Shown here piece after piece: positions 1 through 64,000 of a stretch of 64,000 nt of DNA. This DNA comes from Oceanispirochaeta crateris (GTDB taxonomy: Bacteria > Spirochaetota > Spirochaetia > DSM-2461). Location: assembly GCF_008329965.1 (NCBI RefSeq), contig NZ_CP036150.1, forward strand, positions 1,054,001 to 1,118,000. The letters run 5' to 3'. Numbering within the stretch: the first letter of the stretch is position 1; each line of letters begins with the position of its first letter. Both the position numbers and the translations under genes were made by a program. The notes beneath the pieces are model-generated. The model did no database searches and had not been told where the DNA came from. It saw only the letters and a program-made list of their open reading frames with translations.

Positions 1-107
1 TATTTAGGCTTTATCTTTTTTATAGGTGAACAGTCGTTTTGATAAAGGAAGAAATAAATTTTATATTAGAAGAGACGCCAGTCAAATGGCTGTAATCGGA
101 GGTTTCT

Positions 108-511
108 ATGAATCAAAAAGTCCGTATAAGGCGAAAAGGTGTTGCTTTGGTAGAAACGGAGAAGGGTATACTTCTTGTTCTGGATAAGGGAAAGAAATAT
201 TACTCTTTACCAGGAGGCGAGGCACATCCAAAAGAAACAAGAAAGGATGCCTGTAAAAGAGAATTGGAAGAAGAAACAGGGATGATTGCCCATTCTGCCC
301 GCTACTTTGATGCCTACCTGGGACCTGTCTGGAACAATAAGCCTATACGTAACGATACAAAAGTCTTTGTTGTAGAGGCAACGGGTCATCCTCAGCCAAA
401 AAGTGAAATAGCGCAGTCGCCTGGTGGACGCCGGGATGCGATTTGAAAGTAAATGATAATGCCAAGCGTCTGATTAAGAAATACTTGTTTGAGATTAAAC
501 CCCATCAATAG
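108..511 (+). pseudogene. NUDIX hydrolase, frameshifted
   Basis: NUDIX-family hydrolase; substrate unknown, the family cleaves nucleoside diphosphates linked to another group. The Nudix box is complete (G-x5-E-x7-REL-EE-x-GM, about residues 37-59). A strong ribosome site (GGAGG) lies just before the ATG at 108. The uninterrupted frame stops at 446 after 112 residues and ends in an unlike tail (QSPGGRRDAI). Another frame directly downstream reads VAWWTPGCDLKVNDNAKRL and on to a TAG at 509-511, a natural NUDIX C-terminus. One missing base near 415/416 (CAC reduced to CA) would join the two into about 134 residues. It is either a recent pseudogene or a sequencing error. The restored 3' end overlaps the converging methyltransferase gene by 17 bases. 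Confidence 0.8.
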
Positions 512-1166
512 CCCTGATACCGCTTAGATCTTTCTTCTGAAAAAGCAGTTCACTCCAGCTGATGCCCCCTCTGTTCAGACCGTCTGATCTCTCTTCCTGT
601 GAAACCAGCTGGAAACCGATCCGTTCAAAGAGAAAGACATACTCCTGGGCCGGCCTGATTCTAAAGAGTCTGTCTTTGGCATCTCTGTCGTTGATGATGC
701 CGGGGTAGGTTAGGGGGACCGTGACAAGGAGCCTGCCGCCGATCTTCAGCAGACGGTGGAATGTAAAAGTGGTATCAAACAGATGATTGTCAGGGATGTG
801 CTGCAGGACGGCGGAGCAGAGTATTCCGTCCCATTCCCGATTGGAGAAAGTATCAGGTATTTCATCGGGAAGTGACCCTGTTTTAAATCGATCAGCCAGT
901 TCTTTGAAGCCGGATTTTGAGAGCCTGATCAGTTCTTCAGAAGCATCCATACCGTAGGCATCAAATCCCTGTTCCAGTAGGGTCTGGACATCCCGGCCGG
1001 AACCGCTTCCAATATCAAGGATTTCACTTTCTGCTTTAAAGTACGCTTTGAATCTGTCTTTGTAAGGACTTGGTTTTGAGCCGTACAGACGGAATGTTTC
1101 CGCAGCATTTGAGTTGTAATAATCCAGGGTGTGATCATAAAGGTCTGCTGATTTTTTGGACATCAT
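495..1166 (-). CDS. class I SAM-dependent methyltransferase
   Basis: Predicted S-adenosylmethionine-dependent methyltransferase of 223 residues, probably cytosolic; the substrate cannot be told from sequence. The SAM-binding motif I ILDIGSGSGRDV lies near residues 50-61, an acidic residue ends strand 2 (YGMDAS), and the motif IV region reads WDGILCSAVLQHI. The C-terminus ends ELLFQKKDLSGIRAIDGV. A second copy of the DNA for this tail lies at 3221-3262 with no gene body attached. The start is one of two adjacent ATG codons and no convincing ribosome site is visible. It is isolated from other genes, with the NUDIX relic converging on it. Confidence 0.8.
   Translation of the reverse strand: MMSKKSADLYDHTLDYYNSNAAETFRLYGSKPSPYKDRFKAYFKAESEILDIGSGSGRDVQTLLEQGFDAYGMDASEELIRLSKSGFKELADRFKTGSLPDEIPDTFSNREWDGILCSAVLQHIPDNHLFDTTFTFHRLLKIGGRLLVTVPLTYPGIINDRDAKDRLFRIRPAQEYVFLFERIGFQLVSQEERSDGLNRGGISWSELLFQKKDLSGIRAIDGV
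511..552. repeat. direct repeat, left copy (methyltransferase 3' end)
   Basis: This 42-base segment matches 3221-3262 at 37 positions in the same orientation. It is the intact 3' end of the methyltransferase gene on the minus strand. The two copies bracket the methyltransferase body and the AbiE-like pair. Confidence 0.8.
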
Positions 1167-1313
1167 CTTATTGTAGGAGATAGGGGAACAGGGGGCAAGC
1201 AGATTCTGTATCCCTTATTCTAAAAGTCATTTTAACCGACTCATCCTATGTCCTTTTAACTAGAGAAGAAAGGAATTCATGTCTAAATTGAAATTGTCTG
1301 TAGAAAAATATTG

Positions 1314-1327
1314 CATATCGCGATATG
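1314..1327. other. 14-base perfect palindrome in a gene-free gap
   Basis: CATATCGCGATATG is a perfect palindrome in the 222-base gap between the AbiE-like pair and the methyltransferase. It could be a protein-binding site for either unit. Nothing else recognisable was seen in 1167-1388. Confidence 0.4.
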
Positions 1328-1388
1328 AGATGGTTGGTCTCAAACCCACTTAAATTCATTTCCTTGAGGATAAACATTGGAAGTGGGG

Positions 1389-2138
1389 TTAGCTGTATAG
1401 TTCATCTAATTTCTTCAATATTGTTTCTATAGTAATTTTTCGAATACCTAAAGTTTTAAGATCCGGTGAATCACTCTTCATCTCGTCAAGGAAGGATTGC
1501 ATATCATCAGCTATGGTTTTTGGTATGGATACTGGCTTGTCCTCAACAATTAATGCCAATCTGAATACATCATTTTTATGTTTCTTTATCACTTTACTAT
1601 CTACGGGTTCGCCTTGCTTTTTCCGTTCAGTAAGATCAATCCAGGCTTTTGCCTTAAATGGAATCAGGTACTCTGTTCCCAAAACAGGGATATCATTGAT
1701 AAGGATTTTCCCTTGCTTAAGAAAACGATAGTAATCCTCATCAAGAAGAATTGCTGAAAGACTTGAAATATCTTCTTCCATAGGGAGAGGAGTCAGGTAT
1801 CCTTCACCAGAGTAAAACAGTTGATCAGGTTTTCTTGAGAATAATTCAAGCATTTTTGGAAAAGTATCATCTTCTGGATTTGCAAAACGATAGAAGATAT
1901 TCTTTTCCGATCCCTTCATCTTGTTTTGGTATCGCCCTTTTTCTATAAAGGCCCACATTTTTTCAACAAACTCAGAATTGAGAGCCTCAGCTATCAGAAC
2001 AATGTCCAAATCCTTTGTAGCCCTGAAATCAGCTCCAGCTTCTTCCATCAGTATAGCGCAGGCTGTCCCTCCAATAAGAACAAAATTATTTTCATAGTCC
2101 TTAAAGTGTTTAATAAAAAGATCCAGTCCTCTTACCAC
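1389..2138 (-). CDS. AbiEii-like nucleotidyltransferase, probable toxin
   Basis: Protein of 249 residues resembling the nucleotidyl transferase AbiEii/AbiGii family, the toxin half of type IV toxin-antitoxin and abortive-infection pairs. The polymerase-beta-like core is visible near the N-terminus as LIGGTACAIL followed by RATKDLDIVL, giving the GG motif and paired acidic metal ligands. The GTG start overlaps the end of the upstream regulator gene by 7 bases, so the two are translationally coupled. Members add nucleotides to tRNA or other acceptors; that role is inferred here. An AbiEii-fold protein with a non-toxic job is the alternative. Confidence 0.7.
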   Translation of the reverse strand: MVRGLDLFIKHFKDYENNFVLIGGTACAILMEEAGADFRATKDLDIVLIAEALNSEFVEKMWAFIEKGRYQNKMKGSEKNIFYRFANPEDDTFPKMLELFSRKPDQLFYSGEGYLTPLPMEEDISSLSAILLDEDYYRFLKQGKILINDIPVLGTEYLIPFKAKAWIDLTERKKQGEPVDSKVIKKHKNDVFRLALIVEDKPVSIPKTIADDMQSFLDEMKSDSPDLKTLGIRKITIETILKKLDELYS

Positions 2139-3121
2139 TTAAAATCTTCCAATAGCTCCTCCAGAGCAGATTCAATACGTTCATCCCCATTATCTTTGAG
2201 ACTCAAGTAGAGAGAGAGCTTGTCTATTTTATTCTCTGTAGAAAAGAGTACTGGATTATAACGCCACAGCTGAAGATCTATTTTGTCTGACGATCCGTCA
2301 GGTAGGATCTCCCATACCTCATTTTTCATACGAGCATTGAACAATGTTAATGACATGGCATAAACCGGATGGGGAGGAGGATTTATCATCGTACGTTTGG
2401 ATAAAGCAGAATGTCCGCTGAGGGCTAATTCCTTTGAAACTTCATAATCAGACGGTATCGATATAATCCTTTTCACCGGAGATACCATAAAGGGTAATGA
2501 AGCCTTCCACAGTTCTTCCCCTTTATAGTTAAAAACAATAATCCTTTTTCTTCCCTGCTTCTTTAATGTTCCCAGATTCAATACTTCCAGTTCTTTAAAA
2601 ACTCTAGAGAATGACATGGTTGAGTAACCCAGTTTTGCAGCCAGAAAAGATGGAGATAGTTCAGTCCTCTCTCTATTATGAAAATGGTAAAGAAGTACAA
2701 GTTGTGCAACCGTACTGAGAGACAGATTCCCTGTGACAAGATTGCTTTTATAATACTCCCTTAGACAAACACCGAGGCGGGGAAGGTACAATTGATTGTC
2801 TGGTACAATAAAGGAAATTTTATTTTTTATCAGCTCCTTCCTGGCATATGAATTCGTCTCATTACAGAGATAGATAGAATACAGGCCTGTCTTCTTTTCA
2901 ATTTGAAAAAAATGTTTCTTAAGAATTGATGGAGATTGATTTTTCTTTTCACGGGGGATTATAAGCAAGACAATTTCATCCAACAAATTGGCTTCGAAAA
3001 TTTTATAGTGGTTCTGAAGGAGGAGAGAGAGATGGTCTTTTTGTGTATAGTCTTTTACAGAAAGAAAAACACCAAGGATTGATTCGACATACTGTATCGT
3101 TCTTTCAACCAAGTCATTCAT
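2132..3121 (-). CDS. winged-helix regulator paired with the AbiEii-like gene
   Basis: Protein of about 329 residues with a helix-turn-helix-like middle segment (LAAKLGYSTMSFSRVFKEL) followed by a basic stretch (LKKQGRKRIIVF). Position before an AbiEii-like gene and this layout fit an AbiEi-type antitoxin and autorepressor, but I do not recognise the exact family. I place the start at the ATG at 3121, not at the upstream in-frame ATG at 3163. Only the former has a ribosome site (GAAGGTG), and the upstream ATG lies beside the -10 element of a good promoter (TTGCTT, 17 bases, TAGTAT). Coupled by a 7-base overlap to the nucleotidyltransferase. Confidence 0.6.
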   Translation of the reverse strand: MNDLVERTIQYVESILGVFLSVKDYTQKDHLSLLLQNHYKIFEANLLDEIVLLIIPREKKNQSPSILKKHFFQIEKKTGLYSIYLCNETNSYARKELIKNKISFIVPDNQLYLPRLGVCLREYYKSNLVTGNLSLSTVAQLVLLYHFHNRERTELSPSFLAAKLGYSTMSFSRVFKELEVLNLGTLKKQGRKRIIVFNYKGEELWKASLPFMVSPVKRIISIPSDYEVSKELALSGHSALSKRTMINPPPHPVYAMSLTLFNARMKNEVWEILPDGSSDKIDLQLWRYNPVLFSTENKIDKLSLYLSLKDNGDERIESALEELLEDFKW

Positions 3122-3136
3122 TTCGTGCACCTTCAA

Positions 3137-3194
3137 ACTAACATTAAATTTAGATACTAACATTAAATATGTTAATAAGCAAATATTATGTTAG
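3137..3194 (-). promoter_or_regulatory. promoter with repeated operator-like sites for the AbiE-like pair
   Basis: On the minus strand a -35 box TTGCTT (3177-3182) and a -10 box TAGTAT (3154-3159) are separated by 17 bases. The 13-base sequence ACTAACATTAAAT occurs twice as a direct repeat (3137-3149 and 3156-3168). The second copy overlaps the -10 box, and an inverted half-copy ATGTTAG sits at 3188-3194. AbiEi-type antitoxins are known to repress their own promoters through repeated sites, so autoregulation is the likely meaning. Confidence 0.6.
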
Positions 3195-3220
3195 CATTGA
3201 CCAAGTCTTTATACATTATG

Positions 3221-3262
3221 GCTCGGATACCCCTCAGATCCTTCTTCTGAAAAAGCAGTTCA
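3221..3262 (-). pseudogene. orphan methyltransferase 3' end (right copy of the direct repeat)
   Basis: The minus strand encodes SELLFQKKDLRGIRA, nearly the same as the C-terminus of the methyltransferase at 495-1166 (SELLFQKKDLSGIRA), with 37 of 42 bases matching. No other part of the gene is present. The stop codon of the MqsA-type gene lies inside this relic. It is the scar of a duplication or an insertion into a methyltransferase gene. Confidence 0.75.
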
Positions 3263-3670
3263 GACACAATCAACCTTTTTTATATCATCTAATGAAATAG
3301 TATTGTTCAATAATAGTTTCATTAGAATATCAGTAGATCTACTTTGAGACTGTTCCCCCCTTTCGTATTTTGAGAAAGCCATGGGGCCCCCTCCAAAGAG
3401 AATACTGGCATCCTTCTGTGATAGTTTCATCTTGCTTCTGAATTGTTTGATTTCTTCAGTTCTCAATAAATGATCTATTTCTCTTTTTTTGTCAGTTCTT
3501 TCTTTCTTAGAGACTTTTAGGTCTTCAGGTCCAAAAAAAGATTCATCACATTCATCACACCAATCCCCTATCTGATCATAAGAATACTCTTGATCCTTGT
3601 AATTTGATGTAAACTTCCGCGTTTCTCTAATCAGATCTCCACCACAGATTGGACATTGATCTTTTAACAT
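3260..3670 (-). CDS. MqsA-type zinc/HTH regulator without MqsR
   Basis: Protein of 136 residues built like the MqsA antitoxin: an N-terminal zinc-binding part (CPICGG near the start, CDECDE about 35 residues later) and a C-terminal helix-turn-helix (LSQKDASILFGGGPMAFSKYE). MqsA normally neutralises the mRNA interferase MqsR and represses the operon. Here no mqsR-like frame lies next to it. The ATG at 3670 is chosen because GGGAG precedes it by 5 bases; the upstream ATG at 3685 lacks a site. Two operator-like palindromes and a clear promoter lie just upstream. It may be an orphan repressor or the partner of an unrelated toxin. Confidence 0.8.
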   Translation of the reverse strand: MLKDQCPICGGDLIRETRKFTSNYKDQEYSYDQIGDWCDECDESFFGPEDLKVSKKERTDKKREIDHLLRTEEIKQFRSKMKLSQKDASILFGGGPMAFSKYERGEQSQSRSTDILMKLLLNNTISLDDIKKVDCV

Positions 3671-3693
3671 AATAACTCCCTGCATGGTTTCAT
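3664..3693 (-). other. possible 9-codon leader ORF overlapping the mqsA-type start
   Basis: An ATG at 3693 preceded by AGGAG at 7-base spacing opens a frame encoding MKPCRELLC. It stops with TAA just past the ATG of the MqsA-type gene, so the two overlap. It could couple or tune translation. It is too short to prove as coding. Confidence 0.35.
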
Positions 3694-3715
3694 AGTATTG
3701 CTCCTTAAAATATGA

Positions 3716-3766
3716 CTAACCGAAACGGTTAGTTTAATTATAACCTATTCGGTTAATATATTTCAA
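3716..3766 (-). promoter_or_regulatory. autoregulated promoter of the MqsA-type gene
   Basis: On the minus strand TTGAAA (3761-3766) and a perfect TATAAT (3737-3742) are spaced by 18 bases. Palindrome 1, CTAACCG-AAA-CGGTTAG (3716-3732), lies just downstream of the -10 box. Palindrome 2, TAACC-TATTC-GGTTA (3741-3755), lies between the two boxes. MqsA is known to bind AACC-spacer-GGTT palindromes in its own promoter, so both sites fit self-repression. Confidence 0.75.
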
Positions 3767-3821
3767 GATGCAATGCAATAATTTGTATGTGCTGTCAAAA
3801 AGGCTGATTACAATAATCATC

Positions 3822-3994
3822 CTAGTGTCCAGCTATGGCTGAATAACACATCAGATCTGTCTGGTGATTCAATTCAAGTCCGAAAGCCTTAAGATTCCCC
3901 AGGTCATTTACACCATTTAAGGGTTTAAAAGCCAAATCTAAGCTTCTCTTTCAATAATATTATGGTACTCAATCCATCTGTGAGCAAATGGCAT
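3822..3994 (-). pseudogene. frameshifted gene relic of unknown family
   Basis: The minus strand reads MPFAHRWIEYHNIIERE from an ATG at 3994 and then hits a stop. The adjacent frame continues as protein-like sequence (FKPLNGVNDLGNLKAFGLEL) to a TAG at 3822-3824. Together they look like the decayed end of a gene, but the family is not recognised. The rest of the 3686-4040 gap holds the regulator's promoter and nothing else I can name. Confidence 0.35.
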
Positions 3995-4040
3995 ATTTTT
4001 TGCTAATAAATAATCAATATTTATTCTTGAGGGGTATATT

Positions 4041-4352
4041 ATGCTGAAAAAGATGATCCTGATTCTGTTAGTACTGTTGAATATCTATACCTTTGTTACT
4101 GTCCGTATGGACAAACAATCAGCCGTGAACGGTTCTTCCCGAGTTCCTGAAGTTCGTTTGGTTGCCATTAGTTCTTTAGGTGGTGCTCCCGGAATGCTTC
4201 TGGGGTTCAATGTGTTCAATCATAAAACCAATGTTGTGAGAAAGGGCTATCTGCAGGATGCCATAAAACTGGTTTTATTTCAGAACCTGATCATGTATGG
4301 ATTCGTATTCTTTAGTTTACGCAAAAAGAAAGAGAAGGTTTGGAGGTATTAA
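4041..4352 (+). CDS. small DUF1294-type membrane protein
   Basis: A 103-residue protein with two predicted membrane helices, one at the extreme N-terminus and one near residues 75-95, and a basic C-terminal tail. The spacing of DKQSAVNGSSRVPEVRL, SLGGAPGMLLG and the following NHKTN fits the DUF1294 family, whose function is unknown. The start has a GAGGGG-like ribosome site about 8 bases upstream. It stands alone between gene relics. Confidence 0.7.
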   Translation: MLKKMILILLVLLNIYTFVTVRMDKQSAVNGSSRVPEVRLVAISSLGGAPGMLLGFNVFNHKTNVVRKGYLQDAIKLVLFQNLIMYGFVFFSLRKKKEKVWRY

Positions 4353-4530
4353 GGTGGATAAGGACTCTCCAGTTCTACTCCAATGATTTATATCAATTAT
4401 CCAAATCTAAGTATTATTGGTGAATCTCCCAGCTACAAACAAGCGGCCTAGTTCCTGTTTCAGAGGATGAGGCTGGCTCTATTTTTCAACAACAAGGTTT
4501 CAGTTGGACCTATCAACATAAGGAGAATCT

Positions 4531-5844
4531 ATGTTTCAAATAAGCAAATCACTTAAAAACATCAACTATAAAATGTTACTGGCCCTTATATTGTCAGGTC
4601 TGTTTCCTGCCATCTATATGGCCGTGAGAGTTCGATTCCTGGGAGATATGCCCAGTGACTGGGGTGTAAATATAGCATCCCAGCTCTCCTGGGTGAATCT
4701 TTTATATGAGATAATGAATGAGGCCATACTGCTGCCTGTCTTCTTTCTTTTTGGGAAAGTCATCAAAGATAAAGAAGACCTGGAAAACCGATTACGGACG
4801 GGGCTTATCATCACTTTTGTTCTCTATTGTGTACTTTCAATTCTTATCGCTGTAATGGCTGAACCACTGGTTCTCATGATGGCTCAGCAATCTGATCTTG
4901 TCCCTGCCACAGTCATATATATCCGCTGGGAATCATTGGCTGTCGTCTTTTCTATATTGTTCCGTTTTCTTCTGCCGGTTTTTATACTGATCAATAAGGA
5001 ACGGGTCATCTACATCTTTTTAGCCCTTCAAATGTCCCTCTCCCTGATCTTTGATACGCTGCTGATCAGCTCATTGCCTTTTTCCCTGAATATAGGAGTC
5101 AATGGCATTGCCTTCTCAAACCTACTTACAAGTGTAATTCTGGTTGGAATAAGTTTGTTTTCCCTTACTCGATCCGGCTATAGTATTATTCGAAATAATC
5201 GACCCTTGTCTTTTCGTTGGACCCGGGAGTGGCTGCGAATCGGAGGATATTCCGGTATTGAGTCATTAGTCCGGAACCTCGCCTTTATGATCGTGATACT
5301 CCGGATGATCAATGTTGTGAATGAGCAGGGAACATTCTGGGTCACCAACAACTTTATATGGGGGTGGTTGTTACTCCCGGTACTGGCTTTAGGGGAATTG
5401 ATAAAACGGGACTGCGCGGAAGACTCATCAAATATTCAAAGGTTCTTCCAGGGATATATGTCCCTCACGACAATATTCGTACTGCTCTGGATTCTCACTA
5501 TTCCATTTTGGAAAGGCTTTCTCTTCAATGTCATGGGAGTTCAGAATCCAATCGAAATCTTCAATATTGCCCTGGTTTCTCTCATATTTTATATCGTTTT
5601 TGCCTACAACAATGTTGTTGACAGTATTTTTTATGGAATAGGGAGAACAGATCTAATGCTGTTACAGTCTCTGGCAACAAATCTTATCTTTTATATAGGA
5701 GCATATGCGTTGTACCTGAAAGGGCTCTTTATTCCCAGTTTGACTGGCATAGCCATCCTCTTTGGCCTGGGAATTGTCTTTGATTCACTGATTACGTTCT
5801 ACCTCTATTACAAACTGATGAAAAGAGAGCTTGTATTAGCATGA
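4531..5844 (+). CDS. MATE-family efflux transporter
   Basis: A 437-residue integral membrane protein with about twelve hydrophobic segments in the two-bundle arrangement of MATE (multidrug and toxic compound extrusion) carriers, which expel organic cations or metabolites in exchange for Na+ or H+. Length is at the short end for the family. The ATG follows AAGGAG at good spacing. The substrate cannot be assigned. It has no regulator next to it. Confidence 0.75.
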   Translation: MFQISKSLKNINYKMLLALILSGLFPAIYMAVRVRFLGDMPSDWGVNIASQLSWVNLLYEIMNEAILLPVFFLFGKVIKDKEDLENRLRTGLIITFVLYCVLSILIAVMAEPLVLMMAQQSDLVPATVIYIRWESLAVVFSILFRFLLPVFILINKERVIYIFLALQMSLSLIFDTLLISSLPFSLNIGVNGIAFSNLLTSVILVGISLFSLTRSGYSIIRNNRPLSFRWTREWLRIGGYSGIESLVRNLAFMIVILRMINVVNEQGTFWVTNNFIWGWLLLPVLALGELIKRDCAEDSSNIQRFFQGYMSLTTIFVLLWILTIPFWKGFLFNVMGVQNPIEIFNIALVSLIFYIVFAYNNVVDSIFYGIGRTDLMLLQSLATNLIFYIGAYALYLKGLFIPSLTGIAILFGLGIVFDSLITFYLYYKLMKRELVLA

Positions 5845-5971
5845 GAATCCATCGCCTTTATTGAAGAAACCCCAATATTACCCGATACATACTTTTCTAT
5901 CCTGATTTTCTGTGGCATAATTTTCTGTAGTTGTAAATCATTTGGGACGGGCGGGATCACAGGTTCTTGTT

Positions 5972-6136
5972 TCACTCCCCATATGGTTCAGCGTATATCT
6001 GATAAAGCCTAAGATTCAAATCTGGTTCAAAAGAAGCTGAAACCGCTTGAATAACCACAGAATCTGATTTATTGGTTACCCGCACCTCATATTTTAACAG
6101 GCCGGGGCTGGTATTTCTTATTGATGTGGAGATTGT
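5972..6136 (-). pseudogene. C-terminal gene relic opposite the MFS gene start
   Basis: The minus strand is open for about 55 codons down to a TGA at 5972-5974 and reads like genuine protein (NTSPGLLKYEVRVTNKSDSV, then VSASFEPDLNLRL). It has no start codon with a ribosome site and begins just after an in-frame stop inside the MFS coding region. It looks like the surviving end of a beta-rich protein of unknown family. The rest of 5845-6138 shows nothing recognisable. Confidence 0.35.
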
Positions 6137-6138
6137 TC

Positions 6139-7350
6139 ATGAAACATAAAATGGCCAGGAATATCAACCTGGATTATTCTTTCACTTTCTTATCCAACTT
6201 AAACCTGTTGCATGCCCTATGGATGATATATCTCAGCCTGAAAGGCTTCACCCTCCTGGAACTGGGACTCCTGGAAGGAATCTTTCATATGACATCTTTT
6301 TTGATGGAAGTACCCACAGGAGCCGTGGCAGACCTGTGGGGTAGGAAGCACAGCCGCATCCTGGGACGGCTCTTTTTTATTTTCAGCCTCATCTTCTTAT
6401 GGACTTCCGACTCCTTTTTATTTCAGTCTATAGGATTCATTCTAACAGCCATGAGTTATAACCTTGAATCCGGAGCCGGAGAAGCCCTGGTTTACGATAC
6501 TCTGGTTTATCTCGAGAAAGAATCGGCCTATATGGGAACCAGGGGGAAAAAAGAACTGATATACCAGTTGGCCTCTATTATGGCTTTCTTATGCGGAGGA
6601 TATTTCGCAACAAAAAATTACAATATTGTCTTTACCATCACCATGATCTTTGCTTTTCTATCCCTCATCAATGCCTTTTTAATGGTAGAACCCCTAGGCA
6701 TAAAGGCAGTGAAAACGGAGGACAAAAGACTCATTTTCAGCATCTTTCAATCCTTGGCACACCACAGCCGCAGCAGTATTCTTGTGATCAAAAAAGAGCC
6801 AAAAATTGCCTTCTTAATCATTTTTTCAGAAGGAATCTTCGTATTTGCAACCTGTTTATTCTTCTATCTTCAAACCTGGTGGAAATCTGTCGGCATCACT
6901 GAATTGACCATGGGGTATACCTTTGCAATTCAGGGCCTTGTCGCAGGGCTGACCGCCATGGCCGCCCCAAAACTGGACAAGAAAATAGGGGAGCAGCGTC
7001 TGTTGTTGTTTTTGCCCCTTCTTTTACTCTTTAGCCTTTGGGGTGTGGCACTGACCTCCTTTAAATCGCTGTTTTTTATATTCACAGGAGGGTTTGAAGG
7101 CATACTCATCGTCACCGTCAGCGATTATATCAATAAACTGATCCCCGGTGAGTTCCGTGCGACAATTCTATCCTATCAGTCCATGGTGTTCAGCCTGCTC
7201 ATGATCCTGCTGTTTCCCCTTTTGGGATGGATAGGGGATGCCTATTCTCTGCTGCTATCCTTCTATATCATTGCCATAACAGCCTCCATACTCTACATCA
7301 TTTATCTCTTGACGACTCTGTATAAAGGTATGAAAATAAAACAGGCATAA
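6139..7350 (+). CDS. MFS transporter
   Basis: Major facilitator superfamily carrier of 403 residues with about twelve membrane helices. The signature after helix 2 is clear: TGAVADLWGRKHSRILGR. The ATG at 6139 is preferred over the TTG at 6121 and the ATG at 6124 because GGAG precedes it by 7 bases. The substrate is unknown; drug or sugar efflux are both possible. The next gene, a response regulator, starts 77 bases downstream on the same strand. Confidence 0.8.
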   Translation: MKHKMARNINLDYSFTFLSNLNLLHALWMIYLSLKGFTLLELGLLEGIFHMTSFLMEVPTGAVADLWGRKHSRILGRLFFIFSLIFLWTSDSFLFQSIGFILTAMSYNLESGAGEALVYDTLVYLEKESAYMGTRGKKELIYQLASIMAFLCGGYFATKNYNIVFTITMIFAFLSLINAFLMVEPLGIKAVKTEDKRLIFSIFQSLAHHSRSSILVIKKEPKIAFLIIFSEGIFVFATCLFFYLQTWWKSVGITELTMGYTFAIQGLVAGLTAMAAPKLDKKIGEQRLLLFLPLLLLFSLWGVALTSFKSLFFIFTGGFEGILIVTVSDYINKLIPGEFRATILSYQSMVFSLLMILLFPLLGWIGDAYSLLLSFYIIAITASILYIIYLLTTLYKGMKIKQA

Positions 7351-7427
7351 TTTATTGGATACGGATATATAGATTGTGGTATATAAATGAATTTTTATTG
7401 TATAATTCAGGAAGTGAGGATTTTATT

Positions 7428-7832
7428 GTGCATGCATTAATAGTCGATGACGACTTTATCGGTCGAAAGCTTATGTTGAAATATTTGAGAGATTATTGCC
7501 TCTGTGATGTGGCAATTTCCGGGGATGAAGCCATCACCGCTTTTCAACTGGCCTGGATTGAAAAAGATCCCTATGACGTCATTTATCTGGACATTGTGAT
7601 TCCAAGGAGTAATGGATTCGAAGTCCTGGACTATATAAGAAACTATGAAAAAGAAAATGACTGTCCTTTCAAAGCAAAAATCATCATGGTTTCCGCACTG
7701 GATGACCAGAATCAAATCGTCAATGCCTATAGAAATGAGTGTGACAGTTACATGGTAAAACCCATCAGCATGAAAAAGCTCAAAGAAGTGAGCAAACAGG
7801 CCGGGGTGCCTCTTAAGAAAATACTACGCTAA
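7428..7832 (+). CDS. stand-alone response regulator receiver (CheY-like)
   Basis: A single receiver domain of about 134 residues. It shows the acidic cluster VDDD near the N-terminus, the phospho-acceptor aspartate in VIYLDIVIP, the switch residue in MVSALD and the conserved lysine in MVKPIS. No output domain follows, so it acts through protein contacts, as CheY does. I place the start at the GTG at 7428, which has GAGG upstream and begins the domain directly. The frame is open further upstream but that part is not domain-like. No histidine kinase is adjacent. Confidence 0.8.
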   Translation: MHALIVDDDFIGRKLMLKYLRDYCLCDVAISGDEAITAFQLAWIEKDPYDVIYLDIVIPRSNGFEVLDYIRNYEKENDCPFKAKIIMVSALDDQNQIVNAYRNECDSYMVKPISMKKLKEVSKQAGVPLKKILR

Positions 7833-7836
7833 TATC

Positions 7837-8241
7837 TCATCTAGTACTGATCGTGTGAATCTTCACTCTGTAATAGACCCAGAGAATATGAAAAAGAACA
7901 AAGATGACAAGAAATGCCCAGAGTGCCGGAGGGTTGCCATGGGTACGTGCAGCAAGGTCTATAATAAAGCCAACAACGGCGGTGAATGACCAGATGATTT
8001 TTAAATTCAGCATGGCTTTAAAGGTCTGAACATCCGAGTTTCTTCCCAATAGTGATTCTATACCAATACCAAAAAGGGCGGCAGCGCAAATTCTGCTGGC
8101 CACAGGATCCACAGCGGTCCATCCCAAACCGGTTAAAAAGACCGTTGGAAGGATCATAAGGGGGAGTGCCGTTAAAATATCTGCGGCAAAATGAATGATA
8201 AACCATACCTTAAGCTGTTTACGTAATTGTTCTCTATCCAC
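7837..8241 (-). CDS. four-helix membrane protein of unknown function
   Basis: A 134-residue protein with four predicted membrane helices (about residues 11-35, 48-65, 78-98 and 105-125). I recognise no family motif. It begins 11 bases after the pyruvate kinase stop on the same strand, so the two are probably co-transcribed. It converges with the response regulator, the two stops being only 4 bases apart. Confidence 0.65.
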   Translation of the reverse strand: MDREQLRKQLKVWFIIHFAADILTALPLMILPTVFLTGLGWTAVDPVASRICAAALFGIGIESLLGRNSDVQTFKAMLNLKIIWSFTAVVGFIIDLAARTHGNPPALWAFLVIFVLFHILWVYYRVKIHTISTR

Positions 8242-8251
8242 TGGAATCTCC

Positions 8252-9676
8252 TTATACTTTTTCTATTTTAATCATGTTGGTAGCCTTGCTCTCCAAGAGG
8301 GGGATTCCCGTTGCATAAATAAGGGTGTCGCCTTTTTGAACATACCCCCGGTCTTTAGCCAGTTGGAGAGCCAGCTTCAGAGTATGGTCAGTATCATTGA
8401 CATCTGATATTTTTTCGGCTCTCACACCCCAAACTATATTCAGATATCGCATGGTCTTTTCATTCTCTGTAAAGGCCAGGATGGGAACAGAACTACGGTA
8501 CTGGCTGAGAAGGAGTGCCGTCAGACCCGACCGTGTGATGGCAATGATAAACTTAGCTCCCGCCTGTTCGGCCATGATGCATGCGGCATTGCAGATAGAC
8601 GCCTCGTGACTCTTGATTTTTTCCCGCCTTCTCAGGCTGATCAGCCGCTCAGCCGATAAATTCTGTTCCGCCATCTTGACGATTTTTTTCATAATTTTAA
8701 CAGTTTCCAGAGGATACTGACCCACAGAGGTTTCACCACTGAGCATCACCGCATCTGTTCCGTCAAATACTGCATTGGCCACATCGCTGGCCTCGGCACG
8801 GGTAGGACGGGGATTGCTTATCATGGAATCCAGCATCTGAGTTGCTGTGATAACAGGCTTATTTTCACTGTTACACAATGAGATGATCTTCTTTTGTATG
8901 ACAGGGACTTCTTCTGTGGGAATTTCAACACCCAGGTCTCCCCGGGCCACCATGATGATATCCGCTTCGTCAACAATGCCCTGAAGATCCTCCAGAGCCT
9001 CTGGTTTCTCTACCTTGGCTATGATGGGCAGATGACAGCCCTTTTCCTTGAGTAGACTTCGCAGTTCCTGAATATCCTCTTTCCGGCGGACAAAGGAAAG
9101 GGCAATATAGTCTATTTTTGCGGAGACCAGAAAGTCGATGTCTCCTCTGTCTTTCTCAGTTAAGGCGGAAAGGCTGATGGGAACACCAGGTAGATTTATT
9201 CCCTTTCTGGATTTTAGTACCCCAGTATTCATGACTCTGCATTTGATGTCTGGTGGGGACACTTCAATCACTTCCAACTGAATCAGTCCGTCGTCTATGA
9301 GGATCTTGTGGCCCCTACTGATATCCTCGGCAAGTCCTGGGTAGCCGGCGCTCAGCTTGTTGGGAGATGACTTGGTATCATCGCTGCAGAGAATAATTTC
9401 ATCACCTGTATTCACCGGTATATCATGAGCGAGCTTGCCCAATCTAATTTTAGGACCGCTCAAATCGGCTAAAATGGGAATGTGAAAACCCATGTCTGCC
9501 GAGGTCTTATTGACAAAATCAATGAGGGCCAGGAGTTCTTCTGGTTCACCATGGGAACAGTTGATACGAGCGACATTTAAACCAGCCTTGATCATGCTTT
9601 TTAAAATTTGAGGATCAGAACAGGCCGGGCCAATAGTTCCTATAATCTTTGTACTAGAAAATTCATGAGTCATCAT
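8252..9676 (-). CDS. pyk: pyruvate kinase
   Basis: Pyruvate kinase converts phosphoenolpyruvate and ADP to pyruvate and ATP, the last step of glycolysis. The 474-residue length is normal. Recognisable parts are the N-terminal TKIIGTIGPAC, ARINCSHG, the B-domain insert, IIAKVEKPEAL, the MVARGDLGVEIP signature with its catalytic and metal-binding residues, and ITATQMLDSM. The C-terminal regulatory domain is present. ATG ATG occurs at the start and either could be used. The small membrane protein downstream is probably in the same transcript. Confidence 0.97.
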   Translation of the reverse strand: MMTHEFSSTKIIGTIGPACSDPQILKSMIKAGLNVARINCSHGEPEELLALIDFVNKTSADMGFHIPILADLSGPKIRLGKLAHDIPVNTGDEIILCSDDTKSSPNKLSAGYPGLAEDISRGHKILIDDGLIQLEVIEVSPPDIKCRVMNTGVLKSRKGINLPGVPISLSALTEKDRGDIDFLVSAKIDYIALSFVRRKEDIQELRSLLKEKGCHLPIIAKVEKPEALEDLQGIVDEADIIMVARGDLGVEIPTEEVPVIQKKIISLCNSENKPVITATQMLDSMISNPRPTRAEASDVANAVFDGTDAVMLSGETSVGQYPLETVKIMKKIVKMAEQNLSAERLISLRRREKIKSHEASICNAACIMAEQAGAKFIIAITRSGLTALLLSQYRSSVPILAFTENEKTMRYLNIVWGVRAEKISDVNDTDHTLKLALQLAKDRGYVQKGDTLIYATGIPLLESKATNMIKIEKV

Positions 9677-9733
9677 TCCTATAATTATGATTTACTGATG
9701 AACAATTACAAGAGAAAAGAGGAGCTTTGTTTT

Positions 9734-10732
9734 TCAGGCAATGACACTGGCCTGGTTGGCGGAGATAATCAGCTCGTTTGGGGACCGGTCGAGCTCAGAT
9801 TGAAAATCGGCAAGGCCGTAGTGAAGAATCTTTCCCATTGTATTTTGAGACAGGACCTCTTTGATATGGTTCATCACAGAGGCGGCATTATGTTTTTCAC
9901 AATCAGGAAGAATCAGAAGCATTTCTGATTTACCCAGGCGGAAGAGGGTGTCTGTCTCTCGGATCCTCTTAAAAATATCTCTGGTGATTGAATGAATATG
10001 CTCATCCCGGCTCCCATTGAGTTCCATATAGCAAACAGTGAGGGGAATCTCATAGCGCTGAGACCATTTCATGGTTTGCCTGAGAACTTTCATTCCTCCC
10101 GCCTTGTTGTAAATGCCTAAAAGAGAATCTCCATCATCGCTTCTCTCCGTTGTGTTTTTAAGAAGGCCAAGGCTTCTGCGACAATTGATCAACTCTTCTG
10201 TTTCACAGCGAATCTTCCTGAAAGCCAGGCCCAGGGACAGAATGAGAATGTGGAGCAGAATGGCACCGGAGTTGATGATGTCCATAAAACTGAAAACACT
10301 ATGAAAAATGGAGGCAAGGAGGTATCCACTACTAAAAAGAATATAAAAGAGGATATTTGTTTTTTCCTTTAGGGAAAATGAATACAAAAAATAAATTGAA
10401 AATACGGCCAGAACTACGTTAAAGATGATGAGGTATTGGAAGGAACTCATCAAATAGAGGAGAAGAGGGGGGCTCAATATGAGGGGAAAACAGGCTTTCA
10501 AAACCTCCCTTTCACCAAGAATAATTTTCTTATCATAGCGTAGGAATATGGTCCCCAACCAGAGAGTGCTGAGGGCATGAACAAGTTTAAATGAATCTTT
10601 GAATTGTGCCGATAGCAGGGTAAAAATTAAGAATAATGAGGACAAAATAAAGAATGTGACAAGAGAAAAATAAATTTGTCTGCTCTCGTCTATTTGATAT
10701 TCTTTTCCGGGTTCCATGGCATCATCGATCAT
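9734..10732 (-). CDS. membrane protein with a degenerate GGDEF domain
   Basis: A 332-residue protein with about six N-terminal membrane helices (roughly residues 20-170) and a C-terminal domain shaped like a diguanylate cyclase: LLGIYNKAGGMKVLRQ matches the usual D-x-LTG-NR entry, and RETDTLFRLGKSEMLLILPD matches the R-x-GGDEF-x-LP region. The signature itself is GKSEM instead of GGDEF, and the usual metal-binding aspartates are absent. It is therefore unlikely to make cyclic di-GMP and may bind a nucleotide or act as a scaffold. Confidence 0.7.
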   Translation of the reverse strand: MIDDAMEPGKEYQIDESRQIYFSLVTFFILSSLFLIFTLLSAQFKDSFKLVHALSTLWLGTIFLRYDKKIILGEREVLKACFPLILSPPLLLYLMSSFQYLIIFNVVLAVFSIYFLYSFSLKEKTNILFYILFSSGYLLASIFHSVFSFMDIINSGAILLHILILSLGLAFRKIRCETEELINCRRSLGLLKNTTERSDDGDSLLGIYNKAGGMKVLRQTMKWSQRYEIPLTVCYMELNGSRDEHIHSITRDIFKRIRETDTLFRLGKSEMLLILPDCEKHNAASVMNHIKEVLSQNTMGKILHYGLADFQSELDRSPNELIISANQASVIA

Positions 10733-10803
10733 TAATATCTGTCCAGATTTATTATTGTATATTTATTCATATTTTCGGTTGCCACAGCCATTGAATTGAC
10801 ATA

Positions 10804-10843
10804 AAAAAAGGGATAGATCAAAGAAATGACCTATCCCTTTTTT
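10804..10843 (-). terminator. intrinsic terminator after dapL
   Basis: A 13-base perfect inverted repeat, AAAAAAGGGATAG (10804-10816) and CTATCCCTTTTTT (10831-10843), with a 14-base loop. On the minus strand the stem is GC-containing at its tip and ends in a T run. It lies between the dapL stop and the start of the GGDEF-like gene. It can work in both directions. Confidence 0.85.
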
Positions 10844-10854
10844 CGGTTAATGCT

Positions 10855-12081
10855 TTAGCTTTTGAGGGCTTTTGTAATTCTGTCCATGGCCTTTTCAACA
10901 TTTTCAAGGCTGTTAAAGGCGCTGATGCGGATATAACCTTCACCGCACTGTCCAAAACCGCTTCCCGGTGTCAAAACAACGGCTGCTTTGTTCAAAATCA
11001 TATCAAAGGTTTCCCAGCTGTCCCGACCTGTGTTGACCCAAATGTAAGGAGAATTCACTCCTCCAGTACAAGAAAATCCCGCTTCTTTCATCTTTTTGAG
11101 GATGATGGAGGCGTTATTCATGTAGTAGTCAATCAGTTCTTTGACCTGAGCCTTTCCTTCTTCGGTATAGATGGCCGCAGCAGCTTTTTGAACGGGGTAG
11201 GAAACACCATTGAACTTTGTGGAGTGTCTCCTGTTCCAAAGGTTCTGCAGAGAATATTCGTTCCCTTCAGCATCCCAGACAACGCAGCTGGCGGGAATGA
11301 CTGTATAGGCACAACGTGTTCCTGTAAAACCGGCCGTTTTAGAATAACTTCTAAACTCGACGGCTACTTTTTCTGCTCCGGGTATCTCAAAGATACTGTG
11401 AGGAATTTCAGGGTCGGTGATAAAGGCTTCATAGGCCGCATCAAAGAGGATCAGTGCCTTGTTCTTTAGGGCATAGTCCACCCATTTTTGAAGCTGTTCC
11501 TTGGTCGCAACGGCTCCTGTGGGATTATTGGGGTAGCAGAGGTAGATCAAGTCAGCCTCAACGCCTTCGGGGCCTGGTACAAATCCGTTTGCTTCGGAGC
11601 CTTCCATATACTGAAAACCCTCATAACGGGAACCCTTGGCAACTCCTGATCGTCCGGCCATGACATTTGTATCCACATAAACGGGATACACAGGGTCGGG
11701 TATGGCAACCCGGGAGCTATTAGAAAACAACTCCTGAAAGTTTCCCGTATCACATTTGGCTCCGTCACTGACAAAAATATCATTGGCTGTGATGGAGACT
11801 CCGCGGCTGTGAAAATCATTTTCGGCGATGGCCTGTCTTAAGAACTCGTAACCTTTCTCCGGTCCATAGCCCTTGAAAGAGGCCTCTCCAGCCATCTCAT
11901 CGACTCCGTCATGAAAGGCCTTGAGACAAGCTTCGGGCAGAGGCTTGGTTACATCGCCGATTCCCATCTTAATGATGCTTTTATCAGGATTTTTCTTCTG
12001 AAATTCAGCAACTCTTTTGGCAATCTCAACAAACAAGTAAGATGCCTGTAATTTCTTATAATTTTCATTAATTTGTATCAT
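10855..12081 (-). CDS. dapL: LL-diaminopimelate aminotransferase
   Basis: DapL converts tetrahydrodipicolinate directly to LL-diaminopimelate using glutamate, a one-step route to the lysine and peptidoglycan precursor. The 408-residue length is normal for this class I/II PLP aminotransferase. Visible marks are the N-terminal MGIGDVTKPLP, the PDPVYPVYVD segment, CYPNNPTGAV, and the PLP-binding lysine in SYSKTAGFTGTRCAY. It is the last gene of a minus-strand run and is followed by a strong terminator. Confidence 0.95.
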   Translation of the reverse strand: MIQINENYKKLQASYLFVEIAKRVAEFQKKNPDKSIIKMGIGDVTKPLPEACLKAFHDGVDEMAGEASFKGYGPEKGYEFLRQAIAENDFHSRGVSITANDIFVSDGAKCDTGNFQELFSNSSRVAIPDPVYPVYVDTNVMAGRSGVAKGSRYEGFQYMEGSEANGFVPGPEGVEADLIYLCYPNNPTGAVATKEQLQKWVDYALKNKALILFDAAYEAFITDPEIPHSIFEIPGAEKVAVEFRSYSKTAGFTGTRCAYTVIPASCVVWDAEGNEYSLQNLWNRRHSTKFNGVSYPVQKAAAAIYTEEGKAQVKELIDYYMNNASIILKKMKEAGFSCTGGVNSPYIWVNTGRDSWETFDMILNKAAVVLTPGSGFGQCGEGYIRISAFNSLENVEKAMDRITKALKS

Positions 12082-12116
12082 AGTGAGATCAGTATAATAA
12101 ATATTATAAAAAGATT

Positions 12117-13079
12117 CTATTCCTGAAGAACCGGTAACAGACCACTGATTTTTTCATATTCCCTGGCCATTCTTCTATTGATCTTCCGGTGAATGGAGTC
12201 CACTTTTTTATTCACTAAATAGCTGGCAGGCTTTAGTTTTTTTCTTATCAACTGTCTTGGAAAGGACTCGAGGGCTTGGGTCACATTACCCTCCCCAATG
12301 AATCCTTCCAATTTTGTTAAACCCTCGTAGGAGTGTGGAAAATCGAGGAGAATTAGAGCATCGGTCTTCTGTCCCGCCGTGTTTTCCATCTTCTTGTCAT
12401 AACTGGTCAAATACTGATCTTCCAAAAAGGTATCTTTCAGTTCTATGACGCTATAACGATTCAAGGGCCAGTCATGGATCATCATAAAGTACAGACGCCC
12501 TGCAAAGGGGAGTTCTACACGTTTATTTGGCATCACTAATGGTGTATGAAGCAGTAAGTCTGTCCAATCCTCAAGATTCCGTCCCTGGGCATACAAATCA
12601 AAATAGACCGTTGCCGTGTCAAAGGAGCTGATAATCATGTCCTCCTTTGTATCCAGACTCTCATAGAATTCTTTCATATAAGCCAGAAAATCGGCATATT
12701 CTTGAAACCCGCACAACACGGGATCCGTATTAAACAGGAGTTCAGAGGCACTAAGAGCGTCTTGGTCGCCTCTCAAATAACTGATAATCTCTTCATCGCT
12801 ATTCCCCCTTAGAAACCAAAAGCCAATATTTAAACTATCTTTGTCATGCAAAACGGGTATGAGGTATTTTAGGAGTGCAAATTGTTCGACCGAGCTGCTG
12901 TTTCCATTGATCAGAATTTTATGGCCCGCTTCCAGTTCTTTGTCGATGTAAGCCGAAATCCCATTATGGACAAGACTATTAAACATCTGCCTTTCATCCG
13001 CATCGGGTATTGCCAAATCTTTAGCCTTGCATGAGAACAGGAGAAGAAGGGTCATGGAGAAGAGGGCAGTATATTTCAT
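12117..13079 (-). CDS. putative lipoprotein of unknown function
   Basis: A 320-residue protein with a typical lipoprotein signal: a short hydrophobic run ending LLLLFSC, giving a lipidated cysteine at about residue 17. The rest is soluble with no motif I recognise. It overlaps the preceding membrane-protein gene by 4 bases (ATGA), so the two are translationally coupled. It is anchored on the periplasmic side of a membrane. The neighbours give no clear functional clue. Confidence 0.6.
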   Translation of the reverse strand: MKYTALFSMTLLLLFSCKAKDLAIPDADERQMFNSLVHNGISAYIDKELEAGHKILINGNSSSVEQFALLKYLIPVLHDKDSLNIGFWFLRGNSDEEIISYLRGDQDALSASELLFNTDPVLCGFQEYADFLAYMKEFYESLDTKEDMIISSFDTATVYFDLYAQGRNLEDWTDLLLHTPLVMPNKRVELPFAGRLYFMMIHDWPLNRYSVIELKDTFLEDQYLTSYDKKMENTAGQKTDALILLDFPHSYEGLTKLEGFIGEGNVTQALESFPRQLIRKKLKPASYLVNKKVDSIHRKINRRMAREYEKISGLLPVLQE

Positions 13080-13477
13080 AGTGTTTTAATCTTTATATTC
13101 CTTTGTGAGAGTGTTGCCATAAATTTTTTAAGATCTTTTGGATTCAAAGAAATCCTGACAGGATTGAAATCCCGGGAATGAATGCGGCAGGAGTGGCTTC
13201 CAATGGGTTCTATCAAGGTGATCCTTTCTAGAATATGAACCTCAGGATTCTGATAATAGTGAAGATTCAGAATGAGTCTGGTCTCATCCAGGATTACATA
13301 AGGACGTCTGTTACTCATATAGATGATAATCAGAATAATGGAGACTCCAATTGTGTACCAGAGCAGATCTGCACCGTTATATCTGATCAAAAGCGGTCTG
13401 TAGGCCAGTATAAAGGGGATGAGAAAGAGATAATTGACCAGTCGCGCCGCACTATGTTTCCTGAAGGTTGTTGTCAT
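13076..13477 (-). CDS. small membrane protein, two N-terminal helices
   Basis: A 133-residue protein with two predicted membrane helices (about residues 13-29 and 40-55), then a soluble beta-rich C-terminal part of about 75 residues. This layout resembles PH-like membrane-anchored proteins, but no motif proves it. The gene overlaps the lipoprotein gene downstream by 4 bases and follows the aminopeptidase gene by 3 bases. Confidence 0.6.
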   Translation of the reverse strand: MTTTFRKHSAARLVNYLFLIPFILAYRPLLIRYNGADLLWYTIGVSIILIIIYMSNRRPYVILDETRLILNLHYYQNPEVHILERITLIEPIGSHSCRIHSRDFNPVRISLNPKDLKKFMATLSQRNIKIKTL

Positions 13478-13480
13478 AGG

Positions 13481-14599
13481 CTATTTCAGTTGCTCCGGAT
13501 TGAGGTCTTTGAGTTCATCCACAACAAAAATGCCCTCATCCCTGATTAGTATATCATCAAAATAGATTTGTCCTCCTCCAAACTCGGAAGTCTGAATGCA
13601 AACTAAATCCCAATGTATGGACGATTTATTTCCGTTATCCGCCGTATCATAGGCATTTCCCGGAGTAAAATGAAAACTGCCCATGATCTTCTCATCAAAG
13701 AGAGTGTTCTTCATGGGAAGCAGGATATAGGGATTCACACCCAGGGCAAACTCACCGATGTAGCGGGCCCCATCGTCTGTATCCAATACTTCATTGATCC
13801 TGACGTTGTCATTAGATTTTGCCTCTATAATCTTTCCATCCTTGAATGTGAAGCTGATATTTTCATAGCTGAAACCCATGTACTCAGCCGGACAATTATA
13901 ACTCAGGGTTCCTTGGACGCTCTCCCTCAAAGGGGCAGTGAAGACCTCTCCATCGGGAATATTGATCTTACCGTCGCATTTAATGGCCTTCATGCCCTTA
14001 ATTGAGAAACGAAGATCCGTACCGGGGCCGGTGATTCTCACACGATCGGTCTGTTCCATGAGCTCTACCAACTTATCCATGGCACGGGACATTTTTTTAT
14101 AATCAAGATTACAAACCTGAAAGTAAAAATCTTCAAACCCTTCCTGACTCATCCCGGCCGCCTGTGCCATGGACGCCGTAGGGTAGCGGAGAACAACCCA
14201 ACGAGTATTCTTAATCCTCTCTTTCATATGAACCGGAGTGACATATTTTTCCATATACATCTTCATCAGTTTTTGAGGTATATCACTTGTTTCAGAAGGG
14301 TTATCAACACTTCCTATTCCAATATAGGCATCCATCCGGCTCATCCGCAGTCTGTCTGCTTCTGCCATGATCTCCAGCTGTTCTTCGCTTATATTCTTGA
14401 GTAAACCTCGGAGAATCCGTTCGTTCGTCTGAGAGAAAAATGGAATGGCTCCCGCTTCATAGACTTTCTCAATGAGAACCTTCACAAGAGGTTCTGCCAG
14501 ACTGCCATTCATGTGTATGAGAACCTTCTCTCCCTTTTGCAGCTCCGTGGCATAATGGACGAGAGAATGAGCTAGTTCTTCAAGACGTGGATCTTTCAT
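13481..14599 (-). CDS. M29-family metallo-aminopeptidase
   Basis: A 372-residue aminopeptidase of family M29 (thermophilic aminopeptidase T/PepS type), cytosolic, removing N-terminal residues from peptides with two metal ions. The expected metal-binding and catalytic segments are present in order: NIPDGEVFTAP, YIGEFALGVNP, SFHFTPGNAY and HWDLV. Length is slightly short for the family but complete. The start overlaps the folC end by 20 bases, so it is translationally coupled. Confidence 0.88.
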   Translation of the reverse strand: MKDPRLEELAHSLVHYATELQKGEKVLIHMNGSLAEPLVKVLIEKVYEAGAIPFFSQTNERILRGLLKNISEEQLEIMAEADRLRMSRMDAYIGIGSVDNPSETSDIPQKLMKMYMEKYVTPVHMKERIKNTRWVVLRYPTASMAQAAGMSQEGFEDFYFQVCNLDYKKMSRAMDKLVELMEQTDRVRITGPGTDLRFSIKGMKAIKCDGKINIPDGEVFTAPLRESVQGTLSYNCPAEYMGFSYENISFTFKDGKIIEAKSNDNVRINEVLDTDDGARYIGEFALGVNPYILLPMKNTLFDEKIMGSFHFTPGNAYDTADNGNKSSIHWDLVCIQTSEFGGGQIYFDDILIRDEGIFVVDELKDLNPEQLK

Positions 14600-15905
14600 G
14601 GTTTACCTCTATAATTTTTTTTATTTCTCCGGCAAGGAAAAAGGAGCCGAGAATCAATGTGGCTCCCTGGGACTCCAGCACAAATTGCCATGCTTTTTGG
14701 GGATCTTCTATCATCAGGCACTGATTCATCAAAGATGAAAATGTTTCATAAACAGAAAGAGGATGACTCTCTTTGAAGAAGCCGGGAGTTGTTATGACAA
14801 TGGAGTCAAAACTCTCGTGTAGAATTTGAGCAATATCAGCAACTTCCTTATCATCCTGACAGGCAAAAAGGAGGTTTTTCTTTTTATACTCCCCGCTGAG
14901 ATCCATAAAGGTCTTTAAAGCCATCTCAACCGACTTGGGCGTGTGAGAACCATCGCACAGGATCAGAGGGTCCTGTGATAAAACTTCCATGCGGGCGGGG
15001 AGTGTGGCTTTTTCAAACCCCTTCAGCCAGACTTGAGTATCTACCTCAGGGAAAAGATGCACTAACACTTCCAGAGCCAAAGCGGCATTCCAGGATTGGA
15101 TGTGGCCAATCATGGAGAGCTTCCCCTTAACAGGTGGCTGCTGATGTCTTGAAATTGTAAAGGCGGTTCCATCTAGATATACCGTACTCTCAATGTCCTT
15201 CACCATATCGGGCAGGTAGTGGAACAAGGCATTTTTTTCCGTAGATCTTTGACTAAAAAGATTGCGGACTTCCTCTTTTTGAGGAGAGGAAAATACAGGC
15301 CGATTCTCTTTGATGATTCCCGCTTTCTCTCCGGCTATGGTAAGAAGATCTTCCCCCAGCCATTGGGTATGCTCTTTTTCGATGGGGGTCAGTACAACTG
15401 CTTCGGGATAGACCGTATTGGTCGCATCCAAACGTCCTCCAAGGCCCGTTTCCAATACACACCAGCTGCAGTCTTGCTGTTGAAAGATGAGGTAGGCTAA
15501 GAGGGTCAATAACTCAAAGGTCGTTGGCTTTGTATGACCGGGCAAATCAAGATGAAGTCCCTCTCTCATGGTGTTGATGCCCTGGATATACTGTTGATCC
15601 GGGAGAACAGACCCATTGACCTGAATCCTCTCTTTGTAGTGCAAAACGTGAGGAGAAGTATATAAACCCGTTTTAAAACCCGTCTGGATGAGTGCGGAGG
15701 CAAGGAGGACCGATGTGGACCCCTTTCCTTTTGAGCCGGCTATATGAATGATCTTAAAGCTCTTATGGGGATTCCCAAAATGTTCCAAAAGCGTAACCAT
15801 TCGGTCCGGCCTGTATTTTCTCTTTAAATCCTTGGTATTCTTCTCAAGGTTTGTGAAAGACTCAACCCATTGGAAGGCATCATCAATATCAGAAAATTTT
15901 TGCAT
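14580..15905 (-). CDS. folC: folylpolyglutamate synthase / dihydrofolate synthase
   Basis: FolC adds glutamate to dihydropteroate or folate in an ATP-dependent ligase reaction. The 441-residue length is normal. The P-loop IAGSKGKGSTSVLL and the following LYTSPHVLHYKERI are typical, as is ETGLGGRLDATN. The start codon shares one base with the hisD stop (TAATG) and the 3' end overlaps the aminopeptidase gene by 20 bases. Whether it also has the dihydrofolate synthase activity cannot be told. Confidence 0.93.
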   Translation of the reverse strand: MQKFSDIDDAFQWVESFTNLEKNTKDLKRKYRPDRMVTLLEHFGNPHKSFKIIHIAGSKGKGSTSVLLASALIQTGFKTGLYTSPHVLHYKERIQVNGSVLPDQQYIQGINTMREGLHLDLPGHTKPTTFELLTLLAYLIFQQQDCSWCVLETGLGGRLDATNTVYPEAVVLTPIEKEHTQWLGEDLLTIAGEKAGIIKENRPVFSSPQKEEVRNLFSQRSTEKNALFHYLPDMVKDIESTVYLDGTAFTISRHQQPPVKGKLSMIGHIQSWNAALALEVLVHLFPEVDTQVWLKGFEKATLPARMEVLSQDPLILCDGSHTPKSVEMALKTFMDLSGEYKKKNLLFACQDDKEVADIAQILHESFDSIVITTPGFFKESHPLSVYETFSSLMNQCLMIEDPQKAWQFVLESQGATLILGSFFLAGEIKKIIEVNHERSTS

Positions 15906-17206
15906 TATTTTCTTCTTTTTTTCAGGGCATCCCCATGAGTTGTAAAGCCTTCATAATCGGCAAGGCATTCTACGTGGGGCGAAATCTCGTTGAGGGCTGC
16001 TTCTGTACTGAAAATAACAGAAGAATACTTTATAAAATCCCGAACTGAGACAGCCGACCAGGTTTTTGCATTTCCTCCGGTAGGCAGGACAGCATTGGGG
16101 CCGGCCGCATAATTTGCAATGGAGAAAGGCGTATTCTCTCCCAGGAGAATTTCTCCGGCATTTTTGATCAATGACAGTGTATGAAATGGTTCTTTTGTTT
16201 GTATTTGAAGGTGTTCTGTGGCAAAGAGATTTGCAACTTCCGCCGATTCTTCCAGTGAATCGGTCACGATGATTCCGCCATAGCCCTTCATGACATCCTC
16301 AACAAAGGTTTTCCTCGGTTCTGGGAGCTCTGCACATAATTCTTTAATGATCCTTTCACAGTTGTCTGCTAAATTGCTGTCATGGGTGATTAACAAGGCA
16401 GCAGAGTCGGAACCGTGTTCTGCTTCGATCATCAAATCCAGCGCGACCTTCTGAGGGTTGGCTGAACCGTCTGCCAAAACAATGGACTCAGATGGACCAG
16501 CAGGCAGACCCACATCAACCTGATCATAGAGCAGTCTTTTTGCGGCAGTTACATACATGCTTCCCGGTCCGCTGAGTTTTTCTACCTTTTCAATAGATTC
16601 GGTTCCATAGGCCAAAGCGGCAATAGCCTGGGCGCCACCGACTTTATAAATCTCATGAACTCCACAGAGTTTGGCGGCATAGAGGCAGGCCGGGTCTACG
16701 GTTCCATTTTCATCGGGAGGGGTCACAACACAGACTCTCCTGACTCCGGCCGTAACCGCGGGGATGGACAGCATGTAGAGCATGGAGGGGAAAAATCCCC
16801 GTCCCCTGGGAACGTATAATCCTACAGAATCGATAGGAATGGCTTTTTCTCCCACCAGAAGTCCCGGTTGGATCTCGACCATTTTCATGGCTTCAGGTAA
16901 CTGACTGCTATGAAAGCGTCTGACATTGTCGATGGAGTATTGCAGTGCCTTTTTCACTTCTTCAGAGAGAAGGCTTTCAGCCTGGTCAAACTCCTGTTCA
17001 CTGACCCTCAATTTCATGTCTAAAGGGGTCTTATCAAATTTATGGTTTAAGGATAAAAGAGCGGTATCTCCCTTCTCTCTAACCTGTTTTATAATGTCCT
17101 TAACACTTTCCTGTACATCTTTTATATCTATTTCAGAACGGGAAAAAAGAGTTTCTTTCTCCTTAGAATTCATCGTTTTCCAATTGTATCTGTTGATTTT
17201 CATCAT
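15905..17206 (-). CDS. hisD: histidinol dehydrogenase
   Basis: HisD oxidises L-histidinol to L-histidine in two NAD-dependent steps. The 433-residue length is typical. Family segments visible are GLYVPRGRGFFPSML, VGGAQAIAALAYGT, GPGSMYVTAAKRLL, VGLPAGPSESIVLAD and the zinc-site region EAEHGSDSAAL. No other his gene is next to it, so the pathway is dispersed. It heads the tightly packed hisD-folC-aminopeptidase run. Confidence 0.96.
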   Translation of the reverse strand: MMKINRYNWKTMNSKEKETLFSRSEIDIKDVQESVKDIIKQVREKGDTALLSLNHKFDKTPLDMKLRVSEQEFDQAESLLSEEVKKALQYSIDNVRRFHSSQLPEAMKMVEIQPGLLVGEKAIPIDSVGLYVPRGRGFFPSMLYMLSIPAVTAGVRRVCVVTPPDENGTVDPACLYAAKLCGVHEIYKVGGAQAIAALAYGTESIEKVEKLSGPGSMYVTAAKRLLYDQVDVGLPAGPSESIVLADGSANPQKVALDLMIEAEHGSDSAALLITHDSNLADNCERIIKELCAELPEPRKTFVEDVMKGYGGIIVTDSLEESAEVANLFATEHLQIQTKEPFHTLSLIKNAGEILLGENTPFSIANYAAGPNAVLPTGGNAKTWSAVSVRDFIKYSSVIFSTEAALNEISPHVECLADYEGFTTHGDALKKRRK

Positions 17207-17282
17207 TATTCCTTATTTGCAGAACCTTATTTTTTCGGATTCATGAGATAAAAATATACTTTTGGGCTGAGGATGTAAAGAA

Positions 17283-17627
17283 TCAGATCATAGTCATTTC
17301 GATTCTACTGCCTACACGCAAGGTATCTCCAGGTTTCAGCTTTATATATTTACCACCGGAGATTCTTTTACCATTGATCCATGTACCATTACTGCTGTTT
17401 CTGTCTTTGACAAAGTAACTGTGTCGAATCTGCTGAATTTCTAGATGAAAACGAGAAACCATGCCGTCATCAATGACAAAATCATTCTGTTTGTCCCGTC
17501 CAATCGTCATTTTACTGGTAACTTTGATCTCTTTTCCATTAAATAAAAGACAGCGAATATTTTTTTGACCTATTTTACGAAGACGCCTGCCTACAGGACT
17601 ATCCTGAATAATTGTTTCATCTTTCAT
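17283..17627 (-). CDS. FHA-domain protein
   Basis: A 114-residue protein that is essentially one forkhead-associated domain, which binds phosphothreonine peptides. The conserved residues are present: IGRDKQNDFVID, SRFHLEI and SSNGTWING. About 30 residues precede the domain. It is divergent from a CheY-like gene, with a 174-base gap between them. Its phosphorylated partner is unknown and no Ser/Thr kinase is nearby. A GGAG ribosome site precedes the start. Confidence 0.85.
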   Translation of the reverse strand: MKDETIIQDSPVGRRLRKIGQKNIRCLLFNGKEIKVTSKMTIGRDKQNDFVIDDGMVSRFHLEIQQIRHSYFVKDRNSSNGTWINGKRISGGKYIKLKPGDTLRVGSRIEMTMI

Positions 17628-17801
17628 TGGAGTTTCTCCTGTATTTGATACTATAATAATTAAACAGTGAGGTATAGTTTTTTTAAAGAAAGTGATAGAC
17701 TATGATCATATCAGATTGTATTAACTCAATATTTGGGTCTATACAACCGATGACATTATAAAAAATATATTGTAAAAATACTTTTTAGCAGGAGGCTCAG
17801 A

Positions 17802-18236
17802 ATGAAAGCTAATGCTGATTTCCCTACTATCAATGATAAACGTCCCGATGGTCTCAGTCCGGATGGAACCCCCTATAAGGCTTTAATTATTGATGATTCT
17901 ATATTCGTAAGAAAACAGATCAGTCAGATCTTGACATCAGAAGGCTTTGAAGTTGTTGGTCAGGCTGGTGATGGTGTGGAAGGCATCGAAAAGTACAAGG
18001 AATTATTTCCAGGTGTTGATATTGTGACTCTGGATATTACCATGCCTAAGATGGATGGTGTCACCGCTCTTGAAAAAATCATAACCTTTGATCCCAAGGC
18101 CAATATTGTTATGATCAGTGCCCTGGGAAAGCAGGATCTGGTCAAAAAAGCACTCATAGCGGGTGCAAAAAACTATATTGTAAAACCCCTTGACCGTAAA
18201 AAAGTTCTGGAAAGAATTACAGCGGTTCTCAATTGA
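17802..18236 (+). CDS. CheY-like response regulator with N-terminal extension
   Basis: A single receiver domain of 144 residues, with about 25 unrelated residues at the N-terminus. The domain has the acidic pair in IIDDSIFVRKQI, the phospho-acceptor aspartate in TLDITMPKMDG, the threonine/serine switch in MISALG and the lysine in VKPLDR. It resembles CheY used as a stand-alone signalling adaptor. It has a strong ribosome site (AGGAGG). The 3' end overlaps the converging nrdG gene by 8 bases. Confidence 0.85.
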   Translation: MKANADFPTINDKRPDGLSPDGTPYKALIIDDSIFVRKQISQILTSEGFEVVGQAGDGVEGIEKYKELFPGVDIVTLDITMPKMDGVTALEKIITFDPKANIVMISALGKQDLVKKALIAGAKNYIVKPLDRKKVLERITAVLN

Positions 18237-18936
18237 TATTGATTGTACAGGGAATGTCCTGATCCAGCATTCCCTTCTGCAAGTCCTTCAAAAACTGACT
18301 TGATGTCTCCTGGTGGCTGTTAAAGCTGGGTTCCAGACAGTTCCCCGGTCTGAATCCATTTAGAACATAGGACGTGCAACCTCTAATCATATGGGCAATT
18401 TCATCAATCATAGAAACATCGATAAAATCAGGATGGACTGTGGTTCTAAACTGGGATGGAATTTTCGAGTCTAGTATCAAATCAATTGATTTCTGAATAT
18501 TTTTAATTTCATTTTGATCAATAAAAAACCTGTCATATGAAGACAGGGCAGATTTGATGTCCATGGCTATAAAATCTGGTGGATTTTTAGATTCCAGGAG
18601 TTCTTTTAAGCTGTCAAAGCGAAGTCCGTTGGTATCCAACTTGATTGAAAAATCACCATTTTCCCTGATTTCACTTATAAAATATTTCAAATCTCTGTAT
18701 AAAAGCGGCTCCCCTCCGGATAATACTACCCCTCCCAGGAGAGGAGCCCTGTTGTTCAAAAATTGAATTACTTCATCCCTGTTGATCAATCCTTCGGTTC
18801 GACCAAGAACCAGGTCGGGATTGTGACAATAGGAACATCTCATATTACAACCCGGGAAAAAGAGAACAGAGGCAACTTTTCCCGGATAATCGATGAGTGT
18901 CGTTTTTTGCAGTCCGACAGAATGTGGCAAATGCAT
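18229..18936 (-). CDS. nrdG: anaerobic ribonucleotide reductase activating enzyme
   Basis: Radical SAM activase of about 235 residues that installs the glycyl radical of class III ribonucleotide reductase. The cluster motif CNMRCSYC binds a 4Fe-4S cluster and is followed by GGVVLSGGEPLL. I place the start at the ATG at 18936, 4 bases after the stop of the upstream gene, because it begins the family-like MHLPHSVGLQKTTLIDYPG. The longer in-frame extension runs into that upstream gene. Here the substrate should be the glycine carried on the adjacent glycyl-radical/redoxin protein, not on NrdD itself. Confidence 0.9.
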   Translation of the reverse strand: MHLPHSVGLQKTTLIDYPGKVASVLFFPGCNMRCSYCHNPDLVLGRTEGLINRDEVIQFLNNRAPLLGGVVLSGGEPLLYRDLKYFISEIRENGDFSIKLDTNGLRFDSLKELLESKNPPDFIAMDIKSALSSYDRFFIDQNEIKNIQKSIDLILDSKIPSQFRTTVHPDFIDVSMIDEIAHMIRGCTSYVLNGFRPGNCLEPSFNSHQETSSQFLKDLQKGMLDQDIPCTININ

Positions 18937-18940
18937 TTTA

Positions 18941-19450
18941 TCAGGCTGTGACAGATTCCAGATTAAAAAGGGACAACACTTCCGATGGATTCCCGGTTCT
19001 AAAGACCTCACTGCCTTCGGCAGATCTAAAAATTACCGTGGGAGCCGAAAATACAAGATTTTTTGAGGCTTCTTCCAAACCTTTTTCTATATCAACATTA
19101 AAAGTCTCTCCGGATATGGAAATCTTATCAAGAACATCTTTCATGGCTGGACAATTGGGGCAGCTGCTTCTATAAAAGTAATTGTATTTGGCAATCCTGA
19201 GAGGGCTTCCTACAACTGGCTCTGTTGCTGGAGAAACCTCTTTGAGGATGGGTTCTGTCGTTTTTGAGTCTATTTTGGTAAAGGGTACTCTGATTTTATA
19301 CTCTTCTTTCTTACCCAAATTCCAGTTCTTTACAGATCTGTAATATCCAACGATCCTTGAGTAGACCTCAGTTGTGGATCCTTCCACTTTATTCATTTTT
19401 TTCTTCAAATCCGAGATTTCACTCTCAATCTCTTTAATTCTATTTTCCAT
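18941..19450 (-). CDS. detached NrdD glycyl-radical loop fused to a redoxin
   Basis: A 169-residue protein in three parts. Residues 1-23 form a near-perfect heptad helix (I5, I8, I12, L15, M19, V22). Residues 26-54 carry TEVYSRIVGYYR and WNLGKKEEYK, which is the C-terminal glycyl-radical segment normally found at the end of NrdD; the radical glycine would be Gly35. Residues about 85-169 are a thioredoxin/glutaredoxin-like domain with C97-P-N-C100 and a cis-proline region SAPTVIF. The ATG overlaps the nrdD stop (TGATG) and has a strong ribosome site (GGGAGGA). It probably carries the radical in trans and supplies reducing power to NrdD. Confidence 0.85.
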   Translation of the reverse strand: MENRIKEIESEISDLKKKMNKVEGSTTEVYSRIVGYYRSVKNWNLGKKEEYKIRVPFTKIDSKTTEPILKEVSPATEPVVGSPLRIAKYNYFYRSSCPNCPAMKDVLDKISISGETFNVDIEKGLEEASKNLVFSAPTVIFRSAEGSEVFRTGNPSEVLSLFNLESVTA

Positions 19451-21561
19451 CAGAGTCCTCCCTGAGCCAAAATTTTGGCTTTTTCATTTTCTAGTTGCTC
19501 TATCTTCATTTTGATCTTATTTTGTTCTTCTTCACGGCACAGTGGACACTGATAGTGTTCTCCTCTGATGTAGCCATGAGTTTTACAAATTGAAAAGGTT
19601 GGTGAAATTGTAAAATAGGGGAGGCGGTAGTTACTGGCTATGGCCTTAACCAATTCACGGCAGGCCTTCCAATCATGAATGGCTTCACCCAGGAAACCAT
19701 GAAACACAGTCCCTCCCGTATATCTGGTCTGGAGGTCATCCTGTAAATCAAGGGCCTCAAATATGTCCTGAGAGTAATCCACAGGCAGTTGTGTTGAGTT
19801 CGTATAGTAGGGACTTTCATCGGATCCGGAAGTCAGAATCTCCGGATAATGTTTTTTATCATGTTTTGCCAGCCTGTAACTCGTGCTTTCTGCAGGGGTT
19901 GCTTCCAGGTTAAAGAGGTCTCCTGTTTTTTCCTGATAATCGGATAAGCGCTGGCGCATATGATCTAATATCTCTGCGGCAAAATCATGGGCATCTGAGT
20001 CTGTGATGGTCTGCCCCATGAAATTGAGTAGACACTCATTCATTCCCACAAGGCCAATGGTTGAAAAATGATTATTCAGATGAGAAAGGTAGCGTTTTGT
20101 GTAGGGAAAAAGACCGGCATCCAGGAGTCTGTTCACAACCTTACGTTTAACCACAAGAGATTCTTTAGCCAGATCCATCATGTGGTTGAGGTTTTCATAA
20201 AATGCTGATCTGCTGGAAGACAAATACCCGATACGGGCCATATTGATGGTGACCACACCAATAGATCCTGTAAACTCATCAGACCCAAACAATCCGCCTC
20301 CCCGTTTCCTCAGTTCCCGTTTATCCAGCTGAAGTCTGCAGCACATGGAGCGCACATCTTCCGGATTCAGGTCGGAATTGATGAAATTTTGAAAGTAGGG
20401 TGTTCCGTATCGGGAGGTCATTTCAAAGAGGAGCTTTGCATTTTCACTCTCCCAGTCAAAATCACGAGTTACGTTGTAAGTGGGTATAGGGTAGGCAAAG
20501 CCTCTGCCATTGGCATCTCCCTGGATCATCAGTTCGATAAAGGCCTTATTGATCATGCCCATCTCTTCAACGCAATCACCGTAGGTAAAATCCTGTTCTG
20601 ACCCACCGACAATGGCTTTTCTGTCTTTCAAGTCTCCTGGGACCGTCCAGTCCAGGGTGATATTGGTGAAAGGGGCCTGAGACCCCCATCTTGAGGGTGT
20701 ATTCACTCCAAAGATAAAACTTTGAATGCACTGTTTCACATCTTTGTAGGCTAAGTTGTCGGTTTTCACAAAAGGGGCAAGATAAGTATCAAAGCTGGAG
20801 AGTGCCTGAGCTCCGGCCCACTCGTTTTGCATGATCCCCAAAAAATTGACAATTTGAAAAATCAGAGTAGAAAGATGCCCTGCAGGGCGGGATGTAATCT
20901 TTTCACTGACTCCTCCCAGTCCTTCAGTAATCAGCTGTCGGATAGACCAACCGGCGCAATAACCGCTAAACATGGACAAATCGTGGATGTGCATCGCTCC
21001 GCTGCGATGAGCCTCGGCAACTTCCCGGGAGTAAATATTTTTGAGCCAGTAGTTGGCTGTGATTGTTCCGGAGTTATGAAGGATGAGACCGCCTAGAGAA
21101 AAATTGACATTGGCATTCTCGTTGACTCTCCAGTCTGATTGAGAAAGGTAACCATCCATGGTTTCGTTGATATTCAGCATCAGCTTTTTTGTATCACGAA
21201 TGGCTTCATGTCTGGCCCTATAAAGGATATAGGCTCTGGCAATATCCACCTCATTGTATTCAATCAGGACTTTCTCAACCGTATCCTGTATTTCTTCAAC
21301 AGCCGGTGCAGAATTAGGATGCCTATCAGACATGAAAACGATCAGGTTAGCTTCTACATGCTTTGTCAGCTTATTACTGAGTTCTTCGTCCTTGCCGTGT
21401 ACGGCTTCAACGGCCTTGGATATAGCCTCTTTAATCCTTGATCTGTTATAGGGAACGACCCTGCCATCTCTCTTAACGACACGCTGTATAACCGTTTCTG
21501 CCGGAGACTGACTCTTAGCCTCGTCTCCCAGAAACACTCTCCAGTCATTCTTTAATTCCAT
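19450..21561 (-). CDS. nrdD: class III ribonucleotide reductase catalytic subunit lacking its radical loop
   Basis: Anaerobic ribonucleoside-triphosphate reductase, 703 residues from the ATG at 21561, which follows GGAGGGG; an in-frame GTG lies 12 bases upstream. An ATP-cone domain is at the N-terminus (VVKRDGRVVPYNRSRIKEAI). The barrel has QSFIFGVNTPSRWGSQAPFT and a tandem cysteine in MCCRLQLD at about residues 407-408. The zinc region FSICKTHGYIRGEHYQCPLC is present. Ordinary NrdD continues within about ten residues to an RxxGY glycyl-radical loop; this protein instead ends in a charged heptad-like helix (KIKMKIEQLENEKAKIL). The missing loop is in the next gene. Confidence 0.95.
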   Translation of the reverse strand: MELKNDWRVFLGDEAKSQSPAETVIQRVVKRDGRVVPYNRSRIKEAISKAVEAVHGKDEELSNKLTKHVEANLIVFMSDRHPNSAPAVEEIQDTVEKVLIEYNEVDIARAYILYRARHEAIRDTKKLMLNINETMDGYLSQSDWRVNENANVNFSLGGLILHNSGTITANYWLKNIYSREVAEAHRSGAMHIHDLSMFSGYCAGWSIRQLITEGLGGVSEKITSRPAGHLSTLIFQIVNFLGIMQNEWAGAQALSSFDTYLAPFVKTDNLAYKDVKQCIQSFIFGVNTPSRWGSQAPFTNITLDWTVPGDLKDRKAIVGGSEQDFTYGDCVEEMGMINKAFIELMIQGDANGRGFAYPIPTYNVTRDFDWESENAKLLFEMTSRYGTPYFQNFINSDLNPEDVRSMCCRLQLDKRELRKRGGGLFGSDEFTGSIGVVTINMARIGYLSSSRSAFYENLNHMMDLAKESLVVKRKVVNRLLDAGLFPYTKRYLSHLNNHFSTIGLVGMNECLLNFMGQTITDSDAHDFAAEILDHMRQRLSDYQEKTGDLFNLEATPAESTSYRLAKHDKKHYPEILTSGSDESPYYTNSTQLPVDYSQDIFEALDLQDDLQTRYTGGTVFHGFLGEAIHDWKACRELVKAIASNYRLPYFTISPTFSICKTHGYIRGEHYQCPLCREEEQNKIKMKIEQLENEKAKILAQGGL

Positions 21562-21589
21562 TATCCCCTCCACAAGGATTCATTTTGCA

Positions 21590-22045
21590 TTAACCCTTCA
21601 GGGTATCTATTATCTTCACAAATTCTTCTACATTTTCAAAATGTCTATACACAGATGCAAAGCGCACATAGGCTACTTTGTCCATTTCAAATAACTGTGT
21701 CATGACCATTTCACCCAGTTCAATAGAATTGATTTCATGACTGGATTTTCCCTTCAGATTGGCTTCATCCTCAATACCATGGAGCATGCTGTCTACCATC
21801 ATCTGTGAAATGGGTCTCTTCTCAACGGCCCTTTGAATTCCTCTTTCCAGCTTCTTAAGATCAAAGGGCTGCCTTGTGTTGTCTTTTTTGACAACCATGA
21901 GGGGAATCTCCTCAACTTTTTCATAAGAGGTGAAACGATAGCCGCAGGATGAACACTCTCTCCGGCGTCTTATAGATGTTCCACTGATATTTTGGCGAGA
22001 CTCAATTACCTTATCATCCAGATTTTCACAAAGGGGACATTTCAT
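21590..22045 (-). CDS. nrdR: transcriptional repressor NrdR
   Basis: NrdR is the ATP/dATP-sensing repressor of ribonucleotide reductase genes. The 151-residue length is normal. The N-terminal zinc ribbon MKCPLCENLDDKVIESR with RECSSCGYRFTSYE is typical, followed by an ATP-cone (VVKKDNTRQPFDLKKLERGI). It ends 29 bases before nrdD on the same strand, so it likely controls its own operon nrdR-nrdD-redoxin-nrdG. Candidate binding sites upstream are weak. Confidence 0.97.
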   Translation of the reverse strand: MKCPLCENLDDKVIESRQNISGTSIRRRRECSSCGYRFTSYEKVEEIPLMVVKKDNTRQPFDLKKLERGIQRAVEKRPISQMMVDSMLHGIEDEANLKGKSSHEINSIELGEMVMTQLFEMDKVAYVRFASVYRHFENVEEFVKIIDTLKG

Positions 22046-22236
22046 ACATATTCTCCGCCACCCCTATATGTGGGGCGCCATATGATGTGCTTAATTTAAC
22101 TGAAAATGAATTTATCACACTAAATATGGATTATCAAGTTAGGAAACCAGAATTTACTAAAAATAAGCCGAATAATTAACGTTGATGAATCAAAGAAATA
22201 ATTATACAATAACTCTGATTATGCTGAGGAGAAACT

Positions 22237-23916
22237 ATGCCTTTCAATCTTAAAAAAAATACAATCAATGAATTTCATAAAGAAGTCATTAGAAAATACG
22301 AAAAACGTCCTTTTTTATACTTTGTGGATGATGAACCAATCAGCTATGCAGAGTATGGACAAAAAGTCACGGAGCTGAGGAAAAAATTAGTTTCCCTGGG
22401 GCTTAAAAAAGCCGATTCGGTTGTTTTGCTGGGGCCAGCGTCACCCAACTGGGCTATCTCTTTTATGTCGGTTATGTCTGCCGGTTTTGTCGTTGTTCCC
22501 ATTATGGAGGATTTTCCAGACAATGATATCAATCATATCATCGAGGATTCTAACTGCGTTGCGGCCATACTGGCTCCATCCTATGTGGAAAAAAACCGGC
22601 TTTCTTCATTGAGTGATAAAATTCTCCTCTCCATGGATGACTTTGCAGTCTTAAATGAATTGACACTTCACCACGATGAGTCATCCCTCACTCCTTTTAC
22701 CGATCACTGCGCTTATCTGACATTGGAAGCAGATGATCAAGGCTGTTATGCAACAGAACCGGAGGATGTGGCAGAACTCCTTTATACTTCAGGGACAACC
22801 GGATTTTCAAAAGCTGTCATGCTAACACACAACAATCTCGTTACAAATCTCTATGAAGGAACGGATCTCATTGATGAGTGCTTCGATGAAAATGCCATCT
22901 TGATGTCTCTGCTGCCTCTCGCTCATTCCTTTGGCTCTACCTCGGCCTTCCTCTCTACCATGTATAAAGGGCCTAGAATTTGTTTTTTAAAGCGAAAACC
23001 AACTCCTGAATACTTACAGACCGTCTTTAAAAAAGTGAAACCCACCATATTGGGAGGTGTTCCTCTCATTTTTGAAAAGATTTTCCAAAAGAAAATTGTG
23101 CCCGTCATTGAATCCAAGAAATTCCTCAAGAAGGCTATCCAATTTTCACCTCTTCTTAGAAAAGGATTTTATAAAGTAGCTGGAAAGTCGGTGATGAATT
23201 ATTTCGGGGGGCATATCAAATGCATCATCATTGGAGGGGCTAATTTCAGCGAGCAAGTAGAAACCTTTATGAGGGATGCAAAAATTCCCTATCTTCTTGG
23301 CTATGGTTTGAGTGAGACTTCTCCTCTATTAACCTTCTCAACCCTCAAAGAATCGAGGTTTGGTTCTGTCGGTAAGGCCGTGAGGAATACGAAGATAAGA
23401 ATCACCCATCGTGATGCCTCGGGAATAGGGGACATTGAAGTCACCGGCCCTCAGGTCATGAAGGGCTATTATGGTAAAGAAGATGAGACCGCAGAGGTCT
23501 TTTCTTCCGATGGATGGTTTAAAACAGGCGATCGCGGCATTTTGGATGACGACGGATTTTTGTACATCAAGGGGCGCAGCAAAAATGTCATCATCGGTAG
23601 CTCCGGTGAAAATATATACCCTGAAGTCATTGAGATTTTACTCTCATCGACCCTCCTCATAGAAGAGTCCATTGTTTTTCTTGAAGATCAGCAGTTGAAG
23701 GCTTTGGTGTATCCCGATCAAGATCTCTTTTTTAGCCAATATGCAGGAGACAGCCAGAACAGTCAGTTTCAGAAGGATATGGACGATTTAATCAAAGATA
23801 TTAACCGTAAGCTTCCCCTGTCATCCAGGCTTACAAAATTTGAAATTCAAAAAACCCCCTTTGAAAAGACACCCACAAGAAAAATTAAAAGAGGCCTATA
23901 TATTTCCGATTATTGA
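22237..23916 (+). CDS. long-chain acyl-CoA synthetase (AMP-forming)
   Basis: A 559-residue member of the AMP-binding ligase family that activates fatty acids with ATP and CoA. The P-loop LLYTSGTTGFSKAVMLTHNN, the GYGLSETSP motif, the TGD motif in WFKTGDRGILDDDGF and the C-terminal IKGRSKNVIIGSSGENIYPE are all in place. The ATG follows GAGGAG. The 3' end overlaps the converging membrane-protein gene by 21 bases. Substrate chain length cannot be told. It is divergent from nrdR. Confidence 0.88.
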   Translation: MPFNLKKNTINEFHKEVIRKYEKRPFLYFVDDEPISYAEYGQKVTELRKKLVSLGLKKADSVVLLGPASPNWAISFMSVMSAGFVVVPIMEDFPDNDINHIIEDSNCVAAILAPSYVEKNRLSSLSDKILLSMDDFAVLNELTLHHDESSLTPFTDHCAYLTLEADDQGCYATEPEDVAELLYTSGTTGFSKAVMLTHNNLVTNLYEGTDLIDECFDENAILMSLLPLAHSFGSTSAFLSTMYKGPRICFLKRKPTPEYLQTVFKKVKPTILGGVPLIFEKIFQKKIVPVIESKKFLKKAIQFSPLLRKGFYKVAGKSVMNYFGGHIKCIIIGGANFSEQVETFMRDAKIPYLLGYGLSETSPLLTFSTLKESRFGSVGKAVRNTKIRITHRDASGIGDIEVTGPQVMKGYYGKEDETAEVFSSDGWFKTGDRGILDDDGFLYIKGRSKNVIIGSSGENIYPEVIEILLSSTLLIEESIVFLEDQQLKALVYPDQDLFFSQYAGDSQNSQFQKDMDDLIKDINRKLPLSSRLTKFEIQKTPFEKTPTRKIKRGLYISDY

Positions 23917-26130
23917 ATCTCCCGTACTGTTTGTGAAGGGAATTGTCTTTTCAATGATTGTAACACTCTTAACTTCAATCTGCTCCTGATCCAGGTCAAG
24001 CTTATAAGATGATTCTCCTTTTAGTGCTGTGATGTGGATATCCGGGCTTGAGTCTTTGGAAAAGATAAGAGGAATATTCAAGGGCACAGGCGGATTCAGG
24101 CCAATATGGATCTGAATGGACTTCAAATCCGGCTGTATGTCGTAGGGGAAGGGACAATCATAGAGGACAAGGGCCGTATCAGAATGGATTTCCAACTGAA
24201 TCTGCTCTGGATCCATTTCGGTTGTTATTGTTAAATCGATGATCCTTCTATCCAGGAACACATCAGTTTCCACGGTAACTTGGAGAGGAAGACCATCAAT
24301 ATCTCCCTGTATTCTCATCTCATTCTCTACGTTATCAAAGGGGATGGTTCTTTCATTAAATCGTAACAACCCCGAACCTATTGAGTCAGTACTGCTCAAG
24401 AGCACCTCTCTTATTTGAGTATCCATATTCATTTTGTCAGTTAAGATCACCTGTTGTCTAAACCTCGTACTGTAGGGTTCCAGTTGAAATGAAAAATAAA
24501 CCATTATTGCGGTGGTCAGTGCCAGAAAGAATGTCAGCAGGGCTGTTTTCAATTCCTGCCGGCTTCTGTCGTAATGATGATGATAAAAACCCAAACTGGA
24601 AATCATGCAAATCAAAGGTATGGTCATAAAGGTGAGGACCCAATTCCCCTTGATCCTCGATAGTATTGAAAAGTCGTATACGGTTGTATAATCACGGCTG
24701 AATAAAAAAACTAGGACGAGAAATTGCGGGAGTATAGAGAGAATCATAAAGGTTTTTTTATTTGTCTTCCCCCTGGAAATAACAAAAAGAAAAACAAATA
24801 TTAGGCTGATCAACATTATGGGTGTGAAGGTGATGTTGAATAGAGAGACAGCCATCAGGTTTATAAATGAAATGACAAAAGCAAAATAGGAATAGAAATG
24901 AGGGTTTTTGGGAAAGGGGAGTCCCCGTAACATATTTAAAAAGAGGGATGATAAAAAAAGAACCGTAATGGCCTTGAGTAAAAAGAAATAGAAAGGGTAC
25001 TGCAGGTATATTCCGGTTTGAGAACGGAGTGACATCATTTCTTCAATGAGAAGGGTCGAAATCATAAAAAATATAAAACTCAGATATATCATCACAGGGA
25101 CGGTCCAGAGCTGATGTCTGAATCGTTTGTAATTGAGATAGATGCTCCTTTGTTGAAAAAGGGGAAGGATTAACGCCAGGCTGATAAGGAGAAGATAGAG
25201 ATAAATCAAATTAATCTCTGAAAAATAGAATGTATGGCTCTGATTGAAGCCAATGTAGAGGTAATTGGATTCCCAGTTGTCTGGATATCCCTGGCTATAC
25301 CTGTTTATGAAATTATGTAAAAAATCCATATATTGGGCGGATACATTTTCAATGTCGGGACCGCTTTTATTGCTGCTGATCAGTGCTGCTGCTGGAATAT
25401 CTTCTTCAAGGAATTTTGAAATGGGGAGCTCTTTTGTGGTTAAACCCGCTCTGTTAATCAAGAGAGCCGTACTGTCTATGCAATATTCAAGTCCGGCTTG
25501 GACCAATGAATTTTTAATATCTTCCATCAGCCAACCCGGTGCATTCTTCCCGGGAGTACTTCCGTAGATTTCAGGCATGCTCTGATTCTCATCCAATGAC
25601 AGGTAAAGCAGGGCCGATTCTGCTTTGAAGGAATGGTTAATTAAGAAAGAAGAGGATCCTAGATATCCTCTTTCAAGATGGTCCGCACTTGTAAACAGGA
25701 AGATGAGAGTTAACTCTGGTATTTCTTCTGACCATTCATCTATAAAAGTAAGAGCCAGGGCCGGGTTGAGAGCGAGGCTACTCATCTCTCCCGATGATTC
25801 TAGGGGACCATCCACGGCTGCTGCGATTATGAGCTGTTCCTTTCTAACACCGGGAATGGTAACAACAAGATTTTTAGAGAATGAATGAGAATCTTCAAAG
25901 CCTGATAATTCCTGATATTCGTAGTCCAAATTCCTCGAAACAACAAAATCTTCTATGAAAGAAAAAACTGCTTTTTCATCTTTGGAGCCTTCTACTCTCA
26001 TATTATTAGCCACAATAAAAGAGTAGTTTTCTCTGAAGACTTTCTCTTGTTCACTGGTGATATCCTCCTGAGAAAAGAGGGTGAATGGATAAACTGCCAG
26101 TAAAGTCAGGAAGAAGATGGTACGAAACAT
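23896..26130 (-). CDS. membrane protein with degenerate M28 peptidase-like ectodomain
   Basis: A protein of about 744 residues from the ATG at 26130, which begins a signal peptide (FRTIFFLTLLAVYPFTLFSQ); an upstream TTG start is less likely. Residues about 25-280 resemble the M28 zinc aminopeptidase fold, followed by about eight to nine membrane helices and a C-terminal soluble part. The usual zinc ligands are lost: the H-x-D site reads AAVDG and the catalytic Glu pair reads SADHLERGYLGS. It is therefore probably not an active peptidase. Comparable layouts are seen in membrane M28 proteins. Confidence 0.6.
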   Translation of the reverse strand: MFRTIFFLTLLAVYPFTLFSQEDITSEQEKVFRENYSFIVANNMRVEGSKDEKAVFSFIEDFVVSRNLDYEYQELSGFEDSHSFSKNLVVTIPGVRKEQLIIAAAVDGPLESSGEMSSLALNPALALTFIDEWSEEIPELTLIFLFTSADHLERGYLGSSSFLINHSFKAESALLYLSLDENQSMPEIYGSTPGKNAPGWLMEDIKNSLVQAGLEYCIDSTALLINRAGLTTKELPISKFLEEDIPAAALISSNKSGPDIENVSAQYMDFLHNFINRYSQGYPDNWESNYLYIGFNQSHTFYFSEINLIYLYLLLISLALILPLFQQRSIYLNYKRFRHQLWTVPVMIYLSFIFFMISTLLIEEMMSLRSQTGIYLQYPFYFFLLKAITVLFLSSLFLNMLRGLPFPKNPHFYSYFAFVISFINLMAVSLFNITFTPIMLISLIFVFLFVISRGKTNKKTFMILSILPQFLVLVFLFSRDYTTVYDFSILSRIKGNWVLTFMTIPLICMISSLGFYHHHYDRSRQELKTALLTFFLALTTAIMVYFSFQLEPYSTRFRQQVILTDKMNMDTQIREVLLSSTDSIGSGLLRFNERTIPFDNVENEMRIQGDIDGLPLQVTVETDVFLDRRIIDLTITTEMDPEQIQLEIHSDTALVLYDCPFPYDIQPDLKSIQIHIGLNPPVPLNIPLIFSKDSSPDIHITALKGESSYKLDLDQEQIEVKSVTIIEKTIPFTNSTGDSIIGNI

Positions 26131-26208
26131 GATCCAAGAATAGGAAAAACTATAGCATGCCGTCAATAAAGTTTATTTTTTTTTAACAAATATGTTATTA
26201 TTGTGAAC

Positions 26209-26718
26209 ATGGAAATTCTTCCCGAAATTAAAAACAGAATGACAAGCCGTTCATTCCAGAACATTCCTATCCCCGATGAGACTCTTGAGAGGATTCTCAA
26301 TGCGGGCCGTCTGGCTCCCTCGGCCAAAAACAGGCAACCCTGGCGTTTTATTGTTTTAACTGATCCAGAAATCAAGGAGCAGTTAAAACAGAGTGCCTAT
26401 GGGGACGAACGTTTTTCCGAGGCTCCCGTGGTCATTGCCGTCTGCACTACGAATATTGGGTATCGGATGCCTAATGGGGAACTTTCATATCCCATGGATT
26501 TGAGCTTTGCTGTTTCATTTATGATGATTCAGGCAGAACATGAGAAACTCAACTCTGCCGTGATCACGACATATCAAGAGGATGAAGTTAAAAATTTACT
26601 AACAATTCCCTATTCCATGAAAGTCGTGATGATGTTATTAATCGGAAAGGCAGTAGAAAATTCCGACAAGGAAATCAGGTTGCCTATGAATCGGGTTGTT
26701 TCCTTTGACCATTGGTAA
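26209..26718 (+). CDS. nitroreductase-family protein
   Basis: A 169-residue FMN-dependent nitroreductase-like protein. The N-terminal FMN-binding segment is clear (MTSRSFQNIPIPDETLERIL, then GRLAPSAKNRQPWRFIV). The family reduces nitro compounds, quinones or enones with NAD(P)H; the physiological substrate is unknown. The ATG at 26209 is chosen; a GTG 6 bases earlier is in frame. No Shine-Dalgarno sequence is visible, and an AT-rich TTATTAT lies immediately upstream. The serC gene follows 56 bases later. Confidence 0.85.
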   Translation: MEILPEIKNRMTSRSFQNIPIPDETLERILNAGRLAPSAKNRQPWRFIVLTDPEIKEQLKQSAYGDERFSEAPVVIAVCTTNIGYRMPNGELSYPMDLSFAVSFMMIQAEHEKLNSAVITTYQEDEVKNLLTIPYSMKVVMMLLIGKAVENSDKEIRLPMNRVVSFDHW

Positions 26719-26774
26719 TACATCAATTTTGACCGGTTTCCGGTTTTAAGTAATAATAGAAAAGGAGTTTAAAC

Positions 26775-27860
26775 ATGAGTCATGCAAAAAATTTTTATGC
26801 TGGTCCCTCAGTACTTCCCGTGTCAGTTCTGGAAGAGATTCAGAAAGATATGGTCGATTACAAGGGATCAGGTCTTTCACTGATTGAAACCAGTCACAGA
26901 TCTGCAGAATACGGTCAGGTGCACAAAAATGCTATGAATTTAGTCCGGGAGATTTTTGGTGTTCCAGACAACTTCAAAATACTCTTTATCGGAGGCGGAG
27001 CCACTCTTCAATTTTCAATGATCCCTCTGAACTTTCTCAGTGGCGGCAAAACCTGTGATTTCACATTGACCGGAACATGGTCAAAGAAAGCCTATGCCGA
27101 TGCTAAAAAAGTGGGCAACGTCAATGTTGTCTATGATGGAAAAGACAATTCTTATACTCGTCTTCCCGATCCTTCTACTTTAAAAGCCAGCCCAGGCTCA
27201 AGCTATTTCCATATCACATCCAACGAAACCATCGGTGGAATCCAATGGAAAGACTGGCCCGACACAGGAGATGTTCCCATCATCTGTGATATGTCCAGTG
27301 ACATCATGAGTCGTCCCATCCCCTTTGAGAAGTTTGGAATGATCTATGCCGGTGCTCAGAAAAATCTTGGTCCCAGTGGTTTTGCCGTTGTGATTATACG
27401 GGATGATATGCTTGAAAAATGCAATCCCAATATGACGGCCTTCCTGGATTATAAGGTTCATGCCGAAAAAGAATCTCTTTACAATACACCTCCAGTCTTT
27501 TCAATCTATGCCATGAGTCTCGTTCTCGAAAAAGTTAAGGCAGAAGGCGGTCTTAAGGAAGTAGAGAAGAGAAACAAGGAAAAATCTAAATTGATTTATG
27601 ATGTCATGGATAAGAGTAATGGTTTTTATAAATCACCCGTGGATGTTTCTGTAAGATCAGACATGAATGTGGTTTTTACCATGGCAAACGAAGAACTTGA
27701 AAAAGAATTTGTTGCCCAGGCAAAAGCTAAGCAGATGGTTGGTTTGAAGGGACATGTCTCAGTCGGTGGATGTCGAGCCTCTATTTACAACTCATTGCCT
27801 CTCTCGGATGTTGTCGCTCTTGTAGAATTTATGCAAGAGTTTCAGAAAGCAAAATCCTAA
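26775..27860 (+). CDS. serC: phosphoserine aminotransferase
   Basis: SerC makes 3-phosphoserine from 3-phosphohydroxypyruvate and glutamate; it can also serve in pyridoxal phosphate synthesis. The 361-residue length is standard. Family segments include NFYAGPSVLPVSVLEEI, ETSHRSAEY, TSNETIGGIQW and the PLP-lysine region YAGAQKNLGPSG. AAAGGAG precedes the start. It heads a cluster with an Lrp-type regulator and a DUF1015 gene. serA is not in the window. Confidence 0.97.
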   Translation: MSHAKNFYAGPSVLPVSVLEEIQKDMVDYKGSGLSLIETSHRSAEYGQVHKNAMNLVREIFGVPDNFKILFIGGGATLQFSMIPLNFLSGGKTCDFTLTGTWSKKAYADAKKVGNVNVVYDGKDNSYTRLPDPSTLKASPGSSYFHITSNETIGGIQWKDWPDTGDVPIICDMSSDIMSRPIPFEKFGMIYAGAQKNLGPSGFAVVIIRDDMLEKCNPNMTAFLDYKVHAEKESLYNTPPVFSIYAMSLVLEKVKAEGGLKEVEKRNKEKSKLIYDVMDKSNGFYKSPVDVSVRSDMNVVFTMANEELEKEFVAQAKAKQMVGLKGHVSVGGCRASIYNSLPLSDVVALVEFMQEFQKAKS

Positions 27861-27866
27861 TTCAAA

Positions 27867-27884
27867 GGGAGCCTCCGGGCTCCC
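27867..27884 (+). terminator. intercistronic hairpin after serC
   Basis: GGGAGCC (27867-27873) and GGCTCCC (27878-27884) form a perfect 7-base GC-rich stem with loop TCCG, 6 bases after the serC stop. No T run follows, so it is more likely a partial terminator or an mRNA-stabilising hairpin before the Lrp-type gene. Confidence 0.5.
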
Positions 27885-27902
27885 TGATCAGTGGAGTTCT
27901 AA

Positions 27903-28340
27903 ATGGATGATCTTAACAAAGGAATACTGAGAGAACTGCGGGATGGACGTAAATCTTATAAACTGATTGCCGAAACCCTGGATGTGACAGAAAATACAAT
28001 CCGTTCCAGAGTCCGTAGAATGGAAGAACAGGGCATTTTGGAAATCAGTGGGTTTGTTAATCCGGATGAGATCGAAAATCTTCAGATCATAATGATTGGA
28101 ATCCGTACGAGTTCTATGGATTATATAGCCAAGGGAGAAGAAATCAGCCGTCTCAAGGATGTTATTTCTGTTTCTGTTGTGACCGGTCGCTTTGATCTGA
28201 TTGTGACAGTAGAACTCGCAGGAGATCACCAAATGCTTAAATTCCTTAAAAATGAGTTATCAAGGATTGAGAGCATTGAAGCCATAGAGACCTTTGTTGT
28301 CTATAAGGGGTTCAACCTCAAAGTTCCCTACCTTCAATAA
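27903..28340 (+). CDS. Lrp/AsnC-family transcriptional regulator
   Basis: A 145-residue regulator with an N-terminal helix-turn-helix (LNKGILRELRDGRKSYKLIA, then DVTENTIRSRVRRMEEQGI) and a C-terminal ligand-binding domain (VVTGRFDLIVTVEL). Members sense amino acids. It lies between serC and a DUF1015 gene with tight spacing, so it may regulate serine metabolism; that is an inference. GGAG precedes the ATG by 6 bases. Confidence 0.9.
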   Translation: MDDLNKGILRELRDGRKSYKLIAETLDVTENTIRSRVRRMEEQGILEISGFVNPDEIENLQIIMIGIRTSSMDYIAKGEEISRLKDVISVSVVTGRFDLIVTVELAGDHQMLKFLKNELSRIESIEAIETFVVYKGFNLKVPYLQ

Positions 28341-28357
28341 ATTATCAAGGAAAATTA

Positions 28358-29650
28358 ATGAATTACAAAGAAACACTTGAAAAATGCGGGATTGCCATCC
28401 CCGAGGTATTACTGCCAAATAAATCTGTCTCATTGGAGGATTGGTCGGTTGTTGCCTGTGATCAGTTTTCCTCTGATATTTCATACTGGGATAAAATTAC
28501 AAGTCAAACAGCAGGGAAAGCCAGTACATTTAATTTGATTCTGCCTGAATGCTATCTGAATGAGTCAGAAACAAGGGTTCCTCAAATCAATCAGAAGATG
28601 TTGGACTATCTTTCCGATGGAACTCTCGAAAGTGCCGGGTACGGCTTTATCTATCTTGAGAGATCTACCCCCTGTGCTTCTAGCAGGAAAGGACTGGTCG
28701 TGGCCCTCGACCTGGAAGCCTACAGCTATGAAGAAGGGGCAAACGCTCAGATAAGACCCACAGAGGGAACCGTTCTTGAAAGATTACCGGTGAGAGCGGA
28801 AATAAGAAAGAATGCAGCCCTGGATATTCCCCATATCCTCGTTCTTATGGATGATTCTGAATTTAAACTATTCAATTATCTCGAACAAAAGAGAGATTCT
28901 TTTCAAACTGTATATGACTTTGATCTGGCCGATAATGCGGGTCATCTCAAGGGATCAATGGTTTCAAACCCCGATGATCTTGAATCCCTTTCTCAAATTT
29001 TCAATGACCTCAATTCTCAATCTGAATTCCTTTTTGCCGTAGGTGACGGCAATCACTCTCTGGCGGCAGCCAAACAGCTTTGGAACAAGATCAAGAGTGA
29101 AGGTGGAGACTTACATCATCCCGCACGATACGCCTTAGTTGAACTGGAAAATATTCATGATCCCGGAGTCCGTTTTGAACCGATACACAGGGTCCTTTTT
29201 GATTGTTCAACCACTGATTTTAAAGCTGATTTTCTCGCATACCCAGGCACAAAGATTCAAAAAATAGATACATTTGATAAGCTCGTGACCAAGGTAAATC
29301 AATTTGATATTTCCGGAAAGTTTGCTCTGGGGATGATCTCTGCCGAGGGATATGCCATTTTGGAGATTGAAGATCAAAAGGCTGCGCTGGCATCAGAGGC
29401 CTTTCATTCCTTCCTCGATCCCTGGTTAAAGCTCGAAAAATGTTCGGAGATTGATTATATCCATGGGGATTCTGTTCTTCAAAATCTTGGCGAACAGCAG
29501 GGGAATATTGGTTTTTATCTGGCTGGAGTCAATAAAAAAACATTTTTCCAGTTTATCAACACCATCGGCCCCATGCCTCGCAAGACATTTTCAATTGGAG
29601 ACGCGGAAGAAAAAAGATACTATCTTGAATGCCGGAAGCTCATTCCCTGA
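28358..29650 (+). CDS. DUF1015-family protein
   Basis: A 430-residue cytosolic protein of the DUF1015 family, function unknown. Segments typical of the family are DWSVVACDQFSSD near residue 30 and the conserved VGDGNHSLAAAKQLW in the middle. Genes of this family often sit beside serA and serC in bacteria, and here it follows serC and an Lrp-type regulator by short gaps. The context suggests a link to serine or one-carbon metabolism, but no reaction can be assigned. The stop overlaps the next start (TGATG). Confidence 0.85.
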   Translation: MNYKETLEKCGIAIPEVLLPNKSVSLEDWSVVACDQFSSDISYWDKITSQTAGKASTFNLILPECYLNESETRVPQINQKMLDYLSDGTLESAGYGFIYLERSTPCASSRKGLVVALDLEAYSYEEGANAQIRPTEGTVLERLPVRAEIRKNAALDIPHILVLMDDSEFKLFNYLEQKRDSFQTVYDFDLADNAGHLKGSMVSNPDDLESLSQIFNDLNSQSEFLFAVGDGNHSLAAAKQLWNKIKSEGGDLHHPARYALVELENIHDPGVRFEPIHRVLFDCSTTDFKADFLAYPGTKIQKIDTFDKLVTKVNQFDISGKFALGMISAEGYAILEIEDQKAALASEAFHSFLDPWLKLEKCSEIDYIHGDSVLQNLGEQQGNIGFYLAGVNKKTFFQFINTIGPMPRKTFSIGDAEEKRYYLECRKLIP

Positions 29651-30444
29651 TGTTCTTCCTATCCAAACTATTGGGGACTATGATTCTGCCACCGGGTAGT
29701 CTCATAGTCCTTGGTTTCCTCTTGCTTATCTTGAACCACAAAAGAATAAAAATCACCGGATCCATTCTCTCAATACAATTTGCCCTTCTATTCATCATAT
29801 TTTATCTGCTGTCTATACGGCCTGTCTCCGATTCTCTTATAAGCCCTCTTGAAAGCCATACAGACCAATTCCAAAAGGAAGTGATGAACAGGATGGAGTC
29901 TAAGGCACCCGAGCTCATTGTCGTTCTGGGGGGAGGAAATACTTTACACTCTGATGGACTGGGGCAGTTACAAAGCAGGCTGTCATCTATCAGCAGTGCC
30001 CGCTTACTAGAAGGGCTTTTAGTTCATGAAGCAACAGGCCTTCCTCTCTTGTTTACGGGAGGGAGTGTACTAAAAGGGGAAGAGTCAGCCACAGAAGCCG
30101 ATGCTGCCGGAGTTTTGCTTCAACGTGCAGGCCTGAAGGCCGATCAATTTCAACTGGAAGAAAAGAGTCGTAATACCTATGAAAATGCCCTGTTTACTGC
30201 AGAAATGACGGATAAAAGGGCCATAATACTGATCACATCCTCTTTTCATATGAAACGGAGCATCCTCTGCTTTGAAGAAGCCGGTTTTACCATTGTGGAT
30301 ATTTATCCAGTGGACTACCGCCGGGAAGACACCTCCCTAAATTGGTATGATTTTCTCCCCAAGATGGTATCCATGCGGAACAGTGCAACTGCTCTGCATG
30401 AATACTGGGGACTTCTGTACTATAAGTTATTTTTCAAGCTTTAA
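29650..30444 (+). CDS. YdcF-like DUF218 membrane protein
   Basis: A protein of about 264 residues with two N-terminal membrane helices followed by a DUF218 domain, as in E. coli ElyC/YdcF. The core signatures are LIVVLGGGNTLHSDG, PLLFTGGSV, EEKSRNTYENA and LITSSFHMKRS. Such proteins act in envelope or peptidoglycan precursor homeostasis, but the reaction is unsettled. The ATG at 29650 overlaps the preceding stop. It converges with the M48 peptidase gene, overlapping it by 4 bases. Confidence 0.83.
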   Translation: MFFLSKLLGTMILPPGSLIVLGFLLLILNHKRIKITGSILSIQFALLFIIFYLLSIRPVSDSLISPLESHTDQFQKEVMNRMESKAPELIVVLGGGNTLHSDGLGQLQSRLSSISSARLLEGLLVHEATGLPLLFTGGSVLKGEESATEADAAGVLLQRAGLKADQFQLEEKSRNTYENALFTAEMTDKRAIILITSSFHMKRSILCFEEAGFTIVDIYPVDYRREDTSLNWYDFLPKMVSMRNSATALHEYWGLLYYKLFFKL

Positions 30445-31694
30445 ATCTCTGCTTTTCCAATGGCTTCTAGCCTCTCTGACAAAACTGGATGGCCATAGTG
30501 AAAGGTGCTGTACAGCTTATGGGGAGTCAAATTAGACAGGTTTTCACTGCTGAGCATGAGCAGGGCCTGGGCTAGACTCTCATTGTTTTGAACGGCTTTG
30601 CAGGCATAGGCGTCGGCCTCATATTCATGTTTCCTGGACCAGAAATGGCTCAAGGGAGATAAAAAGAATGAAAAGGGAGTAGAGCAGAACATCAGAATCA
30701 CAAGAATTGAATGATATCCCTGTCCTGAGAATGCAAAAGCCTGAAATAAAGCTTCCCAGTTTAAGCAGAGGCTGGTGATGAACAAAATACCAGTGAGGCT
30801 TAATACACTAACTAAGAGTCGTTTGGGGATATGTTTCAATCTGTTATGCCCAATTTCATGAGCCAGAACAGCCTCTAGCTGATCTTCGCTAAGAGATTCT
30901 ATGAGAGTGTCGAACAAAACAATCCTTCGAAATTTTCCAAGACCCGTAAAATAGGCATTGCTGTGGCCCGATCGGCGGCTGCCATCCATGACATAAATTC
31001 CCCTCGTATCAAATCCTGTTCTTTCGGCTAAGCCAAGGAGTCTGGTTTTCAGGGGGCCATCCTCAAGGGGCTTGAATTTATTAAAAAGCGGAGCGATTAG
31101 CACAGGATACAGTAGCAGAATAAACAATTGAAAAACGATGATGAATGCTGAGGCATAGATCCACCAGAAGGCTCCTGATTTGTCCATAAAAAAGAATAGT
31201 CCCCATAAAAGGGGTATGACCAGAAAGGGAGTGAGAATCAGCTGTTTGAGAGTATCACTCAGATAAAGGGACAGGCTTGTTTTATTGAAACCAAACTCCT
31301 CCTCAATGACAAATTGGGAGTATAAATTTAAAGGAATAGAGGGAAGTGAAAAAATGATGGAGAAGACCATTATGTATAGGATGCTGAAGAGTGTTCCCTC
31401 GGGCAGGAAGTTCAGCATGAAATTTTCAAGTCTTCCCGGGAATCCGCTCATGACAATGAGCAAGAGGAACACAAAGGATACTGAAGACGACAGGAGGGAG
31501 AATCGTCCCTTCACGAGGGTATAGCTCACAGATTTCTCATAGGTTTCTGGAGTGATTGTCCCGCTGAAAGCCTCTGGTATTTTTGTACGATTCTGGATAG
31601 TACAGTTTAGATTCATGATGCTGAGAAACCATGAAACAATGAACTCGGCAATAAAGAGGGCTAAAATGATCATTAGAAGGATTGAAGATGACAT
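30441..31694 (-). CDS. M48-family membrane metallopeptidase (Ste24-like)
   Basis: A 417-residue integral membrane zinc peptidase. The HExxH motif is in EAVLAHEIGHNRLKHIPKR, the third zinc ligand region is KHEYEADAYACK, and about six to seven membrane helices surround them. This is the CAAX-protease-like Ste24 layout. I choose the ATG at 31694 with GGGAGAA 8 bases upstream; an earlier in-frame start would begin near the terminator hairpin. It acts at the cytoplasmic membrane, probably on membrane proteins. Confidence 0.88.
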   Translation of the reverse strand: MSSSILLMIILALFIAEFIVSWFLSIMNLNCTIQNRTKIPEAFSGTITPETYEKSVSYTLVKGRFSLLSSSVSFVFLLLIVMSGFPGRLENFMLNFLPEGTLFSILYIMVFSIIFSLPSIPLNLYSQFVIEEEFGFNKTSLSLYLSDTLKQLILTPFLVIPLLWGLFFFMDKSGAFWWIYASAFIIVFQLFILLLYPVLIAPLFNKFKPLEDGPLKTRLLGLAERTGFDTRGIYVMDGSRRSGHSNAYFTGLGKFRRIVLFDTLIESLSEDQLEAVLAHEIGHNRLKHIPKRLLVSVLSLTGILFITSLCLNWEALFQAFAFSGQGYHSILVILMFCSTPFSFFLSPLSHFWSRKHEYEADAYACKAVQNNESLAQALLMLSSENLSNLTPHKLYSTFHYGHPVLSERLEAIGKAEI

Positions 31695-31711
31695 GATTGT
31701 TATTCTCCCAT

Positions 31712-31739
31712 AAAAAAAACCCTGCAATGGCAGGGTTTT
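31712..31739 (-). terminator. intrinsic terminator of the small zinc-ribbon gene
   Basis: CCCTGC (31720-31725), loop AATG, GCAGGG (31730-31735), flanked by eight A bases on one side and four T bases on the other. On the minus strand the long T run follows the stem. It ends the zinc-ribbon gene before the M48 gene. Confidence 0.85.
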
Positions 31740-31755
31740 ATACTTTACATTTGGA

Positions 31756-31950
31756 TTAAAGAGCGGCGATTGCTTCTTTCATCTTGCCTTTGGCAACAGC
31801 AGATTTACACTGCTTGCAAATAGTAACTTGTTTTCCATCAAATTCCTGCTCAAATACAACCTTGATGGCTGTTCTCTTGCAAAGAGGACATGTTCCTCTT
31901 CCACTTTTGATGAGTTCTCTGATTCCCTGACCTCTATGAGCTTTAGACAT
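31756..31950 (-). CDS. 64-residue basic zinc-ribbon protein
   Basis: A small basic protein with two CxxC motifs (CPLC near residue 22 and CKQC near 46) expected to bind one zinc ion. The start MSKAHRGQGIRELIKSGRG and the very strong ribosome site (AAGGAG), own terminator and isolated position suggest a well-expressed nucleic-acid-binding or ribosome-associated protein. I do not recognise the family. No function is assigned. Confidence 0.75.
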   Translation of the reverse strand: MSKAHRGQGIRELIKSGRGTCPLCKRTAIKVVFEQEFDGKQVTICKQCKSAVAKGKMKEAIAAL

Positions 31951-32126
31951 AAATTCTCCTTAACTGATAGTATGATTAACCCATACCTGTTTCTGTTCTT
32001 TAATAAATCATCGTTAATGTTGTCACAGTTTTCATCTATGATTCATAGATAGAAATAACATATTTTAACCTTGAAAACTATATATACAGTCCCTTAAAAA
32101 GTCAATCCTGATAAACCCTTAAGGAG

Positions 32127-33437
32127 TCAGAAATAGAGTGTTGAACTAATGGATATTTCTGTTTCGCTTGTATCCTGCAGATTTATACCGGTATCTATGT
32201 TGAGGGAGATGCTGGGTAAGAGGGCAGGAAACACAATAATTGATAGCCCCGTTGTGTATTGTATATCCTTTTTGGTGAAATCCTGGGCCAATTCACCTAC
32301 ATATCCTATATCTATAAAGGGAGAAAGTTGTAAATCGCCAATTTTATCCATGGAAACAACATTAAAAGGAAAATTCTGATTGAGAAAGAATCCATATTCT
32401 CCACTTAATTTATAATCCAGCACCCCTCTGAGCCGGTCGGCGGCATTAATCTTAAAATCATTATAATAGTAGAAAGAAGAGACTCTTAAATTGTAACTGA
32501 TAATTGGAGTGTAAATGTATGTCTTAAAATTGCCGTCCAACCATAAAATCACTTGATTATTCTGGGTGGAATATTCAAGTTCGTTTTCAATACTGGCATT
32601 GATTCCCTGTCTAAGAGAGCCAATCCAGTTAACCCTGTCCCATTCAATAATGTGGTTATAAGCAGGATTCAATCCGGACCTGCTAAAGGAGCTGTTGCTT
32701 TCTCCGGTAGTATTGGTCATAAAACTATAACTATAGGGCCATCTTAGAATGGGCCTTGCCGAATAATTAAGCCAGGGAATGATTGGAATCTCGATACTCA
32801 TTCGGATTTCCGATTGAATGTAGCTGTATTCTAGGTCTATGTTTCCGTTGGAATCAGTAGATTTGACAGTCTCCCACAGCTGATTAAAACGAAAATCATA
32901 AAGATGCGACCCAATACGGAAGTCCGTCCAATTTCCTGTAATTTCGGATTTGGTATCTGAATAATAACTTGAAAAATCAAAATCACTGAGGGTGCCGCCT
33001 ACATTTTTATAGTCCATGCCCAATCCCATGATCAGTCCCAGATTATTATCGTAGGTATAAATAGGTAATGGAATCATCGTCCATGAGTCTTCAAGATCGA
33101 CAATGACCTCGATATCCAAGATTAGGCCTTCAGAGTTCACCACATGGTAGTTTGTGAGAACCGATTTAAATACTTTTTTATTGATCAGTTGTTGCCGCTG
33201 TTTCTGGAGGTAGGCGTCTAGTTGATACACCGAAGAAAATATACGGTCAAGATCCCAAGACAGATCTTTTTCTAAGGCGGAAATTTTGGTTTTCCCTTCA
33301 ATGCTGTACTTAACCTGCGCAATTCGAAATAATCTGTTGGAAGATTCCTCAGCAAAACAATACATATTCTGGATCAGGAGGTAGAGTAATATTATGAATG
33401 CAGAACGGACATTTCCGGAATGAGCTGAGTGAGCCAT
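32127..33437 (-). CDS. Omp85-like outer-membrane protein with one POTRA-like domain
   Basis: A 436-residue exported protein: signal sequence in the first 30 residues, one POTRA-like region at about 35-125 (RIFSSVYQLDAYLQKQRQQL, then a beta-rich segment), and a barrel-like beta-rich remainder ending in SSTLYF. The terminal phenylalanine is the usual outer-membrane assembly signal. It resembles a short BamA/surface-antigen family member, not the full five-POTRA BamA. It is divergent from mlaEFD, 95 bases apart, so a shared role in outer-membrane lipid traffic is plausible but unproved. Confidence 0.7.
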   Translation of the reverse strand: MAHSAHSGNVRSAFIILLYLLIQNMYCFAEESSNRLFRIAQVKYSIEGKTKISALEKDLSWDLDRIFSSVYQLDAYLQKQRQQLINKKVFKSVLTNYHVVNSEGLILDIEVIVDLEDSWTMIPLPIYTYDNNLGLIMGLGMDYKNVGGTLSDFDFSSYYSDTKSEITGNWTDFRIGSHLYDFRFNQLWETVKSTDSNGNIDLEYSYIQSEIRMSIEIPIIPWLNYSARPILRWPYSYSFMTNTTGESNSSFSRSGLNPAYNHIIEWDRVNWIGSLRQGINASIENELEYSTQNNQVILWLDGNFKTYIYTPIISYNLRVSSFYYYNDFKINAADRLRGVLDYKLSGEYGFFLNQNFPFNVVSMDKIGDLQLSPFIDIGYVGELAQDFTKKDIQYTTGLSIIVFPALLPSISLNIDTGINLQDTSETEISISSTLYF

Positions 33438-33460
33438 AAGTCATAATAGATGGATTATAT

Positions 33461-33480
33461 TTTTTTAGCGAGCTAAAAAA
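33461..33480. promoter_or_regulatory. perfect inverted repeat between the Omp85-like gene and mlaE
   Basis: TTTTTTAGC-GA-GCTAAAAAA is a perfect 9-base inverted repeat in the 95-base divergent promoter region. It could be a shared operator for both genes. The low GC content makes a terminator unlikely. Confidence 0.4.
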
Positions 33481-33532
33481 TTATGATTTTATCCTTGTTG
33501 CAGGTCCGCATAATTATTATTAAGATATATCC

Positions 33533-34309
33533 ATGATCGAATCAATGGGACGATGGCTGCGGGAAAAAGTGAAAGGCAGTGCTTATGCTTTTAATTTTTT
33601 TCTTTTCTTACTCAAAGAAACTGTTCATTTCCCATGGACTAAAAGAGTGGGCTTCAATGTATTGATCATGCAAATCTATTTTACGGGCGTTGAGGCCCTG
33701 TCAGTGATTGCCCTCATCTCCCTCGGTATAGGGGCGGTTATCATTGTCCAGGGAGTCGCACTGCTGCCTAAATTCGGCCAGAGCGATCTTATGTATACCA
33801 TTCTGATATTGGTCATAACACGGGAATTAGGTCCCATGCTGACTGCCTTTATAATCACAGCACGATCGGGAAGTGCTATTACCACAGAACTGGGGAATAT
33901 GGTCATCTCCCACGAGATGGAAGCCTATATGTCCGTGGGCATTCATCCCGTATCCTATTTGGGCGTTCCCAGGCTGTATGGCGTCATTTTAGCCATGTTA
34001 TTTTTAAATATTTATTTCAATCTTTTTGGTTTGATGGGCTCATACCTGGTGGCATCCTTTATCCATGATATTCCATTTCAGGATTATTTGATCCATCTGA
34101 TCAACGCTTTGACTCCGGCTGATATTCTTTCAGCAATTATAAAAAGCTTTGTTTTTGGTTTTATTATTGCATCCGTTTCCATTTATTATGGTTTTAGTGT
34201 TAATAGAGCGGTAACAGAAGTCCCTCAAAAGACGATAAAATCCATCGGTACGAGTATTATTCTTTGTATCCTTGCCGATGCGATTCTTGTCATAGTTACA
34301 CGTTTATAG
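33533..34309 (+). CDS. mlaE: MlaE-type permease of a lipid ABC transporter
   Basis: A 258-residue inner-membrane permease of the MlaE/YrbE family, which moves phospholipids between inner and outer membranes together with MlaF and MlaD. Family hallmarks are RELGPMLTAFIITARSGSA and TELGNMVISHEMEAYMSVGI. About five to six helices are present. The first of four genes in a run mlaE-mlaF-mlaD-TPR lipoprotein with gaps of 2-15 bases. MlaA, B and C are not encoded here. Confidence 0.9.
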   Translation: MIESMGRWLREKVKGSAYAFNFFLFLLKETVHFPWTKRVGFNVLIMQIYFTGVEALSVIALISLGIGAVIIVQGVALLPKFGQSDLMYTILILVITRELGPMLTAFIITARSGSAITTELGNMVISHEMEAYMSVGIHPVSYLGVPRLYGVILAMLFLNIYFNLFGLMGSYLVASFIHDIPFQDYLIHLINALTPADILSAIIKSFVFGFIIASVSIYYGFSVNRAVTEVPQKTIKSIGTSIILCILADAILVIVTRL

Positions 34310-34318
34310 GAGTCCCTA

Positions 34319-35110
34319 TTGAATTGGAATACAGTGCCCATAATTCTGGATAATATATGCCTCAATGACGGACAGGAATGCATCCTCGAATCTGTCTCTT
34401 TGGAGTTTGCCCCTTCATCTGTCACCGTTATTTTAGGTGGTTCGGGCAGTGGTAAATCTACTGTATTAAAAATTGCCGCAGGTTTGACCCCTATCAGCAG
34501 CGGGCAGGTCCTGTACGGAGATAAATCTCTATATAAATTGAATCATAAAGAGTATGCCAAATTGCAGCAGTACACGGGCTTTATGTTCCAGGATGGCGCC
34601 CTGTGGGCCAATATGAATATTCAACAGAATTTGAGCCTTCCCCTGGTTGTTTCCAATCCTGAATACACATCGTCTGAGGTCAATAGAATTGTTGATAAAA
34701 GTTTGCTGGAATTCGATATGCTTTCGGATAAGAATACCAGACCTGCAGGACTATCAGCGGGAGAGAGAAAGATTATCTCCTATTTACGAGCGGTCATTTC
34801 AAAACCTGATATACTCTTTTTTGATGAGCCCACATCTTTTATTGATAGGAGAGGAGCCCTACAGCTTATTAAAGCTCTGTTCAAATTTAAAAATGAGGGG
34901 AAAACAATCTTAATGGTGACTCATGACATTACTTTGGCAAATTCTCTGGGAGATCATTTCGTGTTTATGAGAGACGGCAAGGTTGAATTAAGTGGTTCAA
35001 AAGAAGCCTGCATGAACTCCCAAAACGAGCATTGGCTCAATTTTATGGAAGATCGGTCAACTGAACAAAAAGATACGGTTGATCCTATTTTAGAAACCAA
35101 CCCTAGTTAA
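34319..35110 (+). CDS. mlaF: MlaF-type ATPase with variant signature
   Basis: ATP-binding subunit of 263 residues powering the MlaE permease. Walker A is GGSGSGKST, the Q-loop region MFQDGALWANMN is typical of MlaF, Walker B is ILFFDEPTS, and the switch histidine is in VTHD. The ABC signature reads LSAGE where most have LSGGQ. I place the start at a TTG at 34319 with AGGAG 6 bases before it. It lies 9 bases after mlaE. Confidence 0.9.
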   Translation: MNWNTVPIILDNICLNDGQECILESVSLEFAPSSVTVILGGSGSGKSTVLKIAAGLTPISSGQVLYGDKSLYKLNHKEYAKLQQYTGFMFQDGALWANMNIQQNLSLPLVVSNPEYTSSEVNRIVDKSLLEFDMLSDKNTRPAGLSAGERKIISYLRAVISKPDILFFDEPTSFIDRRGALQLIKALFKFKNEGKTILMVTHDITLANSLGDHFVFMRDGKVELSGSKEACMNSQNEHWLNFMEDRSTEQKDTVDPILETNPS

Positions 35111-35125
35111 TATAGGAAGAATAAT

Positions 35126-36169
35126 ATGAAATTCGGATTCAGGCATGCTGATAAATTTGTTGGACTCTTTATCCTCGTTGCCGTTGTTTTTATCAGCTCT
35201 TCTTTGATTGTAACGAGTATAAACCGCCGTTGGTTTGCCCGGGACTATGAGTATTACTCCCGTTTTTTCAGTGCTACCGGACTCAGTGTCGGAATGCCCC
35301 TAAAGCTCCGTGGATTTGAAATTGGAAAAATTAAACGAATCACCTTGAATGATCAGAATAAAGTTGATGTGACTCTCATCATCTACGATACCTACATTGA
35401 CAAAGTTACAAAGGATTCTGTTTTAGAGCTAGCGTCGAATCCCTTAGGACTGGGAGGGGGACTCAATTTTTATCCCGGTTTGGCATATGAAGAACTTCTG
35501 GAGGAGTTCAGCTATATTCCATCGAATCAATCCAGGGAAGGGAAGGAGCTCTTAACCAGCGGTAAGGCGGATATCCCCGGAGGCGAAGATGCCATCTCGG
35601 CGATCATGGAAAATATAAATCCCATCCTCAGCGGTGTGGATAATATGATTTTGTCCATGACAGGGATTCTGGAACAGATCGAAAGTGCCCTTGCGGGAAA
35701 TCAGAGTGGACCCTTAGGGGGAATGCTCGTCAATTTAGAGGGTACCACCGAAGAAATCAATACGATCCTACCGGCTGTTGAATCCATACTCATAGAGGTT
35801 CAGAAGATGACCTCCTCTTTGAGTATTCTCATGTCATCCCTGGAAGACCCAACAGGAATGGTTCCCAAATTGCTGGATCCCAGCGGATCCTTCGACACAA
35901 TCCTTAACGACAATAATCAACTCTATGATCATATTGATGGAATTCTTGGTGAAATCCATACAAACCTGGCAAATCTGTCTTCAATGACAAATGATCTCAA
36001 GGGAATTACACCGGAATTAAATTCAGTTCTGGATGAGACCACAGGGGCCATCAGGGAAGGCAAAAAGGTACTCGAGGGATTGAGTAACAACCCACTCCTG
36101 AGGAAGGGCATCACAGAAGAGACAGAGGCCAGCTATGAACATGGCACCTTACGGGATGAGGAGTTTTAG
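35126..36169 (+). CDS. mlaD: MlaD-type MCE-domain protein
   Basis: A 347-residue protein with one N-terminal membrane helix (about residues 13-30), one MCE domain (about 40-120, with GLSVGMPLKLRGFEIGKI) and a long C-terminal helical part of about 200 residues rich in small and acidic residues. MCE proteins form rings that carry lipids through the periplasm. The long tail could form a needle or channel extension, as in the PqiB/LetB type. It is 15 bases after mlaF. Confidence 0.88.
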   Translation: MKFGFRHADKFVGLFILVAVVFISSSLIVTSINRRWFARDYEYYSRFFSATGLSVGMPLKLRGFEIGKIKRITLNDQNKVDVTLIIYDTYIDKVTKDSVLELASNPLGLGGGLNFYPGLAYEELLEEFSYIPSNQSREGKELLTSGKADIPGGEDAISAIMENINPILSGVDNMILSMTGILEQIESALAGNQSGPLGGMLVNLEGTTEEINTILPAVESILIEVQKMTSSLSILMSSLEDPTGMVPKLLDPSGSFDTILNDNNQLYDHIDGILGEIHTNLANLSSMTNDLKGITPELNSVLDETTGAIREGKKVLEGLSNNPLLRKGITEETEASYEHGTLRDEEF

Positions 36170-36171
36170 GA

Positions 36172-37062
36172 ATGAAAATAAAATATCAATGGCTCTGTAT
36201 TCTGTTTCTACTCTTAAATTCCTGTTCTTCCATGCCAAAGGAAGAGCGGGCTCAGAATGTAAACACCCAGAAAGAACAAGCTGCATTGTACCTTAAAAGA
36301 GGACACAATGATTATACCTGGGCAAATTTTGAATCGGCTCTCCACTTATATGGGAAGGCTTTTACCCTCTCTTCATCGGTGGATTGGATAGAGGGAATGG
36401 TCCGTTCTCTGATTCATATGAGCAGATCCAGTGACAGACTCAATGATTCAGAACAGGCCAGAGTCTATCTGGACCAGGCTTTTTACCTCCTGGACGATTC
36501 CGTACCTCCCGAGCTTGCATTGCTTGTTCAGAATAGAAAGACAGAATGGCTGCTCTTTAATGACAGTCCAGAATCTGCACTTCAATGGAATGATATGGTT
36601 TTAAAGGATATGAAGACTATTAAAAGCGAAGAAGCCGGTGAGGTTTGGAGAGTGCGCGGGGCCATTCTCAAGGCATTAAAAGAATATGATCTGGCCCTTG
36701 AAGCCATGAATAAGGCGTTGAAACTGGATCAAAAAGGAAATTATATTTCAGAACTAGCCAGTGATTACTATATCCTTGCCTCCATTCTTTCTCTCAGTAA
36801 TCGGGAAGACGAGGCAATCCTCTCTATGTATTCTGCATTGGAAAAAGACAAATTTATTGAGAATACACCAGGTATTGCCCAGGATTTATATGGACTAGGC
36901 CTGATATATGAAAAACTTGGCGATCATGAGAAAGCCTATCACTATTTTCAGCGATCCTACCTTGTTCAGCAAGGCTCTGACCAGGAATCTATTCCGGAAA
37001 GATTGCTTTCAAGGCTACAAAACCCTCCAGATGAAAGTCCCTGGAACATCGATTCTGATTGA
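36172..37062 (+). CDS. TPR-repeat lipoprotein in the Mla operon
   Basis: A 296-residue predicted lipoprotein: signal peptide ending LLLNSC with the lipidated cysteine near residue 18, then tetratricopeptide-like helix pairs (AALYLKRGHNDYTWANFESA, EYDLALEAMNKALKLDQ, GDHEKAYHYFQRSY). TPR domains bind other proteins. It follows mlaD by 2 bases. It may anchor or stabilise the lipid-transport complex at a membrane; this is an inference from operon position. Confidence 0.75.
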   Translation: MKIKYQWLCILFLLLNSCSSMPKEERAQNVNTQKEQAALYLKRGHNDYTWANFESALHLYGKAFTLSSSVDWIEGMVRSLIHMSRSSDRLNDSEQARVYLDQAFYLLDDSVPPELALLVQNRKTEWLLFNDSPESALQWNDMVLKDMKTIKSEEAGEVWRVRGAILKALKEYDLALEAMNKALKLDQKGNYISELASDYYILASILSLSNREDEAILSMYSALEKDKFIENTPGIAQDLYGLGLIYEKLGDHEKAYHYFQRSYLVQQGSDQESIPERLLSRLQNPPDESPWNIDSD

Positions 37063-37166
37063 ATGAATCGTATTGTGTGATACAATCTCAACATTATTTT
37101 ATGATCTGTTATTTTGTGTCAATTTTAATGAAAATCACTATAATATCTGCCTAAGGGGTAAAAACT

Positions 37167-38261
37167 ATGGATCTCCATAAGGAGCTGTTCTTTATTAGAA
37201 ACTTGCTTTTGATGCTTGTCCTCGTTGCCGGATTGTTCTTAATGAAGAGTTTGGCTGGAATCATGCTTCCTCTGGTGATGGCTTTGCTGTTGAGTATTTT
37301 ATACCTTCCTATCGTTTTGTTTCTGGAAAAGAAAAAAATCCCTACAGGTCTCATTGTCACCTTCATTGCCATATTTACTGTCGCCGTGATTCTGGTCGTC
37401 GCAAATATTTTTATATCTACCATCAATGAAATCCTCGGTCAGCAGGACTTTCTCATCAATCAGCTTAAAAATAAATTCCTTTCCATTGCCGGCATTCTGA
37501 CATCTCTTCCATATCTCAACCTGGATTTGGAAACACTGCAGGAAGGGATGAACACTCTCTTAAACAGGAATGTAATAACCACCGCCGCCAGCGGCTTTTT
37601 TAGAGGGGCCAGTAGCTTCGGATCATCATTCTTGATGTTTACCCTCTATTTTTTGTTTCTTTTGCCGGGAATGAGCCGCTATCAAACGTTTTTAAAATAT
37701 GTGGGAGGAGAGAATGAATCTTTATTGGAAGATTATGAAAAGATACAAAAAAATGTTTCCACTTACATGTTGATAAAAACGATCCTAAGCCTAGTGACCG
37801 GTACGATTACATGGTTTGTTTGCACCATCCTGGGATTAAAATTTGCATTTTTCTGGGGATTCCTAACTTTTGTTCTCAATTTCATACCAAGCATCGGTTC
37901 CATAATTGCCACCTTACTACCCACAATCATGGGACTTATCTTATTTGACAGTTACAAACAAGTCCTTATTTTGTTGTTATTTCTTGGGGCTAACCAGATG
38001 ATTATCGGAAATTTTCTAGACCCCCGCATTATGGGAAACAGACTGCGTTTGAACACTGTGACAGTCCTATTTGGTCTTGTTTTCTGGGGTGTTATTTGGG
38101 GGATTCCGGGAATGCTCCTCTCTGTCCCTCTCTCTGTTATCATGAAGTTGATGCTGGAGAAATCTCATACATGGAGTATTATTGCCAGAATCATGGGATC
38201 TCCTTCCAAGGATGAGAAATCTCCAAAAGAAAAAAAATCATTCTTTAGAAAACGGGAATAG
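37167..38261 (+). CDS. AI-2E family (PerM-like) membrane protein
   Basis: A 364-residue membrane protein with about seven to eight helices and the family signatures FLTFVLNFIPSIGSIIATLLP and LGANQMIIGNFLDPRIMG. Family members export autoinducer-2 or act as antiporters; the substrate cannot be told. AAGGGG lies 8 bases before the ATG. A moderate promoter (GTGTCA, 17 bases, TATAAT) precedes it. The C-terminal tail is charged. Confidence 0.85.
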   Translation: MDLHKELFFIRNLLLMLVLVAGLFLMKSLAGIMLPLVMALLLSILYLPIVLFLEKKKIPTGLIVTFIAIFTVAVILVVANIFISTINEILGQQDFLINQLKNKFLSIAGILTSLPYLNLDLETLQEGMNTLLNRNVITTAASGFFRGASSFGSSFLMFTLYFLFLLPGMSRYQTFLKYVGGENESLLEDYEKIQKNVSTYMLIKTILSLVTGTITWFVCTILGLKFAFFWGFLTFVLNFIPSIGSIIATLLPTIMGLILFDSYKQVLILLLFLGANQMIIGNFLDPRIMGNRLRLNTVTVLFGLVFWGVIWGIPGMLLSVPLSVIMKLMLEKSHTWSIIARIMGSPSKDEKSPKEKKSFFRKRE

Positions 38262-38283
38262 ACTTCCTTTCCAGTCTCAGACA

Positions 38284-38312
38284 TTGAACACCCTGACGCT
38301 TTCCCTTATAAT
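38284..38312 (+). promoter_or_regulatory. sigma-70-type promoter of nadA
   Basis: TTGAAC (38284-38289) and a perfect TATAAT (38307-38312) at 17-base spacing lie 26 bases before the nadA start. AGGAG just before the ATG is the ribosome site. Confidence 0.75.
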
Positions 38313-38338
38313 ATCTTCTACTATATACAGGAGTAAAT

Positions 38339-39355
38339 ATGATGACTGTAGATTCTTTATATGAAAAGTTAAAAATGATCCAGTTTGGAGAGATGCCCGA
38401 AGATAACCTTAGATCTATTTGTGAGCATTATCTTCCTAAGGTCAACGAAATAGAAGAGTTAAAAAAACAGACAAATACAATAATTCTTGCTCATTCCTAC
38501 GTAAAATCCAATATAATATACTCTGTTTCAGATTATGTAGGAGATTCCTACGAACTGAGTAAGAATGCCCGTGACGCCAAGGAAAAAAGAATTGTTTTTG
38601 CCGCAGTAAGGTTTATGGGTGAAACAGCAAAGATTCTAAGCCCGGACAAAGACGTTCTTATTCCCGGTACTGATCCTGCCTGTTCTCTGGCCGATAGCAT
38701 CACTGGTGAAGATGTGCGTCAGTTAAAGCAGAAATTTCCAGATTACGCATTTCTGTGCTATATCAACACGAATGCCGATGTGAAAGCCGAATGTGATGCC
38801 TGCGTTACCTCATCCAATGTCTATAATATTGTCGAAAAATATCCCTCTGATAAAATTTATTTTGTTCCAGACCGTTTGATGGGACAGAATGTCATTGATG
38901 AAATGCAGAAGAGGGGAGTCAAAAAGGATATAAAAGTTTGGGATGGGACCTGTTATGTTCATGAAGAGTACGATCCTTCCCTAGTGGACGCCTTAAGAGA
39001 ACAATACGATGATCTGACAGTGATGGTTCATCCTGAGTGTGGACCATCTGTCCTTGAAAAAGCCGACTTTGTTGGAAGTACTTCCCAGTTATATGATTTT
39101 GTAAAACAACGGAAAGACGGACATTTTTTGATGCTGACAGAGTGTGGTCTTATATCGAGGATTGAAGCTGAATTACCTGGAAGAAAGTTTGTGGGTTCCT
39201 GCTCTCTGTGTAAATACATGAAGTCCAATACTCTCGATGGGATTCTGAGAGTATTAAAATCACCTGTTCCTGCAGATTATGTTCATATTGATGCAGAAGT
39301 TCAGGATAGAGCCCTGAACTGTATAAATAGAATGTTTGAAATTGCTGAATCCTGA
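38339..39355 (+). CDS. nadA: quinolinate synthase
   Basis: NadA condenses iminoaspartate with dihydroxyacetone phosphate to quinolinate in de novo NAD synthesis. The 338-residue length is normal. Cysteines expected to bind the oxygen-sensitive 4Fe-4S cluster are in the segments CDACVTSSN, HPECGPSV and GSCSLCKYMKSN. nadB and nadC are not in the window. Two ATG codons are adjacent at the start; AGGAG fits either. Confidence 0.95.
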   Translation: MMTVDSLYEKLKMIQFGEMPEDNLRSICEHYLPKVNEIEELKKQTNTIILAHSYVKSNIIYSVSDYVGDSYELSKNARDAKEKRIVFAAVRFMGETAKILSPDKDVLIPGTDPACSLADSITGEDVRQLKQKFPDYAFLCYINTNADVKAECDACVTSSNVYNIVEKYPSDKIYFVPDRLMGQNVIDEMQKRGVKKDIKVWDGTCYVHEEYDPSLVDALREQYDDLTVMVHPECGPSVLEKADFVGSTSQLYDFVKQRKDGHFLMLTECGLISRIEAELPGRKFVGSCSLCKYMKSNTLDGILRVLKSPVPADYVHIDAEVQDRALNCINRMFEIAES

Positions 39356-39360
39356 GTCAT

Positions 39361-39792
39361 TTATTTCTCAGGAGCTAACTGACCTTTGATTCTATTCAAC
39401 AGAGTCGAACTGTATAAGTCTCTGTTGAATGGTTTGAGGTGCTTAATTTTATAATGATGATCTGAGTGCTTCATCCACTCGTGAATGCTGTCTGCAAGGG
39501 CTAACTGATCGTGGCCCAGGCAGATGACATCCGGTCTGATCCTGTTAAGAATAGAAAATCGGCCAATCTCTTCGTCGGCCAGACAAGCCTCGCTGACCAG
39601 AGGGTGATTTTGTATAAAATGAAGGCGGCTTATTTCATCATGAAGAGGCCTTTTATGTTTGAAGGATTGAACAAAACTATCCCTTGCCACCACAACAATG
39701 AGACGTTCACCGTATTCTTTTGCTTTTTTAAGAAAATATTCATGTCCTGGATGAAGTGCATCAAAAGTTCCGAACACCAGTACTGTTTTCAT
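39361..39792 (-). CDS. cytidylyltransferase-like nucleotidyltransferase
   Basis: A 143-residue protein of the HIGH-type nucleotidyltransferase family (glycerol-3-phosphate cytidylyltransferase, FAD synthetase and RibL relatives). Signature: VFGTFDALHPGHEYFLKKA, with the second basic motif YSSTLLNRIK. It probably transfers AMP or CMP to a phosphate ester; the substrate is open. I place the start at the ATG at 39792, which begins the family-like strand MKTVLVFG; the in-frame ATG upstream lacks a ribosome site. Confidence 0.75.
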   Translation of the reverse strand: MKTVLVFGTFDALHPGHEYFLKKAKEYGERLIVVVARDSFVQSFKHKRPLHDEISRLHFIQNHPLVSEACLADEEIGRFSILNRIRPDVICLGHDQLALADSIHEWMKHSDHHYKIKHLKPFNRDLYSSTLLNRIKGQLAPEK

Positions 39793-39822
39793 TTGTTTAC
39801 TACCTTGAAAAAATACTAACAT

Positions 39823-40225
39823 TTTTCATTCCAGTGTGAGTAGCCTTTTTTTTTAACAAGATAAATTTTTATGCTTGAAATAAAATATAGAAATCATCTA
39901 TATTATGTTAAAATCTGTTAATTTCAGAGGATACAATAAATAAATTGTGGTTTTTGTATAAAGATGAATGATGTTTATTCATAAAATATAGGTATCATGT
40001 GATTATCTTTACTATAAAAAAAACAACAATGAACTGTTTACTGTCTTAAGATTGGTGATTTTTCATATTTGAGAGTTTATATATGACTATTTTGGCAGTA
40101 TTTGTAAGTTCTATGATCATTTTGTGAATAGTATGTGAAGAACCTCAATTGTTCACTATTTGCCATTATGAAACAAAAATATTAGTATTATTTTATGATT
40201 ACAGATGATATTGGGGAGGTCCTAT
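39823..40225 (+). promoter_or_regulatory. AT-rich gap with a candidate TetR operator
   Basis: This 400-base gap is very AT-rich and holds no gene. A 22-base imperfect palindrome, GTGAAGAACCTCAATTGTTCAC (40135-40156, arms GTGAAxAA and TTxTTCAC), lies 70 bases before the TetR-type gene and could be its own operator. Nothing else was recognised. Confidence 0.35.
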
Positions 40226-40777
40226 ATGCAAGTATTAAAAGAATCAGTTAGGCAGAGGATTGTTACTTCTGCCAGAAAAGAATTTCAGAAGAAAAGTTTT
40301 GAAAAGGCATCAATGAGAGCCATCGCATCATCAGCTGGTATGACCGTAGGAAATCTCTACCGCTACTATAAAAACAAAGAAGATTTGTTTGGATCTATCA
40401 TCGATCCGCTCTTTAAAGCTCTTATGAATTTAAAGAAAGAGATCCTTCTGGTAGAAGATGATAAAATTTCCTGGTTATTGAATAGTCTTCAGGAGTTACA
40501 GAAAGAGTACCGTATTGAATGGCTCATTCTTTCAGCAGGTTCTGCTGGATCTAAGTATGAAAAAGCCTTAGACAATGTATACGCATTGCTGCAGTCTACA
40601 ATAAAAGAAGTACTCGAAGAAAATAACAAGCAGGGAAATCTGGCGGCTCCGGTCGCTTCGGCTATCCTTCATGGTTTGAGAACAATTCTTCAAACCGAAA
40701 AGAAAAACTCTCCCGAAGTTATTGAAAGTTTCTTACAATTTATGATGTCTGATATGATTGAAAGAGCCGTTTCCTAA
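40226..40777 (+). CDS. TetR-family transcriptional regulator
   Basis: A 183-residue regulator with the TetR helix-turn-helix at the N-terminus (RIVTSARKEFQKKSFEKASM, then AIASSAGMTVGNLYRYYKNK). The C-terminal ligand domain is not assignable. The ATG at 40226 is chosen because GGGGAGG lies 6 bases upstream. It stands alone, facing the psuG terminator, so its target is unknown; autoregulation through the palindrome upstream is possible. Confidence 0.88.
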   Translation: MQVLKESVRQRIVTSARKEFQKKSFEKASMRAIASSAGMTVGNLYRYYKNKEDLFGSIIDPLFKALMNLKKEILLVEDDKISWLLNSLQELQKEYRIEWLILSAGSAGSKYEKALDNVYALLQSTIKEVLEENNKQGNLAAPVASAILHGLRTILQTEKKNSPEVIESFLQFMMSDMIERAVS

Positions 40778-40796
40778 TCGTCAATAATAAAGATAA

Positions 40797-40835
40797 TAAA
40801 GGCTGAATCCCTTGAATGATGGATTCAGCCTTTTT
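40797..40835. terminator. bidirectional intrinsic terminator
   Basis: GGCTGAATCC (40801-40810) and GGATTCAGCC (40821-40830) form a perfect 10-base stem with a 10-base loop and a T run after it. It sits between the converging TetR and psuG genes and can serve both. Confidence 0.9.
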
Positions 40836-40865
40836 GTTTTATAAGAGTTTAGGAAAGAAGCGAGA

Positions 40866-41783
40866 TCATTTGCTGAAATAGGATTTACTAATTTCAGAAG
40901 CCAGGCGTACATTGTTATACACCAATTCTACATTGCTATGGAGGCTGTTCCCTTGGGAGAGTTCTGCAATTCTCGCAAGAAGATAGGGGGTCGATTCTTT
41001 GCCCTTAATTCCAAGGCTCTTCATATCATCCAGGGCATTTTCTATGATTGAATTGATCATTTGAGGATCCATTGAATATTCCTCTGGGATCGGATTGGCG
41101 ATGACCACTCCACCTTTTAAACCCATTTCCCATTTAGCCTTTAATAAAGAGGCAATTGCCTCTGGGGAATCCATGGCATAATCCACTTTGTATCCGCTCT
41201 TTTGAGTATAAAATGCGGGTAATTCTTCGGTTCTATAGCCGAGTACGGGAACCCCTTGGGTTTCCAAATATTCTAAAGTGAGTCCAATGTCCAAAATGGA
41301 TTTCGCTCCTGCACAAATGACAGCCACTTTAGTCTGAGCTAGCTCCTGTAGGTCTGCAGAAATATCAAAGCTTGTTTCGGCACCTCGATGCACACCTCCG
41401 ATTCCTCCAGTTGCAAAAATTGGTATTTGGGCCATTTCGGCAATGATCATTGTTGAAGCGACAGTGGTTGCACCATCGAAACCCTTAGAAATAAGATAGG
41501 GGAGGTCTCGTCTGCTTGCTTTAGCAATATCAGTCCCCTTTTTGCCAAAATATTCGATTTCAGAATGGGATAGACCTGCCTTCAAGCGACCGCCTATGAT
41601 GGCAATGGTTGCGGGTACGACACCGGCCTTCCTGGCAATTTCTTCTACTTTTAAGGCGGTTTCAACATTTTCAGGATAGGGCATTCCATGAGAAATAATT
41701 GTTGATTCCAGAGCCAATACAGCTTGTCCGTCCTGAATGGCCTGAGCGACTTCTTCTTTTACATCAAGATAATTCTGATTCAT
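40866..41783 (-). CDS. psuG: pseudouridine-5'-phosphate glycosidase
   Basis: PsuG splits pseudouridine 5'-phosphate into uracil and ribose 5-phosphate. The 305-residue length fits. Segments typical of the family are LALESTIISHGMPYPEN, IAIIGGRLKAGLS, TVASTMIIAEMA and FATGGIGGVHRGAE. The ATG at 41783 is chosen because GGGAG lies 7 bases before it. It overlaps the kinase gene by 20 bases, so the two are translationally coupled. Confidence 0.92.
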   Translation of the reverse strand: MNQNYLDVKEEVAQAIQDGQAVLALESTIISHGMPYPENVETALKVEEIARKAGVVPATIAIIGGRLKAGLSHSEIEYFGKKGTDIAKASRRDLPYLISKGFDGATTVASTMIIAEMAQIPIFATGGIGGVHRGAETSFDISADLQELAQTKVAVICAGAKSILDIGLTLEYLETQGVPVLGYRTEELPAFYTQKSGYKVDYAMDSPEAIASLLKAKWEMGLKGGVVIANPIPEEYSMDPQMINSIIENALDDMKSLGIKGKESTPYLLARIAELSQGNSLHSNVELVYNNVRLASEISKSYFSK

Positions 41784-42756
41784 ATTGATACTCCCTACAG
41801 AGGTTTGATAAGAAAGGTATTGATAATTCTTTATTAATGGACTGGGAACAGAGCAGAGACGATGCCGCAGCAAGATTCGCCAGAAAAGCAGATTCTATCA
41901 TATTCAGATTTAAAATAACAGAGAGGACTAAAGCCGATGAAGCGGCGTCTCCAGCCCCTGTTACCGATTTGATTTTCACAGGTACAGGGGGCATCCTCCC
42001 CCGAATTTTTCCATCAGAATAGTAGATGCCCTGAGAACCGGCTGATAGAAAGACCGAAAGGATTCCCTCATCAATAAAGGATTGCATCACTTTGTAATAA
42101 TCGTTCTCGTCGTCGATCCTTAGGCCAGAGAACTCTTTTGCCTCAATAATATTCGGTTTTATGGTTTTTATTGAGTTGATAGAATTCTTGAGCCTCACAA
42201 TTTTTACTGCCGATACCGGATCAACAAGTAGAATCTTATGAGAATAGGTTTTCTGTAAGAACCTTATTGTCTGTGAGGGAAGATTGGCATCTATCACCAT
42301 ATGGTCAAATTGTTCTAATGTCTCCTTATGAGAGATCATCAACTCTGGAGTCATTCTATCCATGAGACTCATTTCATTGACTCCGTAGAGCATTTCTCCC
42401 GTCTCGTCTATAAAGGCTGAATAACTGCAGCTTTTCTCCCCCTCAAAGCAGAGGCAGTTGTTCGTATTTACTCCGGATAAGCTTGTTTCTTTTAAGAGGA
42501 CAGCACCGGGGTTATCGTCTCCATAGGGGCTGAAAAGAGAACAGTTTAATCCGAGTCGACTGCAATTTTCAGAAATGTTTCGGGCCACACCTCCAGGACT
42601 CATGCTTATGGTACCTGGAACAGAGTCGCCCGAAACCGCTTTGAAGGAAGGAATTGTCTGAATATCCATATTGAACCCTCCCACAAATAGGATTCTGTCT
42701 TTCAGAAGGCTAACTCGCTGTTGAAGATCGTTAAAAAATGATTCACATCCTTTCAA
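41764..42756 (-). CDS. psuK: PfkB-family kinase, probable pseudouridine kinase
   Basis: PfkB-fold sugar/nucleoside kinase of about 330 residues. It shows FVGGFNMDIQTIP, the glycine-rich SPGGVARNISENCSRLGLN and the C-terminal GAGDAASSALV with the catalytic aspartate. Adjacency to psuG points to pseudouridine as substrate. I favour a TTG start at 42756 with GGAG 7 bases upstream, just past the M20 stop; an ATG at 42807 within the M20 gene is the alternative. Confidence 0.8.
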   Translation of the reverse strand: MKGCESFFNDLQQRVSLLKDRILFVGGFNMDIQTIPSFKAVSGDSVPGTISMSPGGVARNISENCSRLGLNCSLFSPYGDDNPGAVLLKETSLSGVNTNNCLCFEGEKSCSYSAFIDETGEMLYGVNEMSLMDRMTPELMISHKETLEQFDHMVIDANLPSQTIRFLQKTYSHKILLVDPVSAVKIVRLKNSINSIKTIKPNIIEAKEFSGLRIDDENDYYKVMQSFIDEGILSVFLSAGSQGIYYSDGKIRGRMPPVPVKIKSVTGAGDAASSALVLSVILNLNMIESAFLANLAAASSLLCSQSINKELSIPFLSNLCREYQYESELS

Positions 42757-42773
42757 TGGACTGCTCCGTAAGA

Positions 42774-43991
42774 TCAAGACTGATGAAAGTTCAGGGCACA
42801 GAGGCAATGCAGGCTTGCTCCCAGGGGCAAAACATCTTCATCCAGGTTAAACTTGGAGTGATGAAGCGGAAAGATACACTCCTTCTCATCATTCCTGCAT
42901 CCTAGCCAGTAGAAGGCACCGGGAATTTCTTGAAGATAATAGCTAAAATCTTCACCGGCCATTCTAGGCTGTTTCATTTCATTTACAACAAGAGCATCAC
43001 CCATTATCCGGGATGTTTCAAGGATGAAATCGCACATTCTAGGAGTATTTATGACGGGAGGATAACCTGGGACAATTTCAAGGTCATAGGTCGCTCCATA
43101 TCGAGTACAGTACATGTCCAGTGTTCGTCTTATCTCCTGTTGAATCTGAAGGCGTAAATCTTCAGAAAAAGTGCGTATGGTTCCCGATAGGGTTACGAAA
43201 TCTGGAATGACATTTGGACGGTCCCCGCCGTTAATGCTTCCCAGAGTCAAAACGGCAGGCTCCACAGGATCAATCAGCCGGCTCACTATAAATTGAAGGG
43301 AATTGATCACCTGAGCGGCCATGGCAATAGGATCTACAGATTGATGGGGGAGTGCGGCATGACCACCTCGTCCAATTAGCTTTATATAAAAACAGTCGGT
43401 GGAAGCCATGGCCTTTTCTCTATTGACTCCACCTATTCCACAAGATTGATGAGGATCCATATGAAGAGCAAAGATGCCTTTTAGTGGCTTAAGAATACCC
43501 GATTCCATAATGGGAAGGGCTCCTCCAGGATCTTCCTCACCGGGTTGGAAAATAAAATAGGTATCCTGGGGTAGAGTTTTCTGTTTCTGCCTTAGAAGGA
43601 CAGCAGCACCCAGCAGCATGGCCATATGGGCGTCATGACCGCAGGCATGCATGGTGTTCTCTCTGTGGGAAGCATAGGGCAGTCCCGTTTTCTCCTCAAT
43701 TGGAAGAGCGTCCATATCGGCTCTTAATCCTAGTGAATGCAGGGAATCGACTCCCTTTAAGAAACCAATCACCGTATGTCCAGGAGCCCCTTCTAAAATC
43801 TCAATTTGATTCTCATTGAGGACTTGTCTTATATAATCTGCCGTATCTGGTACATCCAGTCCAATTTCAGGATTCTGATGAAAATGTCTGCGCCACTTTT
43901 TTAGATCCTTCAGGATTTCTTGAGCTTCCGGCAATAGTGATATTTTATGTTTAGTCATGGTGAGGTAATTATAAGTTTTGATAGCGGTCAT
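42774..43991 (-). CDS. M20-family amidohydrolase
   Basis: A metallo-amidohydrolase of 405 residues (394 if it starts at the ATG at 43958), similar to hippurate and N-acyl-amino-acid hydrolases. Family marks are RRHFHQNPEIGLD, LRADMDALPIEEKTG, MHACGHDAHMAM, FQPGEEDPGGA and the dimerisation-domain HAALPHQSVDPI. No good ribosome site is seen at either start. It lies upstream of psuK-psuG, so it may be co-transcribed; its substrate is unknown. Confidence 0.87.
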   Translation of the reverse strand: MTAIKTYNYLTMTKHKISLLPEAQEILKDLKKWRRHFHQNPEIGLDVPDTADYIRQVLNENQIEILEGAPGHTVIGFLKGVDSLHSLGLRADMDALPIEEKTGLPYASHRENTMHACGHDAHMAMLLGAAVLLRQKQKTLPQDTYFIFQPGEEDPGGALPIMESGILKPLKGIFALHMDPHQSCGIGGVNREKAMASTDCFYIKLIGRGGHAALPHQSVDPIAMAAQVINSLQFIVSRLIDPVEPAVLTLGSINGGDRPNVIPDFVTLSGTIRTFSEDLRLQIQQEIRRTLDMYCTRYGATYDLEIVPGYPPVINTPRMCDFILETSRIMGDALVVNEMKQPRMAGEDFSYYLQEIPGAFYWLGCRNDEKECIFPLHHSKFNLDEDVLPLGASLHCLCALNFHQS

Positions 43992-44071
43992 GACAAGCTG
44001 AATCGCTTAGAATCGCTAGACAGGTCTATTTTGGTATGGTAGTTTCATTACAGAAAACAAAGGAGAAACTG

Positions 44072-44860
44072 ATGCTCCAGGATGTACTAAAAAATAGTAA
44101 AAAAGTCGTAGTAAAGATAGGCAGTAATACTCTGTCTCGCCCCGATGGAACTTTAAACCGTGATTTTTTTAAAGACCTAGCTGGACAGATTCATCTGCTC
44201 AGAGAAGAAGGTCGTCAAGTTATAATTGTTTCTTCAGGTGCCCGTATTGCAGGTGTTTCTACACTGGGTAAATGGAATAGAAAAGAAGACCTTCATTACA
44301 AGCAGGCCCTATGTTCCATTGGACAGGTAGAACTGATGGATTCATATAGAAAAGAGTTGAAAGAATATGCTGTGGTTATCGGTCAGATACTTCTGACAAA
44401 AGAAGACTTTACCGATCCAAACAGGACCTTGAATATAAGAAATACAATTTTTACACTCCTGGATGAAGGAGTCATACCCATCATCAATGAGAACGATACA
44501 GTGAGTGTGGATGAAATAAAAATTGGTGATAATGATAATCTTGCTGCCTTGACGGCAAATCTGTGGAATGCTGATTTGCTTCTCATTATGAGTGATATAG
44601 ACGGTGTTTATGATAAGGATCCGTCTAAGTCTCCCGATGCAAAGCTTCTCGAGGTGATTCAAGATTCTTCAAAACTTATCAGCCGTATTGAAGTCGGTAA
44701 TAAAGGAAGCTTTGGTACAGGGGGCATAACAACCAAGATTGAAGCCGCTATAAAAGTCAATGAATATGGGATTCCCATGATACTGGCCAATGGTAAAAAA
44801 GAGCATATTGTAAGCAATCTTTTAAAAGGAACGGCTAAAGGAACAGTCTTTTTACCCTAG
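44072..44860 (+). CDS. proB: glutamate 5-kinase, short form without PUA domain
   Basis: ProB phosphorylates glutamate, the first step of proline synthesis. The amino-acid-kinase core is complete (VVVKIGSNTLSRPDG, IIVSSGARIAGV, PIINENDTVSVDEIKIGDND, SDIDGVYDKDPS, GTGGITTKIEAA). At 262 residues it lacks the C-terminal PUA domain found in many bacterial ProB proteins; a short form is also known. The ATG at 44072 is preferred because AAGGAG lies 6 bases before it. proA is not adjacent. The 3' end overlaps the converging ABC exporter gene by 9 bases. Confidence 0.93.
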   Translation: MLQDVLKNSKKVVVKIGSNTLSRPDGTLNRDFFKDLAGQIHLLREEGRQVIIVSSGARIAGVSTLGKWNRKEDLHYKQALCSIGQVELMDSYRKELKEYAVVIGQILLTKEDFTDPNRTLNIRNTIFTLLDEGVIPIINENDTVSVDEIKIGDNDNLAALTANLWNADLLLIMSDIDGVYDKDPSKSPDAKLLEVIQDSSKLISRIEVGNKGSFGTGGITTKIEAAIKVNEYGIPMILANGKKEHIVSNLLKGTAKGTVFLP

Positions 44861-46945
44861 AGTATCCTCCGCATCGGACGATGCATACTGATAATTGTAG
44901 AGCTTGTAATAAAGGCCTTCTTTGGCCAGCAACTCCTCGTGAGTTCCCGATTCGGCCAGTTGTCCTTCGGTTAATACCAAAATTCTGTCGGCCCGCATGA
45001 TGGTGCTGATTCTATGGGCAATGACTAAGGACGTTCGTCCTATGAGCAAATTATCCATTGCCTTTTGGATCAATTTTTCTGTTTCTGTATCAATGTTGGC
45101 TGTGGCTTCATCTAGGATGAGTACCGCTGGATTATGCGCAACGGCTCTGGCAAAAGAGAGAAGCTGTTTTTGCCCTCCCGATAAGTTTTTTCCTCTTTCC
45201 TGTAGTTCTGTATCATAGGCATTCTCCAGTTTCTTTATAAACTGATCAGCCTGGACCATTTCGGCTGCCTTTTGCAGCTGTGCATCTTCTATTGGGCTGC
45301 CCAGGAGTATATTGTCTCTGATCGTTCCTGAAAAAAGAAATACATCCTGTTGTACCGATTGAATGGAGCGTCTGAGCCAGGGAAGGCTGTAGTCTGTCAA
45401 TGGAATATCGTCCATAAGGATCTGGCCTGAATCGACATCCCAAAGGCGGGTAGCCAGGGAGGCTATCGTCGTTTTCCCAGAGCCCGTATATCCCACTATG
45501 GCAATTGTTTCTCCCGGTTCTGCTGTAAAACTTAGATTTTTAATAACCGGTTCTCCCTTCCTATATGAAAAACAGACGTCTTTAAACTCAATTTTTCCCT
45601 TGAGTCTCCCTTCGGGAATAATGGAACCATCATCGGGTATCACATTTTTATTTTCCAACATGGCAAAGATGCGCTCTCCACCGGCCATAGCGGACTGCAT
45701 AATTGAAAATTTTTCACTCATATCCATAACGGGTCTGTAGAATTTTTGAATCAGATCAATGAATGCAATGAGTATCCCCAGGGAAAGGATATGATGGTTT
45801 AGCATATTGGCACCCGTGTAAATCACAATACCTAATGAGAGGGAAGTAAAAAGATCTATAAGAGGTCTAAAGACGGCAAAAACATACATTTCCGACATGG
45901 ATGCCTTCAAGAGTTCCTCATTGTCATTTCCAAACTGATGACGCGTTTCCTTTTCTCTTCCAAAGATTTGAATGACTTCCATTCCTGAGACATGTTCAGA
46001 CAAGAAGCCGTTCACCCTGGAAATCCAATGCCTTTGCCGTCTGAAGGCTCCTCGGGCCATTTTTCTGAAAATAAAGGTTGCTACGAGTACAGGCGGCACG
46101 GTGCATAGGGTTATGACCGCTAAAATGGGGTTCAGAAAAAAGAGTGTGATAAGTACCCCTGCCATGATGGCCAGGTCCTTGAGTATGGATATGGTCACAG
46201 AGGTAAAAAATTCATTGATGGTTTCCACATCACTGGTGATTCTTGAGACAAGTGATCCTATGGGAGTCTCTCCCAAGTAGCTCAAGGATTGCTTCATGAC
46301 ATGAGAAAGCATGGTCGTTCGAATGTCCTTCATAACTCCCTGGCTAGTCCAGGACATGGAGAAAATTTGAAGGAAGGTAAAGAGTAAAATCATACTCAAG
46401 AGGAAGAAATACTGCCAGGCTCTCTTTTTGAGAATATGAATATCAAAAGCCCTGATGGACCTGTAGTCACCCTGATCAAGTGTCTTTAGCTGACTATGGG
46501 GAATTGCGGTCATCTCACTGTCCAGTGGGACAAAAGCTATGGTTGATTCAAATTGCTGCTTAGGTATATTTTCCTTTGGGAAAACATACCAACTTTCCAG
46601 GGCCAGCATTCCTTCTTCTTGAAACTGAGTTCTCTGACTGCTGCTGAGTGATTTGAGTTCACTTTCTAAAATAAAGTATCTTCCATCTTCACTCTTGAAA
46701 ACATCATGATTTCGAATGAGTTCTTCCGAATTTTCTATGGATGAATCTAACCAGGTCCAGCGTGCAATGATGTTTTTATCAATGCTTTGCTGAAGAATAA
46801 TGGGAAGCATGAGTTCTGCAACAGTGGAAAGGATCAGGGCTGCCATGGCCATGATGAACCAATGTCTGTACTTTTTGGTGAATCTCATGAGTTTTTTTAT
46901 AATGCGGGAATCAATTTCTTTTCCGTTCATCTCGGGTGTTTTCAT
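44852..46945 (-). CDS. ABC exporter half-transporter, canonical ATP site, extra ectodomain
   Basis: A 697-residue protein with an N-terminal six-helix exporter domain and a C-terminal ATPase. Walker A is GYTGSGKTT, signature LSGGQ, Walker B LILDEATANIDT with the catalytic glutamate. Between helix 1 and helix 2 there is an insert of about 120 residues (roughly 55-175), predicted to face the periplasm. It overlaps the partner gene by 4 bases (ATGA), as expected for a heterodimer. Substrate unknown; drugs, lipids or peptides are possible. Confidence 0.85.
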   Translation of the reverse strand: MKTPEMNGKEIDSRIIKKLMRFTKKYRHWFIMAMAALILSTVAELMLPIILQQSIDKNIIARWTWLDSSIENSEELIRNHDVFKSEDGRYFILESELKSLSSSQRTQFQEEGMLALESWYVFPKENIPKQQFESTIAFVPLDSEMTAIPHSQLKTLDQGDYRSIRAFDIHILKKRAWQYFFLLSMILLFTFLQIFSMSWTSQGVMKDIRTTMLSHVMKQSLSYLGETPIGSLVSRITSDVETINEFFTSVTISILKDLAIMAGVLITLFFLNPILAVITLCTVPPVLVATFIFRKMARGAFRRQRHWISRVNGFLSEHVSGMEVIQIFGREKETRHQFGNDNEELLKASMSEMYVFAVFRPLIDLFTSLSLGIVIYTGANMLNHHILSLGILIAFIDLIQKFYRPVMDMSEKFSIMQSAMAGGERIFAMLENKNVIPDDGSIIPEGRLKGKIEFKDVCFSYRKGEPVIKNLSFTAEPGETIAIVGYTGSGKTTIASLATRLWDVDSGQILMDDIPLTDYSLPWLRRSIQSVQQDVFLFSGTIRDNILLGSPIEDAQLQKAAEMVQADQFIKKLENAYDTELQERGKNLSGGQKQLLSFARAVAHNPAVLILDEATANIDTETEKLIQKAMDNLLIGRTSLVIAHRISTIMRADRILVLTEGQLAESGTHEELLAKEGLYYKLYNYQYASSDAEDTLG

Positions 46946-48669
46946 GATTTATCCAATGATTGCAGTTTGTAAATACTTTGATACAGGCCTTTTTCTTGTA
47001 TCAAATCCTGATGAGTTCCCTTTTGGGAAATACGGCCTTTTTCAAGGACGATGATGTTGCCAGCATTCATAAGTGTAGAGACCCTGTGTGAAATAAGGAT
47101 ACTTGTGAGTCCCTCTCTTCTTGCAAAAAATCTGGATAATATAAATTCCTCCGTTTTCGTGTCTACTGCAGAGAGGGCATCATCCAGAATGAGGACCTGT
47201 GGATTGGCTATGAGAGCTCTAGCCAGGGCAATCCTCTGTTTTTGTCCTCCAGAAAGAGAAATGCCCTTTTCCCCAACCTGGGTGTCCACCCCATTGGGAA
47301 AGTTTTTAAGATCTCTGTCTAAGGTCGTCATTTCAATGACTTCCTGAACCTCTTTCTCTGTGGCATCTTTTTTGCCAAGGAGGATGTTTTCTAGGATGCT
47401 GGCCGAAAACAAAAACGCTTCCTGGGGTATCAGTAGAATAGATTTTCTTAAGGATGATAATTCAAGGTTGTGAATCTCCATCCCATTATAGAGGATGCTT
47501 CCTCTTGGGCTCTCGAGAATACGGGGCAAAAGATTGATGAGTGTCGATTTACCACTCCCTGTGCGGCCAAGAACTCCCAGGGTCTCACCAGCTGTGATTT
47601 TAAGAGAAAGATCATTGATAATAGGATCCTCTCCATAATGGAAATTCAGATTTTGAATTTCAAGCTCTTTGAATGGGTCAACGTCCAATGGATTAGGGAC
47701 ATTGCGTATTTCAGCCTTCTCATCGAGGATCTGATTGATTCTTTGAAGTGATGCGGCACCGCGCTGTATGAGGTTGACCGTAAATCCGGCTCCTACCATG
47801 GGCCAAGCCAACATCCCTAAATAAGCCATGACGGCAACAAAGTCACCCGGGTTCAATTCTCCCCATATGACCATCCGACCTCCGAAAAATAAGAGGAGAC
47901 AGGCTGTTAATCCCGTTAAAAAACCTGTTAACGGAGTCATGAGACCCCATATTTTAACCAGTGATATATTGGCTTTGATATAGCTATCGTTGACAATATT
48001 GAATTCTTTGAGGGCATGATCTTCCCTGTTAAAGGATTTTAAAACACGAATACCGCTCATCGTTTCCTGAACACTGGATGTCAAATCAGAAAACTTCGCC
48101 TGTACCTGTCTGAATCTCTCTCCTAAAAAAGAACCCATAAAAAGAACCACTATGGTGATGAGAGGCAGGGGGAGTATGGTGATTGCCGCCAGACGGGGAT
48201 ACCGTGAAAACAGTATCCACAATATGGCTAGGGCCATGAATAATCCGTCCACAAAGGCAACGAGGGCCATGCCACTGGCCATCCTTATGGCTTTCATGTC
48301 ATTTGTCATCCTTGCCATAATGTCGCCGGTTTTATTTTTTCCGAAGAAGGAAGAACTCATTTCCAGCAGATGATAAAAGATTTGGCCCCTCAACTCTTTC
48401 TCTATCCTGCGGGATGCCCCATGAATAAAGTATCTCCAAAAGAATCGTCCCAGGGCTATAATAAAGGCTACTACGACCATCGTCGCCACAAGCTTCAACA
48501 CAGAGCGGGTATCTATCTGATCTTCAGTCATGAGGTTCAAACTTCGACGGATGTATTGGGGAATCATCAATTGACCAGCATTTGTCACAGTTAAACAAAG
48601 GAGGCCAAAAAGATATTTGAATTTATATTCTTTGTAATAGGGCAGGAGAGTTCTATATTCTTTCAGCAT
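46942..48669 (-). CDS. ABC exporter half-transporter with degenerate ATP site
   Basis: A 575-residue exporter subunit: six membrane helices then an ATPase domain. Walker A is GRTGSGKST, signature LSGGQ, but Walker B reads LILDDALSAVDT, with aspartate in place of the catalytic glutamate. The partner at 44852-46945 has the normal glutamate. This pairing is the known pattern of heterodimeric exporters such as TM287/288, with one active and one degenerate site. Confidence 0.87.
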   Translation of the reverse strand: MLKEYRTLLPYYKEYKFKYLFGLLCLTVTNAGQLMIPQYIRRSLNLMTEDQIDTRSVLKLVATMVVVAFIIALGRFFWRYFIHGASRRIEKELRGQIFYHLLEMSSSFFGKNKTGDIMARMTNDMKAIRMASGMALVAFVDGLFMALAILWILFSRYPRLAAITILPLPLITIVVLFMGSFLGERFRQVQAKFSDLTSSVQETMSGIRVLKSFNREDHALKEFNIVNDSYIKANISLVKIWGLMTPLTGFLTGLTACLLLFFGGRMVIWGELNPGDFVAVMAYLGMLAWPMVGAGFTVNLIQRGAASLQRINQILDEKAEIRNVPNPLDVDPFKELEIQNLNFHYGEDPIINDLSLKITAGETLGVLGRTGSGKSTLINLLPRILESPRGSILYNGMEIHNLELSSLRKSILLIPQEAFLFSASILENILLGKKDATEKEVQEVIEMTTLDRDLKNFPNGVDTQVGEKGISLSGGQKQRIALARALIANPQVLILDDALSAVDTKTEEFILSRFFARREGLTSILISHRVSTLMNAGNIIVLEKGRISQKGTHQDLIQEKGLYQSIYKLQSLDKS

Positions 48670-48727
48670 ATTGTCATTCTAAAAGATTTACTCCCGATGA
48701 GCCACCAGTTTATTAGGATTCATAGCT

Positions 48728-48758
48728 AAAAAAAGGGACGCCGTAAAGACAGCGTCCC
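48728..48758 (-). terminator. intrinsic terminator of the amino acid ABC operon
   Basis: GGGACGC (48735-48741) and GCGTCCC (48752-48758) form a perfect 7-base stem; on the minus strand a run of seven T bases follows. It ends the binding-protein/permease/ATPase operon. Confidence 0.85.
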
Positions 48759-48766
48759 GTGGATCA

Positions 48767-49498
48767 TTAAAGGATATGTTTTAAAAACTTTTTTGTACGC
48801 TCTTCTTTAGGATTATCAAAGAGTTCAGAAGGACTACCTTCTTCGATAATCTGTCCTTCATCCATAAAAATAACCCTGTCAGCGGCGGCTCTTGCAAAAC
48901 CCATTTCATGGGATACAACCATCATGGTCATTCCGTTCTTTGCAAGATCCAACATTACATCTAGTACTTCCTTGACCATCTCAGGGTCCAGGGCGGATGT
49001 GGGCTCGTCAAAAAGCATCACCTTGGGGTTCATCGCCAGGGCTCTGGCAATGGCGACACGCTGCTTTTGTCCTCCCGAGAGTTCTCCCGGGTATGAACCG
49101 GCTTTTTCCTGGAGACCAACCTGTTTTAATAGGCGCATGGCATTCTCAACGGCCTCTGCTTTAGGCTCATTTTTCACCTTTCTAGGTGAAATAGTAATAT
49201 TATCCAAAACAGATAAATGAGGAAAAAGGTTGAAGTCTTGAAATACCATTCCAACCTCTTCCCTTATGAGCCTGATATCGCTATCGGGATTGGTAACACT
49301 GGCTCCATCAATAAAGATTTCACCCGATGTCAAAACTTCAAGTCTGTTCACACTTCGCAGTAAAGTACTTTTTCCACTCCCGGAAGGACCGATGATCAGG
49401 ACAACTTCACCACGTTTTATATCCAGACTGGCATCATTCAATGCCATAACGATACCAAAATCTTTGACAGCGTTCTTAATACTGATTCTATTTTCCAC
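48767..49498 (-). CDS. polar amino acid ABC transporter ATPase (GlnQ-type)
   Basis: A 243-residue ATPase energising the permease encoded just upstream. Walker A is [13 protein letters not shown], signature [17 protein letters not shown], Walker [17 protein letters not shown], switch histidine VSHEMGF. It matches the polar amino acid uptake (PAAT) ATPase family. The start overlaps the permease end by 11 bases. A strong terminator follows. Confidence 0.92.
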
Positions 49499-50282
49499 GT
49501 AGTTCCATCCTTTCTTCCATCATGGCTACAAGTCTGGACAGGAATAGTGTAAACACCAGATAGACCAGAGCAACCATTGTATAGCTCTCGAAGTAGAGAA
49601 AAGAGGTGGAAGCAAATTCCCGTCCCCTGCGCAGAAGATCTGATATTGCCAACACAGAAACCAGTGATGAATCTTTTAAAAGAGCAATAAACTCATTTCC
49701 TATTGCAGGAAGGATGACCCTCATCGTCTGGGGAAGGATAATCAGTCTTATAGCCTGCCCCCTAGACATCCCCAAGGCTATGGCGGCTTCCATCTGTCCT
49801 CTGGGAATAGATTGGATTCCTGCTCTGAAAATTTCACCCATATAGGCACCGTAACAGACGGCCATGGCAATGACCGCAGCTACCATACCTTGGATATTCA
49901 AAAACTTACCCAAGGCAAAGTAGATATAGAATAATTGCACCAGAAGAGGGATACCTCTGATCAACTCTACATAAATGGTAGCTATACGATTAAAGAGAAC
50001 ACTCCTGGATATCTGACCAAGACCTGTGAGCAAACCAATAAAGGTTGCACACACAATGGCCATGAAAGTGACCTGAAACGTAATGAATATTCCATCAGGA
50101 AGAAATTTCAATATCCTCCAGTATGGATCCGGTTTCAATACAGGAAGCAGGATCAGGATCAGGATCGCTCCAAAAAAAGTAATCTGCCAGGAAGAGAAGA
50201 GGCCCTTATTGCCTTTTGCAGGGATAAGGGCTCCGTCTGTTACTTCGATACGGGTATGATTATTATCAATTAGCGAAGCCAT
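49488..50282 (-). CDS. polar amino acid ABC transporter permease
   Basis: A 264-residue inner-membrane permease with about five helices and the binding-protein-dependent motif near the C-terminus ([20 protein letters not shown]). An extra N-terminal cytoplasmic tail of about 30 residues precedes the first helix. It overlaps the binding-protein gene by 13 bases and the ATPase gene by 11, showing one operon. The substrate is probably a polar amino acid. Confidence 0.9.
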
Positions 50283-51019
50283 TTATTGACCAGCTCGTCT
50301 CTTTCGCCGGATTCGATGACGGCTTTCAGACCGGCATTCAATTTGTCAAGAACTTCACTATTTCCTTTTTTCACAGCCACACCGTAAAATTCATCAGTGA
50401 AGGGCTCACCAACAATTTTCAGTTTGGATTTGTAGGTATCATTACCAAGAACATAGTCTGCTGCAATGGGGCTGTCTGCAACAACACCGTCAATATTGCC
50501 ATTGGCCAGGTCTTCAATAGCCAGACCCAGTTCATCATAGGTTTTCAGTTCAATATTTCCAGCATCAGAGATCGCAATGGCACCGGTTGTTCCAATTTGA
50601 GCACCAAGAGACATTCCTGCCATATCAGCAAGAGTTGACTTTCCGCTTAAATCCTGAGAAACAATGAGAACCTGTCCTGCATTGATATAGGGAACAGAAA
50701 AATCCATAGAGGCTTTTCTTTCTTCTGTAATTGTTACAGAAGAACATACGGCATCATAATTACCATTGGCCAGGCCGGCAAAGATTCCGTCCCAGGCTGT
50801 ATTGACTATTTTGATTTCAAATCCACCAGCTTTAGCAGCTGCTTCCAGCATATCAACATCAAAACCGATGATTTCTTTATCTTCGTTCAGGAATTCCATA
50901 GGGGGCCAGGTTGCATCAGAAGCGATAACAATAACATTGCTGTCCTCTTTTTGTCCTCCGGCAAACACTGCCGTTATACTCAGGATCAGAGTCAATGAGA
51001 GTAATAAAAATTTTTTCAT
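50270..51019 (-). CDS. periplasmic polar amino acid-binding protein
   Basis: A 249-residue family 3 solute-binding protein with a cleavable signal peptide ending ITAVFAGGQKED. No lipobox cysteine is present. Family segments are ATWPPMEFLNEDKEIIGFDV and the GIFAGLANGNYDAV stretch. The ATG at 51019 is used because GGAG lies 6 bases upstream. It is the first gene of the ABC importer operon. The amino acid cannot be assigned. Confidence 0.9.
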   Translation of the reverse strand: MKKFLLLSLTLILSITAVFAGGQKEDSNVIVIASDATWPPMEFLNEDKEIIGFDVDMLEAAAKAGGFEIKIVNTAWDGIFAGLANGNYDAVCSSVTITEERKASMDFSVPYINAGQVLIVSQDLSGKSTLADMAGMSLGAQIGTTGAIAISDAGNIELKTYDELGLAIEDLANGNIDGVVADSPIAADYVLGNDTYKSKLKIVGEPFTDEFYGVAVKKGNSEVLDKLNAGLKAVIESGERDELVNKWLR

Positions 51020-51253
51020 AGTGATCTCCATTCGGATAAATTGATTTTTTTATTTATAGCAGAAACCGGAGTAGATTTGTAGCGGTTTTGAATAAATAAT
51101 CTACTATTCCGCTCTTTTTCTCATGAATCCTACGGATATGTATTCATATGTATGTATATTTATGGCATTACCCCAAGATAGAGTCCTGAAATAAGGGGAT
51201 GAACCCGGAAGAAAAAGAGGGAGATAAACCTTATAAACCACTTGTCAGACATG

Positions 51254-51282
51254 TTGAACTTAAACATTTTTAGTGCTAGTGT
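51254..51282 (+). promoter_or_regulatory. promoter of the purine operon
   Basis: TTGAAC (51254-51259) and TAGTGT (51277-51282) at 17-base spacing lie just before the riboswitch. Transcription would begin near 51289, leaving the aptamer at the extreme 5' end of the mRNA. The -10 box is imperfect. The rest of the gap from 51020 holds only a 7-base inverted repeat (51071-51077 with 51098-51104). Confidence 0.45.
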
Positions 51283-51300
51283 TGAGACCTGAAAAGATAA

Positions 51301-51370
51301 AGCTTATATATTCCGGATAATATGGATTCGAGAGTTTCTACTGATCCCCGTAAAGGATCAACTATAAGTC
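51301..51370 (+). ncRNA. purine riboswitch, guanine class
   Basis: The aptamer fold can be read directly. P1 pairs CTTATA (51303-51308) with TATAAG (51363-51368). P2 has loop AATATGG, followed by the conserved junction GTTTCTAC. P3 pairs TGATCC (51342-51347) with GGATCA (51355-51360) around loop CCGTAAA. The GG of loop 2 can pair with the CC of loop 3. The specificity position before the P1 3' strand is C (51362), as in guanine-sensing members; adenine-sensing ones have U. It lies 142 bases before purL, so it likely controls the whole purine operon. Confidence 0.9.
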
Positions 51371-51419
51371 AATGAGATCCTCTTTTTATTAATTCTGATG
51401 TTTGTCAGAACCGGTTTTT
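51354..51419 (+). terminator. candidate expression platform of the purine riboswitch
   Basis: Two hairpins are possible. AGGATC (51354-51359) with GATCCT (51376-51381), followed by CTTTTTATT, would use the 3' arm of P3 and so exclude the aptamer. TTCTGA (51393-51398) with TCAGAA (51405-51410), then CCGG and five T bases, lies downstream. Which one acts, and whether ligand turns expression off or on, cannot be decided from sequence alone. Confidence 0.45.
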
Positions 51420-51511
51420 CTACTGTTTTTTAAGCTTTATTCATGACAGAAATCTATTCATTGAGACCGGAGAGTCCCTCTTCAGGTTTTAAAAAAGGTA
51501 TGCATTAAGGC

Positions 51512-54500
51512 ATGAATGATTTTTCCCGAGTTTTAGTAGAAAAAAGAAAGAGTCGAGACAGTGAAGCAGCTGCCATGAAGTCGGAGATCATCCAGACTCT
51601 CGGTATCAAGAGCATCAACAGAATCAGACTGATCAATATCTATGAATTGACAGATCTTGATGAGAAACAGCTTTCAAGGATTACATCGTCCGTATTCTCC
51701 GAGATTCCATCGGATATAATCCTTGAAAAAATGCCCCAGGAAGAACATCAATTTGGAATAGAGTTTTTACCCGGTCAGTTTGACCAGAGAGCCGATTCCG
51801 CCGCCCAATGCATACATCTGATTTTTCCAGAATGGTCAGGTGTTGTCAGAAGTAGCCGCCTCATCATAGTCGAGGGTCCAATCAGTTCAGATGAGCTGAG
51901 TAGAATCAAGAGATATTGCATTAATCCCGTGGAGTCCAGGGAAAAGGATTTGAGTGATCATTCTCTCTTTGATCTAGGTTCATTACCATCCGAGGTTCCT
52001 GTCCTTGAGAATTTTAATGCACAGGATGCCGAAGAAATTAGATCTTCCATGGGCCTGGCCATGTCGGCCGATGATATCATTCACTGTCAGAAGTATTTTT
52101 CTGAGACAGAGAAACGATTCCCCAGCGAAACAGAAATCCGTGTCCTTGACACCTATTGGTCCGACCATTGCCGGCATACCACTTTTGAGACGGAAATCAA
52201 ACAAATAACCCTTCCTGCCGACGGTTTTCATGAAGTCCTTCAAAATACTCTGGATCATTACAAAAGCATTAGAACCCTATGCGACCGTGAAGCAAAACCC
52301 ATGACCCTTATGGATCTGGCAACAATCTCTGCAAAAAGACAGAGAAAGGAAGGACTTCTGGATGATCTGGAAGTTTCTGAGGAAATCAATGCCTGCAGTG
52401 TCAGAATCAATGTGGATGTAGATGGGAGAGATGAGCCCTGGCTGTTGATGTTTAAAAATGAGACACATAACCATCCCACAGAAATAGAACCCTTTGGTGG
52501 TGCCTCGACCTGTATCGGTGGTGCGATAAGGGATCCTCTTTCCGGCAGGTCTTATGTCTATCAGGCCATGAGAATCACCGGAGCCTCTGATCCCTGCGAA
52601 AATATGGAAGAGACACTCCCGGGTAAACTGCCCCAGAAATACATCTGTAGAACCGCCGCCCACGGGTATAGTTCTTATGGAAATCAAATTGGCCTTGCCA
52701 CCAGCTTTGTCAGAGAGATCTATGATCCGGGATACAAGGCCAAAAGGATGGAAGTAGGAGCCGTGGTAGGAGCCGTCCCTGAATACATGGTCCGCAGAGA
52801 ATCCCCTGTGGCCGGAGATGTGGTCATCCTCATCGGTGGTAAAACAGGCCGGGATGGCTGTGGTGGTGCAACGGGATCATCCAAAGAACACAACCTGGAA
52901 TCACTTCAGAGCTGCAGTGCGGAAGTACAGAAGGGAAATGCCCCTGAAGAGCGAAAAATACAACGGCTTTTTCGTAATCCAGAAGTCACAAAGCTTATAA
53001 AAAAATGTAATGATTTCGGTGCCGGCGGTGTTTCCGTAGCCATTGGAGAACTAAGCCCCGGCCTGATCATAGATTTAGACAAGATACCGACTAAATACAA
53101 GGGGCTCAACGGGACAGAGCTGGCTATTTCCGAGTCTCAGGAACGCATGGCCGTCGTCGTCAGCCCAGAAGATAAAGAACGCATCATTCAATTTGCCGAA
53201 TCGGAAAACCTGGATGCGACCCCTGTTGCGGATGTCACAGACACTCATCGTCTCATCCTCAAATGGAAAGGTCAGAATATTGTGGATTTGGATCGGACAT
53301 TCCTGGATACAAACGGCGTCAGACAGACGACCGAGGTTGTTCTACCATCGGTAAACTGGTCTCGGAATCCATTTTTAAAGGATCCTCATCCCGATAAAGA
53401 AGGGTATAAAAAAATACTTTCCAGTTTGAATGTCTGTTCCCAGAAGGGTCTTGTTGAGATGTTTGATGCATCCATAGGAGGGTCGACTCTCCAGATGCCC
53501 TATGGTGGTAAACACCAATTGAGTGAATCCGAGGCGTCCATACACAAGTTACCCGTCCAAAAGGGAACAACAAAAACCTGTAGTCTGCTGGCCTATGGGT
53601 TTGATCCTGAGATTTCCAACTGGAGTCCCTATCACGGCAGCGTATATGCAGTGGTGTCTTCCCTGGCTCGGCTTGTGGTTTCTGGGGGTCAATGGAAAAA
53701 TACTCGCTTGAGCTTTCAAGAATACTTTAAGCGTCTCGGTGATGATCCTCAAAACTGGGGTCTTCCATTTACGGCTCTTTTAGGGGCTCTCAAGGCTCAG
53801 GAAGAGTTGGATATACCTGCCATTGGTGGCAAAGACAGCATGTCTGGAACCTTTCACGATATTCATGTCCCACCAACACTGATATCCTTTGCTGTAACAA
53901 CAACAAAAGTAGAAACTGTGGTTTCCTCTGAATTTAAGAGTTTCGGACATACCATATACTATCTTCCTGTAAAGACAGACAAATTCCATCTTCCTCAATG
54001 GGATAGTTTGAAAGCCGGTTTCGATCTTGTAGAATCTTTAAACCATTTGGGCAAAATACAGGCTGCATCCACCGTAAAAGAAGGGGGGATTGCTACGCAG
54101 CTTTTTAGAATGGCTGTTGGAAACGGAATTGGTTTTGAATTGTCAAATCAGAATATCCCTCTCTACAGCAAGGGCAATGGTGACATCCTATTTGAATCGG
54201 ATGACCAAACGTTGATGGACTCTCATCCCGAGTTAATCGTTCTGGGACAGACCATTAAAGAGGAGGAACTTCGATTCTCTGAATACACGATTGCCCTGAA
54301 TGAAGCCTTAAACTCCTGGAAGGGAACATTGGAGCCTGTTTTCCCCGATGATCCCGATACCAAAGATGCCGAAGACTGTACCGTTCCACTGAATAAGAAG
54401 ATGTTCTCAGGAAAGAAACCTATTTTAAGCGCAGCTCCCCGTGTCTTTATACCGATTTTCCCGGGAACGAACTGTGAATATGACACACAGAGATCCTTTC

Positions 54501-55228
54501 AGAACGCTGGAGCCATGGTACAAAGTGCAGTATTCTGCAATAGAAGCCGCAGGGATGTTTTAGAGAGTATCGAAAAAATGGTTCAGGGGATTAAATCTTC
54601 TCAAATCTTTATGTTGTCCGGTGGGTTTTCCGCGGGAGATGAACCGGAAGGCTCAGGGAAATTCATTGCCAATGTACTCTTGAATCCCGCTGTTTCTGAG
54701 GCCATAGAGGATCTGCTCCACAGAGATGGTTTGATTCTGGGAATCTGCAACGGATTTCAGGCATTGGTTAAATCGGGACTACTTCCCTATGGAACGGTGA
54801 GGGAACTCGACAAAGATTCTCCCACGCTGATTAGAAATATCAACAATAGGCATATTTCTAAGATGGTGCATACTCGAGTCATCAGCAGTAATTCTCCCTG
54901 GCTTGCAAATATGAATCCCGGAGATGTGCATACAATTGCCATCTCTCATGGTGAGGGGCGTTTTACTGGGAATCCTCATATTTTAGAGGATCTACAGAAA
55001 AATGGACAAATCGCCTTTCAATACTGTGATGATCAGGGAGCAGCCACCATGAACCCACTGTTTAATCCCAATGGCTCCGACCTTGCCATTGAAGGGATCA
55101 GCTCTGCCTGCGGAAAAATTCTTGGAAAAATGGGGCATTCTGAGCGGTTCACAAATGATAATTTTATGAATATTCCTGGCGATAAACATCAGAGTCTATT
55201 TGAATCAGGTGTGCAGTATTTTAAATAA
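51512..55228 (+). CDS. purL: phosphoribosylformylglycinamidine synthase, large form
   Basis: PurL converts FGAR to FGAM using glutamine and ATP. At 1238 residues this is the large fused form with its own glutamine amidotransferase domain (about residues 975-1238), showing PIFPGTNCEYDTQRSF, LSGGFSAGDEPEG and the nucleophile cysteine in LGICNGFQALV. The synthase part has YWSDHCRHTTFE and FKNETHNHPTEIEPFGG. A separate PurQ and PurS are therefore not needed. It is the first gene of an eight-gene operon. AAGG lies only 1 base before the ATG, so the ribosome site is poor and the true start could differ slightly. Confidence 0.96.
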   Translation: MNDFSRVLVEKRKSRDSEAAAMKSEIIQTLGIKSINRIRLINIYELTDLDEKQLSRITSSVFSEIPSDIILEKMPQEEHQFGIEFLPGQFDQRADSAAQCIHLIFPEWSGVVRSSRLIIVEGPISSDELSRIKRYCINPVESREKDLSDHSLFDLGSLPSEVPVLENFNAQDAEEIRSSMGLAMSADDIIHCQKYFSETEKRFPSETEIRVLDTYWSDHCRHTTFETEIKQITLPADGFHEVLQNTLDHYKSIRTLCDREAKPMTLMDLATISAKRQRKEGLLDDLEVSEEINACSVRINVDVDGRDEPWLLMFKNETHNHPTEIEPFGGASTCIGGAIRDPLSGRSYVYQAMRITGASDPCENMEETLPGKLPQKYICRTAAHGYSSYGNQIGLATSFVREIYDPGYKAKRMEVGAVVGAVPEYMVRRESPVAGDVVILIGGKTGRDGCGGATGSSKEHNLESLQSCSAEVQKGNAPEERKIQRLFRNPEVTKLIKKCNDFGAGGVSVAIGELSPGLIIDLDKIPTKYKGLNGTELAISESQERMAVVVSPEDKERIIQFAESENLDATPVADVTDTHRLILKWKGQNIVDLDRTFLDTNGVRQTTEVVLPSVNWSRNPFLKDPHPDKEGYKKILSSLNVCSQKGLVEMFDASIGGSTLQMPYGGKHQLSESEASIHKLPVQKGTTKTCSLLAYGFDPEISNWSPYHGSVYAVVSSLARLVVSGGQWKNTRLSFQEYFKRLGDDPQNWGLPFTALLGALKAQEELDIPAIGGKDSMSGTFHDIHVPPTLISFAVTTTKVETVVSSEFKSFGHTIYYLPVKTDKFHLPQWDSLKAGFDLVESLNHLGKIQAASTVKEGGIATQLFRMAVGNGIGFELSNQNIPLYSKGNGDILFESDDQTLMDSHPELIVLGQTIKEEELRFSEYTIALNEALNSWKGTLEPVFPDDPDTKDAEDCTVPLNKKMFSGKKPILSAAPRVFIPIFPGTNCEYDTQRSFQNAGAMVQSAVFCNRSRRDVLESIEKMVQGIKSSQIFMLSGGFSAGDEPEGSGKFIANVLLNPAVSEAIEDLLHRDGLILGICNGFQALVKSGLLPYGTVRELDKDSPTLIRNINNRHISKMVHTRVISSNSPWLANMNPGDVHTIAISHGEGRFTGNPHILEDLQKNGQIAFQYCDDQGAATMNPLFNPNGSDLAIEGISSACGKILGKMGHSERFTNDNFMNIPGDKHQSLFESGVQYFK

Positions 55229-55245
55229 TGGAATGAGGAGAAACG

Positions 55246-55725
55246 ATGAAATGTGCAATATTTTTCGGTAGCAGATCTGATCAGGATAAAATGAAAGGGG
55301 CGGCAGTTTGTCTGCAGGAGTTTGGCATTGAATATGAAGCACACATTCTTTCTGCCCACAGGGTTCCGGAAAAATTGACAGAAGTCATTCAAAGGCTGGA
55401 ACTTGAAGGTTGTGAATTTATCATTGCCGGGGCAGGATTATCGGCTCATCTTCCTGGTGTCGTGGCATCTAAGACCATTCTACCAGTCATAGGAGTGCCC
55501 CTGGATGCGGCTTTTCAGGGGATGGATTCTCTCTTCTCAATAGTACAAATGCCGAAAGCCATCCCAGTGGCGACCGTCGGGGTCAATAATTCTTATAATG
55601 CCGCCATGCTGGGAGTTCAGATCCTGGCTTTGAAGTACCCCGATATAAAGAACAAATTAATTGAGTACAGAAAAAATATGAAAGAAAAATTTATAGCCGA
55701 TAACAGCGGAGGAGTCGAATTATGA
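55246..55725 (+). CDS. purE: PurE, class I-like carboxyaminoimidazole ribonucleotide mutase
   Basis: A 159-residue PurE. Class I features are present: [25 protein letters not shown] and [18 protein letters not shown]. Class I enzymes convert N5-CAIR made by PurK to CAIR. No purK is in this operon. The start has GAGGAG 7 bases upstream and the end overlaps purC by 4 bases. Confidence 0.93.
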
Positions 55726-56441
55726 AGGGTATCAGTAAAGAGAATATGATGTATGAAGGCAAGGCGAAACAGGTCTATGCAACAAATGATCCAGCCTACG
55801 TTATTGTCAGCTATAAAGACGACGCCACTGCGTTTAACGGAGAAAAAAAAGGTCAGATTGCGGATAAGGGGATTTTCAATAATTCTATCACAACTGTCCT
55901 TTTTGAAATTCTTGAAGAAAAAGGGATTCCAACTCATTTTATCGAAAAACTGAATGAGAGAGACCAATTGTGCAAAGCCGTAACAATCGTTCCCTTGGAA
56001 GTCATTGTCCGCAATGTCATTGCCGGAAGTATGGCCAAGCGACTCGGGATTGAAGAGGGGACTGAAATTCCCAACACAATTTTTGAAATTTGTTATAAGA
56101 ATGATGAATACGGTGATCCCCTCATCAATGATGATCATGCGGTGGCCATGAGGCTTACAACATATGATGAACTCAAGAAAATTTATGCCATCACCAGGGA
56201 TATCAATAAGATCATGATGGATTTCTTTGACAAACAGGGCATTCGTCTCATCGATTTCAAACTTGAATTTGGAAAAACAGCCGATGGAACTCTTTTACTG
56301 GCCGATGAAATCAGCCCTGATACTTGCCGATTCTGGGATAAAAACACGAACCAGAAGCTGGATAAAGATAGATTTCGAAGAGATCTTGGTGATGTTCAGG
56401 AAGCGTATAAAGAAATTCTTTCCCGTGTAGAAAAAGGATAA
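55722..56441 (+). CDS. purC: SAICAR synthetase
   Basis: PurC ligates aspartate to CAIR with ATP. The 239-residue length is typical. Family segments include [11 protein letters not shown] near the N-terminus, [14 protein letters not shown] and [20 protein letters not shown] with SPDTCRFWD. It overlaps purE by 4 bases and precedes purF by 5 bases. Confidence 0.96.
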
Positions 56442-56446
56442 TATAC

Positions 56447-57844
56447 ATGATTCCATCCGATGATGTTTCAGTTGATGACAAGCTTCATGAAGAGTGTGGT
56501 GTATTCGGTGTTTATTCATCCACAGAGTGTCCTGCTGGAGAAATGACATATCTGGGGCTTCTAGGATTGCAGCACCGAGGCCAAGAGAGCGCAGGAATAA
56601 CGGTAAACAGAGAGGGGACCCTGACAACCATAAAAGGCATGGGCCTCGTCTCTGAGGTATTCCGGGATGAGTCTGTGAAAGAATTAAATGGTGGGAATGC
56701 CGCCATAGGACATGTACGTTACTCAACAACAGGTAATAGTAATCTCGAAAATGCTCAACCACTGGAAGGACATTGTAAACTGGGTTCCCTTGCGGTCGCT
56801 CATAATGGAAATCTGGTGAACTCAGAAATTATCAGGTCTCTTATGGAAGACGGCGGAGCCATTTTTCAAACTACAAGCGACACAGAGGTGATCCTGAATA
56901 TGATCGCCCGAGGGGCCGTTAAAGGTATAGAGAAGGCTGTGCGTGAGGCCGCAGGAGCCATCAAAGGGTCTTATGCCATCGTTCTTTTCATCGACAATAA
57001 ACTGATTGGAGTAAGAGATCCTTACGGAATTCGTCCTCTTTGCCTTGGAAAATTGGATAACACATGGATCCTCTCATCAGAGTCTTGTGCCTTGAATACT
57101 GTGGGTGCGGAATTCATCCGGGACCTTGAGCCGGGAGAAATTGTCGTAATCGATGAAAATGGAGTGACCTCACTGGGGCATGACAGTTCATCAAAACTTT
57201 CCACTTGTATATTTGAATACATCTATTTTGCCAGACCAGACAGTCAAATAGACAATATCAATGTCATGCAGGCCAGAAAACGATGTGGAGCCGAGTACTT
57301 TAAAGAACATCCCATAGATGCCGACATGGTTGTTGCCGTCCCCGATTCGGGGATCTCTGCGGCTATTGGCTATTCTGAAGCCTCTGGAATCCCCTTTGAA
57401 ATGGGATTCATTAAAAATAGGTATATTGGAAGAACCTTCATTTCACCTTCCCAGGAATTAAGGGAAAAAGCCGTGTCGGTGAAATTGAATGTTGTTAAAT
57501 CTGTCGTAGAAGGTAAAAGGGTAATCCTCATTGATGATTCAATTGTCAGGGGGACTACAAGCCGTCATCTTGTGGCTCTCATGAGAAAAGCCGGTGCTTC
57601 AGAAGTTCATCTGGGGATTGTTTCACCGCCCATTAAATATCCATGTTATTTTGGGATCGATACCCCCGATACGGAACAGCTCATCGCCACAGGACGTGAT
57701 GTTGAGGAAATTTGCAAAGAAATTGGTGCCGACAGCCTGGGTTATATCAGCCTGGACGGTCTGACAAGGGCCTTGAGTACGAAGGAAAAGCATTTTTGTA
57801 ATGGATGTCTTACAGGGACCTACCCCCTAACACCCAATAATTAA
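56447..57844 (+). CDS. purF: amidophosphoribosyltransferase, Fe-S type
   Basis: PurF makes phosphoribosylamine from PRPP and glutamine, the committed step. The 465-residue length is typical. A short propeptide precedes the nucleophile cysteine in EECGVFGVY (about residue 17). The PRPP loop is VILIDDSIVRGTT. Cysteines at STCIFEYIYF, KYPCYFG and the C-terminal FCNGCLTG match the 4Fe-4S ligands of the B. subtilis-type enzyme, so it should be oxygen sensitive. Regulation by AMP/GMP is known for the family. Confidence 0.96.
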   Translation: MIPSDDVSVDDKLHEECGVFGVYSSTECPAGEMTYLGLLGLQHRGQESAGITVNREGTLTTIKGMGLVSEVFRDESVKELNGGNAAIGHVRYSTTGNSNLENAQPLEGHCKLGSLAVAHNGNLVNSEIIRSLMEDGGAIFQTTSDTEVILNMIARGAVKGIEKAVREAAGAIKGSYAIVLFIDNKLIGVRDPYGIRPLCLGKLDNTWILSSESCALNTVGAEFIRDLEPGEIVVIDENGVTSLGHDSSSKLSTCIFEYIYFARPDSQIDNINVMQARKRCGAEYFKEHPIDADMVVAVPDSGISAAIGYSEASGIPFEMGFIKNRYIGRTFISPSQELREKAVSVKLNVVKSVVEGKRVILIDDSIVRGTTSRHLVALMRKAGASEVHLGIVSPPIKYPCYFGIDTPDTEQLIATGRDVEEICKEIGADSLGYISLDGLTRALSTKEKHFCNGCLTGTYPLTPNN

Positions 57845-57877
57845 GTAAAATCAACAATTCAAATAGGACAGGTATGA

Positions 57878-58879
57878 ATGCACACATATAAAGACTCTGG
57901 AGTGGATAAAGAAGAAGGTTATAAGGCCGTCGATAAGATCAAATCAATGGTATCGGATACACATAATGAGAATGTTCTCAACGGATTGGGAAGCTTTGCA
58001 TCCCTTTATGCCTTAAAAGATTATAAAAATCCGGTACTGGTTTCGGGCACTGATGGCGTCGGTACAAAACTTGTCCTTGCCTTTACCAAAGGAATTTATA
58101 ATACAGTTGGCCAGGACTGTTTTGCCATGTGTGCCAATGACATCCTATGCCAGGGAGCCAAACCTCTCTTCTTTCTGGATTATCTGGCCTGTGGAAAACT
58201 GGATTCCAATGTATCAAGCCAGATTGTCAGCGGTATGGCAAAAGCCTGTAAAGAGGCTGATTGTGCTCTCGTTGGAGGAGAAACAGCAGAAATGCCCGGT
58301 TTCTATAAAGATGGAGACTACGATATGGCCGGTTTTTGTGTCGGAGCTGTTGAAGGAGATAAAATCATAAATGGCAATGCGGTCAAAGAAGGGGATATTA
58401 TCCTTGGATTGACCTCAAGCGGAGTCCACAGTAATGGTTTTAGCCTGATTCGATCTCTTGTCACTGACCTGGATGAAGATTTTCAAGGAGAACCCGTATA
58501 TAAAGAACTTTTGAAACCCACGAGAGTCTATGTCAGAAACGTTCTTAAGATCCTTGAATCTTACCCCGGTGCGATCACTGGACTGGCTCATATTACAGGC
58601 GGAGGACTTCCCGAGAATCTTCCCCGGACCATTCCAGAGGGTCTGTGTGCCGAAGTCAATAAAGCATCCGTACCTGTTTCACCCATATTCAATTGGCTTC
58701 AAGAAAAGGGTGTACCGGAAGATGAAATGTGGGGTACCTTTAACATGGGTGTCGGGTTTGTCTTGATCGTTCATCCTGAACAAAAGGATGAGATTGTGTC
58801 CTCACTGGAAACTCTGGGTGAATCAGTCTCGGTCCTTGGGGAAATCACATCAGCAGATGAGAAAATATGTTTAAGATAG
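57878..58879 (+). CDS. purM: phosphoribosylformylglycinamidine cyclo-ligase
   Basis: PurM (AIR synthetase) closes the imidazole ring using ATP. The 333-residue length is typical. Segments: SGTDGVGTKLVLAF, DCFAMCANDILCQGAKPLFF, GGETAEMPGFYKDGDYD and GLTSSGVHSNGFSLIR. It overlaps purN by 13 bases. The ribosome site before it is weak. Confidence 0.96.
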   Translation: MHTYKDSGVDKEEGYKAVDKIKSMVSDTHNENVLNGLGSFASLYALKDYKNPVLVSGTDGVGTKLVLAFTKGIYNTVGQDCFAMCANDILCQGAKPLFFLDYLACGKLDSNVSSQIVSGMAKACKEADCALVGGETAEMPGFYKDGDYDMAGFCVGAVEGDKIINGNAVKEGDIILGLTSSGVHSNGFSLIRSLVTDLDEDFQGEPVYKELLKPTRVYVRNVLKILESYPGAITGLAHITGGGLPENLPRTIPEGLCAEVNKASVPVSPIFNWLQEKGVPEDEMWGTFNMGVGFVLIVHPEQKDEIVSSLETLGESVSVLGEITSADEKICLR

Positions 58880-59466
58880 TCGTTTTAGTCTCTGGTGGCG
58901 GATCCAATTTACAATCCCTGCTGGATGCTGTTAAATTAAAGAAACTCCAGGCCGAAATTATCGCAGTCATAGCAGACAGGCCGGCTTATGCCCTGGTGAG
59001 AGCAGGAAATTCAAATATTGACAGCTTTCTCATAGAAAGGAAGACCTGGGGAACAAATCTATCGGAAAAGATCCTGGAAAAGATCCCAAAGGATACAGAC
59101 TTGATTGTCCTGGCAGGGTTTCTCTCCATACTCAGTCCTTCCTTCATCAATCGCTGGTCGGGCAGGATCATTAATATACATCCCTCCTTACTTCCAGACT
59201 TTGGTGGAAAGGGTATGCATGGAATGAAGGTTCACCAGGCGGTCATTTTAAGTGGTTGTGAGAAGAGTGGATGCTCGGTCCACTCTGTGGATGCGGGGAT
59301 TGATACGGGAGAAGTCATTTTGCAGCGGGAAGTTCCTGTTCTTAAATCTGACAGCCCGGAATCACTTCAAAAAAGGATTTTGGAAGAAGAACACATCCTT
59401 ATCGTCGATGCCGTAGACCGTATTATCAAAAAATCAGAAAAAAACCTAAAACAGGGAAGGGAATAA
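58867..59466 (+). CDS. purN: phosphoribosylglycinamide formyltransferase
   Basis: PurN transfers formyl from 10-formyltetrahydrofolate to GAR. The 199-residue length is normal. It shows [29 protein letters not shown], the catalytic region [10 protein letters not shown] and [13 protein letters not shown]. It overlaps purM by 13 bases and purH by one base. Confidence 0.95.
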
Positions 59467-60965
59467 TGAAAAGAGCTCTTATTAGTGTTTATAAAAAAGA
59501 TGGAATTTTGGAATTGGCTACATTCCTCAAGTCAAAGGGTTGGGAAATTATCTCTACGGGAGGCACATTCCGGTATTTAAGCGAACACGGTTTGTCTCCT
59601 CTGGAAGTCTCTGCCATAACTGGTGCCAAGGAAATGCTCGATGGCAGGGTAAAAACTCTGAACCCGGTGATCCATGGGGGAATCCTGGCAATTCGTGATA
59701 ATGAAGAACATATGACGACTCTCCAGAATGAAGGAATAGGAACCATCGATATGGTTGTGGTAAACCTTTATCCCTTCTTTGATGAAGTTGATACAGATAA
59801 GAGTTTTGAAGAGAAAGTGGAATTCATAGACATTGGTGGACCTACAATGCTGCGTTCTGCCTCTAAAAACTTTCAGGATGTGACCGTCCTTTGTCATACT
59901 GAAGATTATGAAACAGTCATGAAGGAAATGGAGAGCGAGGGCGATGTCAGCTATGAAACAAGAAAGGAATTAGCTGGTAAAGTCTTTAACCTGACATCTG
60001 CCTATGACGGTGCAATTAGTCAATTTTTGCTGGGAAGAGAGGAAATGCCGGCATTTTTAAATGGATCCTATGCTAAAAATATGGACCTTCGCTATGGGGA
60101 AAATCCTCATCAGAAAGCGGCATTTTATACAAACACCTGGGGTGGAGGTGCCTTTGCCGACTTTAAGCAGCTGGGTGGTAAAGAGCTTTCCTTTAATAAC
60201 ATCCGGGACATGGATGTTGCCTGGAAAATCGTCAATGAGTTTGATCAGATGGTCTGTTGTGGTTTGAAACATTCGACTCCCTGTGGGGTCGCTCTTGGCC
60301 GGGATGCGGCAGAAGCATATAAAAGAGCCTATGATTGTGATCCTGTTTCTATTTTTGGGGGAATTGTGGCTATTAATGGTGAAGTCACAGAAGAAGCGGC
60401 ACAGGAGATGATAAAAACATTTCTGGAGATTGTGGTTGCTCCTTCATTTACCCAGGGCGCACTTGAAACACTTCGTAAAAAGAAGAATTTACGTATCATT
60501 CAAACAACGGCCAAACCCTCTGATCCCCTGGATGTTGTGAAAGTGGATGGCGGTATTCTGATTCAGGACGCAGACCTCAGTTTTTCCAATGATTATAAAG
60601 TTGTAACCGATACAACACCTGATGATTCACTTAAAGAGGATTTAGTCTTCGGCCAGAAAGTTGTAAAGCATGTAAAATCCAACGCCATCGTTGTCGTAAA
60701 AGAGGGGAAAGCCACCGGAATCGGAACGGGGCAGACAAATAGAATCTGGGCAGCACAGCAGGCCATCGAACGTGCAGGAGATGGTACAGTTCTGGCTTCT
60801 GATGCATTCTTTCCCTTTGATGATGTTGTCACTCTTTGTGCAGAAAAAGGAATCAGAGCCATCATTCAACCCGGCGGTTCTATCAGAGACGAAGATTCAA
60901 TCAAAGCCTGTAATGCTAAGGGTATTCCCATGATATTTACAGGAATGCGTCATTTCAAACACTAA
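59466..60965 (+). CDS. purH: bifunctional AICAR transformylase / IMP cyclohydrolase
   Basis: PurH carries out the last two steps to IMP. The N-terminal cyclohydrolase part has [14 protein letters not shown] and [17 protein letters not shown]; the C-terminal transformylase part has [26 protein letters not shown] with the catalytic Lys-His pair and [14 protein letters not shown]. At 499 residues it is slightly short. It starts one base into the purN stop region. Confidence 0.96.
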
Positions 60966-60977
60966 AGGGACAATCAG

Positions 60978-62231
60978 TTGAAAATTTTAATAACAGGAAG
61001 CGGGGGTAGAGAACATGCCCTCATTAGTAAACTCCTTCAAAACAGCAGAGTCAGTAAAATCTATTGTGCACCAGGGAACGGTGGAACAGCAAAGATCGAT
61101 AAATGTGAAAATGTTCCCTTTCACAGTATTCATGAATTAGCCGATTTTGCCGTGAAAGAAGGTGTTTCACTTGTTGTTCCCGGATCAGAAGATCTGCTGG
61201 TTGCGGGAATTGCCGATGTTTTCATTGAAAAAAAGATTCCCGTATTGGGACCTCATAAAGACGCCGCTCTTTTAGAGGGTAGCAAATGTTTAGCTAAAGA
61301 TTTCATGAAGAAATATGGCATAAAAACAGCGGACTATAGGAATTTCAATTCCCTTGATCTGGCGGCCCAGTATCTGGAAGAGTGTGAGTATCCCATTGTA
61401 TTAAAAGCCGATGGCCTGGCAGCGGGTAAAGGCGTCCTTATATGCAAGGAGAAACCCGATGCCTTAGAGGCTCTGAACCAGCTCATGGCCGTCCGGCAAT
61501 TTGGAGATGCAGGAAATAGCATTGTCATTGAGGAGTACCTGGAAGGATTAGAAGCTTCAATACTCTCCTTTTATGATGGAAAAACTATATTACCCCTTTT
61601 AAGTGCCAAGGACCATAAAAAAATTGGAGAAGGGGAGAGTGGTCCCAATACAGGAGGAATGGGAGTTATCGCACCCAATCCTCATGTCAATGAGTGTGTC
61701 ATGGATATTTTCAAAACTGAAATCATGATACCGACTCTCAAGGGTCTAGAAATGGAGGGACTACAATTCTCCGGTATCATATTTTTTGGACTGATGATTA
61801 CAGATAAGGGTGTTTACCTCTTGGAATACAATTTGAGAATGGGAGATCCGGAAACACAAGCCGTTTTATCTCTCATGGACTCGGATCTTCTTGATTTAAT
61901 TGAAAGTACTGTGAATTCATCCTTGGATAGGGTGACTTTGAAATGGAAGAAGGGATATTGCTGTTGTGCCGTAATGGCCTCTGGCGGATATCCTGAGAGC
62001 TATAAAAAAGGTTTTCCCATTGAGGGAATTGAAAATTGTGAAAGTGATGTCTACATAGCCGGAGCAGCCCTACAAGGAGACACTCTTATTACATCAGGGG
62101 GAAGAGTCTTAAATGTGGTTGCCACCGCTCAGGACCTGGCTTCGGCTAGAGAGCAATGTTACAAGGACCTCTCTCTTATCAAGTTCAAAAACTCTGTCTA
62201 TCGTCGCGATATTGGAGGCACCCCTCTTTGA
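60978..62231 (+). CDS. purD: phosphoribosylamine-glycine ligase
   Basis: PurD joins glycine to phosphoribosylamine with ATP. The 417-residue ATP-grasp enzyme begins with ILITGSGGREHALISKL and shows VLKADGLAAGKGVLICK, GPNTGGMGVIAPNP and LEYNLRMGDPETQAVL. I use a TTG start at 60978 with AGGGA upstream. It is the last gene of the operon. A weak hairpin, GGAAC (62239-62243) with GTTCC (62251-62255), follows the stop and may help end transcription. Confidence 0.95.
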   Translation: MKILITGSGGREHALISKLLQNSRVSKIYCAPGNGGTAKIDKCENVPFHSIHELADFAVKEGVSLVVPGSEDLLVAGIADVFIEKKIPVLGPHKDAALLEGSKCLAKDFMKKYGIKTADYRNFNSLDLAAQYLEECEYPIVLKADGLAAGKGVLICKEKPDALEALNQLMAVRQFGDAGNSIVIEEYLEGLEASILSFYDGKTILPLLSAKDHKKIGEGESGPNTGGMGVIAPNPHVNECVMDIFKTEIMIPTLKGLEMEGLQFSGIIFFGLMITDKGVYLLEYNLRMGDPETQAVLSLMDSDLLDLIESTVNSSLDRVTLKWKKGYCCCAVMASGGYPESYKKGFPIEGIENCESDVYIAGAALQGDTLITSGGRVLNVVATAQDLASAREQCYKDLSLIKFKNSVYRRDIGGTPL

Positions 62232-62648
62232 TATCAAAGGAACAGGTCCGGTTCCTATTTGTTGAGCCGGGCTTCGTTAAAATCATATAATTCGATTCTG
62301 TAAAATCAATAAAAATGAAAAGAATCATTCTTTCTATAGCTTGGTTCCCTACTTTTAGCGTTGCGAAAACAACAATTATGTATCTTTTGTCGTTTTTTGT
62401 TTAATTAATACTCAAATTCAAGACAATTTCAGACATAAAACAGTGGATTAAAATCAATATATAAAACACTATTTGCTAATATTAACTGAAAAACACTAGG
62501 TTTCCATATAATGCATGTTAAAAATTTGTAAAAAAACTAAATATTTCAATCAAAAATGAAAATTACTGACAGATATTTTATGTAAAACTATGAATTAATA
62601 TACATAAAATGTTTTTTATCGAATATAGATAACACAAAATCCTCAACA

Positions 62649-62677
62649 TTGACAATTCAGTCTTTTAATCTTATAAA
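62649..62677 (+). promoter_or_regulatory. strong sigma-70-type promoter of the liv operon
   Basis: A perfect TTGACA (62649-62654) and TATAAA (62672-62677) at 17-base spacing lie 53 bases before the livK start. The gap from purD (62232 on) is otherwise AT-rich with no gene seen. Confidence 0.85.
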
Positions 62678-62729
62678 AATAACCATACCTTAAAAGAAAA
62701 TCAGGTTAAAAACCGGATAAGGAGAAAAA

Positions 62730-63848
62730 ATGAAAAAACTATTAGTCTTACTGCTGATTTCTTTCGTAACTTTTGGTGCTTTTGCCAATGGTCAGGGAGA
62801 AACAGGTACAATCAAAATTGGTGTTGCAGGTGCTCATTCAGGTGACCTTGCATCCTATGGTCTTCCTTCTGTTAAAGCTGCAGAGCTTGTTGTTGAAATG
62901 TATAATGCCAACGGTGGAGTTCTGGGAAGACAGATCGAACTTGTCATTGAAGATGATGTTTGTAAACCTGAAGTAGCCACAAACACAGCTGCCAAGCTGA
63001 TTGGTGAAAATGTTGTAGCTGTTATTGGACACATTTGCAGTGGTGCAACAAAATCAGCTCTGGGTATCTATAAAGATGAGAATATTATTACAGTTTCTCC
63101 TTCTGCAACAAATCCCCCTTTAACAAAAAGCGGAGATTACCCCAATTTTTTCAGAACTATAGCTCCTGATGACGCTCAGGCTGACGTAGAAGTCGACTTT
63201 GCAGTCAATACACTGGGACTGAAGAAAATTGCTGTTCTTCATGACAAAGGTGACTATGGAAAAGGTTTTGCAGAGTTCTGTAACGCTCTTCTGGAAAACG
63301 AATCCGGTGTTGAAGTTGTTATGTTTGAAGGAATCCAGGTTGGTGCTGTAGATTATTCTGCCATCATCAACAAAGTTGCCAACTCAGGAGCTGAGGCTCT
63401 GATTTTTGGTGGATACCATCCTGAAGCGTCCAAGCTGATTAGCCAGATGAAAAAGAAGAATCTTGATATTCCTTTCTTGTCTGATGATGGAGTAAAAGAC
63501 GACACTTTCATTAAAGTCGCCGGTGAATATTCAGAAGGTGCCTATGCCACAGGACCTGTTGATACAACATCCAATCCACTGGCTATCAAAGCTACTGAAG
63601 ATCACATTGCAAAATATGGTGAAGAGCCCGGTGCATTCTTTCTGAATGCCTATGCTGCGACACTTGCAGTAATAAATGCTATTGAAAAAGCTGGGTCAAC
63701 AGACTATGCAGCTATCGATGCTGCTCTTAAAAGTGAGTATGTAGACACTCCTCTTGGAAAGATCAGTTTTGACCAGAATGGTGATGCGATTGGTGTAGGT
63801 TTTGCTATATACCAGGTTCAGAACGGTTCTTACGTAGAATTGAAGTAA
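62730..63848 (+). CDS. livK: branched-chain amino acid-binding protein
   Basis: A 372-residue periplasmic solute-binding protein of the LivJ/LivK type. The signal peptide ends FGAFANGQGETG without a lipobox cysteine. Family segments are IKIGVAGAHSGDLASYG, VIGHICSGATKSALGIY and VSPSATNPPLT. AAGGAG precedes the ATG. The next gene begins livH, so this is the first gene of a LIV-type ABC importer operon; its exact amino acid is unknown. Confidence 0.93.
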   Translation: MKKLLVLLLISFVTFGAFANGQGETGTIKIGVAGAHSGDLASYGLPSVKAAELVVEMYNANGGVLGRQIELVIEDDVCKPEVATNTAAKLIGENVVAVIGHICSGATKSALGIYKDENIITVSPSATNPPLTKSGDYPNFFRTIAPDDAQADVEVDFAVNTLGLKKIAVLHDKGDYGKGFAEFCNALLENESGVEVVMFEGIQVGAVDYSAIINKVANSGAEALIFGGYHPEASKLISQMKKKNLDIPFLSDDGVKDDTFIKVAGEYSEGAYATGPVDTTSNPLAIKATEDHIAKYGEEPGAFFLNAYAATLAVINAIEKAGSTDYAAIDAALKSEYVDTPLGKISFDQNGDAIGVGFAIYQVQNGSYVELK

Positions 63849-63863
63849 GATTTTCTGATATAG

Positions 63864-63919
63864 CCTCATCATAAACCAGAGCAGATACCATTGGTATCTG
63901 CTTTCGGTTTGTGATGAGG
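63864..63919 (+). other. long intercistronic hairpin between livK and livH
   Basis: Nested stems pair CCTCATCA (63864-63871) with TGATGAGG (63912-63919), AAACC (63873-63877) with GGTTT (63906-63910), and GCAGATACC (63881-63889) with GGTATCTGC (63893-63901). No T run follows. Such structures after binding-protein genes usually protect the upstream mRNA from 3' decay or lower expression downstream. Confidence 0.75.
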
Positions 63920-63948
63920 TACTTCAAATATAGGAGCTGTAAAAATTC

Positions 63949-64000
63949 ATGAACCTCGAGTATTTTTTTTCCCTTCTGTTAGGTGGACTGACCAGAGGTA
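63949..64000 (+). CDS. livH: start of LivH-type permease (cut by window end)
   Basis: The last 52 bases encode MNLEYFFSLLLGGLTRG, which matches the N-terminus of LivH-type branched-chain amino acid permeases. GGAG lies 12 bases upstream. Only 17 codons are visible, so identification rests on this stretch and on livK next to it. Confidence 0.7.
   Translation, partial: MNLEYFFSLLLGGLTRG

Follow-up and report, generated by a model that had tools for sequence, protein, structure and literature searches.

The analysed window comprises 64,000 nucleotides of the Oceanispirochaeta crateris genome (contig NZ_CP036150.1, positions 1,054,001 to 1,118,000). On its minus strand, to which all features given below belong, lies a gene cluster in the order nrdR–nrdD–small ORF–nrdG. 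The first gene of the cluster, nrdR (21590..22045), codes for a regulator of ribonucleotide reductase (RNR) genes and matches TIGR00244 with 182 bits, above the cut-off. It is followed by nrdD (19450..21561), coding for the catalytic subunit of a class III RNR without a glycyl radical domain. Class III RNRs are the oxygen-sensitive, anaerobic enzymes that produce DNA precursors. The window protein has 703 amino acids, or 707 if an alternative GTG start at 21573 is used. The small ORF (18941..19450) codes for 169 amino acids with matches to PF13597 (positions 532-561) and to glutaredoxin, and is assigned as a separate glycyl-radical subunit. Its start overlaps the end of nrdD as TGATG, and a GGGAGG Shine-Dalgarno sequence (19457..19462) is located within the 3′ end of nrdD, 6 nt before the ATG. 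An activase is present in the gene adjoining the small ORF: nrdG (18229..18936, with an alternative upstream GTG start at 19011) encodes a radical-SAM protein of the NrdG2 type that exceeds the cut-off of TIGR02495 with 175.7 bits. An imperfect palindrome, CACCCCTATATGTGGGGC, found upstream of nrdR at window positions 22058-22075, is possibly an operator, with a poor fit to the NrdR box consensus; a search for NrdR boxes returned no more matches than chance.

The window NrdD is composed of an ATP-cone, a barrel, an MCCR finger loop, a zinc motif and a helical tail. It aligns to positions 1-532 of the 562 positions of the NRDD family PF13597 (E 3e-177), and also matches the ATP-cone model PF03477 and NCBIfam NF006126, the Pfam and NCBIfam matches lying above the cut-offs. 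The MCCR motif at residues 410-413 (20335..20346; motif classes as in PMC9669993) holds the presumed thiyl-radical cysteine. The zinc motif region ending CKTHGYIRGEHYQCPLC (19537..19599) is the last element common to intact NrdDs before the break, and both the MCCR and the zinc cysteines are invariant across the compared NrdDs. According to the initial annotation, NrdD ends about 30 residues after the CPLC motif and has no RxxGY loop. This is what we found: the chain stops 28 residues past CPLC, these residues forming the helical tail (19453..19536), RxxGY is absent from it, and PF13597 coverage stops at position 532. In fused NrdDs only 8-9 residues lie between the zinc site and the radical loop. 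Enzymes of the split clade carry a helix of about 25 residues on each broken end, whereas intact NrdDs have no such helices.

The small protein supplies the complementary part. Its residues 26-56 match exactly the missing positions 532-561 of PF13597 (E 3e-7), which bears out the earlier claim that the gene beginning in the TGATG overlap carries the missing radical segment. The sequence VYSRIVGYYR…WNLGKKEEYK is found near its start, and the presumed glycyl radical resides at Gly35 of RIVGYY (codon 19346..19348), a residue invariant in 47 homologues together with R32, I33, V34, Y36, R38, W43, N44, G46, K47, E50 and R54. Conservation in the protein is highest at Gly35 and the residues around it. 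The PFL-type glycyl radical domain (PF01228) is absent from it. Its architecture comprises a helix (residues 2-21), the radical domain (26-57), a linker and a redoxin domain. The latter is a thioredoxin-fold domain with a CPNC motif at residues 88-163 (18962..19189, pLDDT ~95); its sequence matches to glutaredoxin are weak, and the fold is assigned from the model and from Foldseek matches to thioredoxins. The redoxin domain (residues 88-162) and the extra helices flanking the break go beyond the initial annotation. The redoxin CxxC is retained in 42 of the 47 homologues, and some homologues are missing the redoxin. Since the small protein usually carries a redoxin, it may supply electrons besides the radical. 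Published work assigns the double-cysteine finger loop (MCCR type) the parts for use of formate or thioredoxin (PMC9669993), and on this basis a redoxin attached to the radical subunit is plausible as the reductant. The whole small protein is without any dedicated family model, and annotation is therefore likely to miss or misname it.

In the window genome (4.01 Mb, one contig) there is neither a second NrdD nor a second small protein of this kind, and a glycyl radical domain of the PFL type (PF01228) is likewise absent. NrdD is hence the sole candidate partner of the small protein, and a complete NrdD elsewhere in the genome, which the initial annotation had named among the observations that would speak against its proposal, does not occur. 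One further reductase is encoded, a class II NrdJ, so the split enzyme need not be essential in this organism.

The split is widespread in the phylum. The radical segment of the small protein was found in 143 of 296 genomes, fused to NrdD in some of them. Among 79 genomes of the class, a sample biased in that most were picked for a radical-segment match, 56 contain a truncated NrdD, and exactly these 56 also contain a stand-alone radical segment. Complete NrdDs only are present in 18 further genomes, with a stand-alone segment in none of the 18, and 5 have neither. The co-occurrence that the initial annotation proposed to look for holds in 56 of 56 genomes with a truncated NrdD, in a sample that is not unbiased, and is not a matter of chance. 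These counts come from whole-genome searches, because a contig scan with a single sequence gave only five loci. In seven genomes, six of them single-contig, nrdD and the radical gene are unlinked, with distances of about 95 kb to 2.2 Mb. For 43 spirochaete loci containing both genes, the separation ranges from -4 nt (overlap) to 206 nt, the relative frames of the two ORFs are distributed 17/15/11 over all three possibilities, the NrdD tails extend 21-38 residues beyond the zinc motif, and all three stop codons are in use. A Shine-Dalgarno sequence of at least 4 bases precedes 96% of homologous small-ORF starts, compared to 23% of control ATGs. In every split locus examined, the radical loop is on the separate ORF and not on the barrel polypeptide. 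Two to four stand-alone radical segments, outnumbering the detected NrdDs, were observed in the genomes G195, G183, G189, G064, G089 and G092; the extra segments may be spares or may serve different conditions.

The split NrdD is the sole RNR detected in 19 genomes (G081, G149, G185, G197, G215, G221, G232, G238, G239, G252, G259, G262, G266, G267, G273, G282, G284, G287 and G295), with no complete NrdD and no class I or class II large subunit found by PF13597 or PF02867 in draft genomes that are 93-99% complete. Ribonucleotide reduction is essential for growth unless deoxynucleosides are supplied. Hence, the split enzyme should be functional in these organisms.

Several other readings of this data were considered. 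Programmed frameshifting or stop readthrough could yield one full-length NrdD, as the ORFs overlap or abut in the window and in some relatives, and in four loci (L033, L041, L053 and L056) they share a frame with one stop between them. However, all three relative frames occur, gaps reach 206 nt, three different stop codons are used, the small ORF has a Shine-Dalgarno sequence and start of its own, and the genes may be up to about 2 Mb apart, so that no one recoding event fits all loci; we regard this reading as extremely unlikely. The varied frames, gaps and stops together with the unlinked genes exclude that frameshifting, readthrough or sequencing error accounts for the split in general. Sequencing error was rejected because the variation among species in frame, gap and stop codon is too great for it, and the argument of the initial annotation that a strong ribosome site speaks against a simple frameshift error is extended by the 96% of starts with such a site. 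The class II NrdJ of the window genome would fit a scenario of gene decay, in which the split nrdD is a dying pseudogene and ribonucleotide reduction is left to the class II enzyme. As the catalytic residues are kept in both halves throughout the phylum, and the 19 genomes above have no other RNR detected, this scenario deserves virtually no credence.

The small protein could also be a spare part in the manner of YfiD/GrcA, repairing a radical enzyme that was cleaved by oxygen. YfiD does bear its radical domain in trans, and the same authors speculate on spare parts for other enzymes (PMC8683613). The principle is similar, but in the present case the part is probably obligate: there is no intact NrdD to repair, and the segment matches NrdD and not PFL. 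PFL is no candidate for such a repair, given that the genome is without a PFL-type domain, and the spare-part reading as a whole appears very improbable. The arrangement could nevertheless have the added advantage that small subunits cleaved by oxygen are replaced. Finally, the pair might be active with its radical located elsewhere, the small protein being mainly a redoxin and the RIVGYY segment just a docking element. The CxxC redoxin in most homologues would agree with this. On the other hand, stand-alone radical domains free of redoxin exist in spirochaetes, Fibrobacter-like genomes and phages, and conservation peaks at the glycine and its neighbours, which leaves this idea with only the slightest probability.

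Structure models were computed for a relative and for the window small protein. In the relative (locus L033 of a Spirochaetaceae MAG, WGCU01000011.1), the two ORFs share a reading frame that is interrupted by a single TAG, which was read as Gln. The resulting model is thus a single covalent chain, and its alignment of 49 related sequences includes fused enzymes that place the radical loop. It displays the full NrdD fold (mean pLDDT 89.5, pTM 0.84) and, among solved structures, comes closest to the NrdDs of P. copri, S. thermophilus and T. maritima. The zinc site and the radical domain are connected by two helices, residues 654-680 and 686-708, of which each broken end contributes one. Both helices and the radical domain are modelled with pLDDT ~88-95, the NrdD tail helix 654-680 with ~95. 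This covalent model is consistent with docking through paired helices. A heptad pattern is strong in the helix of the small protein and not significant in the NrdD tail; a coiled coil is therefore a prediction from the model only. Modelled alone, the window small protein has a confident helix (residues 2-21) and a confident redoxin domain, while its radical loop is poorly modelled, with a pLDDT of 50-60. The latter is expected if the loop becomes ordered only inside NrdD.

Separate translation, conservation and joint inheritance of both pieces are demonstrated as far as sequence comparison reaches. The enzyme is a class III RNR in all tested features except one, namely that its radical loop is carried by a chain other than NrdD. 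We consider it highly probable that the window enzyme is an obligate two-subunit class III RNR with the radical loop provided in trans by the small subunit. The initial annotation had proposed a two-subunit reductase with its radical on the small protein, and the unlinked genes and the 19 genomes with no other RNR detected lend support to this proposal at the genome level. In such an enzyme, the N-terminal helix of the small subunit would pack against the helical tail of NrdD, and the RIVGYY loop would enter the barrel beside the MCCR cysteines. NrdG would install the radical on the small subunit, which would then start each turnover in the manner of an intact NrdD. Between turnovers, re-reduction of the enzyme is probably the task of the CPNC domain.

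Glycyl radical enzymes are generally described as single chains, in which a buried C-terminal loop swings out to the activase and back to the active site. The two-piece version would permit the radical subunit to be activated, labelled, mutated and swapped separately from the barrel, and would render the loop step directly accessible to study. The split may also offer a cheap replacement of the part that is cleaved by oxygen, and would explain the truncated look of NrdDs in many spirochaetes and Fibrobacter-like bacteria.

The described class III NrdDs (T4, E. coli, Thermotoga maritima, Prevotella copri) resemble the window enzyme in fold, ATP-cone, finger loop and zinc site, as well as in radical-loop sequence and NrdG partner. 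They differ in that their radical glycine is on the NrdD chain, whereas here it is on another protein and helices are added at both ends. YfiD/GrcA and T4 Y06I are likewise small glycyl-radical-domain proteins acting inside the barrel of another chain (PMC8683613), but they are an optional repair of oxygen-cleaved PFL, while the part discussed here would be obligate and its partner is NrdD. Only for these PFL spare parts, YfiD and Y06I, has a glycyl radical domain acting in trans been validated, and the authors do no more than speculate on others (PMC8683613). A natural division of an RNR catalytic chain into two gene products is known from the split class II enzyme NrdJa/NrdJb (PMC9669993), which, however, has no glycyl radical and sets apart other C-terminal domains. 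Interrupted RNR coding sequences also occur in the phage nrdD and nrdA genes that are split by introns or endonucleases (PMC3653736). Those are mostly cases of introns, inteins and homing genes inside the coding sequence, in contrast to the break at a domain boundary without insert seen here. As to the reductant, a CxxC redoxin like NrdH or thioredoxin is plausible for a double-cysteine class III enzyme by its finger-loop type (PMC9669993); NrdH and thioredoxin are free proteins, whereas the redoxin of the window system forms one chain with the radical domain. No description of a class III reductase with the radical in trans was found in the open-access literature searched; a subscription paper or RNRdb may mention one.

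Splits of other types were found outside the group of the window enzyme. In other spirochaete families the zinc site has an altered pattern and only a short stretch of NrdD follows it; the radical protein has 55-90 residues, is devoid of the long helix and the redoxin, and is sometimes unlinked and present in several copies. In Fibrobacter-like genomes (Fibrobacterota), a NrdD of 777 residues precedes a radical protein of about 45-50 residues, and nrdG comes next; other members of the Fibrobacterota have a fused NrdD. Phage contigs, many of them from one group, encode a NrdD of 573-591 residues that overlaps or lies near a radical protein of 75-80 residues. A tblastn search of plasmid and phage records returned no close two-piece relative, but such contigs were obtained from IMG/VR. 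As a contrast group, the Thermoproteota have a stand-alone radical segment in 0 of 61 genomes.

In a tree of 159 NrdD cores the split or fused label needs 12 changes, at least 7 of which are forced by well supported branches; the tree is a quick, unrooted one under a simple model and with long branches, which leaves the direction and exact number of changes unsettled. Four fused NrdDs group with the window NrdD inside a clade of 44 rows of otherwise split enzymes. Their nesting suggests re-fusion, which is likely on this topology, and the one-piece and two-piece forms look interchangeable. The distribution indicates that the split is not a matter of spirochaetes only and arose repeatedly, in spirochaetes, in Fibrobacter-like bacteria and in phages. 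Taken jointly, we think it probable that an obligate glycyl radical enzyme with a separate, exchangeable radical subunit arose several times among RNRs and re-fused at least once, that the spirochaete small protein gives both the radical and reducing electrons, and that the carrier gene can act from a distant locus. If this joint reading, which we hold to be likely, is true, the enzyme would be the first case of a glycyl radical enzyme for which a radical in trans is the normal mode of operation.

Some individual loci may be mentioned. The fused NrdDs nested with the split NrdD of the window (L073, L074, L079 and L082) are without the helices. The fused NrdD of L108 (G030) has a long, unusual linker between the zinc site and the radical loop, and stands beside split relatives. 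In the Fibrobacterota loci L120-L136 and L139, the radical proteins of 45-50 residues, MSEKEMSQYGEGVGFERIRRITGYLVGTVDRFNNAKRAEVNDRVKHGV, are located between nrdD and nrdG, and in genome G325 (L136) a radical segment is present on a different contig. In the phage group from IMG/VR (L188-L198 and L207), the radical protein of 75-80 residues has an N-terminal part of its own and overlaps a NrdD of about 587 residues. In the ANMV-1 virus of archaea (L118, KP703175.1), no NrdD was found near a protein of 145 residues at 3686-4120 that is annotated as anaerobic ribonucleoside triphosphate reductase. At its C-terminus this protein has a CPKC motif followed by a radical loop (CEMYSRIVGYLRPVNQWNKGK), and it is possibly a stand-alone zinc and radical part.
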